Source of the DNA: Aminobacterium colombiense DSM 12261
GTDB taxonomy: Bacteria; Synergistota; Synergistia; Synergistales; Aminobacteriaceae
Assembly: GCF_000025885.1 (NCBI RefSeq)
Contig: NC_014011.1
Coordinates: 1,736,001 to 1,800,000, forward strand
Direction: 5' to 3'
Length of the DNA: 64,000 bases
A model generated the notes under the pieces. The model did not search any database and was not told where the DNA came from. It saw only the letters and a program-made list of their open reading frames with translations. A program made the translations under genes and the position numbers. This document shows positions 1 to 64,000 of this stretch, one piece after another; position 1 is the first letter of the stretch; every line of letters starts with the position of its first letter.

Positions 1-1
1 G

Positions 2-175
2 CAAAAGGGACTTCTTCTCTCTTTCTTCAGCGGTTCCGTATTGAGAATACAGCCTCCACTTGTCATTTCAAAACAGCAGATCGACACGGCTCTTGCCAAA
101 ATAGAAGAAGCCTTTGAAGAGTACGAAGCGGGAGCAATTCCTGACAGTGTATTGGAAACTGTGAAAGGCTGGTAG
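2..175 (+). CDS. Class III PLP aminotransferase, C-terminal end (partial)
   Basis: The frame is open from the left edge of the window to a TAG at 173-175, giving about 57 residues. The stretch RIQPPLVISKQQID is the typical C-terminal motif of acetylornithine/ornithine/putrescine-type class III aminotransferases, where the small domain carries an IQPPL segment. It ends seven bases before ortA, so it is probably the upstream member of the same amino-acid-degrading operon. The catalytic lysine and cofactor domain lie outside the window, so the substrate cannot be assigned; an omega-amino acid such as ornithine is only suggested by the neighbours. Confidence 0.75.
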   Translation, partial: QKGLLLSFFSGSVLRIQPPLVISKQQIDTALAKIEEAFEEYEAGAIPDSVLETVKGW

Positions 176-182
176 ATATATC

Positions 183-500
183 ATGGCAGAAGAAATAATC
201 AAAAAAGGAAGCTGGGTTCAAATCCACTATATCGTTCTTCAGCCGTCAGAACGGGCAGATAATGTTCCTGAAGATACAAAACAGGTTCCCCTGGAGCTCT
301 GGGTAAAAGGGTATTTGGACCATGACGCTTCTATCGGAAGTTCCGTCACAATAACAACCGTGACCGACAGAAAAGTACAGGGAACTCTGGTGGCTCAGAA
401 TCCTCCCTACATACACACCTTTGGTCGTCAGATTCCTGAACTCCTATCTGTTGGCAAAGAGTTTCATGCCCTTATTTCCAAGGCAGGTGAACAAGCATGA
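183..500 (+). CDS. ortA: 2-amino-4-ketopentanoate thiolase, alpha subunit
   Basis: This 105-residue protein matches the size and position of OrtA, the small subunit of the thiolase that splits 2-amino-4-ketopentanoate with CoA into acetyl-CoA and alanine in anaerobic ornithine fermentation. It begins KKGSWVQIHYIVL and contains the LWVKGYL and LSVGKEFHALI segments seen in the family as I recall it. The start ATG follows the upstream aminotransferase stop closely, and its stop overlaps the ortB start (ATGA, 497-500), which indicates translational coupling of the two subunits. It has no signal peptide and is cytoplasmic. Confidence 0.85.
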   Translation: MAEEIIKKGSWVQIHYIVLQPSERADNVPEDTKQVPLELWVKGYLDHDASIGSSVTITTVTDRKVQGTLVAQNPPYIHTFGRQIPELLSVGKEFHALISKAGEQA

Positions 501-1897
501 ACCCCGTATTTGACGCTGTAGCCAACCGAAAAAACGAAATTCTAAAAAAAGCGTTAGGCATTGATTACTCGGAGTTTGAACTGCCTGGCATCGCTTTCGA
601 CTACGAAGGAATGATGGGCAAGACAGGGTACACCCTTGAAGAAATCCGTGCCATACAGGCCGAAACCAACATAGGAAACACTCCCATGCTTGAACTGCGG
701 AACCTTACCGCCGCGGCCAGGGCCCTCGCTGGACCAGGAAAAGGCGCTCGCATTTTCCTTAAAGACGAAGCGACAAATCCTTCTGGAAGCTTTAAAGCGA
801 GAAGGGCTGCCATGTCATGCTATTATGCCCAGCAAAAGGGATACGCCGGTGTCATCGCCGCTTCAAGCGGAAACTACGGGGCGGCTGTAGCTTCTCAGGC
901 AAACATGAGAAATCTGAAAGCTATCATCGTTCAAGAACTCTTCGATAGCAGACATGTGGGGCAACCTGAAATTCTGGAAAAAGGCCGCATCAGCGAAGCC
1001 TTTGGGGCAGAAGTGGTTCAGTTGACGGTAGGACCGGAGCTCTTTATCGAGTTTTTGAGACTCTTGGACGAAACAGGGTACTGCAGCGCCTCCCTCTATT
1101 CCCCCTTCGCCATTGCCGGAATAGAAACACTGGGAGATGAAATAGCAACTCAGATCAGACAAAAATGCGGCAGAGATCCTGACGCTGTCGTTATAACAAA
1201 CGCAGGAGGCGGAAACCTGACCGGTACTGCAAGAGGCCTTATCAAAGCCGGCTGTTCCAATACCCAGATCGTAGCAGCCAGCGTGGATATCACAGGGCTT
1301 CATATGGCCAGCGACAAAGCCTTCAACCGAAAATCCTTTACCACGGGGCATACGGGATTTGGAATGCCCTTCTCAACGTGGCCCGACAGAACAGACGTCC
1401 CCCGCAACGCAGCAAGGAGCTTGCGGTATACGGATCGTTACGTCCTCGTAAGCCAGGGGGAAGTCTTCTATATGACCGAAGCCCTTGCCCAGCTTGAAGG
1501 GCTGGAACGAGGGCCTGCGGGCAATACCTCCCTCACAGCGGCCTTTGCTCTTGCCCAGGAAATGGATAGGGACCAGGTTGTCGTTATTCAGGAAACGGAG
1601 TACACAGGGGCGGGGAAACACGTTACAGCGCAACTCTCTTTTGCCCGGGAACAGCTGGGTATCGAAGTCCGAAGAGGAAACCCAGAAGAGCAGATCCCTG
1701 GCAAAAACATTATCATCCCGGAAAATCCAGGCCAGGTGAAAGCTCGGGACATAAGCCTTGATGACCTGAGACGGTCCTATTGCAAAAACGTTCTCAAAAT
1801 GAATAACATCACTAAAGAACAGCTTACCAACAATGATATAAAATTCATGGCAGAGGACACAAAAACTACAGAGGACTACATCCGCAGCATCCTGTAA
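497..1897 (+). CDS. ortB: 2-amino-4-ketopentanoate thiolase, beta (PLP) subunit
   Basis: A 466-residue fold-type II PLP enzyme. The Schiff-base lysine is K100 in NPSGSFKARRA, an asparagine loop SSGNYGAA follows at about 124-131, and the phosphate-binding glycine loop is NAGGGN (235-240). Length and the adjacent ortA identify it as the catalytic subunit that forms acetyl-CoA and alanine from 2-amino-4-ketopentanoate. Related threonine synthase/cysteine synthase families share the fold, but the ortA coupling favours this call. It overlaps ortA by 4 bp. Seven bases after its TAA begins an inverted-repeat arm, followed by a strong terminator, so the operon ends here. Confidence 0.9.
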   Translation: MNPVFDAVANRKNEILKKALGIDYSEFELPGIAFDYEGMMGKTGYTLEEIRAIQAETNIGNTPMLELRNLTAAARALAGPGKGARIFLKDEATNPSGSFKARRAAMSCYYAQQKGYAGVIAASSGNYGAAVASQANMRNLKAIIVQELFDSRHVGQPEILEKGRISEAFGAEVVQLTVGPELFIEFLRLLDETGYCSASLYSPFAIAGIETLGDEIATQIRQKCGRDPDAVVITNAGGGNLTGTARGLIKAGCSNTQIVAASVDITGLHMASDKAFNRKSFTTGHTGFGMPFSTWPDRTDVPRNAARSLRYTDRYVLVSQGEVFYMTEALAQLEGLERGPAGNTSLTAAFALAQEMDRDQVVVIQETEYTGAGKHVTAQLSFAREQLGIEVRRGNPEEQIPGKNIIIPENPGQVKARDISLDDLRRSYCKNVLKMNNITKEQLTNNDIKFMAEDTKTTEDYIRSIL

Positions 1898-1903
1898 CAA
1901 ATT

Positions 1904-2034
1904 GGTGCCAGGTCTTGAAATTGTGCATGTGTGAAAAGAAACACAACAAAAGAGGAGGGATTGTTTTCCCTCCTCTTTTTTCTGATCAAATTGTATTCGC
2001 TACGTACAATTGCACAATTTCAAGACCTGGCACC
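1904..2034. repeat. REPIN-like inverted-repeat element A
   Basis: Two perfect 24-bp arms in inverted orientation (1904-1927 and 2011-2034; core GGTGCCAGGTCTTGAAATTG) enclose a terminator. The element fills the whole space between the convergent genes ortB and the YczE-like gene: the left arm starts 6 bases after the ortB stop and the right arm ends 2 bases before the stop of the opposite gene. The same arm recurs near 2845, 4476, 7453, 8976, 9017, 22096, 22224, 63760 and 63898. The arrangement resembles REPINs (paired REP sequences moved by RAYT transposases); no RAYT gene is in the window. Confidence 0.8.
1948..1979. terminator. Rho-independent terminator of ortB
   Basis: A 13-bp perfect stem (1948-1960 with 1967-1979, AAAAGAGGAGGGA arm) with a 6-base loop is followed by further T residues on the plus strand. 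It lies between the two arms of repeat element A. The A-rich left side means it may also act on the convergent gene. Confidence 0.85.
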
Positions 2035-2036
2035 TT

Positions 2037-2681
2037 TTATTGAGCCTTCAAACTTTCAAGTGTGGCACGAAGAGTTTCGTGCTTTACTCGGGTTACATCG
2101 AACTTAAGAGCAGAAAAAACTATCTGAACGCAAAAACCAACCCCAAAGGCCGCCAGCACGGTTCCAAAACCTACTGGCCCGCCTAAAAGACAGCCTATTA
2201 GCACTGCTGTTCCTTCTACAATGCCCCTGGAAACACCTACAGCCAAACCAGTTTTCCTTTCAACAGCCACCATAAGGCTATCTCTCGGTCCTGCTCCAAA
2301 ACCAGAGCCGATATAAAAATAAGAAGCAAAAGCAATGGTAAAAAGACCTGCTATCATCATAGCGACACCTGATATAAAACTGCCCATTTCTGGTAATATG
2401 TTCAACTCCAGAATTCGATCAATAAAAAATCCCACTAACAACATATTGAGCAACGTTCCCAGCCCTATCTTTTCTCCCATAAGAAAAACAAGGATACAAA
2501 TGACCAGCCCCATCAGAATAGATACATTGCCTATAGACATACCCACGGTCTTTGCTATCCCCTGATGAAAAACATCCCATGGGGCGAACCCAAGATTTGC
2601 TTTCATGGTAATAACGACTCCCAGAGCAAATAAGAATAGGCCAAATAATAAGTTTGTTATCCTTTTTAAGAAGTTATTCAT
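2037..2681 (-). CDS. YczE/YitT-type integral membrane protein
   Basis: A 214-residue hydrophobic protein with about five membrane segments and two related glycine-rich loops, GFAPWDVFHQG near residue 32 and GSGFGAGPRDSL near 127, which are hallmarks of the YczE family of uncharacterised membrane proteins. The two-loop pattern suggests an internal duplication. A GGGAG ribosome binding site precedes the ATG by about 8 bases. It is transcribed alone, convergent with ortB. The biochemical role is unknown; family members are sometimes listed as permeases or regulators of secondary metabolism, and nothing here decides that. Confidence 0.75.
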   Translation of the reverse strand: MNNFLKRITNLLFGLFLFALGVVITMKANLGFAPWDVFHQGIAKTVGMSIGNVSILMGLVICILVFLMGEKIGLGTLLNMLLVGFFIDRILELNILPEMGSFISGVAMMIAGLFTIAFASYFYIGSGFGAGPRDSLMVAVERKTGLAVGVSRGIVEGTAVLIGCLLGGPVGFGTVLAAFGVGFCVQIVFSALKFDVTRVKHETLRATLESLKAQ

Positions 2682-2830
2682 CTTGGAAACTCCCTTTATT
2701 CAAGAAAATATAAACCACAAGCTTGAATGATAGCGTACTTTTGTATATAAAGATAGTTGTTTCCAAAAATTTGCGGAGCAACTATTGAAAATACACAGTT
2801 CACAGAAACGGCCACAGTCAATACATGCAG

Positions 2831-2845
2831 TCAAGACCTGGCACC
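2831..2845 (-). repeat. Partial REPIN arm at the ggt stop codon
   Basis: A 15-bp copy of the outer part of the repeat arm (GGTGCCAGGTCTTGA on the minus strand) begins 1 base after the TAA of the gamma-glutamyltransferase gene. The inner part of the arm is degraded and no partner arm is visible nearby. Confidence 0.7.
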
Positions 2846-2846
2846 A

Positions 2847-4451
2847 TTACCAGGCTGCGATAGAACCATCCGCACGAGGTTCCGTAGCCCCGACTAACGT
2901 TCCATCCGATGTTCTCAAGATCATTTGCCCACGGCCAAATTCGTTTGAGTCTAGTGCGGCCCCCATATGATGGCCCATACGTGCCAGTGCCTGGGCTTCG
3001 GCTATAGGAAAGCCTGGTTCCACAGAAACATTCATATCTCCCACCCACTGCCACCGCGGAGCATCGATCGCTTCCTGAGGGTTCATTGCAAAGTCCACCA
3101 TATTCATAATCACCTGCACATGCCCCTGAGGCTGCATATATCCTCCCATTACTCCGAATGGCCCCACTGGCTCGCCATCTTTCGTTATAAAGCCAGGAAT
3201 AATCGTATGGTAAGGACGTTTCCCAGGCGCTAGAACGTTAGGGTGATTAGGGTCAAGAGAGAATCCTTTTGCCCTATTATTCAAAGCTATGCCGGTTTTT
3301 GGTATTACGATAGCTGAACCAAACCCTGCGTAATTGCTCTGTATAAAAGACACCATATTCCCCTCACTGTCAGCAGCACTCAGATAAACTGTGCCGCTTG
3401 CCTCTGGTTCCCCCGCTTTAGGCAAGCAGGCTCTTTCTTTGATGCATGCCCGCCGGACATCACCATAATTATCAGAAAGCATTTCAGCCACGGGCACTTG
3501 GCTAAAGCGCTGGTCCGCCACATATCGATGGGCATCGGCAAATGCCAGCTTGATCGCTTCTATCTGTGCATGGAAGGTTTCGGCATTGCGAAAGGTGAAA
3601 TTGAATCCCTTTAACATGTTGAGAGCCATAAGTACAATAATCCCCTGCCCATTTGGAGGAATCTCCCATATATCGTACCCTTTGTAATTTACGCTTATGG
3701 GGTCCACCCACTCAGGATTGTGCTGTTCAAAATCTTCCTGACTGTAAAACCCACCCGTTCTGTTGGAAAAAGCTATGATCTTTTCTGCTATCTCTCCGGC
3801 ATAAAAAGACTCTGCATTCGTTTTCGCTATAAGCTCAAGTGTATAGGCCTGATCAAGACATCGCCACAATTCTCCAGCTCTGGGGGAACGGCCTTCCGGA
3901 CAAAAGGTATTAAACCAGACTTCGAATTCCCGACCCTTCAAAATACGGCTGTACTTTTCAAAGGCCAAGCGCCAGTTATGAGCCACAGTCACCCCCACTG
4001 CATGGCCGTCACGAGCATAAGAAATGGCTGGCGCAAGGGTTTCTGTAAGAGGCAGATTTCCCATTGTTTCGGCCAGGACAGCCCACGTTTTAGGAGCCGC
4101 GGGAACCGTTGCCGATGGCCACCCCTGTTCAGGAACCTTCTCCCATCCTCTGGCCCGAAATTTGTCAAGATCGAAAGACAGAGGAGCCCGTCCACTGCCA
4201 TTAATCCCATGCAGTTTCCCATCTTTCCATATAATGGCGAAATTATCGCTGCCAAGACCATTGCTTGTGGGTTCCACTACAGTCAAAGCTGCCGCTGCAG
4301 CAATTGCGGCATCTATGGCATTCCCACCTTTTTTTAATATTTCAAGTCCCGCCTGAGCCGCTAAAGGATGAGACGTAGCCACCATTCCCTTAGAACCATA
4401 GACAACATTTCTTCGTGAAGGGTATTGATAACGATAGGGGTCGAAATTCAT
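2847..4451 (-). CDS. ggt: Gamma-glutamyltransferase
   Basis: A 534-residue Ntn-hydrolase precursor. The predicted autocleavage nucleophile is T354 in EASGTVYLSAAD, the substrate-binding arginine lies in NGSGRAP (about R88), and the C-terminal GGYMQPQGHVQV motif is intact. The enzyme normally self-cleaves before the threonine and transfers or hydrolyses gamma-glutamyl groups. It begins MNFDPYRYQYPS with no signal peptide, so it appears cytoplasmic, as in several bacterial GGTs active on non-glutathione substrates. The ATG has an AGAGGTGA ribosome binding site. A REPIN arm directly abuts its stop codon and another diverged arm lies 25 bp upstream of the start. Confidence 0.9.
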   Translation of the reverse strand: MNFDPYRYQYPSRRNVVYGSKGMVATSHPLAAQAGLEILKKGGNAIDAAIAAAAALTVVEPTSNGLGSDNFAIIWKDGKLHGINGSGRAPLSFDLDKFRARGWEKVPEQGWPSATVPAAPKTWAVLAETMGNLPLTETLAPAISYARDGHAVGVTVAHNWRLAFEKYSRILKGREFEVWFNTFCPEGRSPRAGELWRCLDQAYTLELIAKTNAESFYAGEIAEKIIAFSNRTGGFYSQEDFEQHNPEWVDPISVNYKGYDIWEIPPNGQGIIVLMALNMLKGFNFTFRNAETFHAQIEAIKLAFADAHRYVADQRFSQVPVAEMLSDNYGDVRRACIKERACLPKAGEPEASGTVYLSAADSEGNMVSFIQSNYAGFGSAIVIPKTGIALNNRAKGFSLDPNHPNVLAPGKRPYHTIIPGFITKDGEPVGPFGVMGGYMQPQGHVQVIMNMVDFAMNPQEAIDAPRWQWVGDMNVSVEPGFPIAEAQALARMGHHMGAALDSNEFGRGQMILRTSDGTLVGATEPRADGSIAAW

Positions 4452-4475
4452 AGAGCATCACCTCTATTTCATTAT

Positions 4476-4498
4476 GGTGTCAGGTCTTAAATTGTGCA
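4476..4498 (+). repeat. Diverged REPIN arm upstream of ggt
   Basis: GGTGTCAGGTCTTAAATTGT and three more bases match the repeat arm with a few changes. It lies between ggt (minus, start 4451) and the YibE/F gene (minus, stop 4545), with the GGTG end facing ggt. No paired arm is visible. Confidence 0.6.
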
Positions 4499-4544
4499 AT
4501 AGCAGGGCTACGTCGCTGATGAATACATCATTAAGGGAAACTAC

Positions 4545-5699
4545 TTAAACTCTAATGATACCTTGCATTTTCCCCAAAAAACTCTTGACCCTACTTTTAA
4601 GAGGCTCTAAATTGTAAGAATAAATCCATCCGGCAATCACAGCGGTAATAGGGGCAATCAAAACCAAGCCAATACTTCCCGCCACAGTTCTCAATATTTC
4701 TGCCGCAACCATTCTATAATTTATAATCCGTACGAAATCTGTATCTTGACTTGCAAACAACATAAGCAGCGTTAGATATCCACCAGAGTAAGCCAGTAAT
4801 AAAGTAGTTGTCATAGTTCCGATAACAGCACGCCCCACATTAAATCCTGACTGAATGAGTTCTCGGCACATTATTTCAGGTTTCTTGCTCTTTACTTCCG
4901 CCATGGCAGAAGCAATATCCATACCTATATCCATAGCTGCTCCAGAAGCACCTATTACAATAGCAGCAAAGAAAATCTGTTTCATATTCAGTCCAATATT
5001 TCCGCTAAATAAAAGTGTGGAAGAATAAGGGAGAGTTGTTCCGAGCAACCCAAGTTTGTCGCCAAAAAAAGCTGTAATTCCAATAGTGACAAATAATCCT
5101 GCCACTGTTCCCAAGAAAGCAGACAAACCCTTTCGCGTAAACCCTGCAACAGAAAAAATAACAATGGCCGACAGCACAAACAAAATGCCACTCGACAAAA
5201 GCAGCGGATTTTCTCCAGCCAAAAGCCCCGGAATAAGATTTTTCCATATAACCCATAAACTAGCTATAAAAGAAAAAATTGCCCTTAACCCTGTATTCCC
5301 AGCATAAATAATGAGCAAAAGAACAAAAAAACCAAAAAGAATAAACTCCCAGCTCTGCCTGTAGAGATCAACAGCTTTTGCGTCAACAACTTTTCCATGG
5401 TCTTCCCTTAACGCAGCAACTACTGTATCTCCCGGGGCGTAAAAGGCATCTATATCCAAGTTTCCCAGCAAATTGTTATACCCAACAACCTCTTGTCCCT
5501 TAAACTTTCCATCAACAACCTTCAAAAGCAATTCCTGGCTCCCTATTCTTGCTATTCCAGACTGCATTACATCGCTGTTATCTGTACTTAGAACCACTGC
5601 CCGAACAAAGTTGCTATTTCTGTTGTTTTCATATGCCCAAAACCCCACAAGAGCAAGAAATAAAATGCCCCAAAGTAATGAAGCTTTTATTTTCTTCAT
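4545..5699 (-). CDS. YibE/F family multi-spanning membrane protein
   Basis: A 384-residue protein with an N-terminal membrane segment (about 8-23), a roughly 90-residue extracytoplasmic beta-rich region containing YAPGDTVVA, then about seven to eight membrane helices. The FFAAIVIGASGAAMDIGMDIASAM segment and the following SGFNVGRAVIGTM are characteristic of the YibE/F family, whose function is not established. The ATG is preceded by GGAG at about 10 bases. It is flanked by the alkaline phosphatase terminator upstream and by ggt downstream, so it is probably a single-gene unit. Confidence 0.8.
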   Translation of the reverse strand: MKKIKASLLWGILFLALVGFWAYENNRNSNFVRAVVLSTDNSDVMQSGIARIGSQELLLKVVDGKFKGQEVVGYNNLLGNLDIDAFYAPGDTVVAALREDHGKVVDAKAVDLYRQSWEFILFGFFVLLLIIYAGNTGLRAIFSFIASLWVIWKNLIPGLLAGENPLLLSSGILFVLSAIVIFSVAGFTRKGLSAFLGTVAGLFVTIGITAFFGDKLGLLGTTLPYSSTLLFSGNIGLNMKQIFFAAIVIGASGAAMDIGMDIASAMAEVKSKKPEIMCRELIQSGFNVGRAVIGTMTTTLLLAYSGGYLTLLMLFASQDTDFVRIINYRMVAAEILRTVAGSIGLVLIAPITAVIAGWIYSYNLEPLKSRVKSFLGKMQGIIRV

Positions 5700-5728
5700 T
5701 ATCTATACACTCCATTCTACTATTAATG

Positions 5729-5763
5729 AAAACATAGCCGGGGACAAGCCTCGGCTATGTTTT
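5729..5763 (-). terminator. Terminator of the alkaline phosphatase gene
   Basis: A 12-bp perfect stem (5729-5740 with 5752-5763, CATAGCCG arm) carries A and T runs on both sides. It lies 15 bases after the alkaline phosphatase stop codon on the minus strand and upstream of the YibE/F gene. Confidence 0.8.
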
Positions 5764-5777
5764 CAAAACCCAATATT

Positions 5778-7253
5778 TTAATAATTAATGACTTTAGGCA
5801 AACTGGTTGGATGGGTAAATGCCACTTCAGTAGGTTTGAACTCCAAAATGGAGAATAAGGTTCTTGCTACTTCTGTATTATCTTTAAATCCGCCAAGAGC
5901 CTCAGCGCCAACTCCAATGGCTGAAAGGGGCACCGTTGTCCCAGAGTGGGCATAAGTGGTCCAGAACATATTTGCCCGCTCAGACATAATGTGAGTTACT
6001 GTAATAGCCGCGGGGTCGTACCCTGCATACGTTGCAATTGCATCTTTCTGAGAGCCGTCTATGAGATCCATTGCCTGTTCAATTTTTATTTTCTCATCAA
6101 GGGATAAGTTATCTAAACCAAGGTTGGTAGCAATAAAATCAAAGAACTTCTTCCTGTCTTTATCATATTTCCCCACACCCTCATTTAACACATCCGCCGT
6201 CGTGACCTTTGCCTTAAAAAGCTGATCCATTTTCAAAAAATAATTATCACCAAACCCAAGCCCAAAACCGCCTGTTTCATGATCTGCTACAACAACTATC
6301 AACGTTTCATCGGGATATTTTTGGTAAAAAGAGTACGCTTCGTCTAGTGCCTTATCGAATGCTAACGTGTCGTGGATAGACCCCGCCGGATCATGGGCGT
6401 GACAGGCATGGTCTATTCTGCCGCCCTCTACCATTAGAAAGAAACCTTCTTTATATTTTTCTAACACTTCAATTCCTTTCGCCGTTAGTTCCGCCAAACT
6501 TGGAGTGTGATCATTCTCTCTATCAAGCTCATAGGGAAGATGGCTGTACGTGAAGGCCGCAAAGACTTTTTCCTGCCCACTTGGCTTATAGTTTCTAAAT
6601 TTTTGAGTATCTTTTTCTGTCAGGAAAATATGATACCCTTGGCCTTTAAACTTTTCCGCAATGTTAAGGTCATCTTTTCTCTTTGATTTCCCGCCATCCC
6701 AGTTCTGGGGAACAAAATGGCGATATCCTCCGCCAGCAAAAAAATCCACTCCGCTATCAAGATAGTCAAGGGCTATTTCATTTTCAGCATCACGATTTGA
6801 GTTATGGGAAGCAAAAACAGCAGGAGTCGCATGAGTTATTCGCGTTGTTGTTACAAGACCTGTTCCCATCCCCTTCTCTTCCGCTGCCTCCACCAAACTT
6901 TTTACATTCGTGCCATCTGGAAGCTGAGCAATAATGCCATTATTCGTCTTATATCCCGCCGCTAATGCTGTCCCGGCCGCTGCAGAATCTGTTACCAAGG
7001 AATCTGCGGAATAGGTGGTGTTGATACCTGCCACTGGGAACTGATTCATCCTAAGTTTTATATCTTTTACTCCGGTTTCAGCCCTCAAATAATATTCTGC
7101 CGCCTGGCGCTGTGCTGCGCCCATTCCATCACCAATAAAATAAAAAACATAGCGCGGAGCGTGGGCACTTGCACTATTCACTCCCCCAATTAGCCCTAAA
7201 AACAAAGCCAAAGCAATAACTGCCAGTTTACGAGAAAAAAACTTACGCAACAT
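5778..7253 (-). CDS. phoA: Secreted alkaline phosphatase
   Basis: A 491-residue alkaline phosphatase with a Sec signal peptide (residues 1-30, ending SASAHA). The metal-binding GDGMG (41-45) and the nucleophile S90 in TDSAAAGTALA are present, as are HATPAVFASH and the metal ligands in VVADHETGGFG. The enzyme hydrolyses phosphomonoesters in the periplasm. GAGGGGG gives a strong ribosome binding site. Upstream at 7303-7341 are 11-bp-spaced repeats resembling a PhoP/PhoB box, consistent with phosphate-starvation control. A terminator follows at 5729-5763. Confidence 0.92.
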   Translation of the reverse strand: MLRKFFSRKLAVIALALFLGLIGGVNSASAHAPRYVFYFIGDGMGAAQRQAAEYYLRAETGVKDIKLRMNQFPVAGINTTYSADSLVTDSAAAGTALAAGYKTNNGIIAQLPDGTNVKSLVEAAEEKGMGTGLVTTTRITHATPAVFASHNSNRDAENEIALDYLDSGVDFFAGGGYRHFVPQNWDGGKSKRKDDLNIAEKFKGQGYHIFLTEKDTQKFRNYKPSGQEKVFAAFTYSHLPYELDRENDHTPSLAELTAKGIEVLEKYKEGFFLMVEGGRIDHACHAHDPAGSIHDTLAFDKALDEAYSFYQKYPDETLIVVVADHETGGFGLGFGDNYFLKMDQLFKAKVTTADVLNEGVGKYDKDRKKFFDFIATNLGLDNLSLDEKIKIEQAMDLIDGSQKDAIATYAGYDPAAITVTHIMSERANMFWTTYAHSGTTVPLSAIGVGAEALGGFKDNTEVARTLFSILEFKPTEVAFTHPTSLPKVINY

Positions 7254-7302
7254 AATACCCCCTCAATGTAGATATTCTTTGCTTAATACCTTACAGGAAA
7301 GG

Positions 7303-7341
7303 AGTTTACGTATTGTTACAACTTTGTAAACAAAGTGTAAA
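7303..7341 (-). promoter_or_regulatory. PhoP/PhoB-like direct repeats upstream of the phosphatase
   Basis: On the minus strand TTTACA (7341-7336), TTTACA (7330-7325), GTAACA (7319-7314) and a weaker TAAACT (7308-7303) recur with an exact 11-base period. Bacillus PhoP boxes are TT(A/C/T)A(C/T)A repeats with about 5-base gaps, and PhoB boxes share the 11-base period. A TATTAA hexamer at 7288-7283 could be the -10. Position 50-88 bases before the ATG fits activation. Confidence 0.5.
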
Positions 7342-7359
7342 AAATCCGGGCCTACAAAA

Positions 7360-7387
7360 AGGGGCAAGAGAAAAACCCCCTGCCCCT
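7360..7387 (-). terminator. Terminator of the C45 hydrolase gene
   Basis: The minus strand carries AGGGGCA, a 14-base loop and TGCCCCT followed by TTTT, about 90 bases after the stop codon at 7478. A REPIN arm sits between the stop codon and this hairpin. Confidence 0.7.
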
Positions 7388-7452
7388 CTTCCGCTTATAT
7401 TCGGTTTTAAATCTATTTCCTCTCACCGTCACTGCATACATTTAATACAACT

Positions 7453-7476
7453 TGCACAAATTCAAGACCTGGCACC
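7453..7476 (-). repeat. REPIN arm at the C45 hydrolase stop
   Basis: A full 24-bp arm (GGTGCCAGGTCTTGAATTTG plus four bases) begins 1 base after the TAA of the C45 hydrolase. The bases beyond it (AGTTGTATTAAATGTATGC) match those beyond the arm at 22096, so homology extends past the 24 bp. Confidence 0.8.
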
Positions 7477-7477
7477 A

Positions 7478-8860
7478 TTAATGGTTCATGGAGAGCACCA
7501 AGTTGACCATTTGAAGGAAATTATCATTCATCTCTTTTGTTACATCTTCTCCCTTTTTAACTTTTTCCCTCATGGTATAAATAAATTTTCTCCATTCATC
7601 ATTGACCCCGGCCTCGTAGAACTCACTATATTTAAAGCTCCCTCTCTGAGTCTCGTAAACCGTTCCATCAACAAGAGCTTTAGGTGTAGCGCTTGCCCCC
7701 ATCAGGAAAGGAATAGAATAACCATATGCTGGCAATGTTACAAAAATAGTTGTCAAAGTTTCTGGGTTTTCAGGGTCAATCAAAATTGTGGCGCTGGACT
7801 GTGCGCGGGCAAAATTCCACAAGGCAGAGTGTTTTGAAACCTTGGGAGAATTAACTAGTTCTATTGTTATCTCACCATGGTGAGATACAAGAGCATCTTC
7901 CGGAGAGCCATAATCATTTCTCCTGGAAACGGTGAAATATATACCCTCATATTCATCCCCGGCATTTAAAAGGGGCGGGTTTTCTCTTTCTTCGATAATC
8001 TTATAGCAATTATCCGCTATTTGAAGAATCTTCCCTTTTGCATCGACAAACAAATAATTTGTTCCTAACTTTCCGCTGGCAATGTATCCCTTTTCAGCAA
8101 AAGAATGGAGAACTTCTTTTGCTTCGTCGACATTTTTACAGTGTTCAGCAATATAACGGGGGACATAATGATTCATAAACCCATCATATTTAGGTGGATC
8201 AACGTAGGGCAGCTCTCCCTCGTAAGGCCCAACATAACATTCCTTATGCTGCCATTGGGCTGGAACATCTGCGCCTCCTGCGAGGCCTTTCTCGTTGACA
8301 AAAAAGGATACGCCTGTGTCTGCTGTGCCCATTTCTCCGAAAAACTTATAGGGTTTTTTATCACCCGAGGGCACCTCTGTTATCTTTTTAAGATAGGCAG
8401 ATTGAAGATCCACCGCGGTTTCCCTCGTTTTATGGAAGATGATCTGCCCATCCTTTGTTGCTGGAGGAGCAACTGCAAACGAGGTACATCCCACACCTTC
8501 GTAAAGAAGGGCTAAATCACGATATCTTCCAAAAGTGAAAGCGATGTAAAGTTCCCGGTCTATTCCAACCGTATCAGCAATAGCGTTAAGCTCGTCGATC
8601 CAATAAGAACAATTAATTTTTTTGGAAAGGTCTATTGAAAGCTTTGCGAATCTCCTTAACGCATCTTCTTTACCCTCAGCTCGTGATATAAATGTATTGT
8701 ATGCCTTTAAAATAGAATCGCGGTTGACTTCTCCCCACATTGTCCCCACTTCAACTGCTGATCCTTGCAAAAACATAACTTCTTCTGAAGGGGCTGCAGC
8801 AAAAGCAGAAGTACTTAAAAGAACCGTTATAGCCATTATTAACACTATTAAACGTTTCAT
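7478..8860 (-). CDS. Secreted C45-family Ntn-hydrolase (acyltransferase/acylase-like)
   Basis: A 460-residue protein with a Sec signal peptide (about residues 1-22, ending AFAAA). The EGVGCTSFAV motif at 121-130 places the autoprocessing nucleophile at C125, as in the C45 family of self-cleaving N-acyl hydrolases/acyltransferases (acyl-CoA:6-APA acyltransferase and acid-ceramidase-like relatives). The start is taken at 8860 because AAAGGAGGC lies at ideal spacing; a longer frame to 8917 would cross the upstream terminator. It probably cleaves an amide in the periplasm; the substrate cannot be read from sequence. Confidence 0.78.
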   Translation of the reverse strand: MKRLIVLIMAITVLLSTSAFAAAPSEEVMFLQGSAVEVGTMWGEVNRDSILKAYNTFISRAEGKEDALRRFAKLSIDLSKKINCSYWIDELNAIADTVGIDRELYIAFTFGRYRDLALLYEGVGCTSFAVAPPATKDGQIIFHKTRETAVDLQSAYLKKITEVPSGDKKPYKFFGEMGTADTGVSFFVNEKGLAGGADVPAQWQHKECYVGPYEGELPYVDPPKYDGFMNHYVPRYIAEHCKNVDEAKEVLHSFAEKGYIASGKLGTNYLFVDAKGKILQIADNCYKIIEERENPPLLNAGDEYEGIYFTVSRRNDYGSPEDALVSHHGEITIELVNSPKVSKHSALWNFARAQSSATILIDPENPETLTTIFVTLPAYGYSIPFLMGASATPKALVDGTVYETQRGSFKYSEFYEAGVNDEWRKFIYTMREKVKKGEDVTKEMNDNFLQMVNLVLSMNH

Positions 8861-8880
8861 TTTAATGCCTCCTTTTAATA

Positions 8881-8912
8881 AAAAAGAAGGAGGTGTTTCT
8901 CTCCTTCTTTTT
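8881..8912 (-). terminator. Terminator of the long catabolic operon
   Basis: An 11-bp stem (8881-8891 with 8902-8912; AAAAAGAAGGA arm) with T-rich flanks lies downstream of the lyase gene (stop 9046) and immediately upstream of the C45 hydrolase ribosome binding site, separating the two transcription units. Confidence 0.8.
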
Positions 8913-8975
8913 TTCAATCATGGAGCGACCCCACTATATTCTTATCTCAACCTATGGTATACATTTAACACAACT

Positions 8976-9040
8976 TGCACAAATTCAAGACCTGGCACCA
9001 TTTTTTATTCGCAACTTGCACAAATTCAAGACCTGGCACC
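8976..9040 (-). repeat. Tandemly duplicated REPIN arm (41-bp period)
   Basis: Two identical 24-bp arms (8976-8999 and 9017-9040) are spaced exactly 41 bp apart. The repeated unit includes the last codon and stop of the lyase gene (GAATAA), so a short tandem duplication copied the gene end together with the arm. Only the outer copy, next to 9046, is used as the stop. Confidence 0.8.
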
Positions 9041-9045
9041 ATTTT

Positions 9046-9936
9046 TTATTCGATGAATTTGGGGAGATACTGTTTTTCCAGGTCGCGGAACTGTTCGAAA
9101 CCTACAAGGTCTTTAAACTCTGAGAATGCCGCAACGAGGTCTGTTCTGCCCTCAGCGAGCTTGCCTCCCTGTATCTCATTGAGGTAATTGACCATGCCTT
9201 TCACAGCCGCAAAGAGAGGGCCAACAGGAATGCTTATTCTTCCCACGCCTAGTTCTTTAAGCTTTTCGATGGGAACGAGAGGTGTTTTCCCCCCAACAAC
9301 GGCATCCATGAGATTGATGCTCACTGGCGCTTTGATCTCTTTCACAGCCTGTTCTATCTGGTCTATTGACCGTGGAGCCTCTACGAAGATCAGGTCTGCT
9401 CCAGCCTCGGCATATGCGTTTCCTCGTTTTATAGCCTCTTCTATTCCGTGAACCGCAATGGCGTCGGTGCGGGCATTGATGACAAAATCAGGATCAATTT
9501 CATCCTTCACAGCCTTGCATGCCTTGATTTTCATGACCATTTCCTCTATAGGAATGATCTGCTTCCCCTCGAGATGGCCGCACCGTTTAGGGAACACCTG
9601 GTCTTCGATATTCATTCCAGCGGCGCCTGCCTTGATGAATTCCCTCGTGACATGCATGGCATTAATGCTATTTCCATATCCAGTATCAGCATCGGCCATG
9701 ACGGGAATTCCAACAGAGTCTATTATATTTTTTGTAAAGTGGACGACATCACTGAATCCGATGAAGGCCATATCCGGCAATCCCAAATAGGTAGCCGACA
9801 ACCCAAACCCGCTGACCTGAAGGGCTTCAAAACCCGCTCTTTCAATAAGCTTGGCAGAAATCGCATCGTGAGCTCCCGGGCACACTAGGGCCCGCCGTTC
9901 AAGGATCATATTTTTAAGCTTCGTTGTTTTTTTCAA
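9046..9936 (-). CDS. Isocitrate lyase/PEP mutase-superfamily lyase (methylisocitrate or 2,3-dimethylmalate lyase-like)
   Basis: A 296-residue TIM-barrel lyase. It has the metal-binding MADADTGYG and the catalytic-cysteine loop EDQVFPKRCGHLEGK (cysteine at about 119), which marks carbon-carbon lyases such as PrpB and dimethylmalate lyase rather than phosphonomutases. These enzymes split a 2-hydroxy di- or tricarboxylate into pyruvate plus a carboxylic acid. A TTG start at 9936 is preferred because GGAGGGG lies 6 bases upstream; an ATG at 9951 would place that site inside the gene. It overlaps the TRAP permease end and is the last gene of the operon, presumably the cleavage step. Confidence 0.8.
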   Translation of the reverse strand: MKKTTKLKNMILERRALVCPGAHDAISAKLIERAGFEALQVSGFGLSATYLGLPDMAFIGFSDVVHFTKNIIDSVGIPVMADADTGYGNSINAMHVTREFIKAGAAGMNIEDQVFPKRCGHLEGKQIIPIEEMVMKIKACKAVKDEIDPDFVINARTDAIAVHGIEEAIKRGNAYAEAGADLIFVEAPRSIDQIEQAVKEIKAPVSINLMDAVVGGKTPLVPIEKLKELGVGRISIPVGPLFAAVKGMVNYLNEIQGGKLAEGRTDLVAAFSEFKDLVGFEQFRDLEKQYLPKFIE

Positions 9937-11848
9937 CACGTACCCCTCCATTGAGACTAGAACGTTCTTGTTTTAAGATATATTTGTTCCATACAAAGGC
10001 TATAACCACGCCGACCATACCCGCAGCGGAAAGCTTAACATCAGGAAAAAGCAACAATATGCCACTCACAAAAAAGAGAACTCTGCTCAGTATAGCCATT
10101 ACACCTTTGCCGAAGCCAAAAAAACCGTACGCAATAGCAATAGCCCCGACAAAGCCTGTTAACCCATGGCTCAGAATAGCACCTGCAGAACCTCTCCCCA
10201 CCAGAGAGGGATTGAGAGCGAAGAAATAGGGCAGAATAAAGGCCACAGCCCCGAGCTTCACCGCATTCAGGCCAGTTTTAACCCAGTTCCCCTTCGAAAT
10301 GCTTGCCGCCGCCACTGCTGCCGTGCAGGTAGGAGGTGTAACCCCTCCAAGAATGGCCCAATAGATAAAGAAAAGATGGGCAGCAACCTGGTCAATTCCT
10401 ATTTTCATCAAAGGCGGCACAAGGATGGAAACAGAAAGAACGTACGTAGGGACAACAGGAAGAGAGGTTCCCAAAAGGAAGGGAACTATAGTGGCCACAA
10501 GAAGAGCGATAAAAATATTGGAACCGCCATATTTCAAGATCAGTCCGCTTATTTTAGGGGCGATCCCCGTGATCCCTATGAGGTTTACAAGCACACTCAC
10601 CGAGATAAGGATAGGGGCAATTCGCGCCACATCTGCCCCGGCTTCGCTTAAGGCGTCAAGAACCTTACGGGGAGTTTCTTTGATTTTTTTCTTCAGCAAA
10701 TCACTTAAAACCAACACGACAATGGAAGAAACACTGGCATAAAAACCCGCCTTCAGCAAAGGCTGCCCCGTTCCAATGAGATAAAGAAGAACAACAGTGG
10801 GAATAACAAGGCCCGCCATCCGTTCAAAGGTTAATATATCCTTCCATTTTGGAATTTCATCTTCTGGAACTGCAGAAAGCCCTCTTCGTTTTGTCTGAAA
10901 ATGGACGCCGCTAAACACACCTGTGTAAAACAATATACAAGGCAGCAAGGCATATCCGATGATGTTCATATAGGAAATATTTAAGAATTCCGCCATCATG
11001 AAAGCAGTGATACTCATGATGGGGGGCGTAATTCCGCCCCCGGTCGAGGCAATGGCTTCCACAGCTCCGGCAAATTCTGGTTTATACCCAAGACGTTTCA
11101 TGAGAGGTATGGTGTAGCTTCCCGTCACCATCACATTGGCTACAGAACTTCCAGAGATGCTGCCAAAAAGAGCGCTTGAAATAACAGCTGCTTTGGCAGG
11201 GCCTCCAACAAAACGGCCTGTCAGAGCCAGGGCCAGATCTATAAAGGTCTTGCCCCCGCCCGTAGCAGACAGAAGAGACCCAAATATGATGAACATGGCA
11301 ATAAAGGTTGCCGACATTCCTGTCACACTGCCAAACAATCCAAGGGGAGAATAATACACGGAATTCATAATAAAATTAAAAGATAAACCCCGAATTTTCC
11401 AGAGCCCCCCTAAATAGGGCGCCACATAGATATAGACAAAAAGCATTGCGACGAGTATGGGTATGGCCGCTCCAACGGTGCGACGAGCCGCCTCTAATAC
11501 AATGATCAGAAGAGCAGTTCCCAGAAGCAAATCCAGCGATGTGGCTCCTCCAGGCTTCATGTAAATATCAAGGGCCTTTACCACAACATTAAAACAGGCG
11601 AGAACAATGACAGCAATCAGAAAAACATCCCATATGAAAGAACGCTCATGTTCTTGACCTTCCCTTTGACGAAATGGGAAACAGAGCAAAGCTATAGATA
11701 CGCCCAGGGTCACATGAAGAGCTCGCACCTGAATGTCGAGCAAATTCTGAAAAAACATGGGTACAATCAGCTGGGTTAGAGAAAAGACGATACCGCTCCA
11801 GAATAAAAAGTGATTCATATGTTTATTTAAAAAATTTCGCACATTCAC
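9914..11848 (-). CDS. TRAP transporter fused permease (small plus large subunit)
   Basis: A 644-residue membrane protein in which the 4-helix DctQ-like part (about the first 150 residues) is fused to the 12-helix DctM-like part, as is usual for TAXI-type TRAP systems. Conserved large-subunit loops are present, such as GSISGSSVANVMVTGSYTIP and GGITPPIMSITAFMMAE. It exchanges sodium ions for an organic acid delivered by the TAXI binding protein encoded just upstream. The start is a GTG at 11848 with a GAGGGGGG sequence upstream. A stable stem-loop lies between it and the binding protein gene. Confidence 0.88.
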   Translation of the reverse strand: MNVRNFLNKHMNHFLFWSGIVFSLTQLIVPMFFQNLLDIQVRALHVTLGVSIALLCFPFRQREGQEHERSFIWDVFLIAVIVLACFNVVVKALDIYMKPGGATSLDLLLGTALLIIVLEAARRTVGAAIPILVAMLFVYIYVAPYLGGLWKIRGLSFNFIMNSVYYSPLGLFGSVTGMSATFIAMFIIFGSLLSATGGGKTFIDLALALTGRFVGGPAKAAVISSALFGSISGSSVANVMVTGSYTIPLMKRLGYKPEFAGAVEAIASTGGGITPPIMSITAFMMAEFLNISYMNIIGYALLPCILFYTGVFSGVHFQTKRRGLSAVPEDEIPKWKDILTFERMAGLVIPTVVLLYLIGTGQPLLKAGFYASVSSIVVLVLSDLLKKKIKETPRKVLDALSEAGADVARIAPILISVSVLVNLIGITGIAPKISGLILKYGGSNIFIALLVATIVPFLLGTSLPVVPTYVLSVSILVPPLMKIGIDQVAAHLFFIYWAILGGVTPPTCTAAVAAASISKGNWVKTGLNAVKLGAVAFILPYFFALNPSLVGRGSAGAILSHGLTGFVGAIAIAYGFFGFGKGVMAILSRVLFFVSGILLLFPDVKLSAAGMVGVVIAFVWNKYILKQERSSLNGGVRVEKNNEA

Positions 11849-11892
11849 CCTTTCTTCCCCCCTCTATTAACTCATGCGCTGCCGACGAGGGT

Positions 11893-11931
11893 GCGGGAAA
11901 CAGCGAGGCGTTTAAACCTTCTGTTTCCCGC
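11893..11931 (-). other. Intra-operon stem-loop between binding protein and permease
   Basis: An 11-bp perfect stem (GCGGGAAACAG, 11893-11903, with 11921-11931) and 17-base loop has no T run. Such structures after binding-protein genes often protect the upstream transcript from decay and so raise its level over the permease; that role is inferred. Confidence 0.5.
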
Positions 11932-11942
11932 TCTCATAAAGT

Positions 11943-12962
11943 CTATTTCTTGTATTCTGGTGGAAGGAAAAACTCTGGAACCTCTATGCCCTTTTCTTTG
12001 GCGTAACGAATAAGACCTGGGTGGGCAGGAACAAAGGCATCTTCTGTTGCGAATTTAAAGTAGTCTGCAACAGGATCCCATCCCTTGACGGCCCCGTAGG
12101 CCGCTGCAACTTCTTCAAACCCTTCCACATAGGCTTTAACGATGTTATAAGCCACTTCTTCTGACATTCTGGTGCTGGCTACCGCTCCAGCGATAGGGCA
12201 CTCTTCCCAAATTGGGCCCACATCTGGAAGCTGGGATATAGAGCCTTTTTGAGTTTCAAGGAAGCTCATGCTAGGTATCTTTTCCCGTATTTTCTCAATG
12301 TCATCCTTGGAATAGCCAATAACCGTAAGGGGCGTTGTAATATTCACTTCTATGAGGGACGCATCCATAGAAGTTAACCCGCTTGACTTCTGAAGACCAA
12401 CAATACGGCCTTCCTTAAGGGCATTGACGGCATCCCCATAGGCCATGGGCATAAGGTTGATATTGGCCCCTGTAATGTCGTTGTACTCCATAACGTAAGA
12501 AGCTGAAGCAGAGCCGGGAATGCCCGGGCAGAACCGTTTTCCAGCAAGATCTTTAAAGGTGGTAACTTTGGCATCTTCCCTAACATAGAGACGGTCGGCA
12601 AATACGTTTCTCAAAAATAGCCAGCGAACATCTTGGTAGGGTTTTTCCCCTTCAAAAGCCCCTGTTCCCTCATAGAGCTGAAGGGTAGACGGCAAGTCGA
12701 TGCACATAGCAAAGTCAAAAACACCATCGCGAACTTTCTTCAGGTTATCAATACCGGCTCCACTTTCAACAACAGTCACATTAAGCCCAACATTCGCTTT
12801 GTTGACCACGTTGGCGGCGGCTACGCACCATGCATAGACACCGGAAGAAGAGGACGTACTGCCCATATTCAAACTCGTTTGGCCATAGCCTGCTCCTGCA
12901 ACGACGAAAGAGAAGAGCACTAGCAGACACCCAAGAAGCAACATCTTTCTACTTTTCTGCAT
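11943..12962 (-). CDS. TAXI-family TRAP solute-binding protein
   Basis: A 339-residue periplasmic binding protein with a signal peptide (about 1-28, ending GAGYGQ). It has the TAXI-family opening NMGSTSSSSGVYAW and the KRFCPGIPGSASASYVMEY region typical of these receptors. It captures an organic acid for the fused permease downstream. The ATG at 12962 is chosen over the frame start at 13034 because AAGGGGG lies just upstream and the signal peptide then begins correctly. It stands between the aconitase-type enzyme and the permease, which ties uptake to the pathway. Confidence 0.85.
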   Translation of the reverse strand: MQKSRKMLLLGCLLVLFSFVVAGAGYGQTSLNMGSTSSSSGVYAWCVAAANVVNKANVGLNVTVVESGAGIDNLKKVRDGVFDFAMCIDLPSTLQLYEGTGAFEGEKPYQDVRWLFLRNVFADRLYVREDAKVTTFKDLAGKRFCPGIPGSASASYVMEYNDITGANINLMPMAYGDAVNALKEGRIVGLQKSSGLTSMDASLIEVNITTPLTVIGYSKDDIEKIREKIPSMSFLETQKGSISQLPDVGPIWEECPIAGAVASTRMSEEVAYNIVKAYVEGFEEVAAAYGAVKGWDPVADYFKFATEDAFVPAHPGLIRYAKEKGIEVPEFFLPPEYKK

Positions 12963-13001
12963 TGTGTTTCCCCCTTTTTTCCCTTTTAAAAAACATCTCT
13001 G

Positions 13002-13021
13002 TTCCGTGGAAAACCACGGAA
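13002..13021 (-). terminator. Hairpin between small dehydratase subunit and TAXI gene
   Basis: TTCCGTGG-AAAA-CCACGGAA is a perfect 8-bp stem. On the minus strand it is followed after 8 bases by TTTTTT, so it may be a partial terminator that lowers or separates expression of the transporter part of the operon. Confidence 0.45.
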
Positions 13022-13139
13022 AAGCCTCAAGCACCCAAGCTTTTTCAGCCTTCCTGCACTGTGCTTCGTCTTTTGCCTTCCTTATAAGCGTCCCTCCTTC
13101 TTCTTCATGGTAGCATAATCATCAATAGCGGCCGTGCCA

Positions 13140-13643
13140 TCAGCGACGGCCCGATATGTCAAAAGACTTATGCTGTTTTAAGTAAGGGGTTAACCCCCCC
13201 GCGGAAAGAATTCGGATCATTACATCAGGAAGCGGTTCCATAGGTATTATCTGGTTTGTAGTGAGATTGAAGATTCTTTGAGTAGAGAGATCAATGCGCA
13301 ATTGATCGAGGTCATGGATATCGTCGGTATTACATACTATAACAGGAACCCCAAGATTTATGGCGTTTCTAAAGAATATGCGTGCAAAGGATTTCGCTAA
13401 AACAGCCCCTACTCCGGCATATTTCAATGCTACAGGCGCCTGCTCTCTTGAGGAACCGCACCCGAAATTTCGACCGGCCACAACAAAATCCCCAGGCTGT
13501 ATCTTCTTGCTGAACCCGGGTGAAATGTCTTCGAAAAGGTGTTCCACCCAAACGGTATGATCAAGGGTTTTGGTGTATTTACCGGCGATGATGTAGTCGG
13601 TATTTATATTGTCGCCAAAGATATGGGCCCGTCCCTGAATCAT
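13140..13643 (-). CDS. Aconitase-type hydro-lyase, small (swivel) subunit
   Basis: A 167-residue swivelling-domain protein with the signature GRNFGCGSSREQAP and AKSFARIFFRNAINLGVPV, as in LeuD, homoaconitase small subunits and dimethylmaleate hydratase small subunits. It completes the active site of the iron-sulfur large subunit encoded immediately upstream, with which it overlaps by 4 bp. No leucine-pathway genes are adjacent, so a catabolic hydration or isomerisation is more likely than leucine synthesis. The substrate is not determinable from sequence. Confidence 0.82.
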   Translation of the reverse strand: MIQGRAHIFGDNINTDYIIAGKYTKTLDHTVWVEHLFEDISPGFSKKIQPGDFVVAGRNFGCGSSREQAPVALKYAGVGAVLAKSFARIFFRNAINLGVPVIVCNTDDIHDLDQLRIDLSTQRIFNLTTNQIIPMEPLPDVMIRILSAGGLTPYLKQHKSFDISGRR

Positions 13644-14917
13644 CGTACATCCCCCATTTCAAGAAACTCTCGGGGATCAGTAATGCATCCCTTTAAGGCC
13701 GAAGCAGCACAGGTTACAGGTGAAGCCAGATAGACAGAGGCTTTATTGTTCCCCATCCGCCCCTTGAAGTTCCTATTGGCCGTAGAAAGCACCGTTTCGC
13801 CATCTCCAGGCACTCCTAAATGGGTTCCGGGACAGGGACCGCAGCCTGGAGGGATAAGAGTAGCTCCCGATTTAAGGAATGTTTCCACAAGACCTTCTTT
13901 AACCGCCTCGAGAAAGATTTGCCGCGATGCCGGCCCTATGATCAGGCGACAGTTGGGGTTCACCCTTCCCTTTCGCAAAATAGCCGCAGCTGCCCGTAAA
14001 TCTTCAAGTCTTCCATTGGTGCATGTTCCGATAAATACCTGCTGAACCGCTCTCCCCGCCACATCCTCCACTGGATGAACGTTGTCAACGGCGTGGGGAC
14101 AGGCGACTTGCGGCCCAATGGCATTAACGTCTATTTCCATCACATTGTGGTAAACAGCGTCTGCATCGTCAAAAACAGGGGTGTAGCTTTTATGGGTTCT
14201 GCCAGTCAGATAGGCGGACGTTTTTTCGTCACACTCCATAATTCCGGCTTTCGCCCCGCACTCAATGGCCATATTGCACATGGTCATACGATCACAGATC
14301 TCCATATCGGCAATAGTTTTTCCTGTAAAGCTGATGGCCAGGTAATCGGCCCCATCAAATCCCAGTCTGCCAATGGTGTAGAGCATTACGTCTTTCGCGG
14401 TCACTCCTTTGCCCATGGCTCCACTGTAAACTATCTTCAGCGTCTCCGGCACCTTCAGCCAAAGCTGTCCTGTGAGCATCACTCCGCTCATGTCAGTGGA
14501 ACCAATTCCGAAAGAGAGAGCGTTCATGGCTCCATAGGTACAGGTGTGTGAATCGCATCCCAGCACGATCTCTGAGGGAACCACGAGTCCCTTTTCCACA
14601 AGAAGCTGGTGGCAAACCCCTTCCCCAACCTCGAAAAGACGCACATTCTGTTCCTTGGCGAAGTCCCGCATGAGGGAGTGAAGGCGGCTCGCCTGCTCAT
14701 TAGGGCAGGGAACGGCGTGATCAAGCACAAACACCAGACGGGAAGCATCCCAAATGTGAGGTTCCCCATATTCGCGGAAAGCCTGAATCGCCAGGGAAGC
14801 CGTGCTGTCGTGGGCCATGGCAAGATCTACATTGACCACAGCAATATCTCCGGCCCGCACATCCTGACCACAGTGAGATGATATTATTTTTTCAACAATG
14901 GTCTTCCCCCGCCCCAT
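13640..14917 (-). CDS. Aconitase-type hydro-lyase, large (4Fe-4S) subunit
   Basis: A 425-residue LeuC/homoaconitase/dimethylmaleate-hydratase family protein. The three cluster cysteines are visible at C299 (IGTCTNGR), C359 and C362 (CGPCPG), and the DSHTCTYGA motif is at about 122-130. The enzyme would hydrate or isomerise an unsaturated or 2-/3-hydroxy acid. Placement in an operon with a PrpB/dimethylmalate-lyase-like enzyme, PrpD-like proteins and a TRAP importer suggests it prepares the 2-hydroxy acid that the lyase cleaves. It follows the third PrpD paralogue by 2 bases. Confidence 0.85.
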   Translation of the reverse strand: MGRGKTIVEKIISSHCGQDVRAGDIAVVNVDLAMAHDSTASLAIQAFREYGEPHIWDASRLVFVLDHAVPCPNEQASRLHSLMRDFAKEQNVRLFEVGEGVCHQLLVEKGLVVPSEIVLGCDSHTCTYGAMNALSFGIGSTDMSGVMLTGQLWLKVPETLKIVYSGAMGKGVTAKDVMLYTIGRLGFDGADYLAISFTGKTIADMEICDRMTMCNMAIECGAKAGIMECDEKTSAYLTGRTHKSYTPVFDDADAVYHNVMEIDVNAIGPQVACPHAVDNVHPVEDVAGRAVQQVFIGTCTNGRLEDLRAAAAILRKGRVNPNCRLIIGPASRQIFLEAVKEGLVETFLKSGATLIPPGCGPCPGTHLGVPGDGETVLSTANRNFKGRMGNNKASVYLASPVTCAASALKGCITDPREFLEMGDVR

Positions 14918-14919
14918 AC

Positions 14920-16305
14920 TTACGCCTCTTTTCTAAGAAGATTTGTCAGAACTTTCACGTTATCAAGATCTTCAAGATGCATCACAGCGTCAACAATCTT
15001 CTTCCGCCGGTCTGCGCAATCAAAGACCTTCCCCGCCAGAGAATCGAATTTCCAAAGAAGCTCTTCTTCTGTAAAGGGATTCAGCGGGTGTCCCTTGGGA
15101 TATTCTGTTCTCAGATTGAAGACACGGCCGTCGTTGAGTTCGATCTGGACCTTCACTGTATAACGAAGGTTTCTTGGCAGATTCTCAATTTCTTCGTCGG
15201 GATATACCTCGACTTTTTTGGCGTACTCGAGAATCCTCTGATCGCGGATCTTTTCTTCGTTAAACTGATCCACAAAGGCGTTTCCTTCAAGCATGGTCAC
15301 GGCGCATACGTAGGGGTGGCTCAGCTGGGCCGCTACAACACTGGTAATGGCGTCAGCGTTCACCGAATATTTATGTGTAATGGAAGTGGTTCCAACCCTG
15401 ATCTTTTTCACGTCGTCGGGATTGATCTCAGGGTGCTCCTGTTTGAATCTCCGCAGCGTATCGATGGTGGAATGTTTGCTTCGGCAAGTGGAGTAGAACT
15501 TCAAGCCTATGCCAAGGAGTTCCCACCGTTCTCCCAGTTCTCCAGCTGTGCGCTCTACGTTATAGATATCGTCTGTAAAGCAGTTGTAGAACCCGCCGAA
15601 TTTATTCTCAAAAACATCCTCGATGCCGGTAAAGCCTTCTTTAGCCAGCAGACATCCAATAATGGCCCCTTCAGAAGACTTGGAGGGAACTATTCGCTTG
15701 GCCATGGAAGCGAACTGTACAGCCTGCAATCCGCTCGACCAGTTTCCGGTAATGCCCATGGCGTGGATCATCTGATCTTTGCTCAGCCCCAGCATCTTCC
15801 CCACCCCTGCGGCAGAACCGAAGGGGCAGCACGTACCCGTATTGTTAAAACCCTGATGGGCCAGCTCCATACCGATGGGAGCCGCTACCCGGCAGGCCAC
15901 TTCAAAGGCCAGAACCGCGGCGGTGAGAAAATCTTTTCCCGAAACAGTGCCAAGGGTTTCGGCAAAGGCTGTAATGCAGCCAAGAACACCTGTGGAGACG
16001 TGGATGATACCGTCGGTGTGGGTATCGTCAAGCTCAAAGGAATTGATGGCAGAACCGTTGAGCATCATGGCCGATGTAACCGATGTCTTAACATTCGTAC
16101 CCCAAACAGAGGCTTCCTGCCTGTCAGACATTTTCAAAAGTACGTCTTTATAGATCTTCATCCATGGAGTGGTGGAACCAAAGAGACCGCATCCATAGGA
16201 ATCCAGCAGAATGTTCTTCAAATGGGTTGTGACCTCAACGGGGATATCTTCATATTTGAGCTGTGCGATAAATCGAGAAAGACCTTCATTAATTCTGTCT
16301 GCCAT
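14920..16305 (-). CDS. MmgE/PrpD family protein, paralogue 3
   Basis: A 461-residue member of the MmgE/PrpD family, which includes 2-methylcitrate dehydratase, cis-aconitate decarboxylase and iminodisuccinate epimerase. It has the SFELDDTHTDGIIHV active-site region, but the HP motif that follows ELDD in the other two paralogues of this operon (residues TYHPGA and TCHPAV) is replaced by IHVSTG, so its chemistry may differ. The start is supported by AAGGAGGAG 7 bases upstream. It sits between paralogue 2 and the aconitase-type pair. Confidence 0.82.
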   Translation of the reverse strand: MADRINEGLSRFIAQLKYEDIPVEVTTHLKNILLDSYGCGLFGSTTPWMKIYKDVLLKMSDRQEASVWGTNVKTSVTSAMMLNGSAINSFELDDTHTDGIIHVSTGVLGCITAFAETLGTVSGKDFLTAAVLAFEVACRVAAPIGMELAHQGFNNTGTCCPFGSAAGVGKMLGLSKDQMIHAMGITGNWSSGLQAVQFASMAKRIVPSKSSEGAIIGCLLAKEGFTGIEDVFENKFGGFYNCFTDDIYNVERTAGELGERWELLGIGLKFYSTCRSKHSTIDTLRRFKQEHPEINPDDVKKIRVGTTSITHKYSVNADAITSVVAAQLSHPYVCAVTMLEGNAFVDQFNEEKIRDQRILEYAKKVEVYPDEEIENLPRNLRYTVKVQIELNDGRVFNLRTEYPKGHPLNPFTEEELLWKFDSLAGKVFDCADRRKKIVDAVMHLEDLDNVKVLTNLLRKEA

Positions 16306-16369
16306 CTTGCTTCTCCTCCTTATAATTCACCTGATCTTATTTCAGATGCTGCACGTGATCGTACTGCCA

Positions 16370-17740
16370 TTACCATAGAAGCATGTCGGTCAGTTCTTGA
16401 ATCGGATTCGTTAAAGTGCCTTCATCCATTATCCAGTCCATAACTTTTTTCTGACGCCCAGCCGTCAGAACAGTCTGGGTCACATCCCTGAACTTATCCA
16501 TCAGATCTTCATCAGACATGGGGTTAAGGGGATCTCCCTTGGCATAATCCACCCTTGACGCAAAAATCTGCCCGTCGGTATCGGTTATTTCTACAATGGT
16601 GGTTCGTATTTCAGGATAGGTCTTCTGAATCTCGGGATCTGCCTCTATTTCTATAAGAGAAGCTATCTTTTTAACCCTCTCGTCTTTAATACTCTCTTCC
16701 GTGTATTCCTGGAGACCGGCTCTTCCCCGCACGATCATGGAACCCATGCCGTACTGAAGGCTCAGTCTGGCGTGAAGCACTGTCTGGTAGTCGGGAATAT
16801 CTGAACCCTGTTTGGCATTTTTGTGGGTCAGCACCCGAATGGATTGAATGTCATCCATCGTCATGGGGTGCCCCCTTAAAATATTTTCCACAGCCTCAAC
16901 AGCGTAATGAACATACCGGCATGAACAGTAAGGTTTGAAGTATATTTTCTGGAATTCCCACTTCTCGCCAAGGTCTTTTTCAAGAATGGAAGGATTGAAG
17001 GTATCTGAAAAACAGTGGGCGAAGCCCAGACGGCCTTCAAGAATTTCTTCTGGCCCCGTAAAGCCATTTTGAGCGAGAAGGGCGGCAAACATGCCGTTTC
17101 GCGCCGCATTGCCCGGGTGAAGGTGTTTCACAAAAGAGCCGTCGATTTCGTACTGGTTAATACCTGAGGCCAGACTGCCAACAATGCCAATGGCCGAAAC
17201 AAGCTCGTCCGCATTCAGCCCCAGCAGGCTGGCACTCACCACTGTGGTGCCAAAGGTTCCCACCGTTCCCGTGGGGTGAAAGCCCTTAAGATAGTGGGAG
17301 GGGTTAACCGAGGTGCCAATTCGAAGAGAAACTTCATACCCCAACGCAATGGCAAGAAGTACATCCTCCACAGTGGCTCCCCGCTCTTCCGCAAGAGCCA
17401 ATGCAGCTGGAATCATAGAAGCCCCGGGATGGTAGGTCGCATACTTTGACCCGTCATCGAGCTCCAGGGCATGGGCCGCTACTCCATTGGCAAGAGCGGC
17501 ATGAGCGCTATCAGTCTTAAGGAGTGTTCCGATCACCGATGCCTTGCCGGCAGGGGCGCATTTTTTGACAAAACCCTGAATGGCCTGAGCCGAATCTGCC
17601 ATGGCTGAGCCAGCAATGATCACACCCACAGTATCGAGAAGACACCGTCGTGCCTGATGAACAATAGCTTCAGGCAGGCTTGAAAAGGATGTATCAGCGG
17701 CAAATTCCGCCAGCTTCCTCGAAAAGGTTTTGTCACTCAT
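16370..17740 (-). CDS. MmgE/PrpD family protein, paralogue 2
   Basis: A 456-residue MmgE/PrpD protein with HALELDDGSKYATYHPGASMI and the PAALALAEE stretch after it, the family's active-site region, plus the FHPTGTVGTFG motif. The start at 17740 is chosen because GGAGG lies 8 bases upstream and because it overlaps the DUF4387 stop by 8 bp; a frame start at 17773 lacks a binding site. It likely dehydrates, epimerises or decarboxylates a carboxylate; which of these cannot be told. Confidence 0.83.
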   Translation of the reverse strand: MSDKTFSRKLAEFAADTSFSSLPEAIVHQARRCLLDTVGVIIAGSAMADSAQAIQGFVKKCAPAGKASVIGTLLKTDSAHAALANGVAAHALELDDGSKYATYHPGASMIPAALALAEERGATVEDVLLAIALGYEVSLRIGTSVNPSHYLKGFHPTGTVGTFGTTVVSASLLGLNADELVSAIGIVGSLASGINQYEIDGSFVKHLHPGNAARNGMFAALLAQNGFTGPEEILEGRLGFAHCFSDTFNPSILEKDLGEKWEFQKIYFKPYCSCRYVHYAVEAVENILRGHPMTMDDIQSIRVLTHKNAKQGSDIPDYQTVLHARLSLQYGMGSMIVRGRAGLQEYTEESIKDERVKKIASLIEIEADPEIQKTYPEIRTTIVEITDTDGQIFASRVDYAKGDPLNPMSDEDLMDKFRDVTQTVLTAGRQKKVMDWIMDEGTLTNPIQELTDMLLW

Positions 17741-18059
17741 CCCAGGGAACCTCCAGAGAGAAGAGTGGGGCATACTGCTGGCACCCGTACACGTCTGTTT
17801 CTGAAGGGCCTCCGCTGGCTATCGACCGCCGAATATTGGCCTTAATACCCATCCCGGGATCGAAGAACATAAAATCAAGCACTTTTTCTGTTGGCACATC
17901 GTAGGCCCGGGCAATGGCTTCTTGAGTAACGACACCGCTTTGTTTCACTTTTTCATAGATTGAACGGTCACTGAAGATAATCTCGAGGGTAATCATAAAG
18001 CTCCCCGCATTCTTGCTGCGAACCGTTCTGGCTAAATCACATATATTTTTTGTTTTCAT
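17733..18059 (-). CDS. DUF4387 domain protein
   Basis: A 108-residue protein beginning KNICDLARTVRSKNAGSF, with DVPTEKVLDFMFFDPGMGIK and a C-terminal DVYGCQQYAPL, characteristic of DUF4387. As I recall, this family is commonly encoded beside AtuA/DUF1446-type proteins, and one is present two genes upstream, so the two may form a complex. It overlaps the upstream PrpD paralogue by 4 bp (ATGA) and the downstream one by 8 bp. No catalytic motif can be named. Confidence 0.78.
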   Translation of the reverse strand: MKTKNICDLARTVRSKNAGSFMITLEIIFSDRSIYEKVKQSGVVTQEAIARAYDVPTEKVLDFMFFDPGMGIKANIRRSIASGGPSETDVYGCQQYAPLFSLEVPWDE

Positions 18060-19456
18060 GAGTGGAACCTCCCGAAATGGTCAACTATTTCCCCATAGGC
18101 GACTGAGTCTATGGGTCTTTCCACACACAGATCCCACAAGCCCGCTAAAAATTCTGCCGGGTAATACACATTCACCATGCCCTGAAGTTTCTCTAAAAGA
18201 TCCTGATCGTTCACTGGATTTTCAGGCTCTCCCTTGGCTACGGGAATATGCTTTTCAAAAGAACGTCCGTCCTTGAGCTCAATTCTCATCCAGGCTCCCC
18301 GCTCCTCTGGATAGATGCGGTTCATGGCTTCATCTTCTTCGAGGTTCATTTTCAGGGCGGTTTGGCGAAGTTTCTCGTTCTTCAGAGTTTTTTCGTCATA
18401 ATCCCGCAGAGTCACATGGCCCCGCTCAAGGGCAATAGACACGGAGAATGGAAGACTAAACATGGCTTCTTCAAAGGTAGCGGGGGTAAAGATCCGTCCC
18501 ACTTCCGCAATCCCCAGGGCATAGGTCTTTACGTGGATGGATTCAATATCGTCAAGGGTGAGGCCAAGAGCCTGTTTCCCCTCTTTGGCCAGGTCGATGG
18601 CAGCGTGGCAGTGGCGGCAGGTAGGATAAAGCTTGGTATAGGTGTACATAATCTCCCACCGATCTCCCAGCTCTCCCATGAGGGCTTCTTCAGAAAATTC
18701 GTTGCGGCACATGGCCTTTAACCAACCGTGCTCTCCCTCGAAAAGAGACCTGGGCCCTTTCGCTCCCCGATCAACGAGGTCTGCTGCCAATACTCCCGCC
18801 ATGGCGGCCTTGCCCGGCTGAAGTGGCTTGATTCCCGGATGGTCGTGAAGCATCTCCTGAAGTCCGGCGCTTTGCAGCCCTCCAAGTGCAACAGCGTAGG
18901 CAAAAGATTCAGGGCCGAAATTCTTAAGGCTGGCGCAGGCAGCGGCAGCGCCAAGGGATCCGCATGTACCTGTAGAATGAAATCCCCACTTCAGATGGGA
19001 AGGGTTAATGGCTCTCGCCGCCCGAAGCATTACATCGTACCCCACCACAATGGCCCGAAGAAGGCTGGTAAAGTCAGATCCTTCCCGTTCTGCCATCACA
19101 AGGGCAGCCGGAATAATAGCCACTGCAGGGTGGCATGTTCCCCACCGATGGCCGTCATCAAGCTCTATGGAATGCCCCAGAGCTCCCAGGGCCAACGCTC
19201 CATTAATAGCAGGAACCTTGCTTCCATGACAAAGGATGGTGGATTCCGGAGCCCCGCCAAGGGAAATGAGGTACTCTGCGCAGAGGGCAGGAAACTCTCC
19301 TGTTTTGTGTCCGGCCGCTACTTCCGAAAGAAAATCCACTAGAACGCGGCGAGCTTTATCAAGAACTGCTTCCGGTATGGGGGAAGCCCCCCTATCGCCA
19401 TAGAATCGGCTTAATTTTGAAAGATAGGTGGCATTTACATCAAGTGTTTGAGTCAT
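18056..19456 (-). CDS. MmgE/PrpD family protein, paralogue 1
   Basis: A 466-residue MmgE/PrpD protein with HSIELDDGHRWGTCHPAVAI followed by IPAALVMAE, and the WGFHSTGTCGSLGAAAACAS motif. It starts 2 bases after the AtuA-like stop, with the GGTAGGGGG binding site inside the upstream gene, so the genes are translationally linked. It carries both conserved pieces of the active-site region (ELDD and CHP). It is related to but clearly distinct from paralogues 2 and 3. Confidence 0.83.
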   Translation of the reverse strand: MTQTLDVNATYLSKLSRFYGDRGASPIPEAVLDKARRVLVDFLSEVAAGHKTGEFPALCAEYLISLGGAPESTILCHGSKVPAINGALALGALGHSIELDDGHRWGTCHPAVAIIPAALVMAEREGSDFTSLLRAIVVGYDVMLRAARAINPSHLKWGFHSTGTCGSLGAAAACASLKNFGPESFAYAVALGGLQSAGLQEMLHDHPGIKPLQPGKAAMAGVLAADLVDRGAKGPRSLFEGEHGWLKAMCRNEFSEEALMGELGDRWEIMYTYTKLYPTCRHCHAAIDLAKEGKQALGLTLDDIESIHVKTYALGIAEVGRIFTPATFEEAMFSLPFSVSIALERGHVTLRDYDEKTLKNEKLRQTALKMNLEEDEAMNRIYPEERGAWMRIELKDGRSFEKHIPVAKGEPENPVNDQDLLEKLQGMVNVYYPAEFLAGLWDLCVERPIDSVAYGEIVDHFGRFHS

Positions 19457-19458
19457 TA

Positions 19459-20844
19459 CTAACCCCCTACCGTCTCAAAATGATATTTAAAGATTTTGCT
19501 GTCCAGTGGATCTTTGAGGGTCAGCAGATGATCGATGGTCCACCGATAACACTTGTTCTGAGGATAAAGGGGTTCGTCGGTAAGAAGGGCCACAGAGCCG
19601 CCCGATGAGTTCATCTGGCCAGGGTAGCTCATATAGAAGAAACGGAACTTGGCGCACTTTGCCACAGTGGTGGCAAGATCCAGATCTTGAGAAACCACTT
19701 CTATAAAAACTCCCAGCTCATGGGCCTGGGTTTTTATAACGGGCTCATACTCTCTCATAACGGCGTTTCGGCCATATACGTGGAAATAGAGATCATAGTC
19801 TTTGTCCCGGGAAGGCCCAATAATGTGAGACACTTTCTTTCTCGTGTCTTCAAGAATCATGTCGATATTATCGATGGCCCTGGGGTCGCGGATTCCAACA
19901 AAGTGATAGACACGGTGCCCCGCTTCGCCGGCCCCTTCCAGTTTCACCTTATAGCTTCCGTCGGGAGAAGAAACAAACTTGCTTCCCGATACTTTGGCGA
20001 TACGGTCGGTAACAGACTCATAAACGCTCTCATGCATATCGAGAATTCCGCCGGGCAACCCCTGAACGAAGGGATTCGTTCGCTCGTACATAGAGTGGGC
20101 CGCAAGGCTGTGTGGCGTTGCCTGCTGTTTCGGATGCATGGGCTCGATTGTAAAATGGTCTGGATGGACAGTGGCAATAATCGACTCTTTCACCATCTGG
20201 GGCCAACAGACAAGGGAGGCGCATTCCGCCGCTTTCCCCATATGAAGGCTGATCCCTCTGTCAAAACCCTTAAAGATGGGATAGGCTGCCAAAACGGCAT
20301 CGTCACAGGCCCGGCCGGCCATAATCACATCCGCTCCCTGCTCAAGGGCATAAACAAACTGCTCAATACCCATACTGGCAGTTACATTCGTCGTCTGATC
20401 AATTACTTCTTTCGTAAGGGGAAAATCTGCTTCAAGAGGTTCAGTGTCTCCGTTTTCTACACGTTTTAACAGTTCATTTTTGTCCACTTGAGAATAGATA
20501 AGGGCCATTTTGAAGGGGGCGAGGCGATGTTCTTTTGCTATATCGCGAATAAGGTCGGCGTACAAATCCACAGTTCTGTCTGTTCCAGTGGTACTGCATG
20601 ATCCAACAATCATGGGAACATTCTTTTTTCTTGACTCCACAAGCATTACTTCAAGGTCGTGTCTTTCCCATTCAATTGGGTTGTGGGGCTTGTTGGCTCC
20701 TAAAAAGGTGGGGCCGGCATCGGCTGTTCCCGCATCGGCTGCGAAACAGTCGATATGATGCTTCACACCTTCGTAAAAGGATTCTTCTTCGATAATGTTA
20801 TCGCCCAAGTTGCCGGTAGACACGAGAAGCGAACATTTTTCCAC
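19459..20844 (-). CDS. AtuA-like (DUF1446) protein, first gene of the operon
   Basis: A 461-residue protein of the acyclic-terpene-utilisation AtuA/DUF1446 type. It contains FAADAGTADAGPTFLG, GSCSTTGTDRTVDLYAD and ADVIMAGRACDDAVLAAYP, the glycine-rich and ligand-binding segments of the family. Its reaction is not established; it may act with the DUF4387 protein. The start is a GTG at 20844 with GGAGGG 6 bases upstream. It is the promoter-proximal gene of an operon of about 11.8 kb, and a palindrome matching NrpR operators (20865-20880) covers the region just upstream of its ribosome binding site. Confidence 0.78.
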   Translation of the reverse strand: MEKCSLLVSTGNLGDNIIEEESFYEGVKHHIDCFAADAGTADAGPTFLGANKPHNPIEWERHDLEVMLVESRKKNVPMIVGSCSTTGTDRTVDLYADLIRDIAKEHRLAPFKMALIYSQVDKNELLKRVENGDTEPLEADFPLTKEVIDQTTNVTASMGIEQFVYALEQGADVIMAGRACDDAVLAAYPIFKGFDRGISLHMGKAAECASLVCWPQMVKESIIATVHPDHFTIEPMHPKQQATPHSLAAHSMYERTNPFVQGLPGGILDMHESVYESVTDRIAKVSGSKFVSSPDGSYKVKLEGAGEAGHRVYHFVGIRDPRAIDNIDMILEDTRKKVSHIIGPSRDKDYDLYFHVYGRNAVMREYEPVIKTQAHELGVFIEVVSQDLDLATTVAKCAKFRFFYMSYPGQMNSSGGSVALLTDEPLYPQNKCYRWTIDHLLTLKDPLDSKIFKYHFETVGG

Positions 20845-20864
20845 AACATTCCCTCCTCTATTTT

Positions 20865-20880
20865 CGGAAATTGACTTCCG
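20865..20880. promoter_or_regulatory. Putative NrpR operator 1
   Basis: CGGAAATTGACTTCCG is a perfect palindrome of the form GGAA-N6-TTCC, the published operator pattern of NrpR repressors. It lies about 20 bp upstream of the AtuA-like start, so binding would block transcription initiation or early elongation. It is the outer member of a symmetrical pair with the site at 21015-21030. Confidence 0.65.
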
Positions 20881-20912
20881 TTTGGCTATAGGTTAATATA
20901 CTCAGACTCTTT

Positions 20913-20918
20913 TGTCAA
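20913..20918 (-). promoter_or_regulatory. Candidate -35 element of the catabolic operon
   Basis: The minus strand reads TTGACA here, an exact -35 hexamer. No good -10 is found at the ideal spacing (TAACCT at 17 bases, TATATT at 12), so the promoter is only tentative or needs an activator. Confidence 0.3.
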
Positions 20919-21014
20919 CTTCAAATAGTGCGGGTTTAATAGCTATCAAAAGGCTAAAATAGGGGTGTTTGGCGCAAACACGGCGCAAAAAAGAAAATTT
21001 TTAATTTATTTCAT

Positions 21015-21030
21015 CGGATAGCAACTTCCG
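21015..21030. promoter_or_regulatory. Putative NrpR operator 2
   Basis: CGGATAGCAACTTCCG matches the operator pattern with one mismatch in the left half (GGAT for GGAA). It lies about 20 bp upstream of the regulator ATG at 21051. Its flank, TTCCGAAAATAGAG (21026-21039), is the exact reverse complement of CTCTATTTTCGGAA (20856-20869) at operator 1. The two centres are 150 bp apart. Confidence 0.6.
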
Positions 21031-21050
21031 AAAATAGAGAGGGCTTTAAA

Positions 21051-22094
21051 ATGCAAAATTTTACGTATAATAGTAGCAAAACCAGCAAAGGAGTTTCACT
21101 CATGTTTGCCAATGAAAAATATGCGGCCACAGTTATAGAGATTCTACGCATCCTCTACTTCTCTGACGGCATTCAGTCATCAAGCCATATACGCAGCCAG
21201 CTCGGAGAGCGAGGATTCGACCTCGACTCCAGAACGGTACGGTATCATCTTTCAAACATGGAATCTGAGAACCTTGTGAAGAGAAAGGGAAACAGAGGGG
21301 CTTACCTTACCGAAAAAGGAATCAGCGAAGCAAAAATGCTCTTCGTTTTCGACCGCGTTGGCACTCCATCCTTCGAAACTGAAAAACTTTCTTCTTTTTA
21401 CTCTTTCAATGGGGAAAAAAAGAAGGGCTTCATCGTCGCCAACTGCCTCCTTCTAGAAAAGAACAAGCTATCAATCGCCTTGCAAGAACTTAAAAAGGCT
21501 GCTTTTACAAACGTATGGGTATCGTCTCTCCTCGGCATTTCAAAAGAACCGGAAAAGCTGTGGAAGTGCGACCTTCCTGACAAGTATGTAGGTCTTGTCT
21601 GCGTATCATCCAGGAATTACGATGTGGCTCTTCAGAAGAAAGGAATCTATGTAGAAACCTCGGCAACAGGTCTTTACAGCCTCAAAAACTTCACTCCCCG
21701 GGGATTTACAGAGATCATATCTCATACAGGAACAACCCTCAGCCCTGGAGAAATCCTCATTCGAGGGCGATACACATCTGTCTGCCGTCTGGCAGAAACC
21801 GGGGAGGGGCTTGTTACCGCTGCCATCAAGACCTTTCCATCATTCTTATACAAAGAACTTCAAGAAGCCCTGGCGCACCTTGATCCATCTATCTTTTCAG
21901 GTCTCATTTTCCATGGCGGGCTCATTCCCCCCTCATATCGCATCAGCTCAAAAGACCGCAACAAAGGCTACATGGTCATATACGGCGGCGCCAACCTCTT
22001 CTCTCCCCTTATTGAAAAAGGAATCGCCACCAACCTTTCCATCGCCAGCAGCCTTTACGACGTAGAACAAATGACCGACATCAACAACCTGTAG
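21051..22094 (+). CDS. NrpR-type (DUF128) transcriptional regulator
   Basis: A 347-residue protein with an N-terminal winged helix (about 24-95; SRTVRYHLSNMESENLVKR) and one C-terminal NrpR/DUF128 sensory domain (GFIVANCLLLEK to the end). Archaeal NrpR represses nitrogen-assimilation genes and responds to 2-oxoglutarate, with two sensory domains; here there is one. It is divergent from the catabolic operon, and palindromes matching NrpR operators lie before both genes, so it probably controls both. The ATG at 21051 has GAGGG 7 bases upstream; an internal ATG at 21102 also has GGAG and is a reasonable alternative. Confidence 0.8.
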   Translation: MQNFTYNSSKTSKGVSLMFANEKYAATVIEILRILYFSDGIQSSSHIRSQLGERGFDLDSRTVRYHLSNMESENLVKRKGNRGAYLTEKGISEAKMLFVFDRVGTPSFETEKLSSFYSFNGEKKKGFIVANCLLLEKNKLSIALQELKKAAFTNVWVSSLLGISKEPEKLWKCDLPDKYVGLVCVSSRNYDVALQKKGIYVETSATGLYSLKNFTPRGFTEIISHTGTTLSPGEILIRGRYTSVCRLAETGEGLVTAAIKTFPSFLYKELQEALAHLDPSIFSGLIFHGGLIPPSYRISSKDRNKGYMVIYGGANLFSPLIEKGIATNLSIASSLYDVEQMTDINNL

Positions 22095-22095
22095 T

Positions 22096-22247
22096 GGTGC
22101 CAGGTCTTGAAAATGTGCAATTGTATTAAAAGTATGCACGAATGCCCCACAAGAGAGTCTTGAAACCTCTTTTGAGGGCATTCGCTATTTTTCTGCCTGC
22201 CAACATGTGAAATTAAAAACTAATGCACATTTTCAAGACCTGGCACC
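22096..22247. repeat. REPIN-like inverted-repeat element B
   Basis: Perfect 24-bp arms (22096-22119 and 22224-22247; core GGTGCCAGGTCTTGAAAATG) enclose a hairpin. The left arm starts 1 base after the regulator stop. The right arm lies inside the coding region of the convergent gene and encodes its last residues. Bases just inside both arms match element C at 63760-63921, while the central hairpins differ. Confidence 0.85.
22140..22193. terminator. Hairpin between convergent genes
   Basis: GAATGCCC (22140-22147) pairs with GGGCATTC at the 3' side, with an inner AAGAG/CTCTT stem, followed by GCTATTTTT on the plus strand. It is a plausible terminator for the NrpR-type gene and lies inside element B. 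Confidence 0.55.
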
Positions 22248-23503
22248 ACTTTTTTGTAAAACCGGTACACAACTTTCTGGTTCAGCTGGGCAGGCCCCAT
22301 GCGATCTTCTTCCCATTTTTTCAGGTCATCCCAGCTCCACAGATCAGTATGGGGGCTCACTAGCGACTCAAGCTCCAAATACCACGGCTCTTCTACCATC
22401 TTCACAACCAGGCCGGGTGACTGTGTATCTCCCCAGCAAGATAAACGGTGCTCATAAAAATTCCGAACCTGGCCGTTCTGCCAATAGGTTCGTATTCGTT
22501 CAGCCTCAACTTCACCAACAAGAACGTAGTCTGTGGCCTGCAAAGCGCCATCTTCGCCAGGCTTCATCAGAACGCCTTTAAAAAGAGGCTCTTGTGTTGG
22601 GTCGACCCTCCGAACACGGCCTATCGTTCCAGACAGAAGGGGAATCTGAACAGCGTGACCCCGCGGGGCACGGGTGTAATCGAAAGCCAGCTCTCCCATT
22701 TTTTTCGTCTTATCTCCCTGGGCAAAGCGCACCACAATCCCCGTGTAAGCCGGCTGATCCTCTAATTCCTCATACAAGAAGCCTATAGACCAGTTCTTAA
22801 AGGTGCGGCCCACAAAAAGGTTAAATCCCTGGGCCGTTTCCCCCATCACTTCTTCTCGTATGGGTAAGTCACCGAACCTTGCTTCATAATGCCACAAACC
22901 AGAATCGTTGCGATAGAAAATATACCGTTCTGCCCAATTCGAAGAGCGGTCTACACCAAAACCCCAGTCTATCCACGCAGCATGAACGCCCAAGCCGCAC
23001 TTGTGGGCATAATCAGCAGTAAGAATCAGGCCGGAATAGCCTGTTTCATCTCCGCCCTTGAGGTCACCGATTCCCGGCACCTGATCAAAGGTGGCGATAG
23101 CATCCGGATAGGGGAAACGTAAATAGCGGCTTCTTCCAAGCTTGGCACTCAAACTCAGTGTTCCGTTTGCATCTACATAAAAACCATATTTCTCAATAAA
23201 AGCTTCGTCAAAACGGGGGGCCCACTCCCCTAAACCGTTCATTTCTTTATTAGAGCGGATAATACTATGCCATCGCAGGCCAGCCCCTAAATCCACATCT
23301 GTCAAAAGCTGCAAGTTTCTGAAATCCAAATGGTCTGTCCAGAAATGAGCCCCTGCACTGAGTCCCCAAAAGCCATTGCCTTTCCCAATGCTTGGAAAGC
23401 ACCACCCCTTCTCGTATATCTCTTTTTGTCTGCACAAAGCCTTTTCCCCAAAAGGAAAAATCATAAGCAGAAGAATGAGGATAAAGAAAAAGCATTTCTT
23501 CAT
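22220..23503 (-). CDS. Exported beta-rich protein of unknown function, exopolysaccharide-linked
   Basis: A 427-residue protein with a signal peptide (about 1-25, MKKCFFFILILLLMIFPFGE). The body is rich in aromatic residues and alternating patterns (GLRWHSII, YSGLILTADYAH, SIGFLYEELE) typical of outer-membrane beta-barrels or periplasmic beta-proteins. I do not recognise the family. It is the third gene after the SLBB and Wzz genes, 16 bases from the latter, suggesting a role in glycan export or attachment. Its last eight residues, VPGLENVH, are encoded by a REPIN arm, so the original C-terminus has been replaced or extended. Confidence 0.65.
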   Translation of the reverse strand: MKKCFFFILILLLMIFPFGEKALCRQKEIYEKGWCFPSIGKGNGFWGLSAGAHFWTDHLDFRNLQLLTDVDLGAGLRWHSIIRSNKEMNGLGEWAPRFDEAFIEKYGFYVDANGTLSLSAKLGRSRYLRFPYPDAIATFDQVPGIGDLKGGDETGYSGLILTADYAHKCGLGVHAAWIDWGFGVDRSSNWAERYIFYRNDSGLWHYEARFGDLPIREEVMGETAQGFNLFVGRTFKNWSIGFLYEELEDQPAYTGIVVRFAQGDKTKKMGELAFDYTRAPRGHAVQIPLLSGTIGRVRRVDPTQEPLFKGVLMKPGEDGALQATDYVLVGEVEAERIRTYWQNGQVRNFYEHRLSCWGDTQSPGLVVKMVEEPWYLELESLVSPHTDLWSWDDLKKWEEDRMGPAQLNQKVVYRFYKKVVPGLENVH

Positions 23504-23519
23504 TGTATATTCGCCCTTG

Positions 23520-24776
23520 CTACCTTGACGACCTGGAAGGCACTAAGCCTTTGAGCACCCTTTGCAGCCAATGCACTCCTAAAGCTTCTTTAAATTCCTT
23601 TAGCTTTTTTTTCTGTTCAGGGTCTTTTTCAGCCCTGCTCCACGCCTCCGCCAGGAAGGCACAAAGAATAGAAACGAACAGCCCTAACATGGCAGCCAGC
23701 ACCACCATCATTTTTCGCTTTGGCTTGATACGCTGCTCTGGAGTCACCGCTTTATCAAGCACCAGAATAGTCACAGGCGTATAGGCTTCGTCGAGACGAG
23801 ACGTCTCGTACATCTTGAGCAGGGTATTATACAGAACCTCCTGAAACTTCCAGTCACGGAACTTCTCAAGGTACTCAAATCGAGCCGCCGGCATACCTCC
23901 AACAGGATTGAGGGGATCACCAGAGTCTGTTACCAACTCTAAACGGGCTATCTCTTCTTTTAATCCATTTATCTCTTTTTCAAGCTTTACCACTTTAGGG
24001 TTCTGATGTGTCGCATAGGATAAAAGGGATCGCAGCTGTATTTCTCTTGCAGCAATCTGAGCTCGCATATTCACCCTGTTCTGAATATTGGCCGTTAGCT
24101 GGGCGTCTCCCATATATACACCTGTTTTTTCCTGAAACTCCCGCAAACTTTTTTCAGCCTGGGCCAAAGCTTCACGGGCATAATCCAGTTCATTCTCATA
24201 ATATCCTCTCCGCTGAGCCGCTTCTGTGGAAAAAAAATGGTCTGCCATATGCTGCAGTTCTTCCACATAGGCATTGGCTATATCCGCCACTTTATACTGA
24301 TCAGTGTAAGATACCGTTACAAGAATGGTTCCATTCTTTTCTTCAGTTACAGACATTTCTCCTATGTTTTCAGCAACAAAATCATGACGTCTCATTTCTT
24401 TCCCTGCCCCAACCATATCCCTCCAGCCATTTGAAACAAAACGATCAAGCACCTGGTCTTGTAAAGAGCGGCTCTTCAGCATGCTCACATAAACGTTGCC
24501 GCCAGTGGGGCCCAAAGACAGCAAATCACCCATTAACCCAGCCTTTTCTTCCATCAGACTGGCAAAAGACGGCCTCTGAACAGGATTCAAAATTCTCGTC
24601 GATGCCTGGTATACCTTTGTCATAAGCAAACTGGCTATAATTGCCACGACCACAAAAAGGGTCGTTATTCCCATTATTATTTTTTTCTGCCGGGCGAGTA
24701 CAAGCAGCAGATCAAGCAGGGAAATCTCGTCGTCTTCAAAGTAATGAAATTCTTCTCCATTCTTCATTTCAGCCAT
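23520..24776 (-). CDS. Wzz/GumC-type polysaccharide chain-length protein
   Basis: A 418-residue inner-membrane protein of the PCP family. The first membrane helix is at about 34-53 (IIMGITTLFVVVAIIASLL), followed by a periplasmic region with long coiled coil (about 190-280), and a second helix near 375-395 (MMVVLAAMLGLFVSILCAF) preceded by a KPKRK motif. It lacks the C-terminal tyrosine-kinase domain of Wzc, so any kinase is encoded elsewhere. It is located 16 bases after the SLBB export gene and probably sets chain length and couples polymerisation to export. Confidence 0.85.
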   Translation of the reverse strand: MAEMKNGEEFHYFEDDEISLLDLLLVLARQKKIIMGITTLFVVVAIIASLLMTKVYQASTRILNPVQRPSFASLMEEKAGLMGDLLSLGPTGGNVYVSMLKSRSLQDQVLDRFVSNGWRDMVGAGKEMRRHDFVAENIGEMSVTEEKNGTILVTVSYTDQYKVADIANAYVEELQHMADHFFSTEAAQRRGYYENELDYAREALAQAEKSLREFQEKTGVYMGDAQLTANIQNRVNMRAQIAAREIQLRSLLSYATHQNPKVVKLEKEINGLKEEIARLELVTDSGDPLNPVGGMPAARFEYLEKFRDWKFQEVLYNTLLKMYETSRLDEAYTPVTILVLDKAVTPEQRIKPKRKMMVVLAAMLGLFVSILCAFLAEAWSRAEKDPEQKKKLKEFKEALGVHWLQRVLKGLVPSRSSR

Positions 24777-24792
24777 AATCCTATCCTCTTCA

Positions 24793-27054
24793 TTATTTTG
24801 TAATGTTATGTATGCTCGCTGCTGTTACCGCTACTTTATAGAGCATATCCACATAATCCCGGGTCTGACGCATTCCCCGGTAGCTGGCCATCTTCTGCGG
24901 CACCACAATAGCGTCTCCCGGCTCAATGAGGTTCCAGTCATCCCCTTTGTTGAACTCCTTCACCCAGGGTGTAACCTCCCGAGCTGAAGGCTTCACACGC
25001 ATGGCCGTACCATCCGCTTTAAGAACATAGATCCTGGCTGGGCTCGCCTCGCTGGTATAACCCCCTGCCATCAGTACATAATCCTTAAAAGAAAGTCTTT
25101 TATCATAAATAAAGGCCGAAGGGTTGAGAACAGATCCTATTACCTGAACAGTAGACGGGTTCGCCGGAACGTAGAGGGCATCCCCTTCTTCCAGTACAAG
25201 ATCATAGGCTGTTCCCTTCAACACCCCTGGCTCTGCGACCAACGTGGCAATACGGCCAGTGGCCTGGATTTCTTTCATCTTTTGCAGCAGATGCCGTTTC
25301 TGCTCTGCCTCAGACTGAAGAATTTTTGCCTCTTCTGATGTGAGAGCCGATGACATTTCGTTGGTATTCACGGCTAGAAGCTCTCGTTCCATCCGCTTTG
25401 CCATTTCATCAACCTGCCGTTGCTGGGCGGCTTTCACGCTCGCTCTTGTAAAAATTGCACCACGTGGGTAAGCCCTGTCGGTAAAACCCCCTGCCCGTGT
25501 TAAAAGGGAAGAAAGAGTTTCTTCCTCCTGAATGGGATAAACACCTGGGTATTTAACCTCCCCATAGATTTCTACTCTTTTATAAAGTTTCCAATTAGGG
25601 ATGGCCCTTACTGAAATAAAGTCATTCATCTGCACAATTATGTTTTCTGAGGGGTCTCCCGCCAGAACCCTTTTAGCATTCACACGCAACTGATGTGTCT
25701 TCGGCCCCTGAGGAGTCGCCTCAACCCGGGTAATCTCGACATCATCTGCTGCGTAATAGAGAAGCCCGCCGGCCCAATCGAGAACATCTTTCAATTTGGT
25801 TACATTAGGCTCAATAGAGAAAATACCAGGCTTCGCCACAGGCCCGGCAACTTTTACCGTACACTGCCGCTCAATAACAGAAAAAATACGCAAGAAGTCG
25901 CCATCATTAAGCATGGTAGATCCTATGGAGTTTTTTGAAAGGCGCTTTAAATCCCCTTCAAAAATCGTTCTGTATTCCTGATCCACAACCCTCATCATTT
26001 GTACACGGCCTTTATACCCTGTAGCAGTCATACCGCCGGCCATAGCGATAAGGCCTTCCACATTCAGAGGATTTTTAAGTTCGTAGATAGCCGGCCGCCT
26101 CACATTTCCCACAATGGCCGCCTGAGGCCCTACCACAGGAATAAACACCACATCTTCCGGCATCATCCTGATATCTTTTGTTTTATCGCCCTTCATGAGC
26201 AGATCGTACATATCAAAGGTTGCAACAATCTTGTCGTTCCGTTTTACTGTTATGTTACGCATTGAGCCGTTGCTGTCGGGCCCTCCAGCCTGGAGAAGCA
26301 CGTTTACAAGGGTCGCAAGTGAAGAGACTGTATAGGCTCCGGGCCTTTTCGCATTTCCCACCACATACACCTTGATGCTTTTCAGCGCGCCGAGGGTCAC
26401 ATTCATTTCGTAATTGGAGTAGTACTTTGAAAACTCCTGATGAAGAGCATAGCGAAGCTCTTCGAAGGTCATTCCCGCCACTCCTATTACGCCAACTCTG
26501 GGAATAGTAATGGCTCCCTGGCGATCCACTGTTTCAACCCAGCTTCCTTCCACCATGCCCCAGACATTGATTCTAATCTCATCACCAGGCCCAATCACAT
26601 AATCCGGACGAACAGGAACAGTATCTCCCGGAGCAAAAGTAGATGGAGGATTTCTAAAAAAACCGGCTCCATATCGCTGAATGCGAGTCAGGCGCTCTTC
26701 TGGCAAACTTCCTGTAATAAAACGCTGGAACTCATCTATATTGGAAGCAGGGTCTCCTGTGTCTATTGTTTCTTCTGTGTAATGTGCTGAATCATTCCCA
26801 GTCTCATGGGAAGAGGAAGGGGAGATGGAGTTCTCGGGCTGCGAAGGAAAGATGTCAGGAATATCAGGAGCGCTGCCACCTGGAAGAACAATGGGCGCGT
26901 GTATTTGTCCCCCTTCCTGAACATCCGGAACGTTTGGCAGGGCAATGCCGCCACTTCCACCCACTCCATCTAAAACCGCCGTCTGGGCCATGGCAAAGGG
27001 CGCAAAGAAAAAGATAAAAACAAAGCAACACAATAGAATTCCCCACTTGCGCAC
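24793..27054 (-). CDS. SLBB-domain polysaccharide export protein (Wza-like)
   Basis: A 753-residue periplasmic/outer-membrane protein with a signal peptide (1-23, ending PFAMAQ), a proline-rich linker, a poly-export domain starting at about 150 (YVIGPGDEIRINVWG) and several SLBB domains (for example VYVVGNAKRPGAYTV, AAIVGNVRRPAIYEL, VEIYGEVKYPGVYPI, VQVIGSVLNPSAFIY). It is about twice the length of E. coli Wza, and no lipobox cysteine is seen. It should form the export channel for the glycan made by the neighbouring operons. The start is GTG at 27054 with GAGGAGG upstream. Confidence 0.87.
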   Translation of the reverse strand: MRKWGILLCCFVFIFFFAPFAMAQTAVLDGVGGSGGIALPNVPDVQEGGQIHAPIVLPGGSAPDIPDIFPSQPENSISPSSSHETGNDSAHYTEETIDTGDPASNIDEFQRFITGSLPEERLTRIQRYGAGFFRNPPSTFAPGDTVPVRPDYVIGPGDEIRINVWGMVEGSWVETVDRQGAITIPRVGVIGVAGMTFEELRYALHQEFSKYYSNYEMNVTLGALKSIKVYVVGNAKRPGAYTVSSLATLVNVLLQAGGPDSNGSMRNITVKRNDKIVATFDMYDLLMKGDKTKDIRMMPEDVVFIPVVGPQAAIVGNVRRPAIYELKNPLNVEGLIAMAGGMTATGYKGRVQMMRVVDQEYRTIFEGDLKRLSKNSIGSTMLNDGDFLRIFSVIERQCTVKVAGPVAKPGIFSIEPNVTKLKDVLDWAGGLLYYAADDVEITRVEATPQGPKTHQLRVNAKRVLAGDPSENIIVQMNDFISVRAIPNWKLYKRVEIYGEVKYPGVYPIQEEETLSSLLTRAGGFTDRAYPRGAIFTRASVKAAQQRQVDEMAKRMERELLAVNTNEMSSALTSEEAKILQSEAEQKRHLLQKMKEIQATGRIATLVAEPGVLKGTAYDLVLEEGDALYVPANPSTVQVIGSVLNPSAFIYDKRLSFKDYVLMAGGYTSEASPARIYVLKADGTAMRVKPSAREVTPWVKEFNKGDDWNLIEPGDAIVVPQKMASYRGMRQTRDYVDMLYKVAVTAASIHNITK

Positions 27055-27539
27055 AACAAAAACCTCCTCGAAAGATACACTAAAAATGTCCCGCTTCTTT
27101 TTAATTTTATTATATGATACTATTTTGAAATCTGCAAAACAACAACAATGAGGAAAAGTCTGTTAAACACACGGACTGGGCCAATGAACGTCTACATAAA
27201 GCAACAATCAACTATTCCATCATATACAAAAAATGAACAGAAAGCCCCGGCTTGTTTCAATTAACGAAACATGTTGTTCGTTTTATATTACAGTGTGAGC
27301 AATTAATTTGCTAGTGCAATTTAAACTTTTATAAACAAAATAGGTTTTGCCAGCCAATTACGCTGAAACCTCAATTTTAAAATCCGCATTTGTTTTTTGA
27401 GGAATGACAATGCATAATAAGATGCAAACCTTGAAAAGAAGAAAGGAGACACTGCAATACGTGCTCTTTCTGAAAGGACTAACACTTCATGAATGTCTAT
27501 AAAAACTACTTTCACCAAATACAAAAAATTTTCACCCCA
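27055..27539. other. AT-rich intergenic region between export and synthesis operons
   Basis: This stretch separates the minus-strand export genes from the plus-strand glycan operon and should contain both promoters. A GTTTC-AATTAAC-GAAAC dyad lies near 27255. No JUMPstart/ops sequence (GGCGGTAG) was seen. Short open frames here look non-coding. It leads into a truncated epimerase. Confidence 0.5.
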
Positions 27540-27545
27540 CTCTCA

Positions 27546-27809
27546 AACGTCTTTGGCCCAAGGCAAGATCCTCACGGCGCTTATGCCGCCGTCATCCCGG
27601 CATGGATAACAGCCCTTCTAAAGCAACAGCCGGCTTTTATATATGGAGACAGCGACAACACTCGAGACTTCTGCTATATTGATAATGTTGTTCAGGTCAA
27701 TTTGCTTGTAGCCACAACAGAAAACACACAAGTTTTTGGTAAATACTTTAACAATGCAGGCAGAAACCGCCTCTCGCTGAACGAACCGTACAATGGCTTT
27801 CTAAATTAG
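27546..27809 (+). pseudogene. Truncated UDP-sugar 4-epimerase (WbpP/Gne-like) remnant
   Basis: The frame reads NVFGPRQDPHGAYAAVIPAW, then GDSDNTRDFCYIDNVVQVNL, which is the middle to C-terminal part of NAD-dependent UDP-N-acetylhexosamine 4-epimerases. The first 180 or so residues, including the GxxGxxG cofactor loop and YxxxK catalytic motif, are absent, and the C-terminus ends early after SLNEPYNGFLN. An ATG-started frame from 27489 exists but its first 19 residues do not resemble the family. It is most likely a deletion remnant at the left border of the glycan operon. Confidence 0.75.
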
Positions 27810-27818
27810 GTGACACTC

Positions 27819-29678
27819 ATGACTAAAAGCAAACAGATGCTTCTTATAAAATTAGGTATCGACATTTTGCTCGGCGCACTTGCGGCCTATTGCGCTTTCG
27901 CTCTTCGCATTGGCTTGCCTCTTGGCAAATACGCCCCCCGTGCCTTTACCTACACATATATAAGTGTTTTTATCAAAGTGGCCCTCAATTATTACTTCAA
28001 CCTCCACCGTCAGTCATGGCGCACAGTAGGCACCAGGGATGCCCTTGCCCTCGCTAAATCTACTGTTATTTTCGCCTTAATCGCCTCTTCCATCGCCTTT
28101 ATGCTGGGACACAACTACAATATCCCTCGCAGCATTCCCCTTATCGACGCTCTTGTCTACGCCGTCTTTATGGGATCAAGCCGATTCGCCAGCAGAATAA
28201 TCTTTGAAGAAATTGTTGGCCGCAAAACAGGCATAAACAAAAAAAGAACCCTGATCGTAGGGGCTGGCGATGCCGGAACCATGATCGCCCGTGAAATATT
28301 CCGCCATCCTGAGTCTGGGCTGGTTCCTGTTGGATTTCTCGACGATGACCCTTCGAAAAAAGAAACCCGCTTTTTAGGCCTCGATGTATTTGGCCCCATT
28401 GGCGACCTGAGACAAGTGGTTCGAGGACACAGTATTGAAGAAGTTATCATAGCCATGCCTTCTGCCCCTGGAACCACCGTAAGGCGCATTGTTGAACTTG
28501 CGAAGAAAGCCAAAGTACAATACCGCATTATTCCCGGCATCTATGAAGTAATCAGCGGAAAAGTTTCAATATCACTGCTTCGCCCTGTAGACGTGGAAGA
28601 CCTGCTTCGCCGCGAACCCGTGAGGCTTGATATCGACTCAATAGCCGGCTACCTCTCTAGCAAAGTAGTTCTTGTAACGGGGGCCGGCGGATCCATCGGC
28701 TCTGAGATATGCAGGCAAATATGTCATTTTTCACCTAAGCTTCTCATCCTCCTCGGTCGAGGAGAAAACAGCCTCTTTAACATTGAAAGGGAGATGAAAG
28801 CAAATTATTCTCATATTCCCTATGTTACGATGGTAGCAGACGTGCGAAACATCCATAAAATCGAGCATATTTTTGAACAATACAGGCCTGAAGTTGTGTT
28901 CCACGCGGCGGCTCATAAACATGTGCCCATGATGGAAACCAACCCTGACGAAGCCATTTTAAACAACATTGGAGGCACACAAAACCTTGTAAAAAATGCC
29001 TTGCGCTTTAACACCAGTTACTTCGTCAACATATCCACAGACAAGGCGGTAAACCCCACATCTATTATGGGAGCCTCTAAGCGGGTGGCCGAAATGGTGG
29101 TGCGAAAAGCTGCCATAGAAGCCAAAGAAGGGCAACACTTTATATCTGTACGTTTCGGTAACGTTCTTGGTTCTCGCGGCAGCGTTGTTCCCATCTTCAG
29201 AGAGCAGATCAGAAAGGGTGGCCCTATAACAATCACCCACCCTGAAATGACACGATATTTTATGACAATACCCGAAGCGGCACAGCTTGTTTTACAAGCG
29301 GGAGGAATGAACAAAAACGGACAGGTTTTCGTTCTCGATATGGGCGAACCTGTTAAAATCGTTGATTTAGCTAAAGACATTATTCGCCTTTCAGGATTTG
29401 AACCTGAAGAAATCGAAATTGTCTATACTGGCGTACGCCCTGGTGAAAAGTTGTATGAAGAGCTTCTTACAGCGGAAGAAGGCACAACAGCAACTCATCA
29501 TAAAAAAATATATGAGGCAAAAAGCAATGATTTGCCAGCGGACCTGGATGCAAAACTTGCCGGCCTTTTTGAAACCGCAGCCAGCGGCAACAATGAAGAC
29601 ATATGCAAAAGGCTATTTGAAGTTGTACCCCAATTCAAGTCTAAAGAAATAGAAGGTGCTGTTCATGAACAAATATGA
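27819..29678 (+). CDS. pglF: UDP-GlcNAc 4,6-dehydratase, long membrane form (PglF/WbpM-like)
   Basis: A 619-residue protein with about four N-terminal membrane helices, a first nucleotide-binding domain (LIVGAGDAGTMIA) and a catalytic SDR domain (VLVTGAGGSIGSEICRQI). The site STDKAVNPTSIMGASKR has methionine in place of the usual catalytic tyrosine, typical of this dehydratase family. It makes UDP-4-keto-6-deoxy-GlcNAc, the first step to bacillosamine or related sugars. The start at 27819 is set by AGGTG 6 bases upstream. The aminotransferase, transferase and acetyltransferase of the same pathway follow directly. Confidence 0.85.
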   Translation: MTKSKQMLLIKLGIDILLGALAAYCAFALRIGLPLGKYAPRAFTYTYISVFIKVALNYYFNLHRQSWRTVGTRDALALAKSTVIFALIASSIAFMLGHNYNIPRSIPLIDALVYAVFMGSSRFASRIIFEEIVGRKTGINKKRTLIVGAGDAGTMIAREIFRHPESGLVPVGFLDDDPSKKETRFLGLDVFGPIGDLRQVVRGHSIEEVIIAMPSAPGTTVRRIVELAKKAKVQYRIIPGIYEVISGKVSISLLRPVDVEDLLRREPVRLDIDSIAGYLSSKVVLVTGAGGSIGSEICRQICHFSPKLLILLGRGENSLFNIEREMKANYSHIPYVTMVADVRNIHKIEHIFEQYRPEVVFHAAAHKHVPMMETNPDEAILNNIGGTQNLVKNALRFNTSYFVNISTDKAVNPTSIMGASKRVAEMVVRKAAIEAKEGQHFISVRFGNVLGSRGSVVPIFREQIRKGGPITITHPEMTRYFMTIPEAAQLVLQAGGMNKNGQVFVLDMGEPVKIVDLAKDIIRLSGFEPEEIEIVYTGVRPGEKLYEELLTAEEGTTATHHKKIYEAKSNDLPADLDAKLAGLFETAASGNNEDICKRLFEVVPQFKSKEIEGAVHEQI

Positions 29679-30795
29679 GAATAAGAACAGGATTTATCTC
29701 TCATCCCCTCATATGAGCGAAGAAGGGTATGAGATGCAGTATATACAAGAAGCCTTTGACACCAACTGGATTGCTCCTCTTGGGAAAAACGTAAATGAAT
29801 TCGAAAAAGACTTCGCTTCAAGGGTCGGCGCAAAACATGCTGCGGCACTGACTTCTGGAACAGGTGCCATTCATATGGCCCTTAAAGCAGCGGGAGTCGG
29901 CAAAGGGGATATTGTCTTCTGCCAAAGCCTTACTTTCTCTGCCACAGCCAACCCCATTATTTATCAGAACGCCATACCGGTTTTTATAGATAGCGACTAT
30001 GAAACATGGAATATGAACCCTAAATTACTGGAAGAAGCCTTTGAAAAGTACCCTCAAGTTAAGGCCGTTCTGGTTGTACATCTTTATGGGCTATCGACAG
30101 ATATGGATAAGATCATGGATATTTGCAATAAACACAACGTCACCGTTATTGAAGACGCAGCAGAGTCGCTGGGCACCTATTACAAAGGAAAACATACCGG
30201 CACCTTTGGCGAGTATGGAATATTCAGCTTTAACGGCAACAAAATCATCACCACATCAGGCGGCGGAATGCTCGTTTCTGATAACGAAGAGAGAATTGAA
30301 AAGGTACGCTTCTGGGCAACTCAGGCCAGAGATAAGGCGAGGCACTACCAGCATAGCGAACTAGGCTTTAATTACCGCATGAGCAATGTAGTTGCCGGCA
30401 TTGGCCGAGGCCAGCTAAAAGTTCTTGATCAGAGGCTTGCCAAAAAGAAATACATCTTCGAGTTTTATAAGAGAGAGCTGGGCAATTTAGACGGAGTACA
30501 GTTCATGCCCATAAATAAGTGGAACGAACCAAATTGCTGGCTATCATGCCTGACCTCAAAAAGAAAGGTAAGCCCTATTGATATAATGGAAGCTCTTGAA
30601 AAAGAAAACATTGAATCAAGACCGGTATGGAAACCAATGCACATGCAGCCCTTCTTTGCAGAATATGATTACATAGGAACAGACGTATCTGAGAAGTTGT
30701 TTCAGAATGGCATTTGCCTTCCCTCTGACACTAAAATGACAGATGAGGATTTGGGAAGGATTGTAGAGATTATTAAAAAGCTATGGAGAGGATAA
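29665..30795 (+). CDS. pglE: DegT/DnrJ-family sugar aminotransferase (PglE-like)
   Basis: A 376-residue PLP enzyme with Schiff-base lysine K193 in SFNGNKIITTSGGGM and the N-terminal LSSPHMSEEG and NWIAPLGKNVNEFE motifs characteristic of PglE-type UDP-4-amino-sugar aminotransferases. It would aminate C4 of the 4-keto sugar made by the upstream dehydratase, with glutamate as donor. The ATG at 29665 overlaps the dehydratase end by 14 bp and has AAGGTG upstream. Its stop overlaps the next start (TAATG). Confidence 0.85.
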   Translation: MNKYENKNRIYLSSPHMSEEGYEMQYIQEAFDTNWIAPLGKNVNEFEKDFASRVGAKHAAALTSGTGAIHMALKAAGVGKGDIVFCQSLTFSATANPIIYQNAIPVFIDSDYETWNMNPKLLEEAFEKYPQVKAVLVVHLYGLSTDMDKIMDICNKHNVTVIEDAAESLGTYYKGKHTGTFGEYGIFSFNGNKIITTSGGGMLVSDNEERIEKVRFWATQARDKARHYQHSELGFNYRMSNVVAGIGRGQLKVLDQRLAKKKYIFEFYKRELGNLDGVQFMPINKWNEPNCWLSCLTSKRKVSPIDIMEALEKENIESRPVWKPMHMQPFFAEYDYIGTDVSEKLFQNGICLPSDTKMTDEDLGRIVEIIKKLWRG

Positions 30796-31460
30796 TGGAA
30801 ACACCTAAGAGTGGAATTTACAGAAGGTTTTTCAAAAGACCTATGGACTTCTTTTTATCATTGACAGCTTTGATAATACTGAGTCCGGTTCTCGTAATAA
30901 TCGGACTACTGGTCAGAATAAAACTTGGCAGCCCTGTAATTTTTAAACAGGAAAGGCCAGGCCTCAACGAAAAGATCTTTACTATGTACAAGTTTAGAAC
31001 CATGACTGATGAAAAAGATGAGAACGGGAAGTTGTTGCCTGATAGTACCAGGCTCACAACCTTTGGAAGAATTCTTAGATCAACGAGCTTAGACGAGTTG
31101 CCGGAACTGTTTAATGTTCTTAAAGGCGATATGAGCCTTGTGGGGCCAAGGCCCCTTTTACCTGAATATGTTCCTCTTTACAACAAGCAACAACGAAAAC
31201 GTCTTAGCGTACTTCCCGGAATTACAGGCTGGGCCCAAGTAAATGGCAGAAATGCTTTGACATGGGAAGAAAAATTTAAATTAGACACATGGTACGTAGA
31301 AAACTGGAATCTCATACTCGATTTGAAGATCATTGCAAAAACAATCCAGGCCATAATAAAACGGGAAGGAATATCGGCACAGGGAGAAGCTACAATGCCA
31401 CGTTTTACCGGGAGTGTTCTTACAGAAATAAGCAAGCAAGGGAAAGATTATTATGAATGA
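30795..31460 (+). CDS. pglC: Initiating phosphoglycosyltransferase (PglC-like)
   Basis: A 221-residue small monotopic phosphoglycosyltransferase. It has the N-terminal reentrant helix (RPMDFFLSLTALIILSP), YKFRTM, the aspartate-glutamate dyad in STSLDELPEL and GDMSLVGPRPLLPEY. It transfers a phospho-sugar from UDP-sugar to undecaprenyl phosphate and so starts the repeat unit on the inner membrane. Small size without the extra domains of WbaP/WcaJ fits PglC, and the flanking PglE/PglD-like genes point to diNAc-bacillosamine as donor. The start at 30795 is preferred because GGAGAGG lies upstream. Confidence 0.87.
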   Translation: METPKSGIYRRFFKRPMDFFLSLTALIILSPVLVIIGLLVRIKLGSPVIFKQERPGLNEKIFTMYKFRTMTDEKDENGKLLPDSTRLTTFGRILRSTSLDELPELFNVLKGDMSLVGPRPLLPEYVPLYNKQQRKRLSVLPGITGWAQVNGRNALTWEEKFKLDTWYVENWNLILDLKIIAKTIQAIIKREGISAQGEATMPRFTGSVLTEISKQGKDYYE

Positions 31461-32064
31461 AGTAAGTATTATAGGTGCAGGCGGGCATGCAAAGGTTGTC
31501 ATTAGCACTTTACAAGCATGTGGATGCGCGATAAATGCGATTTACGACGACAACCCAACCTTATGGAACTCTTCCATCTGGAATATTCCTATTGTTGGGG
31601 GAACACACCTTCTCGCTAACGAAGAAACTTATGCAATAATAGCTATTGGAGACAACAAAACTCGTCAAAAAATAGCCTCATGCTTGCCTCATGTCAAATG
31701 GGTTACAGCCATACATCCTTTTTCCATGGTTCACTCTTCTGTTTCTATAGGAGAGGGAAGCGTCGTTTTCGCAGGAGCCGTGATACAACCTGACACCATC
31801 ATCGGCAAACACGTCATAGTAAATACCAGTGCGTCAATAGATCATGACTGCCGCATTGGGAATTTTGTACATATTGCCCCTGGCTGCCACTTAGCCGGAA
31901 ATGTGCAGGTAAAAGAAGGGGCTTTACTTGGAGTTGGTACTACTGTTATTCCGAATGTAACTATAAACCAATGGGCTATTGCAGGAGCTGGCAGTAATGT
32001 TATTACTTCGTTAGAAAACAATAAGATTTATATAGGAAATCCTGCAAAAAGAATGAAAAGGTGA
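31453..32064 (+). CDS. pglD: Sugar N-acetyltransferase (PglD/NeuD-like)
   Basis: A 203-residue protein with an N-terminal nucleotide-sugar domain (VSIIGAGGHAKVV) and a C-terminal left-handed beta-helix. The likely catalytic base is H131 in SASIDHDCRIG, equivalent to H125 of C. jejuni PglD. It would acetylate the 4-amino group to give UDP-N,N'-diacetylbacillosamine. It overlaps pglC by 8 bp. NeuD-type O-acetyltransferases look similar, but the pglF/E/C context supports the N-acetyltransferase reading. Confidence 0.82.
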   Translation: MNEVSIIGAGGHAKVVISTLQACGCAINAIYDDNPTLWNSSIWNIPIVGGTHLLANEETYAIIAIGDNKTRQKIASCLPHVKWVTAIHPFSMVHSSVSIGEGSVVFAGAVIQPDTIIGKHVIVNTSASIDHDCRIGNFVHIAPGCHLAGNVQVKEGALLGVGTTVIPNVTINQWAIAGAGSNVITSLENNKIYIGNPAKRMKR

Positions 32065-32070
32065 GTATAA

Positions 32071-33318
32071 GTGAAGCTTTGGTGGATAAACCAACATGCC
32101 CGCCCCCCTATCTTCGCAGGAGGGACGAGACATTTTAATTTAGCAAAAAAGCTTTGTGTTTTAGAAAATAACGTAATGATCGTTAATGGAACTTTTGATC
32201 ACTTGGGAGACACTGTTCTTCCAGAAGAAAGAAACAGTGAAAATCCTATTTCCCACACATATGAGGGCGTGTCATTTTTATCCATCAATTTACCTTCGTA
32301 CAGTGGGAATGCTTCGTTGGGACGAATAAGAAATATGTACTCGTTTTATCTTAAAACAACGAAAGTCCTATCTCCCAACAAGACTAAATACGAACACCCA
32401 GACATTATCATAGGCTCGACAGTTCACCCGTGGGCAGCTTATGCCGGCTATAAGCTATCGCAAATGTACAAAGTACCATTTATATATGAGGTTAGGGACC
32501 TATGGCCTTTGACCTTGATAGAACTCGGTAGAATTAAAAAATGGAATCCACTGGTGTTATATTTCGATAGAATAGACAAACTTCTCTCTAAAGAAGCCAC
32601 CCTTGTTATAACAACAGCTCCTCTTATGAAAAAATATTACATTGATCGGTGGGGGCTTCCAGAAAGTAAATTTTTATGGGTCACGAATGGGACTAACATA
32701 GATATTAATTCAACTAATGATTCAGGAGAAACAATTCTGCCTGAAAATAAAAAAGAGGCCCGCCCACCCTTCCGCATTGTTTATACGGGAGCATTAGGGC
32801 AAGCAAATGGGCTAGATGAAATCTTACGGGTCATTCAAGCAAGTAAAGAAAAACTTAAAAACTTTGAATTCCATTTTTGGGGAAATGGCCCCCTTAAAGA
32901 ATCATTATCCAGTTATATTGAGCAGAATGGATTACCCTGTTTTATACACAATCCAGTACCCAAGGCGCAAATATGGTCCGTTCTTAACCAAGCAGACGCA
33001 TTGTTATTTAATCTAGTTTCTTCCTCTGTAACATTATTTCAATATGGAATTAGCCCAAATAAGTTGGCGGACTATCATGCCGCTGGCAAACCCATAATTT
33101 CAATCGGACAATATGCACAAAACCCTGTTATTGAATCTGGGGCAGGTTTTGCTGTTTCATCAGCACGAGAATTGCCTGTAGCCTTACTAAAATTTCAAGA
33201 ATTGAGTCCCGAAAAAAAGATTAAAATGGGAGAAAAAGGTCAGAAGTATGCGGAGGAGCATTATAATTGGGGAAAGTTAGCAAAAAAACTTGCTATAGAA
33301 CTCAAAAAACTAGTATAG
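32071..33318 (+). CDS. Glycosyltransferase family 4 (WbuB-like)
   Basis: A 415-residue GT-B glycosyltransferase beginning LWWINQHARPP with an N-terminal PFIYEVRDLWP motif and a C-terminal domain containing FRIVYTGALGQANGLDEIL and the donor-binding SPNKLADYHAAGKPII. This arrangement is typical of WbuB-like transferases that act early on lipid-linked intermediates. The start is GTG at 32071, 6 bases after pglD. Donor and linkage cannot be determined. Confidence 0.82.
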   Translation: MKLWWINQHARPPIFAGGTRHFNLAKKLCVLENNVMIVNGTFDHLGDTVLPEERNSENPISHTYEGVSFLSINLPSYSGNASLGRIRNMYSFYLKTTKVLSPNKTKYEHPDIIIGSTVHPWAAYAGYKLSQMYKVPFIYEVRDLWPLTLIELGRIKKWNPLVLYFDRIDKLLSKEATLVITTAPLMKKYYIDRWGLPESKFLWVTNGTNIDINSTNDSGETILPENKKEARPPFRIVYTGALGQANGLDEILRVIQASKEKLKNFEFHFWGNGPLKESLSSYIEQNGLPCFIHNPVPKAQIWSVLNQADALLFNLVSSSVTLFQYGISPNKLADYHAAGKPIISIGQYAQNPVIESGAGFAVSSARELPVALLKFQELSPEKKIKMGEKGQKYAEEHYNWGKLAKKLAIELKKLV

Positions 33319-33356
33319 TATTGACTTTTAAACACAAAATTAGGAGCATAAAATTA

Positions 33357-34448
33357 ATGGAAAATACAATTATTTCCCTCGTTGGGGCCCGTCCCCAATT
33401 TATAAAAGAAGCAGTTATCGCGTCTGAAGTTCATAAAACCAATGCCTGGAATCATATACTAGTACATTCCGGTCAACATTATGATGTAAATATGTCTGAT
33501 CTCTTTTTTGAGGAACTTCAAATCCCAACCCCTAAATATTTTTTAGAGGTTGGGTCTTCCAGTCATGGAAAGCAAACAGCGGCAGTGCTCGAAAAGTTTG
33601 AAGACATTCTTCTTCAAGAAAAACCCGATCTCGTTCTTGTATATGGAGATACAAATACCACTGTTGCTGGAGCGTTAGCAGCTGCAAAACTTAACATTCC
33701 CGTAGCTCATATTGAAGCAGGTATGCGCCAATATCCTAAAAATATGCCAGAAGAGGTCAATCGCGTAGTAACAGATCACTTATCATCTCTCCTCTTTTGT
33801 TGCTCTGAACTTTCTTATCAAAATCTCCAGCGAGAAAATATAACAAGCGGTGTTTATATTGCAGGAGACGTAATGTATGACCTTTTTCTTCGAATGAAAC
33901 CACGTTTCCTAAAAGATAAAATGTTACAAAATCTCACTCTTCATGAAGGTGAGTATATACTTGTTACACTTCATCGAGACTTTAATGTGGATAATAAAGA
34001 ATCCCTTCTTCCTATTCTCGAAGGGCTAAATGATTATGCAAAAATGACAGGGCTATCTATTGTCTTTCCCATGCACCCCAGAACTCGAAAGCGCATAGAG
34101 GAATTTGACCTTGCTACTTATCTTGATTCTATGAACATCGTAGAGCCAGTGGGTTATTTAGAACTCATGGGCCTTCTTGAAGGATGTTCAAACGTTGTTA
34201 CGGACAGTGGAGGCCTACAAAAAGAAGCATACTACGCAAAAAAGCAAGCAGCTGTAATTATGCCCGATACAGGATGGAAGGAAATCATAGAATCTGGTTG
34301 GAATCAACTTGTACCAGGAAACGCAGCAAAAGAACTTTTGCCTCGTATCTTAGAAAATAAATTTATAGCATATCCTGTCAATCTCTACGGAGATGGAAAT
34401 GCAGCAAAAGCTATTGTGAAAAATATTATGACATACTTGAATAAATGA
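33357..34448 (+). CDS. UDP-sugar 2-epimerase, non-hydrolysing (WbpI/WecB family)
   Basis: A 363-residue epimerase with VGARPQFIKEAV, VYGDTNTTVAGALAA, HIEAGMRQYPKNMPEEVNR and TDSGGLQKEAYY, the substrate-binding and catalytic segments of the family. The LFFEELQIPTPKYFLEVGSS segment resembles WbpI-type enzymes, which epimerise UDP-2,3-diacylamino-glucuronic acid, more than E. coli WecB. WbpA-like and WbpB-like genes downstream fit that route. The start at 33357 follows TTAGGAG; the open frame to 33267 overlaps the preceding gene and is rejected. Confidence 0.82.
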   Translation: MENTIISLVGARPQFIKEAVIASEVHKTNAWNHILVHSGQHYDVNMSDLFFEELQIPTPKYFLEVGSSSHGKQTAAVLEKFEDILLQEKPDLVLVYGDTNTTVAGALAAAKLNIPVAHIEAGMRQYPKNMPEEVNRVVTDHLSSLLFCCSELSYQNLQRENITSGVYIAGDVMYDLFLRMKPRFLKDKMLQNLTLHEGEYILVTLHRDFNVDNKESLLPILEGLNDYAKMTGLSIVFPMHPRTRKRIEEFDLATYLDSMNIVEPVGYLELMGLLEGCSNVVTDSGGLQKEAYYAKKQAAVIMPDTGWKEIIESGWNQLVPGNAAKELLPRILENKFIAYPVNLYGDGNAAKAIVKNIMTYLNK

Positions 34449-34463
34449 GGTCCTTTAAAAACT

Positions 34464-35579
34464 ATGGGAAAAAGAATTTGTCATATTACAACTGTACATT
34501 CCGCAAATGATATTCGAATATTCGCAAAAGAATGCCAATCATTGAGCCAGTCAGGCTATGAAGTATTTTTGGTTGCGCCAGAAACGCCTATGTCTTTAAC
34601 AGATATCTCTGTGAAGGTAAAATTCATACACAAAGAACACGGTCGTTTTCTTCGTTTGATACGTGGCCAATGGCATGCCTTAAAAGAAGCAGTTAAACTA
34701 AAAGCTTCACTCTATCATTTTCATGACCCTGAACTTATTCTCATGGGGCTTATACTTAAATTTATAGGCAAAAAGGTAGTATATGACGTGCATGAAGACC
34801 TTCCTCGTCAAATACGCACTAAAGAATGGTTACCAAGTTGGAGTCGAAAGGGTATTGCATTCGCAGCAGAATTTGTTGAATGGATAGGAGCAAAATTTTT
34901 TGATGGCATTGTAATCGTTGCTCCCGTGCAGCAACATAGATTCCCTTCTCATAAAACTATTATGGTACAAAACTTTCCTATTCGTGAAGAGTTTTTAGAA
35001 TTGGACTTAAAAAATTACTCAAACCGTCCTCCATATTTTGCTTACATTGGGGGGATAACAGTAATTCGTGGGATTAAAGAAATGGTAAAATCTTTAGAAT
35101 ACATGGCGAATTCTCAAGTAAACCTTATTCTTGCAGGAAAATTTAGCACTGAAAAATTATCTAGAGAAATTAAACTTCTCCATGGATGGAACAAAGTTCA
35201 ATATGAAGGTTTTGTTGGTAGAAAAGAAGTTGTCGAAATATTAAAAAAAGCAAAAGCTGGGCTTGTACTTTTTCATCCGGTACCCAATCATATTGGGGCT
35301 CAACCTAATAAGTTTTTCGAATATATGTCTGCAGGAATTCCTATAATAGCATCAGACTTCCCTTTATGGAGGCAAATTGTAGAGGAAGCCAAGTGTGGCC
35401 TCCTCGTTGATCCTCTTAGTCCTGAAAAGATAGCAAAAGCAATGCAGTGGGTATTAGATCATCCAGAAGAAGCTCAAAAAATGGGAAGAAACGGTTTAAA
35501 AGCAATAGAAACAAAGTATAATTGGGACAATGAATGCAAAAAACTTATTATCTTCTATAAAAAGCTGTTTCAAAAGTAA
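34464..35579 (+). CDS. Glycosyltransferase family 4
   Basis: A 371-residue GT-B enzyme. The N-terminus reads RICHITTVHSANDIRIFAKE, with YHFHDPELILMG and KKVVYDVHEDLPRQI. The donor domain contains PPYFAYIGGITVIRGIKEMV and GAQPNKFFEYMSAGIPIIAS with the EX7E-like glutamate region. It probably adds one sugar of the repeat unit on the cytoplasmic face of the membrane. It lies 15 bases after the 2-epimerase. Confidence 0.82.
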   Translation: MGKRICHITTVHSANDIRIFAKECQSLSQSGYEVFLVAPETPMSLTDISVKVKFIHKEHGRFLRLIRGQWHALKEAVKLKASLYHFHDPELILMGLILKFIGKKVVYDVHEDLPRQIRTKEWLPSWSRKGIAFAAEFVEWIGAKFFDGIVIVAPVQQHRFPSHKTIMVQNFPIREEFLELDLKNYSNRPPYFAYIGGITVIRGIKEMVKSLEYMANSQVNLILAGKFSTEKLSREIKLLHGWNKVQYEGFVGRKEVVEILKKAKAGLVLFHPVPNHIGAQPNKFFEYMSAGIPIIASDFPLWRQIVEEAKCGLLVDPLSPEKIAKAMQWVLDHPEEAQKMGRNGLKAIETKYNWDNECKKLIIFYKKLFQK

Positions 35580-35608
35580 CGCACAAGAATAGCAAAAGAG
35601 GGGTCTAA

Positions 35609-36490
35609 ATGGAAATAAAAAAACTAATAACTAAATATACAGGATATGATTCTTTTAAAAATAAGATAGAACACACTGGATTAATGGATGCCATTTATTC
35701 TAATACTGTAAGTTTTCTCTCTGATCCTAAATTTGCTTCTAAATTAGCTCAAAATTCTAATATCGTTGCTATTTTAGTCAATCCAGAAGATGCACAAAAA
35801 ATAGATGTTGAAATAGAAAAAATTATTATAGAGAAACCTAAAAGTATTTTTTTCGATATCCATAATGAATTTTGTAAATTAAATATATCACGTCAGGTAA
35901 CTAAAATAGATCCCGATGCGAACATAGCTTCATCAGCTTATGTTTCTCCTTATAATGTAAGCATAGAATCAGGAGTAATCATACATCCCCAAGCCGCCAT
36001 ATTAGATGGCGTGTCCATACAAAAAGGTACAATAATAGGGCCCGGAACAATTATTGGAACTCATGGTTTTCATTGTTATGATGATATCAATGGAAACAAA
36101 AAGAAAGTTTACCATGACGGGAAAGTCATTATAGGAGAAAATGTAGAGATCGGGTCTAATGTGTCAATAGATAAGGGACTGATGGGACGTGATACTATCA
36201 TCGGTGATCATACTAAAATAGACAACTTAGTACACATAGCTCATAGAGTTCATATCGGATGCTCTTGTCTAGTAGCAGCAGGAGCTATCATATCTGGTTC
36301 TGTAACGACAGGAAACGACATCTGGATAGGTCCTGGGGCTACCCTTTCTAACAGAATTACGCTAGGAAACAACGCCCAAGTATTAATCGGATCAGTAGTA
36401 GTAAGAAATGTGAAGGATAACGAAAGAGTTTCAGGAAATTTCGCGATGGACCATTTTAAACGGATGTTAAGAACTCGCTCTAATATATAA
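35609..36490 (+). CDS. LpxD-like hexapeptide N-acyltransferase for a nucleotide sugar
   Basis: A 293-residue protein with an N-terminal nucleotide-binding-like domain (to about 100) and a left-handed beta-helix of hexapeptide repeats (about 105-275). H212 in IDNLVHIAHRVHIG aligns with the catalytic histidine of LpxD. LpxD uses 3-hydroxyacyl-ACP to N-acylate UDP-glucosamine derivatives in lipid A synthesis. Here no lpx genes are nearby; instead a ketoacyl synthase, acyl carrier protein and reductase follow immediately, suggesting that it N-acylates a glycan amino sugar with a locally made acyl chain. Confidence 0.75.
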   Translation: MEIKKLITKYTGYDSFKNKIEHTGLMDAIYSNTVSFLSDPKFASKLAQNSNIVAILVNPEDAQKIDVEIEKIIIEKPKSIFFDIHNEFCKLNISRQVTKIDPDANIASSAYVSPYNVSIESGVIIHPQAAILDGVSIQKGTIIGPGTIIGTHGFHCYDDINGNKKKVYHDGKVIIGENVEIGSNVSIDKGLMGRDTIIGDHTKIDNLVHIAHRVHIGCSCLVAAGAIISGSVTTGNDIWIGPGATLSNRITLGNNAQVLIGSVVVRNVKDNERVSGNFAMDHFKRMLRTRSNI

Positions 36491-36515
36491 ATAAACAGCG
36501 ATAGGGATGATTTGA

Positions 36516-37529
36516 ATGCTAAGTATTGCTAGAATTGCCTATTATTTGCCTCAAAATATTTTAACAAATGAAGAACTAGAAAAAGAATATGAATCATGGT
36601 CTGCGAATAAAATCTACCGGAAGACAGGCATTGAAAACCGCCATATTGCCAATGAAGAAGCAACATCAGAAATGGCCGTAAAAGCAGCAGAAGCTCTCTT
36701 TAATTCGAGTCAAGATATTATAAAAGATAACATTGACTTTCTTCTTCTCTGTACGCAAAGTCCAGACTATTTTCTTCCAACAACGGCCTGTTTGGTACAA
36801 GAAAGACTCGGCTTGAAACAAACGATCGGAGCGTTAGATTTCAACCTTGGATGTTCCGGTTATATTTATGGATTGCTTTTAGCCACATCTTTGATGCAAG
36901 CAAAACACGTCCACGATGTATTACTGTTAACATCAGAAAAATATTGCCGCTATATTAATCCTCAAGATAAAAGTACGCGTACAATTTTTGGCGATGGAGC
37001 AACAGCTACACTTCTATCAGAAACTCAAGGAATGGCTACTCTTGATGCTTTCGATTGGGGAACAGATGGAGCTGGAGCCAAGAATCTTATCGTTCCAGCT
37101 GGTGGAGATGCATTGCATTGTTCCTCTGAAACAGCTAAGGAACAAGTTGACGCTAATGGTAATATCCGTTCTCTTGATAATCTATATATGAATGGCCCTG
37201 AAATCTTCACTTTTACATTAAATACAGTGCCTCTGACAATAGAACGAGTTTTAGCAAAAGCATCGTTAACAATGCAAGACATAGATTTTTTTGTTTTCCA
37301 CCAAGCTAACAAGTTTATGCTTGAAACTCTTCGCGCAAAGCTGGATATTCCTGAAGAAAAATTTATTATCGATATGAAAGATTATGGAAATACTGTATCT
37401 AGTACAATTCCTATTGCTCTTGAAAACACTCGAATGAAAGGACTTTTTCATAACGGAGCAAAAATTCTCCTCGCTGGATTCGGTGTTGGATATTCATGGG
37501 GATCTGCCGTACTAACATGGAAGGAGTAA
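36516..37529 (+). CDS. 3-oxoacyl-ACP synthase III (FabH-like) of the glycan locus
   Basis: A 337-residue thiolase-fold enzyme with the full Cys-His-Asn triad: C113 (DFNLGCSGYIYG), H262 (FFVFHQANKF) and N292 (DYGNTVSSTIP). It condenses an acyl-CoA with malonyl-ACP. AT-rich codon use like its neighbours, and linkage to a private acyl carrier protein and reductase, distinguish it from a housekeeping fabH. It follows the LpxD-like gene by 25 bases. Confidence 0.85.
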   Translation: MLSIARIAYYLPQNILTNEELEKEYESWSANKIYRKTGIENRHIANEEATSEMAVKAAEALFNSSQDIIKDNIDFLLLCTQSPDYFLPTTACLVQERLGLKQTIGALDFNLGCSGYIYGLLLATSLMQAKHVHDVLLLTSEKYCRYINPQDKSTRTIFGDGATATLLSETQGMATLDAFDWGTDGAGAKNLIVPAGGDALHCSSETAKEQVDANGNIRSLDNLYMNGPEIFTFTLNTVPLTIERVLAKASLTMQDIDFFVFHQANKFMLETLRAKLDIPEEKFIIDMKDYGNTVSSTIPIALENTRMKGLFHNGAKILLAGFGVGYSWGSAVLTWKE

Positions 37530-37535
37530 TGAAAC

Positions 37536-37757
37536 ATGACATTGGAACAAAAGATAGCATTACTTGCAGAAACTATAGAAACTGATTCTAAAAATCTAAT
37601 TTCTACTCGCTCTCTTGACTCTTTAGACGAATGGGACTCTCTGGCATTAATTTCTCTGATTGGAATGTTCAGTAAATCCTTTGGACGAAACATTTCTGTC
37701 GAAAAGTTAAGAGAATTTAAAATAGTTCAAGATATCATAGATGAGATGCATGAATAA
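37536..37757 (+). CDS. Acyl carrier protein of the glycan locus
   Basis: A 73-residue four-helix carrier protein. S35 in DEWDSLALI is the expected phosphopantetheine attachment site, although the usual DSL context is preceded by tryptophan, as in many specialised carrier proteins. It starts 6 bases after the ketoacyl synthase and overlaps the reductase start by 8 bp, so the three are co-translated. Confidence 0.83.
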   Translation: MTLEQKIALLAETIETDSKNLISTRSLDSLDEWDSLALISLIGMFSKSFGRNISVEKLREFKIVQDIIDEMHE

Positions 37758-38523
37758 CTTTAAAAACCCTTTTTCTCTCGAAGACAAGAAAATACTGGTA
37801 ACCGGCGCATCTTCAGGAATAGGACAAGCTATAGCTATATGGATCAGCCGCATGGGAGGACAAGTAGCTCTTCTTGCACGATCTAAAGAAAAGCTTGAAA
37901 AGACATTTTCCTTGCTTGAAGGATGCAATCATAGAATTGTCCCTCTTGATTTGCTCTCTCAAGAATATGAGATTGAAGAGACAATCGACAATCTTATTCA
38001 GGAATGGGGACCTTTACATGGGATGGTACATAGTGCCGGATTAACAATTACTCAACCATTAAACAGAATTAGAACGGAAAAAGATTATAATAATATCTTT
38101 AATGTAAACTACAGGAGCTTTCTCTTCTTATCTCAAATTTGTTGTAAAAAGAAGAACCATACAAAAAATGCGAGTATAGTTGCTATATCTTCTATTACAG
38201 CTCTAAAGGGGAAAAGTGGACTAATATTATATGCTAGTTCAAAAGCAGCTCTTGCATCTTCAGTTCGCTGTCTCGCACTAGAATATGCTCCTATAGGAAT
38301 ACGTTTTAATTCTATTTGCCCTGGGTGGGTGGATACTCCAATGTTAAAAAGTACTCGAGAGAAACTGGGAGAAGAACTATTTGAGCAAAATATAGTATCT
38401 TCTCACCCTCTAGGTCTTGGCACACCAAATGATATTGCCTACGCAGCCATCTACTTACTTTCAGATGCCAGTAGATGGGTTACTGGATCTAGCTTAATTA
38501 TTGATGGTGGATATTCTTGTTAA
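37750..38523 (+). CDS. Short-chain dehydrogenase/reductase (FabG-like)
   Basis: A 257-residue SDR with the cofactor motif ILVTGASSGIGQAIA, the catalytic serine in VAISSITALKG and the tyrosine-lysine pair in LYASSKAAL. Coupling to the ketoacyl synthase and carrier protein indicates reduction of the 3-oxoacyl-ACP to 3-hydroxyacyl-ACP. The ATG at 37750 lies inside the carrier protein end; a frame start at 37741 is possible. Direct reduction of a sugar is the alternative reading. Confidence 0.78.
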   Translation: MNNFKNPFSLEDKKILVTGASSGIGQAIAIWISRMGGQVALLARSKEKLEKTFSLLEGCNHRIVPLDLLSQEYEIEETIDNLIQEWGPLHGMVHSAGLTITQPLNRIRTEKDYNNIFNVNYRSFLFLSQICCKKKNHTKNASIVAISSITALKGKSGLILYASSKAALASSVRCLALEYAPIGIRFNSICPGWVDTPMLKSTREKLGEELFEQNIVSSHPLGLGTPNDIAYAAIYLLSDASRWVTGSSLIIDGGYSC

Positions 38524-38542
38524 TATTTGAGGCGGACAAAAA

Positions 38543-39865
38543 ATGAAAACTTTACTTCAAAAAATTCAATCAAAAAAAGCTTCCGTTGGCGTTATTGGCC
38601 TTGGTTATGTTGGCCTCCCTTTAGCAGTTGAAAAAGCAAAAGCCGGATTTCATGTAACTGGTTTTGATATTCAATCAGAGAAGGTCGAGAAAGTAAACAA
38701 GGGAGAAAACTATATAGGGGATATTATTCCCCAAGAGCTTAAAGAGTTAGTCGCTTCGGGGCACTTGCATGCTACCAGTGATTTTGTTGATATTGGCAAA
38801 TGTGACGTCATTGCTATTTGTGTGCCTACTCCATTAGATGTATTTAAACAGCCTGATCTTTCTTTTGTGGTGAGTTCAGCACAATCTGTAGCAAATCATA
38901 TACATAAAGAAATGCTTATAGTTTTAGAATCAACAACATATCCTGGCACAACAGAAGAAGTTCTTTTACCTCTGTTTGAAGAAAAAGGGTTAAAAGTAGG
39001 TAAAGACTTCTATCTCGCTTTTTCTCCAGAACGCGTAGACCCTGGGAATCATATTTATAAAACAAAAAACACTCCTAAAGTTGTTGGCGGATGTACTCCC
39101 TTATGTACAGAGCACGCAAAAGCCTTGTATGAAGCTGTGCTTAATGCCCCTGTCTGTGCCGTTTCTTCTCCCAAAGAAGCAGAGATGACGAAAATTCTTG
39201 AAAATACATTCCGTATTGTTAACTGCGCTCTAGCTAACGAAATGGCTATAGTATGCGAAAAAATGGGCATTAATGTGTGGGAAGTTATTGACGCAGCTGC
39301 CACAAAACCCTTTGGCTTTGTCCCTTTCTACCCCGGCCCCGGGGTCGGCGGACACTGCATTCCCATAGACCCATTCTACCTTACCTATAAGGCCAGAGCC
39401 TACGATTACCATACACGGCTCATAGAGATGGCCGGAGAAATTAACGACCTCATGCCAGAGCATGTGGTGGAACGGCTTATGAACCTTCTGAACGATCAGG
39501 CGAAACCTCTTAAAAACAGCGCAATACTTCTCTGTGGAATAGCCTATAAGGGAGACATCGACGACCTTAGGGAGTCGCCTGCCCTGAAGATCTGGCAGCT
39601 TCTAGAGCAAAAGGGAGCCATCGTTACATATTACGACCCTTGTTGCCCTTCTGTGGCGTGGAAGGGTAAAAAGATACTTTCCACACCACTTACAAAAGAA
39701 GTTGTACAAAAAGCAGATGCTGTCATCATTACAACTGCCCATAAAGACAATGTTGACTACCGGCTTATTGCTGAAAACGCTCAATTGATCTTCGATACTA
39801 AGAATATTTTAAGTCAAATTCTTAACATAAAACCAGAAACCTTGAATACGTTACATATTCTATAA
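38543..39865 (+). CDS. UDP-N-acetylhexosamine 6-dehydrogenase (WbpA/WecC-like)
   Basis: A 440-residue nucleotide-sugar dehydrogenase with VGVIGLGYVGLPLAVEKAKA, the ESTTYPGTTEEVL segment and the catalytic cysteine at about 272 in VGGHCIPIDPFY. It oxidises C6 of UDP-GlcNAc or UDP-ManNAc to the uronic acid. The WbpB-like oxidoreductase directly downstream favours UDP-GlcNAc as substrate. Base composition shifts inside the gene: AT-rich up to about 39300, GC-rich over about 39330-39660, which suggests a recombination joint. Confidence 0.84.
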   Translation: MKTLLQKIQSKKASVGVIGLGYVGLPLAVEKAKAGFHVTGFDIQSEKVEKVNKGENYIGDIIPQELKELVASGHLHATSDFVDIGKCDVIAICVPTPLDVFKQPDLSFVVSSAQSVANHIHKEMLIVLESTTYPGTTEEVLLPLFEEKGLKVGKDFYLAFSPERVDPGNHIYKTKNTPKVVGGCTPLCTEHAKALYEAVLNAPVCAVSSPKEAEMTKILENTFRIVNCALANEMAIVCEKMGINVWEVIDAAATKPFGFVPFYPGPGVGGHCIPIDPFYLTYKARAYDYHTRLIEMAGEINDLMPEHVVERLMNLLNDQAKPLKNSAILLCGIAYKGDIDDLRESPALKIWQLLEQKGAIVTYYDPCCPSVAWKGKKILSTPLTKEVVQKADAVIITTAHKDNVDYRLIAENAQLIFDTKNILSQILNIKPETLNTLHIL

Positions 39866-39881
39866 AAAGGAGTTATCTGTT

Positions 39882-40877
39882 ATGTATAAGTTTGCCCTGC
39901 TCGGCTGTGGCCGAATCAGTAAAAACCACATAGAGGCTTTATCGACATTAAAAGAAGAAGGGAAAGCGGAGTTCGTTGCATGTTGTGATATTGTTCAAGA
40001 AAAGGCTGATTCTGTAGCTTCTCAGATAGGGTGTACACCCTATTATAGCTATTCACACATGCTTAATGATGGTAAATTTGATGCGGTTTCCATATGCACT
40101 CCATCTGGCCTCCACCCAGACCACGTTATAATGGCAGCTCAGGCTGGTAAACATTCCATAAGTGAAAAACCAGCTGGCACATCCCTTGAATCAGTAGATG
40201 CCGCAATAGACGCTTGTGACGCTGCACAGGTACTCTATCTTGTTATAAAGCAAAATCGATTCAATAAAACCATTCAGCTTCTACGAAAAGCCCTTGAAGC
40301 TGGCCGATTTGGTCAGCTTTACATGATCTCATCTAATGTATTTTGGACCCGCCCCCAAGAATACTATGACCAAGCTAAATGGCGAGGGACATGGGAATTC
40401 GATGGTGGATGCCTTTCAAATCAAGCCGCTCATTATGTAGATATGGTTCAATGGATGGGAGGAGCTGTAGAAGACGTTAGTGCCTTCAGCTCTACACTTG
40501 CACGGCGTATTGAAGCCGAAGATACTATTGTAGTCAACCTTAAATTCAGAAGTGGCGCTCTCGGCTCTATTAACGTCACCACTCTCACCTACCCCAAAAA
40601 CCTCGAAGGGAGCCTTACTATACTGGGCGAAAAGGGAACGGTACGCATTGGTGGTGTCGCCATGAATAAGGTAGAAACATGGCAGTTTGCCGATAACAGC
40701 CCAATGGACAAAGCCATTTGCGAAGCCGACACGAACCCTAAAAGTGTTTACGGCTTCGGACATCTCGATTACTATCGCCACGTTGTTGATGTTTTTGATG
40801 GCAAAGTAGAGCCACTAGTGACCGGACGAGAAGCTCGAAAGACCGTGGAGATTATTGAAGCGGCGTATGAGGGTTAG
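39882..40877 (+). CDS. Gfo/Idh/MocA oxidoreductase (WbpB/WlbA-like)
   Basis: A 331-residue NAD-dependent oxidoreductase with ALLGCGRISKNHIEAL, the EKP motif (SEKPAGTSLES) and KQNRFNKTIQLL, as in WbpB/WlbA, which oxidise C3 of UDP-GlcNAc uronic acid. Together with the upstream dehydrogenase and the WbpI-like epimerase it would lead to a 2,3-diamino uronic acid. A further aminotransferase and acyltransferase would be needed; candidates are elsewhere in the locus. It starts 16 bases after the dehydrogenase. Confidence 0.82.
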   Translation: MYKFALLGCGRISKNHIEALSTLKEEGKAEFVACCDIVQEKADSVASQIGCTPYYSYSHMLNDGKFDAVSICTPSGLHPDHVIMAAQAGKHSISEKPAGTSLESVDAAIDACDAAQVLYLVIKQNRFNKTIQLLRKALEAGRFGQLYMISSNVFWTRPQEYYDQAKWRGTWEFDGGCLSNQAAHYVDMVQWMGGAVEDVSAFSSTLARRIEAEDTIVVNLKFRSGALGSINVTTLTYPKNLEGSLTILGEKGTVRIGGVAMNKVETWQFADNSPMDKAICEADTNPKSVYGFGHLDYYRHVVDVFDGKVEPLVTGREARKTVEIIEAAYEG

Positions 40878-40925
40878 TGTGTCGAATATATTGAATTCTT
40901 AATCTTTTATAAAGTAGGGGGAAAT

Positions 40926-42398
40926 ATGCTTCTTTCAAAGTCGTCGAAAACTTTCATTTTTCTAATTCTAGTGATTATCTCTTCTATTTCTCAGTTTTTT
41001 TACTATGTCGAGCATATTAATTCTGGTTATTTTTGGGCATGGATGATATTTTTTACTATATTATTATACACAACTACTCGACGATCAAAAGACATTTTCG
41101 ATCCTACTTTTCTTTTTAGCCTATTTTATATCACATTTTCATTATCTGTTTTTAATTTAATATCAACTAATTTTCAAAATAGTCAATTTATTAATACAAC
41201 TTATTTTTATAGCGATAACTTAGAAGCCTTATGTGGAACTGCTTCTTACTTAGGCTTCATTGGTTATATTTCATTCATTTATGGCTACGAAATCCAAAAA
41301 AATGAAAACTGCTCTGAATTTTCAGAACTTATTTTAGAAACTCATAAGCAAATTAGCCCCCTCATATTGATCTTTATTATTTATATTTTTCTCGCCATAT
41401 CACTCCTTAATTTTACCCAAAATGTCTTTTTATTTGCCCATGGTAATCCATTAATTTATATGAAAAATATTGCACTTCGGTATCATGAATTTGCCAAACA
41501 AGGGACAACTCTTGGATATAATTTTGCTTATGCCGCAACATTCTTAGCTCAATTTTTATATTTAAGGAATAGTAAAAAAAGATATCTCCTCCTTTTTTTA
41601 GCAATTCTCATTTTCGCCACACTACTGAAAGCTTCTACAGGAAGAGTCACAAATACTATTATATTCCCAATGACATTTCTTATTACATATTATTATAAAA
41701 TCAGAGGAGAAAGAGAAGTAAACAACAAAAAATATTTGGGACTTATTTTTTTATTCGCAATACTTGCCATAACCTTCTATTTTTTAAGGGTTGCAAGCTC
41801 AATAATTGCCTGTGGAAATGATTTTAATATTTCTACCGTAAAAATATTTATTAAGCACTTTGCCGTATATACATTTGCAAAAGGCAACACCCCAAACATT
41901 GCCATATTAATGAAAATAATAGATAGTTGGGGTATAGACATAGGATATAGCTTAGGAAAAACAATGTTTCAATGGATATTGAGTCCTTTCCCAAGCTCTA
42001 TACGATTACTTGTAACTCCCGTTTCTACTGTTATAAAACAAAAATGGTATTTGCACATTCAAGGAGGAGCATTACCCCCTACAGCGGTAGGAGAGATGTA
42101 TGCAAATTTTGGAATGATAGGGCCTCTAGTAGGAATGTTATTTTGGGGATTTGTTATGGGAAAGATACATGCTTATATAAAAAGGAGAAGAAGACTGATT
42201 GGCTATATTATTTATGCAAATATTTTATTAGGATTTATCGTAATTTTCCCAAAAGTTGAAACTCATAATTTATCGTTATTCCCATTTATAGTATATTTTC
42301 TTCCTTATATATTTATAAGATTTTTAACGTTAGCCTCAATAACTTCCAAGAGTAAAAAGAGTTTTTCCGAATCCAAATATTTCCAAAATCAAAGGTAA
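40926..42398 (+). CDS. Wzy-like oligosaccharide repeat-unit polymerase
   Basis: A 490-residue, very hydrophobic protein with roughly eleven to twelve membrane segments and large polar loops (around 215-250 and 345-375). Wzy proteins show little sequence conservation; the call rests on topology, strong AT-richness, last position in the glycan operon and the convergent Wzx gene. It would polymerise lipid-linked units in the periplasm. No conserved ligase signature was seen, but an O-antigen ligase cannot be excluded. Confidence 0.65.
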   Translation: MLLSKSSKTFIFLILVIISSISQFFYYVEHINSGYFWAWMIFFTILLYTTTRRSKDIFDPTFLFSLFYITFSLSVFNLISTNFQNSQFINTTYFYSDNLEALCGTASYLGFIGYISFIYGYEIQKNENCSEFSELILETHKQISPLILIFIIYIFLAISLLNFTQNVFLFAHGNPLIYMKNIALRYHEFAKQGTTLGYNFAYAATFLAQFLYLRNSKKRYLLLFLAILIFATLLKASTGRVTNTIIFPMTFLITYYYKIRGEREVNNKKYLGLIFLFAILAITFYFLRVASSIIACGNDFNISTVKIFIKHFAVYTFAKGNTPNIAILMKIIDSWGIDIGYSLGKTMFQWILSPFPSSIRLLVTPVSTVIKQKWYLHIQGGALPPTAVGEMYANFGMIGPLVGMLFWGFVMGKIHAYIKRRRRLIGYIIYANILLGFIVIFPKVETHNLSLFPFIVYFLPYIFIRFLTLASITSKSKKSFSESKYFQNQR

Positions 42399-42876
42399 TG
42401 TCAATATTTTTTACATATTTGTTTTCAGACCCAAATTTTCAAAGTCCCACAGAAGGGGCATCCTTGACCATATGGGATTCAGCACACCATTTCTGGTTGA
42501 TATCGCTTATCGAGAAATTTCTGTCTAAGATATTTTTACCCCGCTCTTTCTGTATAGTATCTGTATGATATCGATATTTCTTGACAGCAATAGAGCGAAT
42601 TACCATATAGTGCACAGTACCCGTTTAAGACTGACTTTTTCCCCCTTGCCTAACCAGTACCTTTTGAGTCTTTAGCATGCCGTGCGTATATGCTTACACC
42701 TGACACGCCATATTATGACTTGAATGATACAAACTCACAAGTTATTGTTTGAATTCATCTGGGTACTGGACACCATTTTTGACCATGGTCTAACACTCAC
42801 CTTTTATAGAATAGTCTATGCGGTTAACACTTTCGTGTCCGCGGTTCTATACTAAGTTCAAAGAACGTTCCGAAAT
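42399..42876. other. Intergenic region with IS relic between convergent glycan operons
   Basis: This space of about 480 bp has no intact gene. Most of it is the degenerate IS3-family fragment described separately. No clear terminator was found for either operon. Confidence 0.6.
42439..42786 (-). pseudogene. IS3-family transposase relic
   Basis: Read on the minus strand from 42786, the frame opens MVKNGVQYPDEFKQ then stops, resembling the start of an IS3-type OrfA. After several stops it continues in frame with IRSIAVKKYRYHTDTIQKER and then KNILDRNFSISDINQKW, the OrfB segment just before the DDE domain, and ends at a TGA at 42439-42441. Most of orfA and all the catalytic core are missing, so this is an internally deleted inactive remnant. 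It marks a past insertion at the junction of the two glycan operons. Confidence 0.75.
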
Positions 42877-44289
42877 CTAGCTGATCTTTAATTTCCTATT
42901 TTTGAAAAAAAGGACAACATATAACATGATACTATTTATAGTTTTTCTATTATAAAATAACCAAACTATAAAAACCCCTTCTTTGACAAAGAAAGAGTTT
43001 AATACAGTAAAAACAATGAAACTAAAAAGTAGCAATATATTAATAAAATAGCACCGAATCTTAATCGGTTTCCATACATACATTGAAGAAAGGGTGCGAC
43101 ACCAGAAAAAAACAATATAAGATATGCCCGTAGAAATTGCAGCCCCTTGAGCACCTAATATAGGAACGAGCAAATAATTCCCTATAAAATTAGTTACAAA
43201 TGAAGCTAACGCACTTATAATATGAAGCTCTGTCCTTTTCATAAAATTTATTCCCACAACAGTAACCTCAGATATAGTATACATAACAGGGATAAAGATG
43301 AGAAAAGGCATAACATCAGCTGCTCTTTGATACGATGAAGATAAAATTAAAATAATATATTTACGAAAAGCAATTAGCAAAAAACCAATAGCGGTCATAA
43401 AAAAACACAAAAATTCCCCTACCTTATCAAACTTTTCTACTGGCACTTTTTCTTCATACCATCTAAAAGCAGTTGGTGCCCAGAAAGCACAAAATGCCCC
43501 GTTAAATATTAAAAGGACAGAGACTACTTTAAATGCAGCCGCATAGAGCCCTATTTCATCGAAAGAACTCCAGTATCTTAGTGCAATCTTGTCCATCCCA
43601 TTAAAAAGCCACATGAGAAAAGATGCGGGAAGAAATGGCAGCCCATATTTTAAAAGTTTTTTTAATAATGTACAATCAATATTAAAATGAATTGTCCAAT
43701 ACACTCTCGAAACTAACACAGAAAATAAAGAAAAAACGATTTGTGATATTGCTTCTGCCAAAACTATCCCAACAAAGCTCCGTACATAATAAACTCCACA
43801 AAGTAAAAATGGAGCTCGAATCGCTTGCCTTAAAATCATAAGGCGTGAATAAAGTTTGGCTTTTTCCTCCATACGAATAGCCAACAAATTAAAACGTTCT
43901 ACAATGGTAAACGGGAAGGCAAGAACCAAACAAAGTGACGCTAGCCATTCGCTTCTTCCATAAAGCCACAATGAAATATCTCTCCAAAAAATAAGTCCTA
44001 AAAAGCTACAAAGCAATGACAAATTAATAGGCAAACTTATAGAATTCATAAAAAGATGTCTCTTATTCTCCGTATCATAAAATTCCCTAACAAAAGCATG
44101 ATCAAAACCTAAGTAGATAATTAAACTAAGCAAGGACATAGCAAGAGTATACATTGATGCTTTGCCAAATTCTTCGGGGGACACCATCCATGTAGCTAAA
44201 GGAACGATAACAAAAGATATCCCTGCTGCTACTATAGGGCCGACAAGAAAAGCTAAAAAACGTTTAATAAAAACACTTACGCTCTCCAA
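42877..44289 (-). CDS. Wzx-type lipid-linked oligosaccharide flippase
   Basis: A 470-residue protein with about twelve to fourteen membrane helices and the N-terminal FLAFLVGPIVAAGISFVIVP followed by PEEFGKASMYT, typical of polysaccharide-biosynthesis flippases (MATE-like Wzx family). It should flip undecaprenyl-linked units to the periplasm for the Wzy-like polymerase. It is AT-rich like wzy and rmlA-side genes and follows rmlB by 6 bases. Confidence 0.82.
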   Translation of the reverse strand: MESVSVFIKRFLAFLVGPIVAAGISFVIVPLATWMVSPEEFGKASMYTLAMSLLSLIIYLGFDHAFVREFYDTENKRHLFMNSISLPINLSLLCSFLGLIFWRDISLWLYGRSEWLASLCLVLAFPFTIVERFNLLAIRMEEKAKLYSRLMILRQAIRAPFLLCGVYYVRSFVGIVLAEAISQIVFSLFSVLVSRVYWTIHFNIDCTLLKKLLKYGLPFLPASFLMWLFNGMDKIALRYWSSFDEIGLYAAAFKVVSVLLIFNGAFCAFWAPTAFRWYEEKVPVEKFDKVGEFLCFFMTAIGFLLIAFRKYIILILSSSYQRAADVMPFLIFIPVMYTISEVTVVGINFMKRTELHIISALASFVTNFIGNYLLVPILGAQGAAISTGISYIVFFWCRTLSSMYVWKPIKIRCYFINILLLFSFIVFTVLNSFFVKEGVFIVWLFYNRKTINSIMLYVVLFFKNRKLKIS

Positions 44290-44295
44290 AACTAA

Positions 44296-45387
44296 TCATT
44301 CCATTCGTTGCGTTGTCGCAACACCAAGTCGCTCTAATTGGTATTTCCCTGACAAAATTCGCTCTGTCCAAATATTATTATTTAGATACCACTCTATTGT
44401 TTTTTCAAGTCCTGTTTCAAACGATTCTACCGCTCTCCATCCTAATTCGCTTCTAATCTTTTCTGTATTCATGGCATAACGTAAGTCATGACCAGGTCTA
44501 TCTTTAACAAATGTTATTAGTTCATTATATTTCTTCCCCTGCAAACGCGGTTTTTTTTCGTCGAGGATAGAGCACACTAAACACACAATCTCTATATTTT
44601 TTTTCTCACAATTCCCACCTATGTTATAAGTTTGCCCTGCCTTACCATTTAATAAAACTGTCATCAAAGCGCAACAATGATCTCCTACATAAAGCCAATC
44701 TCTAATATTCTGCCCATCTCCATAAACCGGTAAGGCTCTTTCAGATAAGCAATTCAATACCATCAATGGGATTAATTTTTCTGGAAATTGATACGGGCCA
44801 TAATTATTAGAACAATGAGTTGTAAGGGTCGGCAATCCATACGTCCTAAAATACGATCTTACTAAATGATCAGACGCCGCCTTGGAGGCAGAATAAGGCG
44901 AATTCGGTGAATATTGGTGATTTTCAGTAAAAGCGGCGTCATCTAATCTAAGAGAGCCAAAAACTTCATCTGTCGAAACATGAAGGAAACGAAACTTCTC
45001 ACGTTTTTTTGCTTCAAGAAAGTTCCAATAATAACGAACTTCTTCCAATAAATTAAAAGTACCTACTATGTTGGTTTGCACAAAATCATCGGGACCATCT
45101 ATTGATCGATCAACATGAGATTCTGCCGCTAAATTTAATATAGCCCATGGTTTTTCCTTTGCAAGTACCTTTCTGACCAAATTACGATCCCCGATATCAC
45201 CTTGCACAAACTTATAACGCTCTTTAGAAGAGATATCACATAACGAATCCACATTGCCTGCATAAGTTAGCTTATCTAAATTGATTATTGTAAAATCATA
45301 GTTATTCAAAATGTAGCGAACTAAATTATTGCCAATAAAACCACATCCGCCTGTTACAAGAATAGCTTTAGCTGATTTTTTAAACAT
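44296..45387 (-). CDS. rmlB: dTDP-glucose 4,6-dehydratase
   Basis: A 363-residue extended SDR with ILVTGGCGFIGNNLVRYI, NLDKLTYAGNVDSL, the catalytic THVSTDEVFG-like segment (HVSTDEVFGSL) and YSASKAASDHLV carrying the tyrosine and lysine. It converts dTDP-glucose to dTDP-4-keto-6-deoxyglucose. No rmlC or rmlD is adjacent, so rhamnose is unlikely; the flanking VioA-like aminotransferase indicates a 4-amino sugar. It is 11 bases after the acyltransferase gene. Confidence 0.92.
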   Translation of the reverse strand: MFKKSAKAILVTGGCGFIGNNLVRYILNNYDFTIINLDKLTYAGNVDSLCDISSKERYKFVQGDIGDRNLVRKVLAKEKPWAILNLAAESHVDRSIDGPDDFVQTNIVGTFNLLEEVRYYWNFLEAKKREKFRFLHVSTDEVFGSLRLDDAAFTENHQYSPNSPYSASKAASDHLVRSYFRTYGLPTLTTHCSNNYGPYQFPEKLIPLMVLNCLSERALPVYGDGQNIRDWLYVGDHCCALMTVLLNGKAGQTYNIGGNCEKKNIEIVCLVCSILDEKKPRLQGKKYNELITFVKDRPGHDLRYAMNTEKIRSELGWRAVESFETGLEKTIEWYLNNNIWTERILSGKYQLERLGVATTQRME

Positions 45388-45398
45388 TCAAGACACTC

Positions 45399-45971
45399 CT
45401 AACAATTAGGGTTTCTCCTCTTTAAAAATAATCGAGCCATATTTTTTACATTTTTCTTTCTATTTTTAAGAAACTTAGCGGGGATACCTGTATAAACAGC
45501 CCACTCTTTTAAGCTTTTATTAACGAAGCTCATAGCCCCCAGGGAAACCCCCTCTTCAATAATTAAGTCAGGCATTATAAGACAATTAGCCCCTATTAAG
45601 ACATACTTTCTTAAAATAACAGGCCCCTTCTGAACATTGCGATATTCCATCGGAACAACAGATCCAAACATTGATTCTCCTGAAAAATCATCTGTAGCAG
45701 AAAGTATAGTAGTTTTAATCGACACACAACAAAAATCGCTTATAACGATTCCATTTGAACCAAACAATCCAACATAAGCAGAGATATGGACATAGCTACC
45801 AATTGATACCTTGCCACTTATGATGGAAAAATCATCTATTCGAGAATGGTCACCAATAGAGATATTTTCTGGTGAATAAAATGAAGTTTTTCTACTTATG
45901 AGTACATCTTTCCCTACAAACTTAAACCCTATTTTCTCAATTTCATCCCTGGTCATAAATGAATTTTTCAT
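45399..45971 (-). CDS. Hexapeptide-repeat acyltransferase (VioB/FdtC-like)
   Basis: A 190-residue left-handed beta-helix acyltransferase (ISIGDHSRIDDFSIISG, SIGSYVHISAYVGLFG, GVSLGAMSFVNKSL). Flanked by rmlB and a VioA-like aminotransferase, it is the candidate for N-acylating dTDP-4-amino-4,6-dideoxyhexose. The start is placed at the ATG 45971 because AGGTGG lies 5 bases upstream; a GTG at 45980 would overlap that site. The acyl donor, probably acetyl-CoA, is inferred. Confidence 0.78.
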   Translation of the reverse strand: MKNSFMTRDEIEKIGFKFVGKDVLISRKTSFYSPENISIGDHSRIDDFSIISGKVSIGSYVHISAYVGLFGSNGIVISDFCCVSIKTTILSATDDFSGESMFGSVVPMEYRNVQKGPVILRKYVLIGANCLIMPDLIIEEGVSLGAMSFVNKSLKEWAVYTGIPAKFLKNRKKNVKNMARLFLKRRNPNC

Positions 45972-46001
45972 TTTTGCCACCTAAAATAAAAATGAATTTT
46001 G

Positions 46002-47078
46002 TTATTTATGCTGTTCCAAAAGTATTTTTATTACTTTATCCTGATCATCGGTAGAGAGATCCGGATAAATAGGTATACATAAAATCCTTTTTGATATATC
46101 TCTGGAAATAGCCATATTATTAGGAGAAGATAAAAAAGCAAGGGTATCTAAAGAGGGATAGAAATACCGTCTTGGATTAATATCGTTATTGTTCAATTCC
46201 CTCTTTGCACAAAGCAAAGATTTCTCATCCTCAAAGAGGATGGGAAAATAACTATAATTATTTGTCGCTTCTGGATTTCGTTTTTGAAGTTGAAAATAAT
46301 TTTTTAATCTTTCATCGTATCTATTCCATAAAAATTGTCGTTTTTCCATTATTGTTTCAATTTCATCTAAAACACATAATCCCATGGCGGCTTGAAATTC
46401 ATTCATTTTTGCATTTATGCCTAATTTTTCAATAGTATCAGGCTTACTTATCCCGAAATTAACCATTAATTTGGCTTTTTCACAATCTTCTCTATTTTTA
46501 AAAACAATGGCTCCGCCCTCTACTGTATGAAAAAGCTTAGTTGCATGGAAACTCAACGTTACAGCATCTCCAAAGGAATAGATACTTTTCCTTCTATATT
46601 TCACGCCAAAAGCATGAGCACCATCATAAATCACTTTCAAATTAGAATTATGTACTAGTTGTTCTATCTTTTGCATATCACAGGGATTACCGAAAACATG
46701 CACAGGGACAATACACGTTGTTTCTGATGTAATATTTGTTCTTATCTTTTGAGGGTCAATACAAAAAGATTGCGAATCTATATCTGAAAAGATAGGCGTA
46801 ATTCCTTCCCACATCAAAGAACTAGCAGTTGCAACAAAAGAAAAGGGGGTTGTAATTGCCCTTCCTTTTATTCCAAAAGTTCTATAAGCTATTTGAAGAG
46901 CAAGGGTACCGTTTGCGACCAATAATAAATTCTCTACATTAAGATATTCTTCTAAGCGATCTGTTAAATCTCTTACTAAAGGACCATTATTTGCCATCCG
47001 TGCAGTATTATAAATTAAGTCTATGTAACCCTCTAGTTTTTTTCTGTCCGGCAAGTAAGGCTTTGTTACATTTATCAT
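46002..47078 (-). CDS. dTDP-4-amino-4,6-dideoxyglucose aminotransferase (VioA-like)
   Basis: A 358-residue DegT/DnrJ PLP enzyme with [32 protein letters not shown] and the Schiff-base lysine in [14 protein letters not shown]. These features resemble VioA/WecE-type enzymes that aminate dTDP-4-keto-6-deoxyglucose. It overlaps rmlA by 4 bp and sits next to rmlB and an acyltransferase, so the set should yield dTDP-4-acylamino-4,6-dideoxyhexose. Whether the amine is equatorial (Qui4N) or axial (Fuc4N) cannot be decided from the sequence alone. Confidence 0.82.
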
Positions 47079-47950
47079 TTGCCCCTCCGCTGTATTAGCT
47101 CTTTAAGATAAGAGTTAAACTCTGTATTAGATAACGTTTCTGCTCCCTTTAAAAGAGATTTTTCATCAATCCATTTATTTTGAAAAGCAATTTCTTCCAA
47201 ACAAGCTATTTTAAACCCTTGACGCTGCTCTATTGTTTGAACAAACAAACTAGCCGCAAGAATGCTATCATGGGTTCCGGTGTCAAGCCACGCAAAACCT
47301 CGCCCTAAAATCTCTACTTTTAATTGACCCCGACGAAGATATTCTTTATTTACATCAGTAATCTCAAGTTCCCCGCGAGGGCTCGGAATAATTCCTTTCG
47401 CAATATTAACTACCTGATTATCATAAAAATAGAGACCCGTAATAGCATAGTTACTTTTAGGATTTTGGGGTTTCTCCTCCAAAGATATTGCTTTCTTATC
47501 CTGGCCAAATTCAACAACTCCGAACCGTTCAGGATCTTTCACCTGATATCCAAAAACGACAGCACCATCATGGATAGACGCAGCTTCTTTTAATTTTGGG
47601 GAGAAACCTTGACCATAAAAAACATTATCTCCTAAAGCAAGACAAACCGTATCTTTCCCGATAAAATCTTCACCTATAATAAAAGCTTGAGCGAGACCCC
47701 CTGGATAATGCTGCACTGCATATGTAAGGAAGATACCCCATTGGCTTCCATTGCCCAAAAGACGTTTAAAAGCACCTAAATCTTCCGATGTAGTTATAAT
47801 GAGAATATCTTTTATCCCCGCTAGCATAAGAACTGAAAGTGGATAATAAATCATAGGCTTATTATAAATAGGCAAGAGCTGTTTGCTTACACCCCATGTT
47901 ACAGGATAAAGTCGTGTTCCTTTCCCTCCGGCAAGGATTATACCTTTCAC
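47075..47950 (-). CDS. rmlA: Glucose-1-phosphate thymidylyltransferase
   Basis: A 291-residue nucleotidyltransferase with the signature [13 protein letters not shown], the PKSK-like loop [29 protein letters not shown] and [10 protein letters not shown]. It makes dTDP-glucose from glucose-1-phosphate and dTTP. GTG at 47950 gives the canonical N-terminus MKGIILAGG; a GTG at 47962 is possible but overlaps the ribosome binding site. It feeds rmlB and the VioA-like enzyme downstream. Confidence 0.92.
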
Positions 47951-47988
47951 CTTTATAAACACCCCTTTTTCTTGTTGACTGATTAAGA

Positions 47989-49074
47989 TTAACTATTTAG
48001 GATATCTTCAAAGAATTTTTTCCACAAACGGATGCCATTTTCATCAGAGAAATACGACTTAATTTTTGAAGAAATATCTTTTGCTTCAGAAGCGTTACAA
48101 GTAAGCAAATCTTCCACGCTCTGAAATTTAATACGCAAGGTATCGTATACTTCAATATTTCGAGATTTAAAAAATGCGTAAGAAGTTGTATCTGATCGTA
48201 CATATACCTTTTTACCTAAGGAAAGCGCCAACAAAATATTACCTAAGCCTTGTTGTCTCCGATGATTCATTATAACAATATTCATGTTTCCCATAAAAGC
48301 AACGTATTTATCGCAAGACATAAAATCAAACAACGGGGAAAAGCGCTCTCCTAAAAGCGAACGTCCATAATTTGCTATTTGGCTGGCATAATTTCTATCC
48401 CCATAAGAAAGTGGGCAAATAATCTTAATATTCCATTCACTCAACTTTTTTGAAGCTAATACCTCAAAAATTTCTTTATGATTATTTGAAGGATCAGCAG
48501 AATTCCCTACCAAGATTTTTATTTCTCTTTCAACCTCCATGTTGTTATCTACGCTATAAGTTCCTAACGGACTTGGCAGTGGATAAAAAAGTTCGTGCCT
48601 TTTACCCCTAAAACCATACCATTTTTTCAATAGCTCATAATCCCCATCTACTAACATGCCAACTTGGGGTATTTGAGGTATTACTCTTTCTCTTGCTTTT
48701 TCTCTTAACCATGATTTTATATCGTGAGGCCGAATAACCCTATAATAAAGATCCCCCCCCCAAAGAACCCAACATACTTTATTCGCAAGAGAGGGATAAC
48801 ATAAAAGCAACAAAAGAACATTATCGTCAAGGCAATGCGCTACCAATTTATCCGTTTTTTCTACGTATTCTTTTAGACAAGATATTCTTTGAATCCGATT
48901 TTTTCTAGAAAAACAAGCAATATCCAAACTTCCAAACAATGGAGAGGAAATGTCAATATATTTAGGATTCTCTGGCAATAAAACAAAGTGTTTTATTGCT
49001 TCTGTATTTATAGCAAGAACCTCTAAAAATTTCTTCGAATAAAGGGAGTCTGGTAACAAATGAACGATTTGCAT
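47989..49074 (-). CDS. GT56-family 4-acetamido-4,6-dideoxyhexosyl transferase (WecF-like)
   Basis: A 361-residue protein with the WecF/GT56 motifs [27 protein letters not shown] and [20 protein letters not shown]. coli WecF transfers 4-acetamido-4,6-dideoxygalactose from its dTDP form to a lipid-linked disaccharide. This fits exactly with the dTDP-4-acylamino sugar made by the next four genes, so it is the likely user of that donor. It is 38 bases upstream of rmlA. Confidence 0.83.
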
Positions 49075-49077
49075 TTT

Positions 49078-49629
49078 TTAAACCTCATGAAAATTCGGAT
49101 TAAGTTGATTCCAAAGAAGAAGCCCTTCTGAACAAAATTTTTCCCCTATTTTTTCAAACTCTTCTTGCTTCAGCACCAGCACACGAATTTTTCGTTCAAT
49201 CATTTTTTCAAGTTTGTCTATCAGGCTTTGCAGGTAAGCTCTGTCAATATCGCCAACCAGCACGAGGTCGATGAGGCCAGAGTCTATGCCTTTTGCGTAG
49301 TCTCCCGTTATAAAGGCGAGCTCTACGTTGCCGAGGCGCCTTATAACCTGGTCCACAAGCTGGTCGATTCCGAGAGTTTTTGTAACGATGGCTCGTATTT
49401 CGGGGAAAAGCGGATGTTTGGTATTGGCTTTGTAGAGCTTGGTTCGCCCCTCGTCTTGGGATTGCAAAAGCCCTGCTTCAGCAAGGCGGTTGAGCTCTAC
49501 CCGCACAGCATTGGTTGATTCGCCGAACTCTTCGGAAAGTTCACGAAGGTACGACCTGTTCTCAGGGTTGAGAAAGAACTTTAAGAGCAATTTGACACGG
49601 GTTTTTGAAGTAATTAAAGAATCAATCAT
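49078..49629 (-). CDS. HTH plus nucleotidyltransferase-like regulatory protein
   Basis: A 183-residue protein with an N-terminal winged helix (about 5-70; YLRELSEEFGESTNAVRVEL, then GLLQSQDEGRTKLYKAN) and a C-terminal nucleotidyltransferase-like domain with FITGDYAKGIDSGLIDLVLVG, resembling the GSxxxGxxxxxSDxDL fold but lacking a clear second aspartate of the active site. Such HTH-NTase proteins are often at the start of surface-polysaccharide operons. It is 3 bases upstream of the GT56 gene and may regulate the operon; the mode is not known. Confidence 0.72.
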   Translation of the reverse strand: MIDSLITSKTRVKLLLKFFLNPENRSYLRELSEEFGESTNAVRVELNRLAEAGLLQSQDEGRTKLYKANTKHPLFPEIRAIVTKTLGIDQLVDQVIRRLGNVELAFITGDYAKGIDSGLIDLVLVGDIDRAYLQSLIDKLEKMIERKIRVLVLKQEEFEKIGEKFCSEGLLLWNQLNPNFHEV

Positions 49630-49745
49630 GATTTATGTTTTTCCTTCTTCTTTTCGAGTCATTTTATTACTCACAAAAGAGGAAGTCAAATAAAAAGAAG
49701 GCTCTCTGCGCATATGTTTTTAGCTATTCGTAGTTTGATGCCTCT

Positions 49746-50681
49746 TTAGGCGTTGTTTTGCCGTGGAGCGCCCTTAAAACGGCCTTTAAAGACCCTTGGG
49801 GGAATAGCAGCCAGCACAATAGCCAGAATAATAATAGTGCAGCCCGCCATTTCTCTCAATGTGGGGAATTCTGCGCTCATAAGGGCGGCCAGAGTGATGC
49901 CCGTTATTATCTCTACAGTGCACATGAGGCTGGCAGCAGTGGCTGATATGTATTTCAAGGCCGTATAAAAAGCGGCATAGGCCAAGAGGCTGCCTACACA
50001 GGAAATAATGGCGATATATCCCCAGTTGACGAGGGAAAGGGGCGACACATCGGCCCACCCGGCAGTGAAGGTCTTTATGATAATGAGGCAAAGGCCGCCC
50101 CATACATGTGAATAGAAGATGATGCTGTTTCTGTTGAGTTCCCCTTTCTTGGACGTTTCTCTGCCCAGAAGGGATTGTCCCGACAATCCGAGAACAGCCA
50201 CAAGCCCCCAGAGGATGCCGGGCAGTGAGATCTCTTGAGTTCCCTCCTTGCCAGAAAACATGCCTACCCATACTCCAACAAGGATGAGAAGGGCTGAAAG
50301 CACCTGTGCAGGTGTGGGAGGTTCTTTTGTTATCAGGAGGCCACCAAGAAGGGTCACCATTGGAAAGGTGTAATGAATGATAAGGGCTGCCGAAACAGTT
50401 AAATACTTGAGGGAAAAAAGAAAGCCTGTATAGGTAAAGACCACTGACAGAATACCGTATATTAAAAATATTTTCTGTTCTTTGAGGGAAGTGCGAAGGT
50501 ACTGGGGACTCCGCAACGCCAGATAGAGCCCAAAGCCCGCAACCACCAGAAAGGTTCTGAGAACTGTAACGGTTACCATATTGATGCCCTTAAGGGCAAG
50601 GATTCGCCCGATAGGGCTTACTGTGCCCCATGAAACGCCTGTCATAAGGGCTAAGGAAATACCTAGAAAGTGCCTATCCAT
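49746..50681 (-). CDS. EamA/DMT-family transporter
   Basis: A protein of about 311 residues with ten predicted helices in two EamA repeats (GISLALMTGVSWGTVSPIGR and GILWGLVAVLGLSGQSLLGR). It probably exports a metabolite or amino acid. The ATG at 50681 is preferred over a GTG at 50699, since GTGGAGAT lies upstream. It is monocistronic, between the glycan operon and the sigma-factor cluster, with no functional link visible. Confidence 0.82.
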   Translation of the reverse strand: MDRHFLGISLALMTGVSWGTVSPIGRILALKGINMVTVTVLRTFLVVAGFGLYLALRSPQYLRTSLKEQKIFLIYGILSVVFTYTGFLFSLKYLTVSAALIIHYTFPMVTLLGGLLITKEPPTPAQVLSALLILVGVWVGMFSGKEGTQEISLPGILWGLVAVLGLSGQSLLGRETSKKGELNRNSIIFYSHVWGGLCLIIIKTFTAGWADVSPLSLVNWGYIAIISCVGSLLAYAAFYTALKYISATAASLMCTVEIITGITLAALMSAEFPTLREMAGCTIIILAIVLAAIPPRVFKGRFKGAPRQNNA

Positions 50682-50762
50682 TTTTATATCGATCTCCACA
50701 TGTATACGTTATTGTTTGTTTTACAGAGCTAACAGATGAAATTATACCCTTTCTGATGTAAA

Positions 50763-50786
50763 AGAGGGAGCCTGACGGCTCCCTCT
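50763..50786 (-). terminator. Terminator of the sigma-factor operon
   Basis: AGAGGGAGCC pairs with GGCTCCCTCT around a 4-base loop, followed by TTTTA on the minus strand, about 20 bases after the sigma factor stop at 50807. Confidence 0.85.
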
Positions 50787-50806
50787 CAGATTACAAACAA
50801 TAGAGT

Positions 50807-51316
50807 CTATTCCATATCCCAATAGCGCCTCAGAAGGTCTTGTAAGTGTTTTCTTATTTTCGTAAGGCGATAGTGGATGGATTGCTGCGTCTTGTTAAGT
50901 TTTTCAGCAATCTCTTTCTGAGTGCAGCCCCACGAGAGGGCCCAGATGATGAAGAGGTCGGATTCGCTGAAGTTCCTTTCTAAAAGATCTATAAAATCGA
51001 TTGGTATGTGTTTTTTTGGTGCGGGGATTGCCTCTTTGTGGGCTTCTGTCAGTTCGCAGTGAAGATCGGGATAGCGGTAGCGGTGCGCGGCATCCCGCAC
51101 TTGGCCAGGCAGGCGTTTTCTAATGTAATTGGAGAGTTCTTCATTGGGGGGACATTTTCTTGCTAATGTGATGAGGCCCATTGACGCTTCTTGTTCCAGG
51201 TCTTCAACCTCTGCGCCGCGGCCTGCGTAACGCCAGGCTATTTTCTTAATGTAGTCAAAATAGTCTCTAAGGATTTTTTCTTCTGGGTCTTTGTCACTAC
51301 AGGGAACACAGATCAT
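50807..51316 (-). CDS. Small sigma-70-family sigma factor
   Basis: A 169-residue sigma factor with region 2 (about 15-70; EKILRDYFDYIKKIAWRYAG and EDLEQEASMGLITLARK) and region 4 with a helix-turn-helix (CTQKEIAEKLNKTQQSIHYR). It lacks regions 1 and 3 and so is ECF-like. It overlaps the M15 peptidase gene by 4 bp and ends the cluster with YvrJ, DUF2922 and DUF1659 proteins. No anti-sigma factor is adjacent. Its target promoters may include a box shared between 52160-52200 and 55381-55420. Confidence 0.8.
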   Translation of the reverse strand: MICVPCSDKDPEEKILRDYFDYIKKIAWRYAGRGAEVEDLEQEASMGLITLARKCPPNEELSNYIRKRLPGQVRDAAHRYRYPDLHCELTEAHKEAIPAPKKHIPIDFIDLLERNFSESDLFIIWALSWGCTQKEIAEKLNKTQQSIHYRLTKIRKHLQDLLRRYWDME

Positions 51317-51681
51317 TCGTTATGCCTCCTTGAATTTTTTATGGCCAGATGAATGAAGTTTCTTTTTCCATAGGGCAAGATGCTTGTGAAGCCAGCCCTT
51401 TCGGCCAGTTCACAAAAAAGTGGCTGATACCTATGCATTACTACCACGTCGGCAGCCCGGCCTTCCACGTGAAGGCTATTGGCAACTCCCCCAACCCTTT
51501 TATTATGGTTGGGGCAACGATATCCGCTGGTAAGTACGATGGGTTCTTTCCAGAGGCTTCTCAGCTTTTCCAGGCACTCTACTAGCGGGGGCCACAGTTT
51601 TACCTGTTGGCAACAGGAACATTGAAATTCTCGAAGATTAAAGTGGGGTGTGAGCTGCAACGAGTTGATGATTGGTTTCAC
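51313..51681 (-). CDS. M15-family D-Ala-D-Ala carboxypeptidase-like protein
   Basis: A 122-residue peptidase M15_3 domain with the zinc ligands in NSLHVEGRAADVVV and FIHLAIK, plus LTSGYRCPNHNKRVGG. These small enzymes cut cell-wall peptides and are common in phages and prophage-like clusters. No signal peptide is present, so export would need a holin-like partner; the overlapping YvrJ gene encodes a small membrane protein. It overlaps YvrJ by 44 bp and the sigma gene by 4 bp. Confidence 0.82.
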   Translation of the reverse strand: MKPIINSLQLTPHFNLREFQCSCCQQVKLWPPLVECLEKLRSLWKEPIVLTSGYRCPNHNKRVGGVANSLHVEGRAADVVVMHRYQPLFCELAERAGFTSILPYGKRNFIHLAIKNSRRHNE

Positions 51682-51835
51682 TGAGTTCTCCTCCTTCCAT
51701 ATGGGTAATAGCGCTCTCCAGCCGCCGGATGGCTCCTGTCAGTTCATCCAGCCGTTTTTCCATGCGCACAAGCAAATAGGCTGCTACGGCTACAGAAAAA
51801 CCACTTTGAAGACAGGATGCCAAAAAGTCTTCCAT
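51638..51835 (-). CDS. YvrJ-family small membrane protein
   Basis: A 65-residue protein with a single helix (SGFSVAVAAYLLVRM) followed by an amphipathic coiled segment (EKRLDELTGAIRRLESAI), the YvrJ pattern. Start at 51835 is set by AAAGGAGGTGA immediately upstream. Function is unknown; its size and topology resemble holins. It is separated from DUF2922 by a strong hairpin and overlaps the M15 peptidase. Confidence 0.72.
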   Translation of the reverse strand: MEDFLASCLQSGFSVAVAAYLLVRMEKRLDELTGAIRRLESAITHMEGGELSETNHQLVAAHTPL

Positions 51836-51867
51836 AACGTCACCTCCTTTTTTCAAGACACGAAAAA

Positions 51868-51892
51868 GCGGCCGGAAGAAGATTCCGGCCGC
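51868..51892 (-). terminator. Strong hairpin between DUF2922 and YvrJ genes
   Basis: GCGGCCGGAA pairs perfectly with TTCCGGCCGC around a 5-base loop and is followed by TTTTT on the minus strand. It should terminate, at least partly, transcription of the DUF1659-DUF2922 pair before the YvrJ-M15-sigma genes. Confidence 0.8.
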
Positions 51893-51906
51893 ATGAGGCC
51901 TATGCT

Positions 51907-52113
51907 CTACTCTTCAATGAGAGTAGTGACAGAGGTCTCTACGAGTTCGGCCCCAAGAATTGAGACCAAACCCTTTATAAATATATTGTTGTCTATGATG
52001 GCTTGCATTGCTGTGCGAACCTCTTCTTCCGTCGCATCCTGACGCGCATAGCGAAGGGAGAGGGTTCGGTTCTTTCCATCGGCAGTACCAAACTTAAGGC
52101 GAAGGGTTTTCAT
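51907..52113 (-). CDS. DUF2922 family protein
   Basis: A 68-residue protein (KTLRLKFGTADGKNRTLSLR) matching DUF2922, a family of about 70 residues of unknown function usually encoded beside DUF1659 and YvrJ proteins. The start at 52113 follows GGAG at 9 bases. It lies between DUF1659 and YvrJ, with a promoter-like box upstream (52160-52197) and a strong hairpin downstream. Confidence 0.78.
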   Translation of the reverse strand: MKTLRLKFGTADGKNRTLSLRYARQDATEEEVRTAMQAIIDNNIFIKGLVSILGAELVETSVTTLIEE

Positions 52114-52159
52114 CAAGTTTCACTCCTTTCTGCAATCAACCCGGGAGCGTCACTAATAC

Positions 52160-52200
52160 CGCAGCGCGCTCACATTATACACTATTGACAAAATCTTCTC
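52160..52200 (-). promoter_or_regulatory. Conserved promoter-like box upstream of DUF2922
   Basis: The minus strand reads TTTTGTCAATAGTGTATAAT, with a perfect TATAAT at 52179-52174 but no good -35 at 17 bases. The same block, aligned without gaps and in the same place relative to a DUF1659 stop, occurs in degraded form at 55381-55420 (TTTAGTCAACAGTGTATTAT). Conservation between a live gene and a relic suggests a regulatory role, possibly for the operon's own sigma factor. Confidence 0.4.
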
Positions 52201-52415
52201 TACTCCACGACATTAGTGTCTATTTTTCGTGTTTCTGTTATGGGATAGTCGAGGAGTCCGCCAAGAGCCGCTGAAACAGCTGCCACATTGAGAGCCACTG
52301 CTTCAGATTGCACATCGGCAAAATTGAGAGAACGGGTTACTGGGTCTCCGTTATCGTCAAAACCAATGTTGACTCGAATCTGCAGGCGGCTTTCCATTGG
52401 AATGTAGACCTCCAT
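52200..52415 (-). CDS. DUF1659 family protein
   Basis: A 71-residue protein with NIGFDDNGDPVTRSLNFADV and the C-terminal DYPITETRKIDTNVVE, matching DUF1659. Function is unknown; it is the first gene of the DUF1659-DUF2922-YvrJ-M15-sigma cluster. The start is the ATG at 52415; MESRLQ at 52397, with GGAGG about 11 bases upstream, is an alternative. A degraded copy of its 3' end lies at 55421. Confidence 0.78.
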   Translation of the reverse strand: MEVYIPMESRLQIRVNIGFDDNGDPVTRSLNFADVQSEAVALNVAAVSAALGGLLDYPITETRKIDTNVVE

Positions 52416-52541
52416 ATGTTTTCACCCCCCCTCACCTTATATAAGTGGGTTGAAGGAGGTTAAAAAACAAAAGGTTAAATTGATTTGGGGAATAATTAAT
52501 GTTTCGGTGTGGTGTTGCTGGCAGTTTTAGTGAAGGAAAAG

Positions 52542-52565
52542 AAGGGAGGGGCTAGCCCCTCCCTT
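52542..52565 (-). terminator. Terminator of the DUF3100 operon
   Basis: An 11-bp stem (AAGGGAGGGGC with GCCCCTCCCTT) and 2-base turn is followed by CTTTT on the minus strand, 38 bases after the stop at 52603. Confidence 0.8.
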
Positions 52566-52602
52566 TGCGTCTGGAGTGTTACTTCTTTTTTACATGTGGT
52601 GC

Positions 52603-53049
52603 TTAGATTTCTCCTATCATTTTCAGGACAGCCTGAGCTATAACGGCTGAACCAATGTACGTTCCTATAAAAACGACGAATGAGACTACGACTATTCTCC
52701 AGCCTGTTTTTTTCAGCATTCCCAGGTCTTTCCCAAGAGAGATGCCCGCATAGGCAAGAATAGGTGTGGTAAGGGCCAGGAAATTAACGTTCTTGACCCA
52801 GGCCGAGAGAATGGCGGAACCGGGAAAACCAGGATAGGTCAGGATGCAGCCAATGGTTACGATATAGGCAACAGAGGGAATGCGAACTGGAATGGCCTTT
52901 GCGCAAAAAACTCCAGCCATGCAGATAGCCACTAACGCTGCCATGCCTGGAATGGCGCTCATAAGAGGTGTTTTTGCCCCCACCAGGTTTCCTATGAGGG
53001 TCATGACGGCAACAATGAGAAGCACAATAAAGACTTCAAAAGATTTCAT
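52603..53049 (-). CDS. Small integral membrane protein, partner of DUF3100 protein
   Basis: A 148-residue protein with about four to five membrane segments (FEVFIVLLIVAVMTLIGNLV, YIVTIGCILTYPGFPGSA, WRIVVVSFVVFIGTYIGSAV). I do not recognise a named family with certainty. It starts 3 bases after the DUF3100 gene and is about the size expected for a small subunit, so the two may form a two-part transporter. It is followed by a terminator. Confidence 0.65.
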   Translation of the reverse strand: MKSFEVFIVLLIVAVMTLIGNLVGAKTPLMSAIPGMAALVAICMAGVFCAKAIPVRIPSVAYIVTIGCILTYPGFPGSAILSAWVKNVNFLALTTPILAYAGISLGKDLGMLKKTGWRIVVVSFVVFIGTYIGSAVIAQAVLKMIGEI

Positions 53050-53052
53050 GGT

Positions 53053-53868
53053 TTACACCTCCTTGTATTCTGGCTTTTCAGGGAACTCGCCGTATTTTAT
53101 TTTATAAGTTCTTCGATAGAGCCATTCTGAGAGAGGCAAGGCCATCCATAGAGACATGTAAAGGCCGTCAAGGCCAGAGAGCATGTTGCTTGCCGCGCCA
53201 AGGGCCTGGATCTTGTCGGCGATATCAGGATACATGGCGCTCAGGGAACCGACGGAGGCGGTCATCATGCTGGCGCTTCCAACGCCGGAAGCCATTCCCA
53301 GAGCCAATGGATGGAAGATGTTAAGCGCTGCGGTAACAGTAGCCATAAGGCCATAAAAGATGGTTCCGAAGACTGTTCCGCAGATATAGACTCCCATTAC
53401 CCCCTGCCCTTCAGGAGTATCGAGGCCATAGACGTCTCCGATGAGAGCTACGTTGGGCTCTCGCGATACAGAGTGGGCAGCACCGATTGCCTCCCTCTTC
53501 AGGCCGAGGAAAACCGCTATGGGAATACCTATGAGGACGGTTCCCAGATTGCCTAATTCCTGCAGAATAAGGGCCGGGCTTGTTTTGAGAATCATGGGCA
53601 GGTTGGGCCCCACAAGAGTGCCGTACCTCGCCATAAGAAGCATGAGGGTGACGCCGATGAGGCTGCCTGCGTCCACCATATCTTTTTGATTGACAACTTT
53701 GACAAATTTTGGCCCTAGAAGAGCCCCTATAATAAGAGCATAAAGCATTGGAAGAAGAACGATGGTGCCAATGCCAACCTTAAAAGAGTGAATGCCGATC
53801 AACTCTGCTATTACTACAAGGATGACAACTAAAGCATGAATCTTCCAGTTGCGAATTGCATCCTTCAC
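53053..53868 (-). CDS. DUF3100 integral membrane protein
   Basis: A 271-residue protein with about seven membrane helices, LLPMLYALIIGALLGPKFV near the start and LALGMASGVGSASMMTASVG near residue 200, the latter the conserved loop of the DUF3100 family. With the next gene and the M20 amidohydrolase upstream (15-base gap) it probably imports an amide or N-acyl amino acid that the hydrolase cleaves. Substrate unknown. Confidence 0.72.
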   Translation of the reverse strand: MKDAIRNWKIHALVVILVVIAELIGIHSFKVGIGTIVLLPMLYALIIGALLGPKFVKVVNQKDMVDAGSLIGVTLMLLMARYGTLVGPNLPMILKTSPALILQELGNLGTVLIGIPIAVFLGLKREAIGAAHSVSREPNVALIGDVYGLDTPEGQGVMGVYICGTVFGTIFYGLMATVTAALNIFHPLALGMASGVGSASMMTASVGSLSAMYPDIADKIQALGAASNMLSGLDGLYMSLWMALPLSEWLYRRTYKIKYGEFPEKPEYKEV

Positions 53869-53883
53869 CTTTTACCACTCCTT

Positions 53884-55194
53884 TCATATGTTGAAGTAAC
53901 GCTCCAGAGTCTGAAGATATTCTTCTCGTGACATAAGAGGACGGTGGGCTTTAAGCAGTTCACGCCCCTTCTCTGCCCCGTTGCATAAGAGATCTATAAC
54001 AGTTGTTGCCATAACCTTTGCAGGAAGAATCACCGCTGCATCGTAATCCACTACCCTGAAATCACCGGAATGGAGGGCTCCTGCAACCCCGCCGAAATAA
54101 GGATGGATAGCGGGCATAATGTGGCAGATATCCCCCATGTCGGTAGAGGCATCGAAGTGGGGAGCCGTGGCGATATTCTGATGGGGGAGGAAGCTCCCGG
54201 CATTCGACTCAAAAAGGCTGTTCATGGCGGCTGAGCAGGCGAGGGGAAGGTATCCCGGAATTGTAACTATTTCGGTTTTGGCCCCTACTGCATCGCCGCC
54301 AGACCTGAAGGCACGGTCGAACTTTTCGTGGGTGCTGTTGATGGCATCCATGGTTTTGCCCCGCACATAGGCTTCGAGACGAACGTCGGCAGGGATGGTG
54401 TTTACAGAGTCGCCTCCTTTAGTGATGATGAAGTGGACTCGAACGTGGTCGTCGTCGCGAAAAGTTTCTCTCATAGAGTGCACTGCGTTGATGCCGAGAA
54501 CCGCGGCGTTAAGGGCGTTGATGCCTTCATGGGGGGCTGCGGCGGCGTGGGTGGCTTTTCCCATGTAGCGAATGGTTTTGGCAATGAAGCCATTGCCCGT
54601 CTCGCCAATCATGAACGAGGGATGGGGCATGTTTGTTCCGGCGTGAACCATCATGGCCATGTCTATATCGTCGAAGGCCCCCTGATAGACTAGCTCTTGT
54701 TTGCCTCCCAGGAAATGGATCTCTCCTTTTTGGCGGCGCTCCATTCGCTCTTGAATTTCGATAAACTCCTCTGCCGGCACCCCCATAAAGCAGATGGATC
54801 CGTCAAGTTCTTTTGCCGCGCTGGCCCATGTAAGGCCCATGGCAGCGCCAAGCATTGTGCCTATTTGCAGGTTGTGGCCGCATGCGTGGGCCGCATTTGT
54901 GCCTTTCACCACTTCCGGGTGGTCTGGGCTGATAACCCCGTCAAGCTCTCCTAAAATAGCCACTGTTGGCCCTGGCCGGCTTCCCTTCAATAGAGCTTTT
55001 ACGCCTGTTACCGCCAATCCCGTCTGGACGGGGAGACCGAGGTCTTTTAAAAAAGCTGCAACGACAGAAGAGGTGCGGTACTCCTTGAATCCTAATTCTG
55101 CGTGGCTGCCTATCTCGCGAACGAGAGAGAGAAGGTCTTCTTTTTTCTCGTCAATACACTGACATACCTGATCTTTAAGATGTTGTACATTCAT
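53884..55194 (-). CDS. M20-family amidohydrolase (AbgB-like)
   Basis: A 436-residue metal-dependent amidohydrolase with HAELGFKEYRTS, the metal-binding NAAHACGHNLQIGTML, PAEEFIEI and AMMVHAGTNMPHP, as in the AbgB/p-aminobenzoyl-glutamate hydrolase group of M20 enzymes. It is cytoplasmic and should hydrolyse an N-acyl or peptide-like bond. It is the first gene of a three-gene operon with a probable two-part membrane transporter. Confidence 0.85.
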   Translation of the reverse strand: MNVQHLKDQVCQCIDEKKEDLLSLVREIGSHAELGFKEYRTSSVVAAFLKDLGLPVQTGLAVTGVKALLKGSRPGPTVAILGELDGVISPDHPEVVKGTNAAHACGHNLQIGTMLGAAMGLTWASAAKELDGSICFMGVPAEEFIEIQERMERRQKGEIHFLGGKQELVYQGAFDDIDMAMMVHAGTNMPHPSFMIGETGNGFIAKTIRYMGKATHAAAAPHEGINALNAAVLGINAVHSMRETFRDDDHVRVHFIITKGGDSVNTIPADVRLEAYVRGKTMDAINSTHEKFDRAFRSGGDAVGAKTEIVTIPGYLPLACSAAMNSLFESNAGSFLPHQNIATAPHFDASTDMGDICHIMPAIHPYFGGVAGALHSGDFRVVDYDAAVILPAKVMATTVIDLLCNGAEKGRELLKAHRPLMSREEYLQTLERYFNI

Positions 55195-55515
55195 GGTGAC
55201 ACCCCCTACTGAGCGGAGAGTTAGCTCGTTTTGTCATTATAACTCTTTTTTTATTGAGACGTATATTTAATTTTGATAGACAGAATATTAGCTATTTTGT
55301 GCTGTGATGTGAGTTGGTGTTGGCATCGTCGAATACTGAAGAGATTTTGAGAAAGGCAAACATTGAAAGCTACCTGATTGCGCAGCACCTTTGTATAATA
55401 CACTGTTGACTAAATTTTATCTACTCTATAGCATTTTTGTTTATTTTTAGGGTTTTTAACATTGGATGGAGGCAGGGGCGCTTGCGGGCAGATGGGTTGG
55501 AGTATTTTTTTATTT
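55195..55515. other. Intergenic region with degraded duplication
   Basis: It lies between the M20 amidohydrolase start and the truncated PIN-like gene. It holds the DUF1659-like relic at 55381-55468 and, at its right end, an AT-rich low-complexity run of repeated TTTTTAG units (about 55505-55540). The amidohydrolase promoter should lie near 55200-55290, but no strong hexamers stand out. Confidence 0.5.
55421..55468 (-). pseudogene. DUF1659-like C-terminal relic
   Basis: The minus-strand frame ends HPMLKTLKINKNAIE and then TAG, aligning without gaps with YPITETRKIDTNVVE and TAG of the DUF1659 protein at 52200. Similarity continues past the stop to 55381 over the promoter-like box. The N-terminal half is gone. 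It marks a former second copy of the DUF1659 cluster or a decayed duplication. Confidence 0.6.
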
Positions 55516-55716
55516 TTAGTTTTTTAGTTTTTTAGTTTTATATTCCGTAAAGGTTGAAGTCGGCAAGATATGGGGGATACTAGGGTTACAAAGCTCATCG
55601 GAAACTTGCTTTGGCAGAATAATTCTTTCTGGGTAAAGGGTTAATAAAATTTTTTCTTCTTTCACCCATAAAAAGGAAGAAATACAGCCGGTATCAAAAA
55701 ATAGTTTTTTAATCAT
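55516..55716 (-). pseudogene. Truncated PIN-like domain gene of a toxin-antitoxin-type operon
   Basis: From the ATG at 55716, which overlaps the ImmA-like stop, the frame reads IKKLFFDTGCISSFLWVKEE and ERIILPKQVSDEL, the first strand-helix and aspartate of PIN-like nucleases. It ends after 66 residues in an AT-rich run, whereas PIN domains need about 120-160 residues with two or three more acidic sites. It is therefore probably a deleted, inactive remnant of the third gene in an XRE-ImmA-PIN operon. Confidence 0.6.
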
Positions 55717-56461
55717 AGTTTTCTGGAGGATTGAGCCCGTATATAATATCCCCCCTAAATCCTTCCAACATAATCTCTTCATATTTACCAGTAGAAATCA
55801 GTTCTTTATCTTTCAACTCTTCAGCCAGCTTGATATATTTTCCAAAGGTAATGTGCTGTTTATCTTCTGGCAACGGGCGATATAATTTGTCATCAAACCC
55901 CAGCCTTATTGCGGATGATATTATGCCTGTTTTCATTGTATTAGCTTTTTCTTGGGTGATATACCCATCATTAACCAATCGCCATAAAGTTGCCTGCCTG
56001 CTCAACCCATAGTGTTGCTCTATCTTTACGATATCATCAACGTGCAATGTCTGTTTTTCTTTTTTCAGCTTATTTTTAATAAAAGATGTCAATGCCTCGT
56101 AAGGTGCCAAAAAATAGGATGCAAAAAGATCCGCTTCTTTTTCTTGAAGATCCTTTTGAGCCTCAATATCTTTTGAACACACAATACTTTTAAAATCTTT
56201 ATGAAAAAATAAATGATACAGCTCGTGAGCAATAGTGAAGCGCTGTCTGCCGTAAGTCGAAGTCGAATTAATACAAATGATTTTATTGTTCCCATCCCTT
56301 ATGCACATTCCGCTAACCCGATTGCTCATAGGATAAAGCACAATGGTCAAATCGCCGTTGTTGTGGAGCAAGGAGAAAACATCAATGGGGGAATCCGTAT
56401 CTTCTCCAAATAGCTTGCGTAAATAGATTGCTTCCCCGTTGATTTCTATCTTCTCTTTCAA
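55709..56461 (-). CDS. ImmA/IrrE-family metallopeptidase
   Basis: A 250-residue protein with the zinc-peptidase motif HELYH (79-83) and a later glutamate in KEADLFASYFLAP, as in ImmA/IrrE proteins that cleave or inactivate partner repressors. The C-terminal half (about 130-180) includes a helix-turn-helix-like KIEQHYGLSRQATLWRLV. It overlaps the XRE gene by 4 bp and the truncated PIN-like gene by 8 bp. The set resembles XRE-ImmA regulatory or toxin-antitoxin modules of mobile elements. Confidence 0.85.
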   Translation of the reverse strand: MKEKIEINGEAIYLRKLFGEDTDSPIDVFSLLHNNGDLTIVLYPMSNRVSGMCIRDGNNKIICINSTSTYGRQRFTIAHELYHLFFHKDFKSIVCSKDIEAQKDLQEKEADLFASYFLAPYEALTSFIKNKLKKEKQTLHVDDIVKIEQHYGLSRQATLWRLVNDGYITQEKANTMKTGIISSAIRLGFDDKLYRPLPEDKQHITFGKYIKLAEELKDKELISTGKYEEIMLEGFRGDIIYGLNPPENYD

Positions 56462-56802
56462 ATGGATTCCTCCTTAAGCAGCTCTTCCATAAAGCGTAGG
56501 TTTAATGCTATTTTGTTCAACGCTGCTATAGCCTCCAAATCTTCCCTGGTAACGCTTTTTGCTCGAAAAGCAATAGACATTGGTGAAAATTCGCTTGTTA
56601 AGCCTACAATATATTCCACCGGACACCCAAAAAGTGATGCAGCTTTTTCTAAAATATCAATACTGAATTGCCGTTCATTTTTTTCACATTTCGAAATATA
56701 GCTCTGATCTACGTCTAGATAAGCTGCCATCTGGCCTTGTGTTAGGCCACTCTTGCTCCGCAACTCATTAAAACGCTGTCCTATCAATTCATAATTTAGC
56801 AT
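56458..56802 (-). CDS. XRE-family transcriptional regulator
   Basis: A 114-residue protein with an N-terminal Cro/CI helix-turn-helix (FNELRSKSGLTQGQMAAYLD, then VDQSYISKCEKNERQ) and a short C-terminal helical part. It is the first gene of the XRE-ImmA-PIN operon and is likely an autorepressor whose activity is controlled by the ImmA-type peptidase. Confidence 0.87.
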   Translation of the reverse strand: MLNYELIGQRFNELRSKSGLTQGQMAAYLDVDQSYISKCEKNERQFSIDILEKAASLFGCPVEYIVGLTSEFSPMSIAFRAKSVTREDLEAIAALNKIALNLRFMEELLKEESI

Positions 56803-56969
56803 CTCATCACCACCCCTCCGCCAATATAATACTCCGAGTCTGTCATAAATTCAACTAATATATTGCTTAAAAATATGACAAGCGGTGAGCAGCAACTCTA
56901 AAACTTTCTACTAGAGAATTAAAACATTCTCGAAAGAACGATATGGGCAAGGAAAAATGGAATTTAAAA

Positions 56970-56991
56970 AGGGCGGTTTAAGAGCCGCCCT
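56970..56991 (-). terminator. Terminator of the DctPQM operon
   Basis: AGGGCGG pairs with CCGCCCT around an 8-base loop and runs into TTTTT on the minus strand, 8 bases after the stop of the large permease. Confidence 0.85.
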
Positions 56992-56998
56992 GAAAGGA

Positions 56999-58282
56999 TT
57001 ATCGCATTAAAAGATTGACTAATCCCATGCTGATGCCCGGGAAATATGTAAAAAGAGCCAGACAGACGACCATGGCTCCCACAAAGGGGAAGATCTTTTT
57101 GGATATGCTGTCTAACTTTTCCCCAGAAACAGCTGATGCTACAAAAAGATTGGCCCCATAGGGAGGGGTAATAAAACCGATGGCGAGAGCAAGGGTCATG
57201 ACCACTCCAAAATGGACAGGGTCGATGCCTATCTGTTTTATGACAGGGAGAAAAATAGGCGTCAAGATGATCATGGACGATATGTTATCCACAAAGCATC
57301 CTACAACAAGAAGCATCAGGTTGATGAGAAACAGGATGATCCACGGTTCGCTAGATACTGTGATGATCCACGCCCCCACCCGCATGGGGATCTGCTCCAT
57401 GGTGAGATAGGTGGCAAAAGACATGGAAAGTCCCAGCATGAATGACGTGGCGCCGTTCACCATCACCGCATCCCTAAAGGCTGCTTTGGTGGTTTTGTAA
57501 TCCAGCTCCTTATAGATGAACTTTCCTATAAAGAGAGCGTATACCACAACAACCACAGCCGCTTCGGTGGGAGTAAATATTCCCCCGTAGATGCCGCCCA
57601 TAATGATGACCGGCACAAGCAGGGCCCAGAAGCTGTCAACAAAGTTTTTCATAAAATACTTGAGTCCCAGTGTCTTGTCAGAGCGAGGGTATCCATGTTT
57701 TTTAGCAGAAAAATAAGAAACGATCATTAAGGCAATGCCTATGATGATACCCGGAATGACTCCCGCAACAAAAAGCTCTCCCACTGAAGCTCCCGATACG
57801 ACGCCAAAAATGACGAAAGGAATTGAGGGAGGGATAATGACGCCGATAGAGCCAGCGGCAGCGGTAAGGGCGGCGGCAAAGGCTCCTTCGTATTTTTTGG
57901 CCCGCATTTCAGGGATCATAAAAGATCCAATGGCTGACACTGTTGCAGGGCCAGACCCGGATATAGACGCAAAGAACATGCAGGCTGTGACAGTGACCAT
58001 GGCAAGACCGCCGATAAGAAAGCCCACAAGGCTTTCCGCAAGGTTAACGAGCCTCTTTGAAATTCCGCCATAACCCATGAGCGATCCCGCCAGCATAAAG
58101 AATGGAATGGCAAGGAGGGGAAAAGAGTCAAGCCCCGTAAAGGCCGTCTGTGCTATCATGGTCAAGGGAATAGGGCTCGTTAAGAACATGGTAAGCGCGG
58201 TGGCCAATCCCAGAGCAATGCCGATGGGAAGGCTTAGCGCGAGAAAGAGGGCGACAAACCCGAAAAGTACAGCTATATCCAT
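56999..58282 (-). CDS. dctM: TRAP transporter large permease (DctM)
   Basis: A 427-residue protein with about twelve helices and the DctM hallmarks FFMLAGSLMGYGGISKRLV, SISGSGPATVSAIGSFMIPE, GGIFTPTEAAVVVVVYALF and GFITPPYGANLFVAS. It carries out sodium-coupled translocation of the ligand delivered by DctP. It starts 15 bases after the DctQ gene and ends the operon before a strong terminator. Confidence 0.92.
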   Translation of the reverse strand: MDIAVLFGFVALFLALSLPIGIALGLATALTMFLTSPIPLTMIAQTAFTGLDSFPLLAIPFFMLAGSLMGYGGISKRLVNLAESLVGFLIGGLAMVTVTACMFFASISGSGPATVSAIGSFMIPEMRAKKYEGAFAAALTAAAGSIGVIIPPSIPFVIFGVVSGASVGELFVAGVIPGIIIGIALMIVSYFSAKKHGYPRSDKTLGLKYFMKNFVDSFWALLVPVIIMGGIYGGIFTPTEAAVVVVVYALFIGKFIYKELDYKTTKAAFRDAVMVNGATSFMLGLSMSFATYLTMEQIPMRVGAWIITVSSEPWIILFLINLMLLVVGCFVDNISSMIILTPIFLPVIKQIGIDPVHFGVVMTLALAIGFITPPYGANLFVASAVSGEKLDSISKKIFPFVGAMVVCLALFTYFPGISMGLVNLLMR

Positions 58283-58297
58283 CGTACGCCCCTCCTC

Positions 58298-58777
58298 CTA
58301 CTCATATCTTTTCTCTAAAAAGCCGCTAAAGAGCCTAAAAGCCAGCCGCAGCGCCATAAACAGACATCCCACCGGCACGGCAGCATAGGCCAGGGCCATA
58401 GGAATTTGCATGGCTGCGGACAATTGACCCCGCGTCCAGTTCAGATTTGTAACAATCCACCCTTGATAGACGAGGAATACGCTAAAGCCTAGCCAGAGAA
58501 CGAGAATTAGAAACTCCAGGTAGTACCGCACCCGTACGGAGAGCTTATCCACAAGAAATTCTATCCGCAGGTGGCGGTTGCTCTTAAAGGCATAGCCCGT
58601 GCCGAGCCAGGTGAGCCATATAAAAAGATACCTTGCCAGCTCTTCGCTCCACGTAAGAGAATTGGCAAAGACATATCGCATAATAACTTGTAAAAAGATG
58701 ATGATAACCATGAGGGCTAAAATACCGCAAAGCAGATTTTCCTCAAGGTCGTCCAAAAAGGTCTTTAAACGCTTCAT
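58298..58777 (-). CDS. dctQ: TRAP transporter small permease (DctQ)
   Basis: A 159-residue four-helix protein with LMVIIIFLQVIMRYVFANSL, LTWSEELARYLFIWLTWLGT and FKSNRHLRIEFL, the standard DctQ pattern. It pairs with the large permease. It lies 23 bases after the DctP gene and 15 bases before dctM, unlike the fused permease of the TAXI system at 9914-11848. Confidence 0.9.
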   Translation of the reverse strand: MKRLKTFLDDLEENLLCGILALMVIIIFLQVIMRYVFANSLTWSEELARYLFIWLTWLGTGYAFKSNRHLRIEFLVDKLSVRVRYYLEFLILVLWLGFSVFLVYQGWIVTNLNWTRGQLSAAMQIPMALAYAAVPVGCLFMALRLAFRLFSGFLEKRYE

Positions 58778-58800
58778 TCAATACGAACCCCCTGTGGTTC

Positions 58801-59796
58801 TTAAGATGCCTCCTCACCTTTCAGGATCATGTTCAGAAGATCTGTTCCTATCTTAGACTCAAACTCTTTATATACTGGCAATGTGGTTTTTTTGAAAACC
58901 TCAAGTTCTTCTGGCGTCAGCTCATTGACCTTCATGCCATGATTTTTCAGCTCCTGGAGCATCTGTCCCTCAAGTTCCACAGTTGATTTCCGTTCTCCGT
59001 CCGCATAGAGTTTGCCAGCGTCGAGAACAACTTTCTGAAGGTCTTCTGGCAGGCGGTCAAAGAATATGGTGCTTACCACGAGGGGAGCCACAGCATACAC
59101 GTGCCCCGTGAGAGAATAGTACTCCTGCACTTCGTAGAACTTTGAAGAGTAAGTGAGGGTTATGGGGTTTTCCTGAGCGTCCACGGTCTTCTGGGCCAAA
59201 GCGGTGTAAAGCTCTGAAAAGCTCATGGGGGTGGGGCTTGAACCAAGGAGTTTAAAGGCTGCGATATGGATGGGGTTCTCCTGGGTTCTGATCTTTAGTC
59301 CCTTGAGATCTTCCGGTTTTGTTATGGGACCGCGGTTGTTTGAAATGTGCCTGAATCCATTAACTCCATAGCCGATAATACGCATGCCCTGGCTCAGGAG
59401 GGCCTCTTTCAATTTTTCGCCAAGAGCGCCGTCAAGGTGTTTGTAGGCTTCTTCGTGACTTTTGAAGATAAATGGAAGCTCAAAGATGTTAAATCTTGGG
59501 TCAAAGGAAGCGATGGTCGTAGTTGGCAACACTCCACACTCTATGGTTCCAAGCTGCATGGCTTCTGTGGCCTGTCTGTCTCCGCCAAGCTGGGCGTTGT
59601 TATGGATGGAAACGCTTATTCTTCCGCCAGAGTTCTCTTCTACATACTTTTTAAATTCATGAAGCATGGTTGTTGAGGGGTGGGCGTCACTCCCTACAGA
59701 GTGTACTTTCATTCGAAACTCAGAGGCAGCCAACGCTGAGTGTGCCGACATGACAAGTAATGCGAGTGCTACTACAGAAATAAGAAATCTCTTCAT
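58801..59796 (-). CDS. dctP: TRAP solute-binding protein (DctP)
   Basis: A 331-residue periplasmic protein with a signal peptide (1-24, ending SALAA). R170 in LKGLKIRTQENP is the carboxylate-binding arginine of the DctP family, and IFELPFIFKSHEEAY is also typical. The ligand is therefore probably an organic or amino-acid-derived acid. Its operon partners (aminotransferase, 2-hydroxyacid dehydrogenase, amidohydrolase) suggest an acylated amino acid or 2-oxo/2-hydroxy acid. Confidence 0.9.
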   Translation of the reverse strand: MKRFLISVVALALLVMSAHSALAASEFRMKVHSVGSDAHPSTTMLHEFKKYVEENSGGRISVSIHNNAQLGGDRQATEAMQLGTIECGVLPTTTIASFDPRFNIFELPFIFKSHEEAYKHLDGALGEKLKEALLSQGMRIIGYGVNGFRHISNNRGPITKPEDLKGLKIRTQENPIHIAAFKLLGSSPTPMSFSELYTALAQKTVDAQENPITLTYSSKFYEVQEYYSLTGHVYAVAPLVVSTIFFDRLPEDLQKVVLDAGKLYADGERKSTVELEGQMLQELKNHGMKVNELTPEELEVFKKTTLPVYKEFESKIGTDLLNMILKGEEAS

Positions 59797-59839
59797 CGTT
59801 TATTCCCCTTCCTATTTAATAGTTGACGTTTATGAATGC

Positions 59840-61015
59840 TCAACCTCTTATTTTTTCGTTATAAAGGGCCACAAAGCCCTCCATGGCCTGGCGCAGATCT
59901 TCAGCCGGAATAGCATAAGCTATTCGAACGTGATTGTCTATTCCGAAGGCGTTTCCGGGAGTAATGGCAACTCCATAGCGTTCCATGAGTTCTTTGGCAA
60001 AATCCAGGGGCTTCATGTTGAGCTTTTCTATTGATGGAAGAACGTAGAAGGCTCCCTGGGGGTCGGGGAACTTAATGCCCGGGCATCGATTCAGCGCCGA
60101 TACCACAATGTTCCGCCGCTCTTTGAAGGCCGCCACCATTTCTTGCGTATGGGCCGCTCCGCTCTTGTAGGCTTCGGCGGCTCCCACCTGAGCAAAGGAA
60201 TTAGCGCAAGAGATGGTCATAAGGTGAGCTTTGCTTAAAAAGGGAAGAACCGGTTCCGGCGCCATAAGGTATCCAATGCGCCACCCTGTCATAGAAAATG
60301 TTTTTGACGTAGAGCTGACGAGGATAACCTGCTTTTTCATTTCAGGATAGCTGGCAATGCTCACATGTTCGTTGTCGTAGATGAAATCAGAGTAGCATTC
60401 GTCAGTGACAACCCAGATATCCTTACCCTGAACGAGCGCTATGAGCTCTTCCACATCGCCACGATGCATAAGAGCGCCGGTAGGGTTATTGGGCGAGTTT
60501 ATGATGATCATTTTGGTTCTCGGAGTAAGAGCCTTTTTTATGGATTCCATATCGAGCTGGTACCGATTTTCTAAAAATGACGGAATCATGACTGGCACCG
60601 CACCAGCCAAAAGAGCCTGTTCTCTATATGAAACAAAACAGGGGGTCGGCAGAATAATCTCGTCCCCCGGATTCAAAAGGCCCATCATGGATGTCAGGAG
60701 GGCTTCCGAAGCGCCGCTGGTGACAATGACGTTTTGAGGCCCAAAGAGGCAGCCCTTCTTTCTCTCATGCTCTGCAATTGCTTCCCGCAAGCTTGGGATT
60801 CCGTTCATGGATGTGTAGTGAACAAACCCTTCCTCAAGAGCCTGTATGGCTGCTTTTTTTGCGCACTCTGGGGAATCGAAGTCGGGACGGCCTATTTCCA
60901 AGTGATAAATTTTCTGCCCCTTGCTTTCCAGTTTTAAAGCCGCTTCAAAGATGTCTCGAATGCCCCCTTCAAAGGAACATTGCTGCATGCGAGCGCTTTT
61001 CTCATATAACTTCAT
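59840..61015 (-). CDS. Class I/II PLP aminotransferase
   Basis: A 391-residue aspartate-aminotransferase-superfamily enzyme with IINSPNNPTG (171-180), VVTDECYSDF and the Schiff-base lysine K238 in SSTSKTFSMTGWRIGY; the C-terminal arginine for substrate carboxylate is in NHVRIAYA. It interconverts an amino acid and a 2-oxo acid. Lying between the dehydrogenase and the TRAP genes, it probably deaminates or forms the compound handled by the operon. Substrate is not assignable. Confidence 0.88.
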   Translation of the reverse strand: MKLYEKSARMQQCSFEGGIRDIFEAALKLESKGQKIYHLEIGRPDFDSPECAKKAAIQALEEGFVHYTSMNGIPSLREAIAEHERKKGCLFGPQNVIVTSGASEALLTSMMGLLNPGDEIILPTPCFVSYREQALLAGAVPVMIPSFLENRYQLDMESIKKALTPRTKMIIINSPNNPTGALMHRGDVEELIALVQGKDIWVVTDECYSDFIYDNEHVSIASYPEMKKQVILVSSTSKTFSMTGWRIGYLMAPEPVLPFLSKAHLMTISCANSFAQVGAAEAYKSGAAHTQEMVAAFKERRNIVVSALNRCPGIKFPDPQGAFYVLPSIEKLNMKPLDFAKELMERYGVAITPGNAFGIDNHVRIAYAIPAEDLRQAMEGFVALYNEKIRG

Positions 61016-61031
61016 TCAGATCCGTCCTCTC

Positions 61032-61994
61032 TTAGTTAACCCTGCCCACAGGTCGTTTTCCAAGAAGTGCATCTCTGACCTCCTGGGCCGGCACTGTTCG
61101 AAGCAGATGTAAAGAATCCTGGCTATACCACGCCGTATGTGGTGTAAAAATGATTCTGGGCTCCTTAAAGAGCGGAGCCTCAAGATCAGGTTCCCACTCG
61201 TTCTCAATAACGTCAAGGAATGCGCCTGCGACTATTTTTTCCCTTATGGCCCAAAGCAACGCTTCTTCATCGATGAGAGAACCTCGGGAGGTATTGATGA
61301 CAAACATACCCGGCTTCATATGAGCGAAGGTGTTTTTATTGAGAAGATGGTGGGTTTCTGGTGTAAGGGGCACGTGCAAGCTGATGATATCGGCAGTCTG
61401 AAACAGCTCTTCAAGGGTATTTTTTCCTTCTACGCCAAGCTCCGCAGCAGCGTCTCTGTTGAGGTAAGGGTCAAAAGTCGTGATATTTCCAAAGATACCC
61501 TTGGCCTTTGACGCCAAAAGCTGACCTATTTTACCGAAGCCGATTATGCCGAACTCCATGGCGCCAACCCTTTTTGGGGCCGGGAATGAGAGGTGAGACC
61601 ACTTTTTTTCGTTCTTAATGACATGGTTGAAGAACGGGATGTATCTGGCAAGGCACAAAGCGGAAGCCAGCGCATGGTCCGCAACTTCCCTAATATTGAA
61701 ACCTGGAGTATTGCAGACCTGGATGCCCCGGGCCGTGGCAGCTGGGATGTCAATATTGTCGGTTCCCATTCCTTGGCGTACAACAACCTTGCATTTTTCC
61801 AACTTATCGAGGACTTCTTCTGTTATTGCAGCATCTGCGATAATGAGCCCGTCAATTTCAGGCAGCATTCTTTCGAAATCTTCTTCTGTTTGGATGTTCA
61901 TCACCTGGGCATCGATTTCTTTGAGTATTTCCTGTTCTATTTCTACTCCATTCTTGTTGACGACGCTAAATATGCCAACTTTGTATTTCCACAT
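61032..61994 (-). CDS. D-2-hydroxyacid dehydrogenase (phosphoglycerate dehydrogenase-like)
   Basis: A 320-residue NAD-dependent enzyme with the cofactor motif GIIGFGKIGQLLASKA, the arginine in NTSRGSLIDEEAL, the glutamate in VIENEWEPDLEAPLF and the histidine in IIFTPHTAWYS, the catalytic triad of the family. It reduces a 2-oxo acid to a D-2-hydroxy acid or the reverse. The size lacks the regulatory domain of biosynthetic SerA. It follows the amidohydrolase by 17 bases. Confidence 0.87.
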   Translation of the reverse strand: MWKYKVGIFSVVNKNGVEIEQEILKEIDAQVMNIQTEEDFERMLPEIDGLIIADAAITEEVLDKLEKCKVVVRQGMGTDNIDIPAATARGIQVCNTPGFNIREVADHALASALCLARYIPFFNHVIKNEKKWSHLSFPAPKRVGAMEFGIIGFGKIGQLLASKAKGIFGNITTFDPYLNRDAAAELGVEGKNTLEELFQTADIISLHVPLTPETHHLLNKNTFAHMKPGMFVINTSRGSLIDEEALLWAIREKIVAGAFLDVIENEWEPDLEAPLFKEPRIIFTPHTAWYSQDSLHLLRTVPAQEVRDALLGKRPVGRVN

Positions 61995-62011
61995 TCACAA
62001 TGCCTCCTGCC

Positions 62012-63646
62012 TTAGCGGATATCTTTTATGTGAGGCCAGTTCTCTATATTCCCGTAGCTGAGCTTGCCGTCAACGAAGGTGTAAAGAGATTCTGTGTCTT
62101 TTAATTGCTGTACGGGCATGGTAAAGGGATCCCCGTCTATGATAGTGAAATCGGCAAGATAGCCCTCTTTGATTTTTCCCAGGATATGGCCCATCCCCGC
62201 CGCTTCTGGGGGATTGACGGTGTAGATGCGAAGGGCCTGTTCGAGAGTGAGCGTTTCATCTGGATTGAGGTAGCTCAAAGGAGTGCCGTCCATTTCGCTG
62301 CGTGCTACGGCCGCCCATATGCCTAACCATGAGTTTGGAAGCTCCATGGGGCAATCACTTGACCCAGTGAGCAACAGGCCTGTTTCGTAGAGGGTTCTAA
62401 AATTATACAAATAAGGCAACCGGTCAGAACCAAGGCGTGACGGGGCCATCACCCTGTCTGTGTAAGACTGGGTTGGCTGAATGTCTGCCACAATGGGAAG
62501 GGTTTTGAGCTCTTCTATTTGTTCAGGATGGCAGACTATAAGATGGTTGAACCTGAAGGGCAGGGCCGGTTTTTCTATGTTCGAAAGAAGCCGTTTTACA
62601 ACCCGGATGCCCTGCTCTATGGCAGCATCGCCGATCATGTGGATCTGAACCTGGATTGAACGGCTGGCGGCGTCATACAGAAGGTTGTAAAGTTCGTCAT
62701 CAGAGTAAAGGAGGATTCCTTTTTCATCTGCTTTGTCTGAATAGGGAGAAAGAAGGGCTGCAGTGTGCCCGCCTAAGGATCCATCGAGAAAAACCTTTAA
62801 CCCGCCGTAGCGAACCCAGGTATCGCCAAATCCAGTGCGGAATGTAAAGTTTGGAAGGGCGTCATGGTATGTGTTCACCCGAATTGGCAATGCGCCTTCC
62901 TCTGCGAGACCCTGAAAGGCAAAAATATCTTCTCCCAAGCCGTATGACCGGGCATCGCTGGCATGAACAGATGTGGTTCCTGTTTTTGCCACGATGAATC
63001 CGGCCTCGGCAACGCCTTTTTGCATCTTTTCGGGAGTCTCATACTCTTCTTCTACACGTCTTAGAAGGGGCATTGCCGCCCGTTCAAAAATATTGCCTGT
63101 GAGTTGGCCAGAACTATCCCGCTCCACTTCATCAGAGGAAAGGTTGGGAGATTGCAGAAGCCCTCCCTTTTCAAGGGCCCAAGTATTGGCTACGTGGGCG
63201 TGGCCGCAATATCGGCTTAGAATAACGGGATGAGGCAGATTTAAAGAATCAAGCACGGAACGGGAGAGTTTTTCGGGTTTTTCCCAGTTCATTTCGTTGT
63301 ATCGAACGCCCCGTATCCATGAACCTGCAGGAACCTGGCGGGCATAGTTTTTAATAGTTTCTAAAAGCTCGTCGAGGGAGCGGATATCCTGAAGATCAAG
63401 ATATAGATTCTGTTTGGCGAAAGCTGTGAAATGAAAGTGAGCATCTGATATACCTGGCATAACAAGATTGCCGTTGAGATGTAACTCAGTGGTTTTTTTA
63501 TTTTCTGCCTTTTTTGCGGCGTTTCTAACTTCCTCTAGGGTACCGACAGCGATAAAACGGTTTCCCTCCACAAGTAACGCCTCTGCAAAGGGCTTATCCG
63601 AATCGCCTGTCCAAACTTTTCCTCCATAGACAAGAAGTTGTTCCAT
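62012..63646 (-). CDS. YtcJ-like metal-dependent amidohydrolase
   Basis: A 544-residue amidohydrolase of the YtcJ/amidohydrolase_3 group. It has the metal-binding MPGISDAHFHFTAF and the segments VQIHMIGDAAIEQG, LIVCHPEQI, LTGSSDCPME, followed by ADFTIIDGDPF. It is cytoplasmic and hydrolyses amide or ring C-N bonds. The start at 63646 is taken because the family begins with a short strand like LLVYGGKVWTGD and a GAGGAAAA site precedes it; the longer frame to 63676 is unlikely. It is the first gene of the TRAP-linked operon. Confidence 0.84.
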   Translation of the reverse strand: MEQLLVYGGKVWTGDSDKPFAEALLVEGNRFIAVGTLEEVRNAAKKAENKKTTELHLNGNLVMPGISDAHFHFTAFAKQNLYLDLQDIRSLDELLETIKNYARQVPAGSWIRGVRYNEMNWEKPEKLSRSVLDSLNLPHPVILSRYCGHAHVANTWALEKGGLLQSPNLSSDEVERDSSGQLTGNIFERAAMPLLRRVEEEYETPEKMQKGVAEAGFIVAKTGTTSVHASDARSYGLGEDIFAFQGLAEEGALPIRVNTYHDALPNFTFRTGFGDTWVRYGGLKVFLDGSLGGHTAALLSPYSDKADEKGILLYSDDELYNLLYDAASRSIQVQIHMIGDAAIEQGIRVVKRLLSNIEKPALPFRFNHLIVCHPEQIEELKTLPIVADIQPTQSYTDRVMAPSRLGSDRLPYLYNFRTLYETGLLLTGSSDCPMELPNSWLGIWAAVARSEMDGTPLSYLNPDETLTLEQALRIYTVNPPEAAGMGHILGKIKEGYLADFTIIDGDPFTMPVQQLKDTESLYTFVDGKLSYGNIENWPHIKDIR

Positions 63647-63759
63647 TATTTTTCCTCCTATCACCATCGTGAGCATCTTACCAAAACTCTATATGATAAG
63701 TATTTGTAGCGTGAATTTTTTAAACATACAATGGATAATAATACCAAAGAGAAGGGAAT

Positions 63760-63921
63760 GGTGCCAGGTCTTGAAAATGTGCAATTGTGTCAGAAGCATG
63801 CTGTAATGGGAATGTTGAGATAAAAGACAGGGGCCGCTCAGATCAACTGAGCAGCCCCTGCTATTACCTGTGTCTTACTCGTGAAACTATACGCTAATGC
63901 ACATTTTCAAGACCTGGCACC
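63760..63921. repeat. REPIN-like inverted-repeat element C
   Basis: Perfect 24-bp arms (63760-63783 and 63898-63921) identical to those of element B enclose a hairpin. The right arm lies inside the 3' end of the minus-strand gene at the window edge and encodes its last residues; the left arm lies about 110 bp upstream of the amidohydrolase start. Confidence 0.85.
63828..63860 (-). terminator. Terminator of the gene entering at the right edge
   Basis: A bipartite stem CAGGGGC...GCCCCTG with an inner GCTCAG/CTGAGC stem is followed by TGTCTTTTAT on the minus strand, 34 bases after the stop at 63894. It lies inside element C. Confidence 0.75.
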
Positions 63922-64000
63922 ACTACGTTATACATTACGTATTCGTTGTACCCCGTAATGAGGCGCATGTAACCAGAAAACTTTTGGTCAATAGAACTGT
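63894..64000 (-). CDS. Unidentified protein, C-terminal end (partial)
   Basis: The minus-strand frame is open from the window edge to a TAG at 63894-63896 and gives 34 residues, including DQKFSGYMRLITGYNEYVMY and ending VVVPGLENVH. I do not recognise the family. The last eight residues are encoded by the right arm of element C and are identical to the C-terminus of the exported protein at 22220, although the rest is unrelated; the repeat evidently supplied both ends. Confidence 0.6.
   Translation of the reverse strand, partial: SSIDQKFSGYMRLITGYNEYVMYNVVVPGLENVH

Follow-up and report, generated by a model that had tools for sequence, protein, structure and literature searches.

The window analysed here, 64,000 nucleotides of the Aminobacterium colombiense DSM 12261 genome, contains ten co-directed genes on its minus strand between positions 9046 and 20844 that, by our reading of the open reading frames (ORFs), overlap or are separated by gaps of approximately 105 bp or less (Table 1). 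At the AtuA end, a 2-bp gap separates AtuA from PrpDa, PrpDa and DUF4387 overlap by 4 bp, and DUF4387 and PrpDb overlap by 41 bp; in the middle, PrpDb and PrpDc lie 64 bp apart, PrpDc and LeuC lie 2 bp apart, and LeuC and LeuD overlap by 4 bp; at the far end, gaps of 105 and 94 bp separate LeuD from TAXI and TAXI from the permease, which overlaps PrpB by 38 bp. Start codons were set mechanically, and some of these overlaps may be smaller. Pfam assigned the ten ORFs to PEP mutase/ICL type, DctM, NMT1_3 (TAXI), Aconitase_C, Aconitase, MmgE/PrpD (three ORFs), DUF4387, and AtuA, and the arrangement and families given in an earlier sequence-only reading of this DNA agree with the ORFs and with the Pfam and NCBIfam assignments. 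The TAXI binding protein and the fused TRAP permease both score above curated NCBIfam cutoffs and thus qualify as a TAXI-TRAP transporter. Among the ten operon genes, Pfam and NCBIfam identified neither a dehydrogenase nor a CoA enzyme. We infer that the ten genes form one transcript; a scan for consensus promoters and terminators performed no better than on shuffled sequences. Elsewhere in the window, positions 27810-50000 are AT-rich (down to 34% GC) and carry polysaccharide/O-antigen genes (Polysacc_synt_2, a sugar transferase, glycosyltransferases, a Wzy-like polymerase, and a flippase).

Table 1. Genes and candidate operators of the locus, in window coordinates.
Feature	Position	Strand	Basis or remark
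AtuA-family lyase large subunit (CmlA-like)	19459..20844	-	Pfam AtuA; phmmer 9erq_A; AF2 model vs 9evf_A
PrpDa, MmgE/PrpD enzyme, one-base signature	18056..19456	-	gene between both lyase subunit genes
DUF4387, lyase small subunit (CmlB-like)	17733..18059	-	Pfam DUF4387; phmmer 9erq_B
PrpDb, MmgE/PrpD enzyme, two-base (His+Tyr) epimerase/isomerase signature	16370..17773	-	catalytic map PMC12290011
PrpDc, MmgE/PrpD enzyme, HP to HV	14920..16305	-	residue alignment
LeuC/DmdA-like [4Fe-4S] hydro-lyase large subunit	13640..14917	-	Pfam; cluster Cys
LeuD/DmdB-like small subunit	13140..13643	-	TIGR02087 LeuD/DmdB; loop alignment
TAXI solute-binding protein	11943..13034	-	TIGR02122 above cutoff; PDB TAXI relatives
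TRAP fused permease	9914..11848	-	TIGR02123 above cutoff
PrpB-superfamily lyase, predicted dimethylmalate/alkylmalate type	9046..9951	-	best PDB relative 1zlp; pocket residues
Candidate operator CGGAAATTGACTTCCG, 16-bp palindrome	20865-20880	.	~20 bp upstream of AtuA start codon
Candidate operator CGGATAGCAACTTCCG, 16-bp palindrome	21015-21030	.	upstream of regulator gene
NrpR-type regulator (HTH_12 + NRD1_2), divergent from operon	21051..22094	+	Pfam

Conservation and regulation of the gene set

DUF4387 is present in 25 of 188 Synergistota genomes, and we read approximately 20 kb around each match; the gene content of GC-rich MAGs was read by tblastn since longest-ORF calling masks genes there. 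The order AtuA-PrpDa-DUF4387-PrpDb-PrpDc-LeuC-LeuD-TAXI-TRAP-PrpB, together with the regulator, is complete in most Synergistota loci long enough to show it. Carriers of the full set are Aminobacterium, other Synergistaceae MAGs, and Thermovirga, with approximately 50-94% identity among the enzymes and transporter, and the NrpR-type regulator is linked with the operon in nearly all Synergistota loci that extend far enough. Since the set, and nearly always its order, is conserved through the phylum, the set is far from chance. The gene-neighborhood search that the sequence-only reading had called for bears out the gene set in most Synergistota loci, and an identical neighborhood already assigned to a known pathway, which by its own account would have overturned that reading, occurred in no case among the neighborhoods and literature searched.

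Acetomicrobium divides the gene set exactly at the PrpDc/LeuC junction into two divergent arms, AtuA-PrpDa-DUF4387-PrpDb-PrpDc and LeuC-LeuD-TAXI-TRAP-PrpB, and its regulator lies beyond PrpB. One genome (G025) carries the operon without LeuCD and PrpB, and in another (G004) PrpB lies approximately 17 kb away on the same contig. Outside of Synergistota, our contig scan recovered two MAGs: one labelled Armatimonadetes, which has most of the set, and one of Ca. Atribacteria, which has a minimal version consisting only of TRAP-TAXI-AtuA-PrpDa-DUF4387. A search of the latter MAG, whose completeness is not given, found no second PrpD and no homologue of LeuC or PrpB. The Acetomicrobium split, G025, and the Atribacteria version therefore suggest two modules, of which module 1 (the AtuA arm) would act nearest the imported substrate, an order that draws in part on this one MAG without a completeness figure.

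The NrpR-type regulator contains both a winged helix HTH_12 domain and an NRD1_2 domain, as determined by Pfam. The NrpR operator consensus is GGAA-N6-TTCC, and two candidate operators, CGGAAATTGACTTCCG and CGGATAGCAACTTCCG, flank the divergent promoter region. We counted 17 GGA-N8-TCC sites across 12 orthologous regions compared to 0.70 in dinucleotide shuffles (maximum of 6 in 500), a count to be read with the pattern having been chosen after viewing the window, some Acetomicrobium regions being near-identical, and two regions containing no site. Among spacings of 3 to 13, only a spacing of 8 was enriched. The operator is not rare across the genome (12 strand hits compared to 15 with a reversed-pattern control), and its support thus comes from recurrence at orthologous promoters and not from genome-wide rarity. 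In Acetomicrobium, the sites lie between LeuC and AtuA and not beside the regulator. NrpR-type regulators also occur near AtuA in an Archaeoglobus MAG (L082:10095-11102) and at another Synergistota locus (L057:7230-8240), and the link between regulator and lyase may therefore be old.

The AtuA-DUF4387 pair

The sequence-only reading placed AtuA-like and DUF4387 proteins in an uncharacterised operon; we found that both are homologous to lyase subunits of solved structure. By phmmer against PDB sequences, AtuA matches 9erq and 9evf only (9erq_A, E=2.9e-81), and the same entries are the best matches of DUF4387 (9erq_B, E=3.2e-22, approximately 41% identity). The depositors of these structures, released in 2025, named the chains 'Citramalate lyase, subunit A (cmlA)' and 'subunit B (cmlB)', and 9evf is titled 'Citramalate lyase - ADP - pyruvate complex'. 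An AlphaFold (AF2) model of the window AtuA (pLDDT 88) aligns to 9evf_A with a query-normalised TM score of 0.89 (E=3.6e-52). Our data indicate that AtuA and DUF4387 are members of a known CoA-free lyase family, AtuA by sequence and predicted fold and DUF4387 by sequence. It follows from this homology that the operon probably encodes two C-C lyases and not one. Our literature search found no paper on DUF4387 and none on the 9erq/9evf enzyme, and the family's apparent identity as citramalate lyase is taken from PDB entry titles and operon context.

That context comes from other phyla. Bacteroidota encode the pair downstream of glutamate mutase, with methylaspartate ammonia-lyase on one side and class I fumarase subunits on the other, and an E. 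coli plasmid carries AtuA-DUF4387 in the same methylaspartate-type context; our tree places 9erq with the E. coli copy. A DUF1446 gene without known function was reported in the methylaspartate context, where the fate of citramalate was unclear and its cleavage had no assigned enzyme (PMC4682846). The methylaspartate operons thus agree independently with the citramalate-lyase naming of the pair. Within the Bacteroidota operons (L119-L139; e.g., L119:11904-12848), a conserved 314-aa protein with no match in Pfam or NCBIfam is encoded between DUF4387 and the mesaconase (fumarase) subunits. Other AtuA-DUF4387 loci repeatedly place the pair beside hydratases (class I fumarase, LeuCD, and PrpD). 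On two betaproteobacterial plasmids, parts of the operon occur in other combinations: AtuA-DUF4387 adjoins a PrpD in Diaphorobacter (L165:13447-16576), and adjoins RraA, near LeuCD and a PrpB-like gene, in Variovorax (L166:1-11356).

The window AtuA-DUF4387 clade is distinct from the citramalate-lyase clade in the tree. The window AtuA retains all 51 near-invariant family residues at 34% identity to the CmlAB type, while 79 alignment positions are fixed differently between the two clades. These fixed changes include CDD for YDP and CWPQ for an ATPG-type stretch beside the invariant R178/D181 and E207/C208. Since the clade is separate and the fixed differences are many, the substrate is probably not citramalate. 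These data suggest that the window pair performs the same chemistry as citramalate lyase on another substrate.

The MmgE/PrpD enzymes, LeuCD, and the PrpB-like lyase

The MmgE/PrpD family occurs in about a fifth of prokaryote species, and every characterised member acts on a 1,4-dicarboxylate unit via an enolate (PMC12290011). PrpDa, PrpDb, and PrpDc form three monophyletic orthogroups across the phylum; all contain the MmgE_PrpD N and C domains and keep the catalytic His and two Lys, which places them in the family. We mapped the catalytic positions from the residue list in PMC12290011. PrpDa reads His, Glu, His, Leu, His, Lys, Lys, with no Tyr base, and it is the sole PrpD of the minimal Atribacteria version. 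In PrpDb the set is complete, the second base Tyr included, which is also the case in IDS epimerase, the best solved relative of PrpDb. PrpDc reads Asn, Glu, His, no Tyr, Asn, Lys, Lys; two substrate-binding His are replaced by Asn, one of which is common with E. coli PrpD. Each signature is invariant within its orthogroup in all aligned orthologues. The absence of the HP motif from the third paralogue had been noticed previously; HV stands in its place in all aligned orthologues, yet the catalytic His is retained. The separate orthogroups and distinct signatures also favor the earlier view that the three PrpDs probably perform different steps, and one or more could be non-catalytic partners. 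A tblastn search of plasmids with PrpDb and PrpDc returned hundreds of remote matches in uninformative contexts. A fourth MmgE/PrpD gene (genome C1 at approximately 129.1-134.9 kb; L151:5065-10857) follows genes reading as class I fumarase/tartrate-dehydratase subunits, class II fumarase, and malic enzyme.

LeuC contains the cluster cysteines C299, C359, and C362, and LeuD scores above the cutoff of the LeuD/DmdB subfamily model TIGR02087 and has an invariant 'GKYTKT' specificity loop in Synergistota orthologues. We rejected leucine biosynthesis as the role of the window LeuCD since a LeuA-LeuC-LeuD-LeuB-like operon at genome 89 kb has its own LeuCD (LeuA and LeuB were identified by sequence reading). 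The best PDB relative of the PrpB-like protein is petal death protein 1zlp, ahead of methylisocitrate lyases, and the protein keeps KRCGH and the metal-site residues D58, D85, and D87. Compared to E. coli PrpB, it carries G47F and R241F in all aligned Synergistota orthologues, T212M/F, and a 3-residue insertion; we take G47, R241, and T212 to be the positions that hold the third carboxylate of methylisocitrate. With the tricarboxylate residues of methylisocitrate lyase lost, the substrate is predicted to be of the alkylmalate type. The first half of the earlier designation as a PrpB/dimethylmalate-lyase-like enzyme is corrected here, as the pocket is not methylisocitrate-lyase-like. A second PrpB-like gene, 65% identical to that of the window, lies at genome C1 approximately 469.0-477.4 kb (L184:10037-18378) with an RraA-like aldolase, a DUF1932 dehydrogenase, TAXI, a TRAP permease, a CitE-like HpcH protein, and CitF. 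In G025/G026, two PrpB genes occur together with LeuCD, TctABC, and a fumarate-reductase-like flavoprotein in a paralogous cluster. Given these paralogous clusters, the operon PrpB may act on something unrelated.

Proposed pathway, alternatives, and known systems

The operon is real and conserved, and at its center stands a subtype of a CoA-free lyase family of which a structure was solved recently. We hypothesize, with a probability of roughly 0.6, that it is a CoA-free, redox-neutral catabolic operon whose two lyase modules break down a branched or substituted di-/tricarboxylic acid after its import. The TAXI-TRAP system, an importer by family, would take up this acid. In module 1 (AtuA, PrpDa, DUF4387, PrpDb, and PrpDc), the MmgE/PrpD enzymes would abstract the alpha-proton of a 1,4-dicarboxylate unit; by their signatures, PrpDb might be an epimerase/isomerase, and PrpDa and PrpDc might be enzymes of the dehydratase/hydratase type, together yielding a 2-hydroxy acid. 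AtuA-DUF4387, as a CmlAB-type retro-aldol lyase, may then cleave this 2-hydroxy acid to acetate or another short acid and a 2-oxo acid. The ADP in the solved relative suggests nucleotide-assisted chemistry, and we speculate that a nucleotide takes the place of CoA in activation, perhaps by way of an acyl-phosphate. In module 2 (LeuCD and the PrpB-like lyase), the hydro-lyase would move or add the hydroxyl group on the remaining alkylmaleate/alkylmalate, and the PrpB-like enzyme would cut the alkylmalate to pyruvate or another 2-oxo acid and a short acid. The NrpR-type repressor, at the computed GGAA-N6-TTCC-like sites, presumably controls the whole set. This scheme elaborates the import, isomerisation/dehydration, and cleavage proposed in the sequence-only reading, with which the PrpD signatures, PrpB pocket, and conserved set are in keeping.

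Citrate, fumarate, malate, and succinate are not used by A. colombiense in pure culture (PMC3035294), which makes an imported acid other than these four the probable substrate. Citrate, one of the candidates offered before, is unlikely for this reason. Possible substrates are branched C5-C7 acids (dimethylmaleate/dimethylmalate or methylsuccinate type) and aconitate-like acids. More tentatively, and somewhat against the odds, the operon could encode an undescribed CoA-free pathway for degradation of a polycarboxylate, in which one short acid is split off by a nucleotide-dependent CmlAB-type lyase of new specificity, working obligately with a dedicated PrpD partner whose gene lies between its subunit genes, and another by a second lyase of the alkylmalate type.

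The alternatives each explain part of the operon. A dimethylmaleate/2,3-dimethylmalate route, in which LeuCD is DmdAB, the PrpB-like enzyme is Dml yielding propionate and pyruvate, and the PrpDs and AtuA feed in a related C6-C7 acid, draws on the LeuD/DmdB model match and on the alkylmalate-lyase type of the PrpB-like pocket and best PDB relative, and is compatible with the downstream half of our scheme; however, it leaves AtuA-DUF4387 and three PrpDs unexplained in a genome without a PrpF/methylitaconate-isomerase family member, and we consider it rather unlikely. The function of the 9erq/9evf relatives, and a Thermotoga-labelled MAG (L140) in which AtuA-DUF4387 adjoins LeuCD with a similar loop, speak for an ordinary citramalate/C5-dicarboxylate (itaconate, citraconate, or mesaconate) route, with LeuCD or PrpD making citramalate for cleavage to acetate and pyruvate. 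The 79 differently fixed positions argue against it, and three PrpDs and a second lyase would not be needed, which makes this route distinctly unlikely.

Two further readings have lower probability still. In a methylcitrate-type route, imported 2-methylcitrate or methylaconitate would be dehydrated by PrpD, rehydrated by LeuCD, and cleaved by PrpB to pyruvate and succinate. All of the enzyme superfamilies are present, and PrpDc has an Asn in common with E. coli PrpD at one substrate-binding position; against this, the genome has no citrate synthase family, the prpB and prpD models fall far under cutoff, the MICL residues G47 and R241 are Phe, and AtuA-DUF4387 and two PrpDs would have no job, so that the route is highly improbable. 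We judge similarly poor the chances of a citrate/aconitate pathway with AtuA-DUF4387 as a CoA-free citrate lyase, despite another Acetomicrobium AtuA-DUF4387 clade whose neighbors are TctABC, aconitase, and an isocitrate-dehydrogenase-like gene, and despite the description of the genus Anaerobaculum (now Acetomicrobium) from a citrate fermenter (PMC3739175). The growth data count against it, as do the many fixed differences in the window clade; furthermore, Acetomicrobium has a window-type operon besides the Tct-linked one, and the two types therefore differ. The second Acetomicrobium pair (L031-L034; L031:7731-16543), which lies with GntR, TctC, TctB, TctA, and aconitase-like and isocitrate-dehydrogenase-like genes (the last ones read from sequence), itself resembles a citrate pathway in which AtuA-DUF4387 might serve as a CoA-free citrate lyase.

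Our analysis connects AtuA/DUF1446 and DUF4387, two 'unknown function' families that occur in many phyla, with CoA-free C-C bond cleavage. The conserved operon and its candidate regulator provide a setting for finding a new substrate, the presence in a single operon of three MmgE/PrpD orthogroups with probably different functions is useful for annotation of that family, and which organic acids the Synergistota of digesters and oil reservoirs live on becomes testable.

The earlier view that known pathways do not explain this set is upheld by the genome. The citrate synthase family (PF00285) has no match in the 99.9% complete genome, while 13 of 14 control genomes do match; the PrpF/methylitaconate isomerase family is likewise absent from it, and glutamate mutase (MutE) has no match in the genome. 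These absences exclude the methylcitrate cycle (no citrate synthase/2-methylcitrate synthase, PrpC), the E. barkeri-type nicotinate route in its known form, and the methylaspartate pathway, respectively. The operon shares the PrpB and PrpD superfamilies with the methylcitrate cycle (PrpB, PrpC, and PrpD) but lacks citrate synthase and the PrpB tricarboxylate residues, and it remains below equivalog cutoffs (prpB, 249.9 bits compared to 354.4; PrpDs, at most 36.3 bits compared to 458, TIGR02330). The dimethylmalate branch of nicotinate fermentation uses DmdAB and Dml. The operon resembles this branch in having a LeuCD-type hydro-lyase and a predicted alkylmalate-type PrpB-superfamily lyase, a likeness judged by subfamily model match and PrpB-like pocket; the operon adds AtuA-DUF4387, three PrpDs, and TAXI-TRAP. 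PrpDb shares the full two-base set with methylsuccinate isomerase/IDS epimerase, but identity is only remote and the operon has no CoA transferase or acyl-CoA dehydrogenase. The regulator shares HTH_12 and NRD1_2 with methanogen NrpR, which acts in a 2-oxoglutarate-dependent manner (PMC9765008), and candidate GGAA-N6-TTCC-like sites recur at the orthologous promoters; in contrast, the window regulator is bacterial and tied to an organic-acid operon, and its effector may not be 2-oxoglutarate. Finally, like the enterobacterial-type CmlAB (9erq, 9evf), the window pair has two subunits, an AtuA-type large subunit of the same predicted fold with the 51 near-invariant residues and a co-encoded DUF4387; it differs in lying outside of the CmlAB clade and the methylaspartate operon, in a genome without glutamate mutase, and in the PrpDa gene that always stands between its subunit genes.

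Follow-up and report, generated by a model that had tools for sequence, protein, structure and literature searches.

The window, that is, the whole 64-kb stretch of DNA that was analysed, contains a gene for an NrpR-family regulator (nrpR) and ten genes that run divergently from it, with two palindromes in the gap between them. The features, ordered by coordinate, are:

9046..9951, minus strand: PEP mutase/isocitrate lyase superfamily protein (methylisocitrate / dimethylmalate lyase-like)
9914..11848, minus strand: TRAP transporter, DctM-containing membrane protein
11943..13034, minus strand: TAXI/NMT1-like solute-binding protein
13140..13643, minus strand: LeuD-type small subunit, named from its position after LeuC and from resemblance
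13640..14917, minus strand: LeuC-type aconitase-family large subunit (nearest solved structure: isopropylmalate/citramalate isomerase)
14920..16305, minus strand: MmgE/PrpD family protein 3
16370..17773, minus strand: MmgE/PrpD family protein 2
17733..18059, minus strand: DUF4387 protein, homologue of citramalate lyase subunit B (CmlB)
18056..19456, minus strand: MmgE/PrpD family protein 1
19459..20844, minus strand: AtuA-family protein, first operon gene, homologue of citramalate lyase subunit A (CmlA, PDB 9erq/9evf)
20856..21039: inverted repeat with both operators inside its 25-nt arms (20856-20880 and 21015-21039; 84% complementary)
20865..20880: predicted operator 1, CGGAAATTGACTTCCG, an exact GGAA-N6-TTCC, 20 bp from the GTG (20844) of the AtuA/CmlA-like gene
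20912-20917, plus strand: TTGTCA, overlapping the operon -35; probable nrpR -35 in several relatives
20913..20918, minus strand: TTGACA, operon -35 hexamer, conserved in relatives
21015..21030: predicted operator 2, CGGATAGCAACTTCCG, within the nrpR 5' region
21102..22094, plus strand: NrpR-family regulator with winged helix HTH_12 and one NRD1_2 sensor domain

The regulator joins an N-terminal HTH_12 winged helix (PF08461, E 3.3e-16) to one copy of the NRD sensor domain at the C-terminus (PF01995, E 5.8e-45, profile positions 9-237 of 238), which bears out the preliminary description of an NrpR-family protein with a single sensor domain. The 18 aligned NrpR homologues each have one NRD-length region, and the window's genome encodes one NRD protein. 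When an 18-sequence profile of the regulator was compared with the PDB, the sole chain matched was MJ0159 (PDB 3nek, E 3e-11); phmmer with the single regulator sequence gave a chance match only. The predicted structure, built from three input sequences, had a mean pLDDT of 43.4, with residues 26-98 (helices) alone confident. The open frame of nrpR starts at ATG 21051, and ATG 21102 has AAAGGAG ahead of it. The true start is probably 21102, since this ATG and AAGGAG are common to both sister species and the homologues align from that point; operator 2 would then lie 71 bp away.

A short repeat, AAGACCTGGCACCA, which looks REP-like, has nine exact copies in the window (22095-22248, 63759-63922, and also 1903, 2833, 7464, 8987 and 9028). 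Genome-wide there are 23 copies, 14 forward and 9 reverse, and 19 of these lie within ~1.706-1.824 Mb. Several copies form inverted pairs ~150 bp apart, and one pair lies directly 3' of nrpR.

The divergent operon had been called a carbon-acid operon, and its genes are indeed a carboxylate set rather than nitrogen genes. Judged at the level of families, lyases of the CmlAB and PrpB kinds occur here together with dehydratase/isomerases of the PrpD and LeuCD types, which suggests that the operon breaks down a branched di- or tricarboxylate. Homologues of both subunits of the solved citramalate lyase CmlAB are present, as the AtuA-family and DUF4387 proteins, but the window's CmlA-like protein resembles that enzyme less closely (E 2.9e-81) than does a paralogue from a related genome (E 3.7e-118), and may therefore act on another substrate. 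A second CmlA/CmlB-like pair was seen at L130 2493-3836 (G035), and there are similar paralogues; this pair is closer to the solved enzyme than is the one linked to NrpR. At L046 (G080, 12121-12431), the operon has no LeuC/LeuD pair and TAXI comes directly after PrpD3. A literature search on CmlAB and DUF4387 yielded nothing useful beyond one remark on DUF1446, whose gene in enterobacteria is described as adjoining methylaspartate ammonia-lyase (PMC4682846).

Both 16-bp palindromes reported in the preliminary description are present at their positions, 150 bp apart centre to centre as it had said. Its other details held in part. Operator 1 matches GGAA-N6-TTCC exactly, whereas the core of operator 2 is GGAT-N6-TTCC, with one mismatch. 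The distance of about 20 bp to a start codon is right for the AtuA-like gene and probably wrong for nrpR, given its likely start. The outer 14 bases of the inverted-repeat arms are exact reverse complements of each other in the window, as claimed, but only ~9 of these bases (TTTTCGGAA/TTCCGAAAA) are common to the sister species, on both sides; in G084, the nrpR-side flank reads CTCCGAAAA. The CTCT end of the flank overlaps the ribosome-binding site of the AtuA gene, and the nrpR side does not keep it.

Within one genome, the core pattern is not scarce. GGAA-N6-TTCC was observed three times in the window against 2.09 expected, and CGGAA-N6-TTCCG with at most one mismatch occurs at 60 places in the whole genome (1,980,592 bases, single contig) against 111 for the reversed control. 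Two such sites inside one 206-bp gap have a chance of ~2e-5, calculated from the genome density. The longer pattern TTTTCGGAANTTGNYWTCCG, itself derived from operators 1 and 2, is matched exactly nowhere else in the genome, and the five other places carry three mismatches. Since the bare GGAA-N6-TTCC is not rarer than chance, the weight of evidence is comparative.

We therefore turn to the 185 Synergistota genomes. An AtuA orthologue (~75-100% identity) was found in 23 of them and an NRD domain above the cut-off in 24; sub-cut-off NrpR fragments in G102, G130, G170 and G183 were scored absent. All 23 genomes with the orthologue carry nrpR on the same contig. The NrpR domain is over the cut-off in 22 of these, and in G155 the gene is cut by the contig end and was read in L078. 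The association has a Fisher p of 2e-27 by genome and 1.5e-10 by genus, phylogeny being otherwise uncorrected and several compared genomes near-identical (genera g23 and g4). Divergence of nrpR from the AtuA gene was seen in 17/23, counting G155 (L078) and G016 (L096), in which only the beginning of nrpR is visible and the remainder is cut off. The six genomes of genus g23 have nrpR at the end of a LeuC-LeuD-TAXI-TRAP-PrpB run. A scan of genome contigs for relatives returned two loci, both from Synergistaceae, and the comparison is thus one within Synergistota.

Weak NRD fragments were also observed in genus g2 (L028, L029 and L056; G102, G130 and G170), two of the three with internal stop codons. 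They are possibly decayed copies of nrpR, a gene otherwise absent in this genus.

By the preliminary description's own criterion, absence of the sites from relatives that have this gene pair would have spoken against it, and it withstood that check. At least one site with at least eight of the ten core letters is present in 23/23 AtuA-upstream regions, and at least two in 19. These regions hold 45 sites of at least eight letters against a shuffle mean of 6.2 and maximum of 15 (an alternative count of 47 contains two masked-base artefacts), and 11 matches to all ten letters against 0.03 in shuffles. Compared with the rest of the same loci, site density is 7-, 27- and 113-fold at 8, 9 and 10 letters. 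The AtuA-side region of L048 reads N. In the window's genus, the promoter and both palindromes stand out as islands of identity within a diverged gap.

The consensus is CGGAAATnnATTTCCG, taken from 42 sites (of 43, the one on the nrpR side of L039 was dropped for its short flank). GG and CC never vary among them, and AT..AT is preferred at the inner positions, with the inner T in 36/42 and the inner A in 30/42 sites. Because the sites were picked by their core letters, conservation of these is partly circular; the inner bases, which were not part of site picking, and the positions are the only independent evidence. On the nrpR side, no convincing site was found in the 1.25-kb gap of G028, and L107 has a 7-letter site only. 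L037 (G020) shows three tandem palindromes of 7-9 letters on the nrpR side, besides the operon-side one.

The position of operator 1 is fixed relative to the promoter. Its first base lies 38-46 bp downstream of that of a TTGAC(A/T) hexamer in 21/22 regions (38 bp in the window), and no such hexamer was found at operator 1 in L104. In L050, this distance is kept though the start codon is 365 bp off. By hexamer distance, operator 1 thus has the placement typical of a repressor site, at the promoter or initial transcribed region, in 21/22. Assuming standard promoter spacing, it would lie at about +2 to +10; no clear -10 box for the operon promoter was found in the window or its genus. Several relatives have TTGTCA-N17-TATAAA on the plus strand. 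Judged from such letters, the two promoters would point away from each other and share part of their -35 boxes in these relatives, and operator 2 would be ~90 bp inside the nrpR transcript.

Genus g23 shows what happens when nrpR lies elsewhere. In 6/6 genomes, the second site is found ~40 bp downstream of the TTGACA of the LeuC promoter, so that the second site follows a structural-gene promoter once nrpR moves. No similar site was found ahead of nrpR in the four regions inspected, and autoregulation is thus not a constant feature. Autoregulation of nrpR in the divergent arrangement is plausible but less certain than control of the operon.

Two genomes, G006 and G157, have NrpR and no AtuA orthologue. 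The G006 locus (L108, 6971-12177) is an operon of C26 peptidase, CmlA-like, CmlB-like and DcuC-type dicarboxylate carrier genes with nrpR last; its CmlA-like protein has 40% identity. The first gene has a perfect CGGAAATCAATTTCCG 16 bp upstream of it and contains CGGAAGTTGTTTTCCG. With this operon included, nearly all NrpR loci have a CmlAB-like lyase and a carboxylate importer in common. In G157 (L105, 5959-10615), NrpR is divergent from TAXI-TRAP; an AtuA orthologue is lacking, and between NrpR and TAXI-TRAP no site reaches nine letters. One CGGAAATTGACTTCCT is found there downstream of the TRAP gene (10827-10842).

Taken together, we read both palindromes as operators through which the adjacent single-sensor-domain NrpR would repress the carboxylate-catabolic operon until released by a carboxylate, and we give this reading a probability of roughly 0.87. 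Gene neighbourhood alone is not proof of regulation, and the missing site ahead of nrpR in g23 could mean that the palindromes serve another regulator, global or pathway-specific, with NrpR as a mere neighbour. This is very unlikely, as sites and NrpR occur together in 23/23 genomes and again in the rearranged G006 operon, and the motif is that of the NrpR operator. Moreover, none of six more distant AtuA paralogues unlinked to nrpR has a site of at least eight letters within 600 bp upstream. In its exact form, the refined motif is also nearly restricted to the locus: among the matches listed, 9/11 exact copies in 22 genomes (a scan that left out G035, G041 and G046) are at the nrpR/operon locus, and the window's genome has one exact place, the present one, and one place with a single mismatch. 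The exact matches on C5 of G006 and C321 of G142 were considered as regulon members and not counted; the former adjoins a putative ssb and the latter is inside the region of a large ORF. Chance palindromes, which the commonness of the bare pattern in the genome might suggest, are hardly credible given conservation in 23/23 regions and identity islands in an otherwise diverged gap.

Read along the mRNA-sense strand, each palindrome is bound to fold as a hairpin; in the window, AAAATAGAG comes after both of them, ahead of a ribosome-binding site. Hairpins at the 5' ends of the operon and nrpR mRNAs could accordingly control translation or stability. We consider such a role in RNA highly improbable, because the sites keep a constant distance to the -35 hexamer and not to the ribosome-binding site (as in L050), their sequence fits the DNA operator established for the family of the linked regulator, and no Rfam family reached threshold here, two sub-threshold matches being treated as chance. 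A different matter is looping, with an NrpR tetramer holding the two sites together; the preliminary description considered their spacing compatible with looping. Most genomes have two sites per region, and several relatives space them 150-170 bp apart. However, the spacings in 20 regions, between 115 and 398 bp, show no helical phasing (Rayleigh p 0.06-0.46), which lends looping no support, and in g23 each site is on its own promoter. Looping is therefore unlikely.

Under the preferred reading of two NrpR operators, a ligand-free NrpR dimer would sit on operator 1, at or just after the transcription start, and block RNA polymerase on the ten-gene operon. A carboxylate substrate or intermediate of the pathway, citramalate-like or 2-oxoglutarate-like, would bind the single NRD and release NrpR. 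In the divergent arrangement, operator 2 in the nrpR 5' region would probably also lower nrpR expression, acting as a roadblock. The arrangement is most simply read as start-site occlusion that a carboxylate would relieve.

The operator of archaeal NrpR is reported as GGAAN6TTCC (PMC2723118, PMC4335013), and the present sites fit this published type, as the preliminary description had proposed. Archaeal NrpR is reported to be released by 2-oxoglutarate (PMC4902934, PMC11957540), and NrpR to occur in certain Bacteria too (PMC2723118); no bacterial NrpR operator or regulon appeared in the NrpR literature surveyed, represented mostly by titles and the first lines of abstracts. The odds are about even, in our judgement, that the Synergistota branch of NrpR has kept the archaeal operator code while its job and probably its ligand changed, giving a one-domain repressor of CmlAB-like operons that senses a pathway carboxylate. 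If so, 2-oxoglutarate nitrogen sensing would be one use of a broader carboxylate-sensing family. The operator is defined here by comparison over one phylum, with its operon and with a second, different operon (G006). This definition makes the question of the NrpR effector directly testable and provides a lead to the function of the CmlAB-like, PrpD-like and TRAP genes that travel with NrpR.

One-component repressors of the TetR, GntR and IclR kinds control catabolic operons locally from divergent promoters. The locus resembles them in its divergent layout and in the palindrome over the likely transcription start, and differs in that the regulator's family is known for archaeal nitrogen control. 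Archaeal-type NrpR, as in Methanococcus maripaludis, has two NRD domains. With the NrpR proteins of M. maripaludis and Methanocaldococcus jannaschii, the window's regulator shares HTH_12 and NRD, the GGAAN6TTCC operator and, for MJ0159, the profile match. It has one NRD, however, and would act at a sigma-70-type, bacterial promoter. Archaeal NrpR controls nif, glnA and amt genes, whereas the NrpR of the window stands beside a carboxylate-catabolic operon with the extended motif. By its domains and its predicted operator, the protein thus belongs to the NrpR family, from whose archaeal members it differs in one sensor domain and in genetic setting.
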